Positions 1 through 8,780 of a stretch of DNA of 8,780 nt are shown here, piece after piece. Numbering within the stretch: position 1 is the stretch's first letter; every line of letters starts with the position of its first letter. Below the pieces are notes generated by a model that saw only the letters and a program-made list of their open reading frames with translations, was not told where the DNA came from and made no database searches. This DNA is from Chloroflexota bacterium (GTDB taxonomy: Bacteria > Chloroflexota > Dehalococcoidia > Tepidiformales > Tepidiformaceae). The DNA is taken from positions 1 through 8,780 of the forward strand of contig JANXYE010000448.1 of assembly GCA_025350285.1 (NCBI GenBank), written 5' to 3'. The translations under genes were made by a program, and so were the position numbers.

Positions 1-1307
1 ACCGTCTCGTCACCGTGGCTGGCCGCGTGCCGCGGGATGTCGTCGATTATCAGTTCTACCAGGCCGAGGCGGAGGTCGAGGTCCGGATCCAGCGCGAGGG
101 CCTCGACGAACTCCTCATCTTCGAAAAAGACATCGACGAAGACCTGGGCATAGAGTTCGAACGGGCGACCTGGGACGAGATTACCCTCTGCAACAACAAC
201 TGTTTCTTCTGTTTTCTCAAGGGTCTGCCCAAGGGGATGCGCAAGACGCTTTATGTCAAAGACGATGACTACCGCCTGAGCTTCCTCCACGGCAATTTCG
301 TCACGCTCACAAACCTCACGGAAGACGACTGGCGGCGGCTGGACGAGCAACGCCTGAGCCCGCTGAACGTGTCCGTACACGCGACCGAAGTTGGCCTGCG
401 CCGAAAGATGCTCGGCAACGACCAAGCACCGGACATCATCGAGCAACTGAGGCGGCTTTCCGCGCTCGGTCTCCAGGCACACACGCAGATCGTGCTCTGT
501 CCCGGAGTGAACGACGGTCCCCACCTCGAACGCTCCGTGCGCGACCTCGCCGCGCTCTATCCGGGCGTCCAGACCATCTCTGTGGTTCCCGTTGGGGCCA
601 GCCCGAAGCTGGAGGACTGGTCTCTCGCCCGCGACGGAATCGAACTCGTCCGCCCCACGCCGGAATACGCGAAGGCGGTTGTCGCGCAGCTGCGACCACT
701 ACAGCGCGAGTTTCGTGCCAGCCACGGCGCGACCATCGCTCAGTGCGGCGACGAATATTATGTCACTTCTGGCGCGCCCGTCCCGTCGCGCAAGACGTAC
801 GACGGGTTCCCGCAGTACGAAAACGGGATCGGCATGGTGCGGACCATGCTCGACGATTGGAACCGCGCCAAGCGGCGGCTTCCTCAGGGGGAATGGGCGG
901 CCGGGCGACATATCGTGGTTGCCGCGGCGACCCTCATCGCACCACTCCTTCAGACCATCGCCAGTGAATTGTCACAGCTCTCGGGCGCCCGCATCGATGT
1001 GGTCCCGGTGACGAATACGGTTTTCGGCGAACGCGTGAACGTTTCTGGCCTGCTTTGCGGCGGGGACTATGTGCGCAACCTTCGGGGCTGGTCGCCTGAC
1101 TGCTTCATACTCCCGCGGCCCAGCCTGGACTATTTCGGCCAGAAGTTCCTCGACAGTATGACTATCGAAGAGCTGGAGGCAGCCGTCCGTGCACCGTTGA
1201 CCTTCGCCACGCAGTGGAGCGAAGTCGTGCGGATCCTCCGCGACGGCCCCCGCCGGCCCGGCCGCAACGCGGCACCGAACGGAGCGTTCTGGAGCGAGCG
1301 CCGTTAA
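1..1307 (+). CDS. DUF512 / radical SAM protein (TIGR03279-like), 5' truncated by window edge
   Basis: This is the 3' part of a radical SAM-like Fe-S protein of the DUF512 family; its biochemical role is not established. Numbered from the GTG at 15, a CX3CX2C cluster motif (C59, C63, C66) is followed by the family blocks LPKGMRKTLYVKDDDYRLSF and GNFVTLTNL. The C-terminal DUF512 part carries VTNTVFGERVNVSGLLCGGD and a closing LDSMTIEELE block. The GTG at 15 is unlikely to be the true start: the frame is open to the edge, and the preceding codons plus VAGRVPRDVVDYQFY match the end of the PDZ-like N-terminal domain (typically '..ING..(V)RD..DY.FY'). The missing part is therefore most of a PDZ domain. 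The stop TAA at 1305-1307 overlaps the stop of the convergent DUF4058 gene. Family assignment is confident; substrate is unknown. Confidence 0.93.
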   Translation, partial: RLVTVAGRVPRDVVDYQFYQAEAEVEVRIQREGLDELLIFEKDIDEDLGIEFERATWDEITLCNNNCFFCFLKGLPKGMRKTLYVKDDDYRLSFLHGNFVTLTNLTEDDWRRLDEQRLSPLNVSVHATEVGLRRKMLGNDQAPDIIEQLRRLSALGLQAHTQIVLCPGVNDGPHLERSVRDLAALYPGVQTISVVPVGASPKLEDWSLARDGIELVRPTPEYAKAVVAQLRPLQREFRASHGATIAQCGDEYYVTSGAPVPSRKTYDGFPQYENGIGMVRTMLDDWNRAKRRLPQGEWAAGRHIVVAAATLIAPLLQTIASELSQLSGARIDVVPVTNTVFGERVNVSGLLCGGDYVRNLRGWSPDCFILPRPSLDYFGQKFLDSMTIEELEAAVRAPLTFATQWSEVVRILRDGPRRPGRNAAPNGAFWSERR

Positions 1308-2083
1308 CGCGTGGGCAAGCCAATCCACGCCACGACGCGTTCCCGCATCCACACCTTTTGCTCGGGCCCAAGCGCCGGTGGCGGCGGATCCCCATCGAAG
1401 TCAATCGATAGTTCGTAGGCGGCGGCCTCGTAGATGGTGTCGAGGAGCGCCTGCAGGTCAAAAGCCACAGCCGGATGAGGATCTCGAAGCGGAACCGGAA
1501 GGAGCGGGAGCCGCTCGCCGAGTTTGATGGGCCAGGCCTCGATGACATCAGCCCCGGCGCGAACGAGCGTGATGACATAGTCCGTGGCCGGGATTCCCTT
1601 TTCCAGACGAATCCCCCGCCGTATCAGGTCGATTTCGAGCAGATGAACGGTCGCATCCATGAGTCGCAGTCTCTTCGCCGCGTACTCGTCCAATCCTGGC
1701 CGATGTTTGTTCGCCGGAGAGATGACTTCGATGACAGCGACGAGATCGCCAGAAATAACTTCTCTCACCTGCACCGAAACGATGCGAACCGTTACGGGCG
1801 CGGCCCGCGGTAGGACGACCGGCGCGGCGGCCGGCTCCAGGAGGGCAACCGCCGTTGGCGAGGGCAGTCGCTCCGCCCGTCGCACCTTTACGTCCGGGTA
1901 CATGATCCCGATCTCGCTCGCCGGGTCCGTGTCGCGGACCGTCGAAACCTCACTCCGCACAACGAAGTTCGGGCGGACCAACGGTCCCAGGGTGTTGCTT
2001 ATCGCCACAGCGAGACGCGCATGCACGTCCGGCCAGAGCGAACCTTCGAGATAGGGATCCATGCCAGGGAACGGCGACGGCAT
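1304..2083 (-). CDS. DUF4058 family protein
   Basis: A 259-residue protein of unknown function. The N-terminus MPSPFPGMDPYLEGSLWPDV is the diagnostic opening of DUF4058, and the length is usual for the family. A central block, VIEVISPANK (residues 117-126), then Y134 and K137 and VHLLEIDLIRRG (146-157), together with YPDV at 62-65, resembles the PD-(D/E)XK-like core of Uma2-type proteins. A nuclease-fold relationship is my inference. The ATG at 2083 is preceded by a good Shine-Dalgarno, GGAGGA, at 2088-2093 with a 4-base spacer. The gene is divergent from the [2Fe-2S] ferredoxin, with about 65 bases shared for both promoters, and convergent with the DUF512 gene, sharing the bases of GTTAAC at the stops. 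There is no signal peptide or membrane segment. Family call is firm; function is open. Confidence 0.9.
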   Translation of the reverse strand: MPSPFPGMDPYLEGSLWPDVHARLAVAISNTLGPLVRPNFVVRSEVSTVRDTDPASEIGIMYPDVKVRRAERLPSPTAVALLEPAAAPVVLPRAAPVTVRIVSVQVREVISGDLVAVIEVISPANKHRPGLDEYAAKRLRLMDATVHLLEIDLIRRGIRLEKGIPATDYVITLVRAGADVIEAWPIKLGERLPLLPVPLRDPHPAVAFDLQALLDTIYEAAAYELSIDFDGDPPPPALGPEQKVWMRERVVAWIGLPTR

Positions 2084-2087
2084 CGGC

Positions 2088-2093
2088 TCCTCC
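2088..2093 (-). promoter_or_regulatory. Shine-Dalgarno of DUF4058 gene
   Basis: GGAGGA on the minus strand, four bases before the ATG at 2083. It supports that start and shows this genome uses conventional SD sites for some genes while others look leaderless. Confidence 0.6.
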
Positions 2094-2136
2094 GAGATAC
2101 GGACAGCCTAGCAGAACGGTTCCGGCCCAGCGTTGC

Positions 2137-2142
2137 TACACT
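2137..2142 (+). promoter_or_regulatory. Putative -10 box of leaderless promoter for [2Fe-2S] ferredoxin
   Basis: TACACT lies exactly six bases before the ATG at 2149. A transcription start about seven bases after a -10 box would fall on or next to that ATG, and no Shine-Dalgarno is visible, so a leaderless mRNA is likely. No convincing -35 hexamer is seen. The same arrangement recurs at 4842-4847. Confidence 0.4.
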
Positions 2143-2148
2143 CGTTCT

Positions 2149-2460
2149 ATGCCACGCCTGCGGGTTGAGCCATCAAACATCGAACTGGAAGCCACAATGG
2201 GCGAAACCGTCATGGAGGTGGCCGAGCGCCAGGGCTATTACTGGCCTGTCGGTTGCGCCCGAAACGGAGAGTGCACCAACTGCGCGATGGAGGTGGTCTC
2301 TGGCCTGGGCCGCCTGAGCCAGATGGGCCGTTATGAACGCCTGAACCTGCTCCGCCAACGCGGGCCCCGTTCGATTGAAGACCCCCGTCTGCGCCTCGCC
2401 TGCCAGGCGCGTGTCCTCGGAGACGTTGTGGTGTATAAGCGTGGCGTCGCGAAACTCTGA
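2149..2460 (+). CDS. [2Fe-2S] ferredoxin
   Basis: A 103-residue soluble electron carrier with a plant/adrenodoxin-type 2Fe-2S fold. The cluster ligands are visible as C36-X5-C42-X2-C45 (GCARNGECTNC) and a distal C85 in LRLACQARV, the usual C-X5-C-X2-C...C pattern. The N-terminus MPRLRVEPSNIELEA followed by GETVMEVAERQG is the normal first strands and helix, which supports the ATG at 2149. Upstream there is no SD but a TACACT box six bases away, suggesting a leaderless start. The second ferredoxin gene begins 18 bases after the stop, so the two carriers of different cluster type are probably co-transcribed. Redox partner is unknown; the neighbouring genes do not name one. Confidence 0.92.
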   Translation: MPRLRVEPSNIELEATMGETVMEVAERQGYYWPVGCARNGECTNCAMEVVSGLGRLSQMGRYERLNLLRQRGPRSIEDPRLRLACQARVLGDVVVYKRGVAKL

Positions 2461-2478
2461 TACCCTTCTGAGGCAACC

Positions 2479-2727
2479 ATGCCCTACGTCATCAGCGAAC
2501 CCTGTATCGACACGAAGGACGCGTCGTGCGTGGACGTGTGCCCCGTCGATTGCATCCACACGACCGACGATTCGCCCCAGTACTACATCAACCCGGACCA
2601 GTGCATCGATTGCGCGGCCTGCGAAAGTGTCTGCCCGGTGACCGCGATTTTCCACGAAGCGGACCTCGTTCCGGAGATGGAACGCTTCAAGGAGATCAAC
2701 GCGACGTTCTTTGTGGGGAGAAATTGA
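2479..2727 (+). CDS. 7Fe ferredoxin, [3Fe-4S][4Fe-4S] type
   Basis: An 82-residue low-potential electron carrier. The cysteines are C9, C17, C21, C25, C42, C45, C48 and C52. By comparison with Azotobacter FdI and Thermus ferredoxin, C9, C17 and C52 should bind the [3Fe-4S] cluster and C21, C42, C45 and C48 the [4Fe-4S] cluster. C25 matches the extra non-ligand cysteine. Position 12 is Thr where 8Fe ferredoxins have Cys, and the C9-C17 loop is the long 7Fe form, so a 3Fe first site is expected. MPYVISEPCIDTKDASCVDV is a typical start. GAGG at 2470-2473 with a 5-base spacer supports the ATG. The stop is two bases before the LysR ATG, so translational coupling is likely. Confidence 0.93.
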   Translation: MPYVISEPCIDTKDASCVDVCPVDCIHTTDDSPQYYINPDQCIDCAACESVCPVTAIFHEADLVPEMERFKEINATFFVGRN

Positions 2728-2729
2728 GG

Positions 2730-3671
2730 ATGCAAACGGTGGAACTCGCACAGCTCGAAGCATTTCTCCAGGTGGCGCACCACCGTTCGTTCAGCCGGGC
2801 GGCGGAGGCGCTTTTCCTCACCCAACCGTCGGTTACGGCGCGTATCCAATCGCTCGAACGGGAACTGGGCGAACGGCTCTTCGAACGGACCGGGCGCAGC
2901 GTAACCCTCACCGATGCGGGCCGCGCCTTCATGCCGCACGCCCAACGCGCCCTCACCGCCGTCCAGGAAGGCACCGACGCCATTGAAGCGGTCCGCCACG
3001 GCGACGTCGGGAGCATCCGGATCGGCGCGAGTTCCAGCATCGCGACCTACATCCTGCCGGAGGTCTTCGCCCACTTTCGCGAGACTCGGCCGCGGGTGCA
3101 CATCCACCTCAGCACGGGGAACACTGAGGAGGTGATCGAGCGGCTCCTGGCCAGCGAGATCCACGTCGCCATCACCCGCCTGATCCAGCATCCCGAGGTT
3201 GAGTCGCTGCACCTCTACAATGACGACCTCGCCCTGGTCGTTTCGCCAAAGCATCACTTCGCGGCGAAGGGCCGGGTGACAGTCGCCGAAGCCGGGCGGG
3301 AGCCATTCCTCTTCTTCGAACGGAGTTCCAGCTACCACGGACTGATCTACAGCATGTTTCTCCGTGTCGGTGTCGTGCCAGAATCCGTCATGGAACTGGA
3401 CTCGATGGAGGCGACCAAGCACATGGTCCAGGCCGGGCTCGGCATCGCTATCCTGCCCGTCGCGTCGGTCGATCGCGAGATCCAGGCCGGCCAACTGGCA
3501 CGCGTCGATATCCGCGACATGGAACAACCGGCCCAGCGCGAGGTTGGGGTACACGTCGTCCGCAACCGCGCTATCACTCCCGTACTGAGAGACTTCTTGA
3601 AGCTCCTGACCTCTGAGTACGGCATCACGAACACCTTCGACGGACGCCGTGCCCCCGGGGACCCTGAGTAG
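2730..3671 (+). CDS. LysR family transcriptional regulator
   Basis: A 313-residue LysR-type regulator. Residues about 3-62 form the winged HTH (LAQLEAFLQVAHHRSFSRAA, then LTQPSVTARIQSLERELG, then LFERTGRSVTLTDAG). Residues about 94-300 form the periplasmic-binding-like effector domain starting SIRIGASSSIATYILP. The frame is open far upstream, but a start before 2730 would overlap the ferredoxin, whereas MQTVELAQLEAFLQV is a canonical LysR start. GGGGAG at 2715-2720 and GAGG at 2726-2729 precede the ATG. The stop TAG overlaps the next gene's GTG by one base (TAGTG), a sign of translational coupling with the amidohydrolase. LysR regulators often sit divergent from their targets; this one lies inside a same-strand series, so its target and inducer are not evident. 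The effector is unknown. Confidence 0.95.
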   Translation: MQTVELAQLEAFLQVAHHRSFSRAAEALFLTQPSVTARIQSLERELGERLFERTGRSVTLTDAGRAFMPHAQRALTAVQEGTDAIEAVRHGDVGSIRIGASSSIATYILPEVFAHFRETRPRVHIHLSTGNTEEVIERLLASEIHVAITRLIQHPEVESLHLYNDDLALVVSPKHHFAAKGRVTVAEAGREPFLFFERSSSYHGLIYSMFLRVGVVPESVMELDSMEATKHMVQAGLGIAILPVASVDREIQAGQLARVDIRDMEQPAQREVGVHVVRNRAITPVLRDFLKLLTSEYGITNTFDGRRAPGDPE

Positions 3672-4828
3672 TGGCGACGCTGACCCTGCGTGGCATCAAC
3701 GTCTGGGATGGCCTCCGCGGCGCGGCCGTCGAATCGACGGTCACGATGGAGGATGGCCACGTAACAGCCCTGGGAGCGGCGGGGGGAGCGGACTTCGACT
3801 TCTCGGGTTGTACCGTCATCCCGGGGCTCATCGATGGGCACGCTCATCTCTGCTTCAACGCCGGGACGGACTGGCGTGCCGTGTACGACTCGGACACGGC
3901 TGGCCGGATGTTGCTGCGTATGGCCTGGGCCGGCCGTTCGATGCTGGAAGCCGGGATCACCACGGTCCGCGACCTCGGCGCGCCGACCACCCTCGCCGTC
4001 GAAATCCGCGATGCCTTCCGCTCGGGACTCGTCCCGGGGCCCGACCTGCTGGTGTCGGGAGCGCCCATCACCACGACCGGTGGACACTGCCATTTCATGG
4101 GCGGCGAGGCGGATGGCGAACTCGAAATCCGCAAGGCGGTGCGTAACCGCGTCAAAGCCGGGGTCGATTGCATCAAGATCATGGCGACAGGCGGCAACAT
4201 GACGCGCGGTACCAACACGCTCGCCGCGCAATTCACCGTGGACGAACTGGGGGCCTGCGTGGACGAGGCCCACCGGCTGCGAAAGAAGGTTGCGGCCCAC
4301 TGTCACGGCACGCCGGGCATCGTGAACGCCGTCGCCGCCGGTGTGGACTTCCTCGAACACTGCTCGTTCAACGGCCCTGCCGGCATCGACTATGACCCGG
4401 AGTCGATGGCGGACGCGGCACGCAAAGGGATCGTCGTTTCGCCTACCGTTTCTGTCGGGTACCGCCGCTGGCCCGACGATGGGCGGCGGCGGCGGCGTGG
4501 CGAAGTCCTCCAAAATATCTTCGCGGCGAACGTGCCGGTGCTGATGAGCACCGACTGCGGTATCCCCGGCGTCCCCCACGCGGCCCTCGCCGGAGGCATG
4601 GACGTCCTCCGGGAACTCGCGGGGCTTTCACCCGTCGATACGCTCAAGCTCGCCACGAGCCGGGCCGCAGAGCTCCTGGGCCTCACCGACCGGGGTGTCA
4701 TCGCCGAAGGTCAGCGGGCAGACCTGCTGGTCCTTGACGGGAACCCGCTGGCCGAACTGTCTGCGCTCGAACGGGTCCGGGCGGTGTTCAAGGCGGGCCA
4801 GCTGGTTTACGAACGCGGTCGAACCTAA
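3671..4828 (+). CDS. Metal-dependent amidohydrolase (imidazolonepropionase / Xaa-Pro dipeptidase-like)
   Basis: A 385-residue amidohydrolase-superfamily enzyme, most like the imidazolonepropionase-type/prolidase-like group that hydrolyses C-N bonds. Visible metal-site residues are the HxH pair H57/H59 (VIPGLIDGHAHL), a probable carboxylated lysine K169 (DCIKIMATGG), H210 or H212 (VAAHCHG), H230 (FLEHCSF) and the catalytic D295 (LMSTDCG). The C-terminus closes with the usual small beta domain (GVIAEGQRADLLVLDGNPL). All key residues are present, so it should be active. Start is GTG at 3671, overlapping the LysR stop by one base. There is no signal peptide, so it is cytosolic. A run of five GGC units at 4482-4496 encodes a poly-Arg stretch (residues 272-276) in a loop. 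Substrate cannot be told from sequence; a cyclic amide, dipeptide or N-acyl compound are all possible. Confidence 0.9.
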   Translation: MATLTLRGINVWDGLRGAAVESTVTMEDGHVTALGAAGGADFDFSGCTVIPGLIDGHAHLCFNAGTDWRAVYDSDTAGRMLLRMAWAGRSMLEAGITTVRDLGAPTTLAVEIRDAFRSGLVPGPDLLVSGAPITTTGGHCHFMGGEADGELEIRKAVRNRVKAGVDCIKIMATGGNMTRGTNTLAAQFTVDELGACVDEAHRLRKKVAAHCHGTPGIVNAVAAGVDFLEHCSFNGPAGIDYDPESMADAARKGIVVSPTVSVGYRRWPDDGRRRRRGEVLQNIFAANVPVLMSTDCGIPGVPHAALAGGMDVLRELAGLSPVDTLKLATSRAAELLGLTDRGVIAEGQRADLLVLDGNPLAELSALERVRAVFKAGQLVYERGRT

Positions 4829-4841
4829 CCGGGCGCCGCCG

Positions 4842-4847
4842 TACCCT
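4842..4847 (+). promoter_or_regulatory. Putative -10 box of leaderless promoter for nucleotidyltransferase
   Basis: TACCCT lies exactly six bases before the ATG at 4854, the same spacing as TACACT before the ferredoxin at 2149. No SD is present between. It suggests an internal promoter in the plus-strand series giving a leaderless message. The evidence is pattern only. Confidence 0.35.
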
Positions 4848-4853
4848 GCGTCC

Positions 4854-5444
4854 ATGATCTCCAGCATTCTGCTCGCCGCGGGATTCTCGTCGCGCATGGG
4901 CGAGCCCAAGGCAACGCTCAAGTGGGGCGGCCAATCGCTGGTCTCCTACCAGGTTCATGAACTGCGGGCGGCGGGTTGTGATGAGGTGATTGTCGTGCTC
5001 GGCCACCGCGGAGACGACATCTACCGGCAGATGAAGGGCCTGCCCTGCCGTGTCATGTTGAACGGCATTTACCACGCAGGGCGGGCGGGATCGCTGCGGC
5101 TCGGCGCCCGGGCGGTGAACCGCGACGCCGACGCAATCGTCATCATGAACGTCGATCAGCCGCGGCCCGCCGACCGCATCCAACGGCTCATCGCGGCGCA
5201 CGACACGAAATACGCCGCCACTCGGGCCTCGTTCGAAGGGCACTCGGGCCACCCCGTCATCGTCTCCGGCTGGCTTCGTGGCGAACTCCTTCATGCGATG
5301 GAAGAGAGCGACGGCCTGCGCGGCATCCTGCGCGGCCACGGCTCCGAGATCCAGAGCATCGAGGGCGATGCGCTCTACGTGCTCGACATGAACACCCCGG
5401 AGGAGTACGGGGAAGCTCTGAAAACGTTCGGCCTGGCCGTCTAG
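4854..5444 (+). CDS. MocA-like nucleotidyltransferase (molybdenum cofactor cytidylyltransferase family)
   Basis: A 196-residue protein of the MobA-like NTP transferase family (NTP_transf_3), related to MocA, which transfers CMP to molybdopterin, and to YgfJ-like proteins. The nucleotide-binding loop LLAAGFSSRMGEPK is at residues 6-19, followed by N70xIYHAGRAGSL, the metal-binding D101QP, G132HPV and a C-terminal LDMNTPEEY at 177-185 (usual 'D.DTPED'). The frame is open upstream into the amidohydrolase, but ATG 4854 gives the canonical N-terminus MISSILLAAG. The 25-base gap from the previous gene contains the TACCCT box. The HAD-like gene follows after four bases. No molybdoenzyme gene is in the window, so a role in molybdopterin cytosine dinucleotide synthesis is plausible but unproven. 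Confidence 0.88.
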   Translation: MISSILLAAGFSSRMGEPKATLKWGGQSLVSYQVHELRAAGCDEVIVVLGHRGDDIYRQMKGLPCRVMLNGIYHAGRAGSLRLGARAVNRDADAIVIMNVDQPRPADRIQRLIAAHDTKYAATRASFEGHSGHPVIVSGWLRGELLHAMEESDGLRGILRGHGSEIQSIEGDALYVLDMNTPEEYGEALKTFGLAV

Positions 5445-5448
5445 CGCC

Positions 5449-6096
5449 ATGGCCATCGCCGTAGCACCGCCAGGACGCATTCGAGCCGTCATTTTCGACC
5501 TCGATGAGACGCTTTTGGACCGCGCCGCCGCGTGGCGATACTCGATCGAGGAGTCGGTCGCGAGCGTCACCGGGCGGAGAATCGACGCTCGGCCGCTCGT
5601 TGCGGAATACCGGCTCCGCCCCTGGCGCCACGCGCTCAGCATTCTCGTGCCGGACCCGGCAGACCTCGCTCAGTGCGAAGGACTGTGTGAGCGGATGTTC
5701 TACCGGAGTGCGCTGAAGCGATTGCTCGTCCACGAGGGCGTTGGGATGGCGTTGGATCACCTCCGCTCGGCGCGGTTGGACATCGGAGGTATCTCACGTG
5801 AACCGCACGCCAACGCCATCAGGCAGATCGAGTCCACCGGCCTCGATCGGTTTCTGACCGTGCTCTCGGCGACGCCGGCGGGCGCACCGTGGGACGTAGC
5901 CGCACGCATCCAGGATTGCCTGTCGTATGTCGTGAGGCGGCCAGCGGAGTGCGCCCTAGTCACGCAAGACGCCGCGAGCGCCAGGCTGGCGGCGTCGATG
6001 GGCTTCCATTGCGTCGCGGCCCGCTGGGTGACGGGCTGCGACGCGGCTGGCGAGGGGTTCCAGCGACCGGCGGACCTGGCGGCGCTCGTCGCCTGA
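5449..6096 (+). CDS. HAD-like hydrolase family protein with degenerate motifs III and IV
   Basis: A 215-residue HAD-superfamily protein. Motif I is intact, VIFDLDETLLD with nucleophile D17 and acid/base D19, followed by a helical cap at about 25-100. Motif II is probably S116 in IGGISREP. The usual motif III lysine ('GKPxP') appears as GAPWD (residues 145-149), with Ala in place of Lys. Motif IV ('GD....D') is reduced to VTQDAASARLA with only D174 obvious. It may thus be a diverged phosphatase with altered chemistry or a non-catalytic relative. ATG 5449 lies four bases after the nucleotidyltransferase stop with no clear SD, so translational coupling is likely. It ends 12 bases from the stop of the convergent zinc-ribbon gene. 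Substrate unknown. Confidence 0.8.
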   Translation: MAIAVAPPGRIRAVIFDLDETLLDRAAAWRYSIEESVASVTGRRIDARPLVAEYRLRPWRHALSILVPDPADLAQCEGLCERMFYRSALKRLLVHEGVGMALDHLRSARLDIGGISREPHANAIRQIESTGLDRFLTVLSATPAGAPWDVAARIQDCLSYVVRRPAECALVTQDAASARLAASMGFHCVAARWVTGCDAAGEGFQRPADLAALVA

Positions 6097-6108
6097 GCCG
6101 CGGCCGCG

Positions 6109-6219
6109 TTACTCTTCCGAAGGCTCCACCATCTGGTGACAACCCGGGCAATACGTCTTCGGGCGGGCCGAATGGAACTGCAGGGCGCAGGCGGGGCAGC
6201 GGACGATTTTTCGCTTCAA
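6109..6219 (-). CDS. Small zinc-ribbon protein, 36 aa, TTG start
   Basis: A very short ORF encoding MKRKIVRCPACALQFHSARP followed by a second knuckle, KTYCPGCHQM, and an acidic tail EPSEE. Two CPxC knuckles (C8/C11 and C24/C27) separated by 12 residues make a rubredoxin-like zinc ribbon. The start is TTG at 6219. No ATG or GTG lies between it and the in-frame TAG at 6235-6237, and a strong SD, AGGAGT (6226-6231), is six bases upstream. The gene is convergent with the HAD gene, 12 bases apart. Free-standing ribbons of this size often act as nucleic-acid or protein adaptors; I do not recognise a specific family. The knuckles, SD and clean stop together make a real gene likely. Confidence 0.7.
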   Translation of the reverse strand: MKRKIVRCPACALQFHSARPKTYCPGCHQMVEPSEE

Positions 6220-6225
6220 CTGGGT

Positions 6226-6231
6226 ACTCCT
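6226..6231 (-). promoter_or_regulatory. Shine-Dalgarno deciding the TTG start of the zinc-ribbon gene
   Basis: AGGAGT on the minus strand, six bases before TTG 6219-6217. It is the best SD in the neighbourhood and is what selects the TTG, since no other start codon is available in that frame. Confidence 0.6.
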
Positions 6232-6234
6232 GAA

Positions 6235-6259
6235 CTATCGTTCGATAGCATGGTGCTAT
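6235..6259. repeat. Two overlapping inverted repeats just upstream of the zinc-ribbon SD
   Basis: CTATCG-TT-CGATAG (6235-6248) is a perfect 6-bp inverted repeat. ATAGC-ATGGT-GCTAT (6245-6259) is a second 5-bp repeat that reuses its right arm. In the minus-strand transcript the two hairpins would be mutually exclusive and end four bases before the SD. They could be an operator pair or a leader RNA that switches structure; neither is shown. Confidence 0.5.
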
Positions 6260-6308
6260 GTCTCGCGGCAAATCGCTACGCAGCGTTAGCTATTCTTTCG
6301 GCGCGATT

Positions 6309-6329
6309 GATACATTACCGCTATGTATC
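6309..6329. repeat. Inverted repeat GATACAT-N7-ATGTATC, putative operator
   Basis: Perfect 7-bp arms at 6309-6315 and 6323-6329 around a 7-base spacer, total 21 bases, the geometry of a dimeric repressor site. It lies about 90 bases upstream of the zinc-ribbon start and about 210 bases downstream of the MerB-like stop. Confidence 0.45.
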
Positions 6330-6539
6330 CACCGGTTTAGCTATGTCGCGTGCAACAGCTATCGGGTCTTCTTATGCCCGGGTGGGGCGTACACGGCACG
6401 GCAGAGATCGACCCAGTCGGCCGCCTCATTCTCGCCGCGGCGGAGCACCGGGTGGGCTTCGACCTTGCCCGCGCTCCCTCAGAGCCGAAGTTCGAGCAAG
6501 TGACGGTCTCGATAGTGTCGATAAGCCCTACCGCCGCTG

Positions 6540-7229
6540 TTACGGGCGAAGCCGCCAGAACTCACCAACCAGGCCCAGTCCGGCGAACACGGCCTCCGCT
6601 TCGTCGAGCGTCCTGCGCCGCCAACGCGGCTCACGCTTGTCCGTATACCAGAGTTGGGCCAGCCGCCAGCCCGTTTGGAGAGTCATCGTACCGCCCTGAT
6701 CGATCCGGTGCGCCTCCCGCCACTTCCGAGCGTGCCCTTCGTCCCGGAAGAGCAACATGGTCGTTCAGGTGTAGATGATGTCGTCCCACCAGTGCCGCGC
6801 CGGCACCCCAAAGTGAATCAACCCGGACCCTTCAACGCGCCCATCGCGAATGTCCACGCGCATAGCCTGGTCGCAGTCGCCGCATGAACAACGAATCGTC
6901 GCGTCTGTGCCAAGGCACGCGGCGATGCCAAGCGAGTCCCAGATACAGTTGCCCCACCAGTCACGCCCGGCCGCTGTCACCGCGAACGGGGTCGGGATAG
7001 CCGAAAATGGGTTGGCCATACGCACCCTGGAGGGGTCGTCCGGCTCGAGAACGATAGCGCGCGAGGCGCCCAGCCGCGCGAAAGACTCCATCACCACCGG
7101 CACATCCGCGTGCAGCTCCGCAGCCAGCTCGGCGGCGGATGACATGGATCCGGTCCTGATGAGCCCGTCATACAGTCCGACCCGCACCCTGCGGTCAACG
7201 TCCTCGTTGGTCTCCACAGCTGGCTTCAT
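6540..7229 (-). CDS. Alkylmercury lyase (MerB)-like protein, probable selenoprotein with in-frame TGA as Sec155
   Basis: Read through one TGA, this frame gives a complete 229-residue protein of the alkylmercury lyase family, which cleaves the C-Hg bond of organomercurials. A helical N-terminal domain (about 10-70) precedes MANPFSAIPTPFAV (71-84) and WWGNCIWDSLGIAACLG (91-107), where C95-X2-D98 matches MerB Cys96-X2-Asp99. C114, C116 and C119 follow; C116 has the spacing of MerB Cys117. HWWDDIIYT (146-154) leads into the TGA at residue 155, then TTMLLFRDE and a C-terminal domain ending VGEFWRLRP. The TGA aligns with MerB catalytic Cys159 ('C.....F' spacing kept). No other stop or frameshift occurs. 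Start ATG 7229 leaves a leader of about 29 bases after the TATACT box; ATG 7250 is the alternative. The main rival reading is a recent nonsense mutation of a Cys codon. No mer-type neighbour is present. Confidence 0.8.
6733..6754 (-). promoter_or_regulatory. Putative bacterial SECIS stem-loop
   Basis: In the minus-strand mRNA, ten bases after the TGA, TGCTCTTC pairs with GAAGGGCA as an 8-bp stem (one U-G pair) closed by the loop CGGGAC. The loop begins 18 bases after the TGA and has a G in its first two positions. As I recall the bacterial SECIS consensus (apical loop about 16-37 bases after UGA, small loop, early G), this fits. No bulged U like that of E. coli fdhF is seen. Confidence 0.6.
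6765..6767 (-). other. In-frame TGA, probable selenocysteine codon
   Basis: TGA between ACC (Thr154) and ACG (Thr156) of the MerB-like gene. The reading frame and family similarity continue directly on both sides. It is one base different from TGC or TGT, the codons for the cysteine expected here. Confidence 0.7.
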
Positions 7230-7264
7230 CACATCCCGTCCGGCGCGCATTGCGCGAAGGCGCC

Positions 7265-7270
7265 AGTATA
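7265..7270 (-). promoter_or_regulatory. -10 box of the MerB-like selenoprotein gene
   Basis: TATACT on the minus strand, a near-consensus -10 hexamer. It ends 14 bases before ATG 7250 and 35 bases before ATG 7229. No clear -35 element is seen at 16-18 bases upstream. A complete promoter immediately before the gene argues it is an independent, expressed unit. Confidence 0.5.
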
Positions 7271-7345
7271 CAGGCTTCCGACAGTCGCCGGTGGGTCTCG
7301 GGTGCGATTCAGAGCTTTGCATGAGAGGCCGCGAGGGAGCCGGCC

Positions 7346-7477
7346 ATGTCCTACGACCTCGGGCAGAGGTGGACGGTCTTGGCGGCCCCGCCGGCGGGCG
7401 GCGTCATCGTGACCGCTCCCTTGCAGCGCGATCGGGCTGGTGCCCGATGTTGGGGGAAGGAACTTTCTGCTCCTTAG
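7346..7477 (+). CDS. Possible small protein, 43 aa, unknown
   Basis: ATG 7346 is preceded by GAGGGAG (7333-7339) with a 6-base spacer. The product starts MSYDLGQRWTVLAAPPAGGV and ends KELSAP. The first 27 codons or so nearly all end in G or C, as expected for coding sequence here; the last third loses this bias. No family is recognised. The opposite strand has a comparable short open stretch, so this may be chance in GC-rich DNA. Confidence 0.22.
   Translation: MSYDLGQRWTVLAAPPAGGVIVTAPLQRDRAGARCWGKELSAP
7431..7448. repeat. Perfect hairpin ATCGGGC-TGGT-GCCCGAT
   Basis: Seven-bp GC-rich arms with a 4-base loop. No T-run follows on either strand, so it is not a standard intrinsic terminator. 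It could act as a Rho-independent-like barrier for phosphatase transcripts or as a protein site. Confidence 0.45.
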
Positions 7478-7503
7478 CGGTCGCGGTACCGTTCGCTGTT
7501 GCG

Positions 7504-7536
7504 GCACGCTGGGCCCTTCCGCGGGAGAAGGAGTGC
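7504..7536 (-). terminator. Weak terminator-like hairpin after phosphatase gene
   Basis: On the minus strand, directly at the phosphatase stop, GCAC, then CCTTC, a 7-base loop, GAAGG, and finally GTGC form a nested interrupted stem. No U tract follows, so the terminator call is tentative. Confidence 0.25.
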
Positions 7537-8282
7537 TAGCAGCTGCCCAACATCCGGCCACGCACCGCGCGGAGGGTGTCATCGGAAACGCCTATGTCCC
7601 GGAAGTAACCACCGGCGGAGCCCCAGCGCTCGCGCAGGTGGCCGAGGAGTGAAGCCATGTCCTCCGGTTCCGAGGCGAGTATCCGCTCGGCGCGCGAAGG
7701 GTCGAGTCCACGCGCGGCCATGCCGGCCATCCACTCCGGCAGCATCGGCGCCAGCAGCGCGCAGGAGAGTGAGTAGTCTGTGAGGATGTCGGCGTCATCC
7801 ACTCCGGCCAGGTCGAGCAGCAGTGCGGCAGCGACGCCCGTCCGGTCCTTGCCCGCGGCGCAGTGGAAAACGAGCCGGCCTTCAGTCGTGGCAATCGTCT
7901 CGGCGAGCGAGCGATAGGCGCCACGACCCGTCTCCAGGAACGTTTCGTAGACGACCGCGAAGCCGGGGAACTCGCCCTCAAGGGCCACCGGCGAGGCGTC
8001 GGACTGGAAGACGGCGGCAGCCACCTGTTTGATACCGTGGCGCGCCAGCTCAGGCGTCACGAGTGTCTTCCGCTCGCCTTCTGAGCGAAAATCGACCACC
8101 GTGCGAACGCCCAGTCGTGCGAGTTCGGCGCTCGATCCGTCGGTCATGCGGTGGAGCGACGCGGCGCGGAGGAGATCGGCGTTCGTCTCCTGCCCGCTTC
8201 GCGTCTGGTACCCACCCATGTGGCGAAGGTTGTGCACGCCTTCAACCGGGACGATTCGTTCGTGTGTTTCCTTCTGTTTCAT
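7536..8282 (-). CDS. Protein-tyrosine phosphatase, Y_phosphatase3 / MptpB-like
   Basis: A 248-residue tyrosine/dual-specificity phosphatase. The P-loop HCAAGKDRTG carries nucleophile C141 and R147 (CX5R), with K145-D146 as in MptpB-type lipid/tyrosine phosphatases. VVDFRSEGE at 62-70 (D64, R66) and the N-terminal block VEGVHNLRHMGGY (13-25) are family features. The frame is open far upstream, but that part is antisense to the M20 peptidase gene. ATG 8282 gives the usual short N-terminus before the family block; an ATG at 8294 is an alternative. GGAGG sits only two bases before ATG 8282, an unusually close SD. The gene is divergent from the M20 peptidase. Cytosolic, with no signal peptide. Substrate unknown. 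Confidence 0.9.
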   Translation of the reverse strand: MKQKETHERIVPVEGVHNLRHMGGYQTRSGQETNADLLRAASLHRMTDGSSAELARLGVRTVVDFRSEGERKTLVTPELARHGIKQVAAAVFQSDASPVALEGEFPGFAVVYETFLETGRGAYRSLAETIATTEGRLVFHCAAGKDRTGVAAALLLDLAGVDDADILTDYSLSCALLAPMLPEWMAGMAARGLDPSRAERILASEPEDMASLLGHLRERWGSAGGYFRDIGVSDDTLRAVRGRMLGSC

Positions 8283-8316
8283 CGCCTCCAGCATCGCAGG
8301 GAGACATGAACAACGC

Positions 8317-8322
8317 ATTATC
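8317..8322 (-). promoter_or_regulatory. Putative -10 box of phosphatase gene
   Basis: GATAAT on the minus strand, 22 bases before ATG 8294 and 34 before ATG 8282, in the divergent intergenic region. No -35 recognised. Confidence 0.35.
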
Positions 8323-8353
8323 GAACGACTCGGCGTAGTCCCTGGCCTTGGCG

Positions 8354-8359
8354 TACTCT
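8354..8359 (+). promoter_or_regulatory. Putative -10 box of M20 peptidase gene
   Basis: TACTCT, 19 bases before ATG 8379. The implied start of transcription would fall near the GGAGG SD, giving a very short leader. It resembles the TACxCT boxes at 2137 and 4842. Confidence 0.3.
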
Positions 8360-8366
8360 GGCGGCC

Positions 8367-8371
8367 GGAGG
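8367..8371 (+). promoter_or_regulatory. Shine-Dalgarno of M20 peptidase gene
   Basis: GGAGG with a 7-base spacer to ATG 8379, close to ideal. It fixes the start of the peptidase. Confidence 0.6.
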
Positions 8372-8378
8372 CTCTCGC

Positions 8379-8780
8379 ATGCTCAACCGCGACCGTACCG
8401 TCGAGGCGTTTCTCGAACTGGTGGCCATCGATTCGCCGAGCGGCGACGAGGACGCCATCGCGGCGGAACTCGAACGCCGGTTCCTTGCCCTCGGGATCGA
8501 ATGCTCCCAGGACGCGGCCGGCAATGTTCTGGCGAAACTGCCGGGCCAGGGCGAGCCAATACTGCTCTCGGCCCACATGGACACCGTCGAGCCTGGGCGT
8601 GGCATCAAGCCCACCTGGGACGGGCCGGACATCATCCGCAGCGATGGGACGACCATTCTCGGCGCCGACAACAAGGCCGGCTGCGCGATCATCCTCGAAG
8701 TCATTCAATCATCGCTCGAAGACCGTGCCGTCACGAGGCCGATCGAGGTGGCCATCAGCCGGGGTGAAGAGATCGGCCTC
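8379..8780 (+). CDS. M20 family metallopeptidase (peptidase T-like), 3' truncated by window edge
   Basis: The first 134 codons of a zinc-dependent M20 exopeptidase or amidohydrolase. Metal ligands and catalytic residues are visible: H66 and D68 in LLSAHMDTVEPG, D97 in TTILGADNKAG, and the catalytic/ligand pair E130-E131 in SRGEEIGL at the window end. The block SDGTTILGADNKAG with 'RGEE' is typical of the peptidase T-like subgroup rather than ArgE/DapE. The N-terminus (EAFLELVAIDSPSGDED) is the usual helix and substrate-pocket start. ATG 8379 is supported by GGAGG seven bases upstream. The dimerisation domain and C-terminus lie outside the window. It is likely cytosolic and removes N-terminal residues from small peptides; exact specificity is unknown. 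Confidence 0.92.
   Translation, partial: MLNRDRTVEAFLELVAIDSPSGDEDAIAAELERRFLALGIECSQDAAGNVLAKLPGQGEPILLSAHMDTVEPGRGIKPTWDGPDIIRSDGTTILGADNKAGCAIILEVIQSSLEDRAVTRPIEVAISRGEEIGL

Follow-up and report, generated by a model that had tools for sequence, protein, structure and literature searches.

Is the TGA inside an alkylmercury lyase-like gene a stop codon, or is it read as selenocysteine (Sec) at a catalytic position, and would the resulting enzyme cleave carbon-mercury bonds? The question is raised by a locus in the window, by which we mean the whole stretch of DNA analyzed: 8,780 nt of contig JANXYE010000448.1 (assembly GCA_025350285.1, forward strand) from a Chloroflexota bacterium of the Tepidiformaceae. 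The reading that we favor, with a probability of roughly two in three, is that the locus encodes a MerB-family protein with Sec at the third catalytic column that cleaves C-Hg bonds. The first-pass annotation had located the gene at the right coordinates, without giving its strand, which is minus. The catalytic residues of MerB are numbered below as Cys96, Asp99 and Cys159, and rows are those of an alignment of the window with 80 related loci. The features are as follows.

6540..7229, minus strand: MerB-family (PF03243) gene with the TGA read through, 229 amino acids, ATG at 7229 and TAA at 6542-6540
6945..6947, minus strand: codon of Cys95, at the column of MerB Cys96, the first Hg ligand; Cys in 81 of 81 rows
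6936..6938, minus strand: codon of Asp98, at the column of MerB Asp99, the general acid
6873..6884, minus strand: Cys116-x-x-Cys119 motif, in 63 of the 69 rows with Sec
6765..6767, minus strand: in-frame TGA, predicted Sec, residue 155 counted from the start at 7229, at the column of MerB Cys159
6733..6754, minus strand: SECIS-like hairpin directly 3' of the TGA, with an 8-bp stem and a 6-nt loop, CGGGAC

The MerB-like reading frame, for which an alternative upstream start is possible at 7250, contains this single TGA and no second one. As called, the gene falls into two pieces, one ORF that stops at 6765 and a separate 72-aa ORF at 6758-6540, which is the split that had been foreseen. When the TGA was read through, the product matched the PF03243 MerB model at 107 bits, against a Pfam gathering score of 27, and the match covered residues 106-226 of the 260-aa reading that begins at 7322, across the TGA. 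The description of one TGA in an otherwise intact gene is therefore borne out, as are the positions of Cys95 and Asp98, whose numbering is unchanged.

The best structural matches of an AlphaFold model of the protein were MerB and MerB2 (PDB 3f0o, 3fn8 and 5c17), far ahead of everything else, and identity to the solved MerB structures was 14-21%. Cys95, Asp98 and Sec155 lie on the MerB catalytic columns in the model. Cys95 and the TGA align with two cysteines of 5c17, and Asp98 falls on the Asp column both by spacing and by homologue alignment. All three catalytic columns are thus matched, the third by Sec provided that the TGA is decoded, and the placing of the TGA on the third catalytic Cys column, previously done by hand, agrees with the alignments to 5c17 and to the Cys-containing homologues. 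The MerB equivalog models scored below their cut-offs (NF009710, 27.1 vs 193 bits; NF033555, 21.6 vs 200 bits), and we therefore file the protein in the MerB superfamily (PF03243) rather than in MerB proper.

Relatives were then compared at the TGA column. A search that took in the host genome and those of 98 relatives, 99 in all, found a match in 15; the best five of those 15, the window included, had one TGA each, which the four relatives place on the Cys column. A full-length relative that is 68% identical (L019, on the same contig as L044) has the same TGA. A pattern scan in which each species was represented by one genome gave 297 stretches, 222 of them encoding relatives; the best 80 of the 222 were kept, a set that includes a few contigs from the 99-genome search and two loci, L063 and L070, from one assembly. 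In 68 of the 80 kept loci (69 of 81 with the window), TGA occupies the column with no other stop, and the same 68 loci retain the Cys and the Asp of the first two catalytic columns. The remaining 12 loci have Cys at the TGA column, plus Cys replacing Asp98, so that the Asp98 column holds Asp in 69 of 69 Sec rows and Cys in 12 of 12 Cys rows. The Cys-x-x-Cys motif (116/119), common in Sec rows, is present in 0 of the 12 Cys rows, yet was found in another Cys form (P0014). The first-pass annotation had proposed a search for homologues with TGA or Cys at this column, and had raised the prospect of an isolated stop; a TGA common to 68 of 80 loci is not one.

Going by the titles of their records, Sec forms occur in Chloroflexota, Actinomycetota, Acidobacteriota, Gemmatimonadota, Planctomycetota, Calditrichota, Myxococcota and other phyla. 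Nearly all of their genomes are MAGs, the exception being Nocardioides sp. zg-1230 (L106), presumably an isolate, whose best tRNA-Sec match scores 77.6 bits. A match was found in 54 of 400 Chloroflexota genomes; the best 16 matches contained exactly one TGA each, the position of which was checked for two of the genomes (G000 and G017), the next five were without TGA, and weaker matches were mixed.

If the TGA were instead a real stop, the locus would be a pseudogene, a sequencing error, or the source of a truncated functional product. Gene callers do stop there: a protein database search returned 306 matches, and among the 120 listed, 112 terminate at the motif that immediately precedes the Sec column (111 assigned by pattern and P0010 by eye, judged from the protein ends), the other 8 being full-length with Cys at the column. 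TGA is, moreover, the normal stop of other genes in the window. Against this stand the recurrence of the same TGA without any other stop, and the hairpin, codon usage, selection and host machinery described below. Reassignment of UGA to Trp was rejected, since homologues carry Cys at the column and TGA ends other window genes.

The sequence found most commonly 3' of the TGA in Sec members is CTCTTCC-GGTC-GGAAGAG, which forms a seven-pair stem with a GGTC loop. Of the 69 Sec rows, 64 have this loop, and none of the 12 Cys rows has it. In Sec rows, all seven stem pairs are formed in 41, six in 22 and five in 6, and in Cys rows, six are formed in 2, five in 6 and four in 4; the stem by itself is not sharply diagnostic. 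Across the 68 distinct Sec rows, standard pairs fill 92.9% of pair cells, compared with 89.1% in shuffles, and five of the seven stem pairs vary on both sides somewhere. Double-sided changes occupy 17 cells, where shuffles give 4.1 and slid controls 3-10. The Arg codon within the hairpin is CGG in 62 of 64 cases, compared with 26% elsewhere in the same genes, and the Ser codon is TCG in 59 of 64, compared with 35% elsewhere. The five rows with TCA are the same five, closely related, that have TGG, a C-G pair becoming U-A. Codon choice is thus locked at the hairpin where the protein imposes no requirement. A TGA found in genomes of many phyla together with a conserved, covarying hairpin is not what the sequencing error considered in the first-pass annotation would leave behind.

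The window's own hairpin is less typical, because its CGGGAC loop, a form shared with L044, departs from the usual GGTC. Its stability has a z of -1.85, with 12 of 200 shuffles as good, and the z of the 18-nt core is 0.07; the hairpins of L106 and L071, with z about -1, are likewise unexceptional. A 54-nt segment taken from the window adopts another fold, and Rfam gave 0 matches in the window at gathering scores. Since the window hairpin is unexceptional alone and the longer piece folds otherwise, the case for the hairpin comes from the family.

The part of the gene downstream of the TGA is under purifying selection. In comparisons made with two estimators, and in which some pairs share a member, dN/dS was 0.06-0.34 on the 3' side of the TGA in 12 of 12 pairs and a similar 0.07-0.40 on the 5' side. 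With a recurrent TGA, covariation and purifying selection downstream, a pseudogene or an error was rejected.

The host genome (3.24 Mb in 691 contigs, 82% complete) contains the full set of genes for Sec insertion: a tRNA-Sec (selC) of 69.1 bits with anticodon TCA, SelB at 311 bits (cut-off 242), SelA on two contig ends, scoring 364 and 358 bits, and SelD at 368 bits, with an in-frame TGA of its own in GGUASK. The SelA contig ends (L014 and L015, on host contigs C614 and C615) overlap by 363 bp at 95.3% identity, and are probably one gene in an assembly of mixed strains. The window itself encodes, at 2730-3668 on the plus strand, a LysR regulator; among NCBIfam models it fits that of the selenium metabolism-associated LysR best, at 198 bits for a cut-off of 250. 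When tRNA-Sec was sought in the genomes that carry 38 of the 68 Sec loci and in those with the 12 Cys loci, it exceeded the cut-off in 36 of 38 and 2 of 12, respectively (Fisher p 4e-7), a contrast confounded by phylogeny because most of the Cys-form genomes are Bacteroidota. At least 55 bits was reached in 34 of the 38 Sec-locus genomes, G502 and G511 failed the cut-off, and 5 of 14 control genomes passed it. In Chloroflexota, 344 of 400 genomes pass, so presence there says little.

Taken together, TGA conservation, the hairpin, purifying selection and the Sec machinery of the host make it very likely that the TGA is decoded as selenocysteine, as the first-pass annotation proposed; none of the three objections it had anticipated (a host lacking Sec machinery, an isolated stop, a sequencing error) withstood testing. 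A real stop at this position appears highly improbable.

The history of the Sec column was examined in a tree of 104 rows, rooted at the midpoint only, on which 4 changes account for the 69 Sec rows. Cys rows are nested at two places, as a 19-row clade (99/96) and as P0014 beside L072 (100/78). Given this nesting, and with the root at the midpoint, Sec may predate Cys within the group. Phyla are interleaved in the tree, which suggests lateral transfer.

A sister clade, B, includes proteins (L023, L026, L028, L031 and L033) in which TGA occupies the Cys96 column as well as the Cys159 column, for example:

L028:1324-2025: double-TGA member of clade B

In these double-TGA proteins the motifs read UGLE or UGFE, then RUS, RUA or AUS, with Glu at the place of Asp99. 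In two other members, L025 and L029, the first of the two catalytic columns holds Cys and the second TGA. The second TGA is followed by the same GGTC hairpin in 7 of 7 members, and the first by a predicted GC-rich hairpin in 4 of 5, L028 folding otherwise. In G228, three more matches have two TGA each, a count of codons rather than an assignment to columns. A third group (P0123-P0140, P0166-P0254 in part, and L027), with entry names from Clostridia, Syntrophales and Chloroflexi, is closer to classical MerB. Many of its database entries end in GCT, GCA or GFT before the same column, and the full-length entries mostly have Cys there. Of the 47 members of this group that were scanned, 2 also fit the model of the DF family (seleno)protein and 1 that of a UxxU metal-binding (seleno)protein, a hint of fusion to further metal domains with a selenium link.

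If the TGA is decoded as Sec, cleavage of organomercurials is a probable activity, judged from the fold and the catalytic residues. The first-pass name of alkylmercury lyase therefore holds for the superfamily and the catalytic columns, and C-Hg cleavage keeps the standing of a prediction. SelB, tRNA-Sec and the hairpin would insert Sec at the TGA; the Cys95 thiolate and the Sec155 selenolate would then grip the mercury of an organomercurial, selenium binding mercury more tightly than sulfur does, and Asp98 would protonate the carbon leaving group. The Hg(II) would be passed off, perhaps through Cys116 and Cys119, a predicted resolving or Hg-handling pair that mostly accompanies Sec forms.

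Alternatively, the product could be a MerB-fold selenoprotein but no organomercurial lyase, acting on another organometal(loid) or organoselenium substrate or serving as a sensor by virtue of its N-terminal winged-helix part. We consider this unlikely but worth keeping in view. No conserved neighbor gene was found, the largest neighbor cluster spanning 5 of 68 loci, and the gene seems to be a solitary one, outside any mer operon. MerA exceeded the cut-off in 5 of 39 genomes and was not found in the host genome (82% complete), so that the link to mercury is by homology only. A non-lyase role is harder to reconcile with the retention of all three catalytic columns, including Asp98 in every Sec row. 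Against a sensor role, true MerB has the same N-terminal domain, its crystal chains aligning with the model from residue 6-11 onward. We continue to prefer a Sec-containing lyase.

No characterized enzyme is known to us in which selenium serves to break C-Hg bonds. This family makes such cleavage testable, with its Cys-containing homologues as ready controls. Because the same TGA recurs across many phyla, predicted organomercury enzymes that use selenium look far commoner than annotations show. It seems to us an evenly balanced proposition that organomercurial lyases based on selenium make up a large group across phyla, concealed by truncated gene calls, with a sister clade in which both catalytic Cys have become Sec. 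If so, the clade B enzyme would hold mercury by two selenolates, and biological breakdown of organic mercury would be widely selenium-dependent. Since 112 of the 120 listed homologues end before the Sec column, surveys that count merB or gauge the potential for mercury demethylation would overlook or misinterpret such genes, which span several bacterial phyla.

Compared with MerB and MerB2 (3f0o, 3fn8 and 5c17), the protein described here differs in having TGA (Sec) at the third catalytic column, in its 14-21% identity, in lacking conserved mer neighbors and in scoring under the equivalog cut-offs. The SECIS of E. coli fdhF is a hairpin directly downstream of UGA with its GGUC loop about 18-19 nt away; the family hairpin resembles it in lying directly 3' of UGA with GGUC in the loop, unlike the window's own CGGGAC loop.

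The remaining comparison is with SaoL, reportedly a MerB-like organometallic lyase of the SAO system described by Haft and Gwadz in 2023. A single MerB-like selenoprotein, SaoL (NF040728), figures in reviews, with a CU motif and one predicted Sec (PMC13188914; see also PMC9312934). The available main text of PMC2398784 and PMC12013277 contains no MerB, a search within PMC5029168 gave no hit, and among the open-licence papers that our searches listed we recognized none that describes the present clade or a double-Sec MerB. The first-pass annotation knew of no characterized Sec-MerB, and this stands, but SaoL has already been published as a predicted one, so the idea of a Sec-containing MerB is not wholly new.

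That the gene is itself SaoL is very doubtful. NF040728 is the best NCBIfam match of the window protein, and both are MerB-like with one predicted Sec, but the score is 37.7 bits against a cut-off of 140, and ten other proteins of the window, scanned against NCBIfam, matched no SAO model (for LysR, among the best 25 of 54); membership was rejected on these grounds. NF040728 was over its cut-off in 0 of 61 genomes searched. True SaoL was also sought through L027 and alignment-based searches (804 matches, 120 listed); of the 47 third-group members scanned (46 listed and P0145), 44 match NF040728, with a best E of 8.5e-20, P0145 scoring 67.1 bits at 1.6e-18 and P0190 66.5, and with the best at an estimated 70 bits or so, against the cut-off of 140, none was a true SaoL. 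The two are thus set apart by model, by motif description and by window context, rather than by an alignment of Sec columns. Whereas SaoL, as far as the available description goes, has Cys before Sec, the window protein has Thr before the TGA, and Cys never occurs there in the 69 Sec rows; and the clade to which it belongs is spread over Chloroflexota, Actinomycetota, Acidobacteriota, Gemmatimonadota and other phyla.
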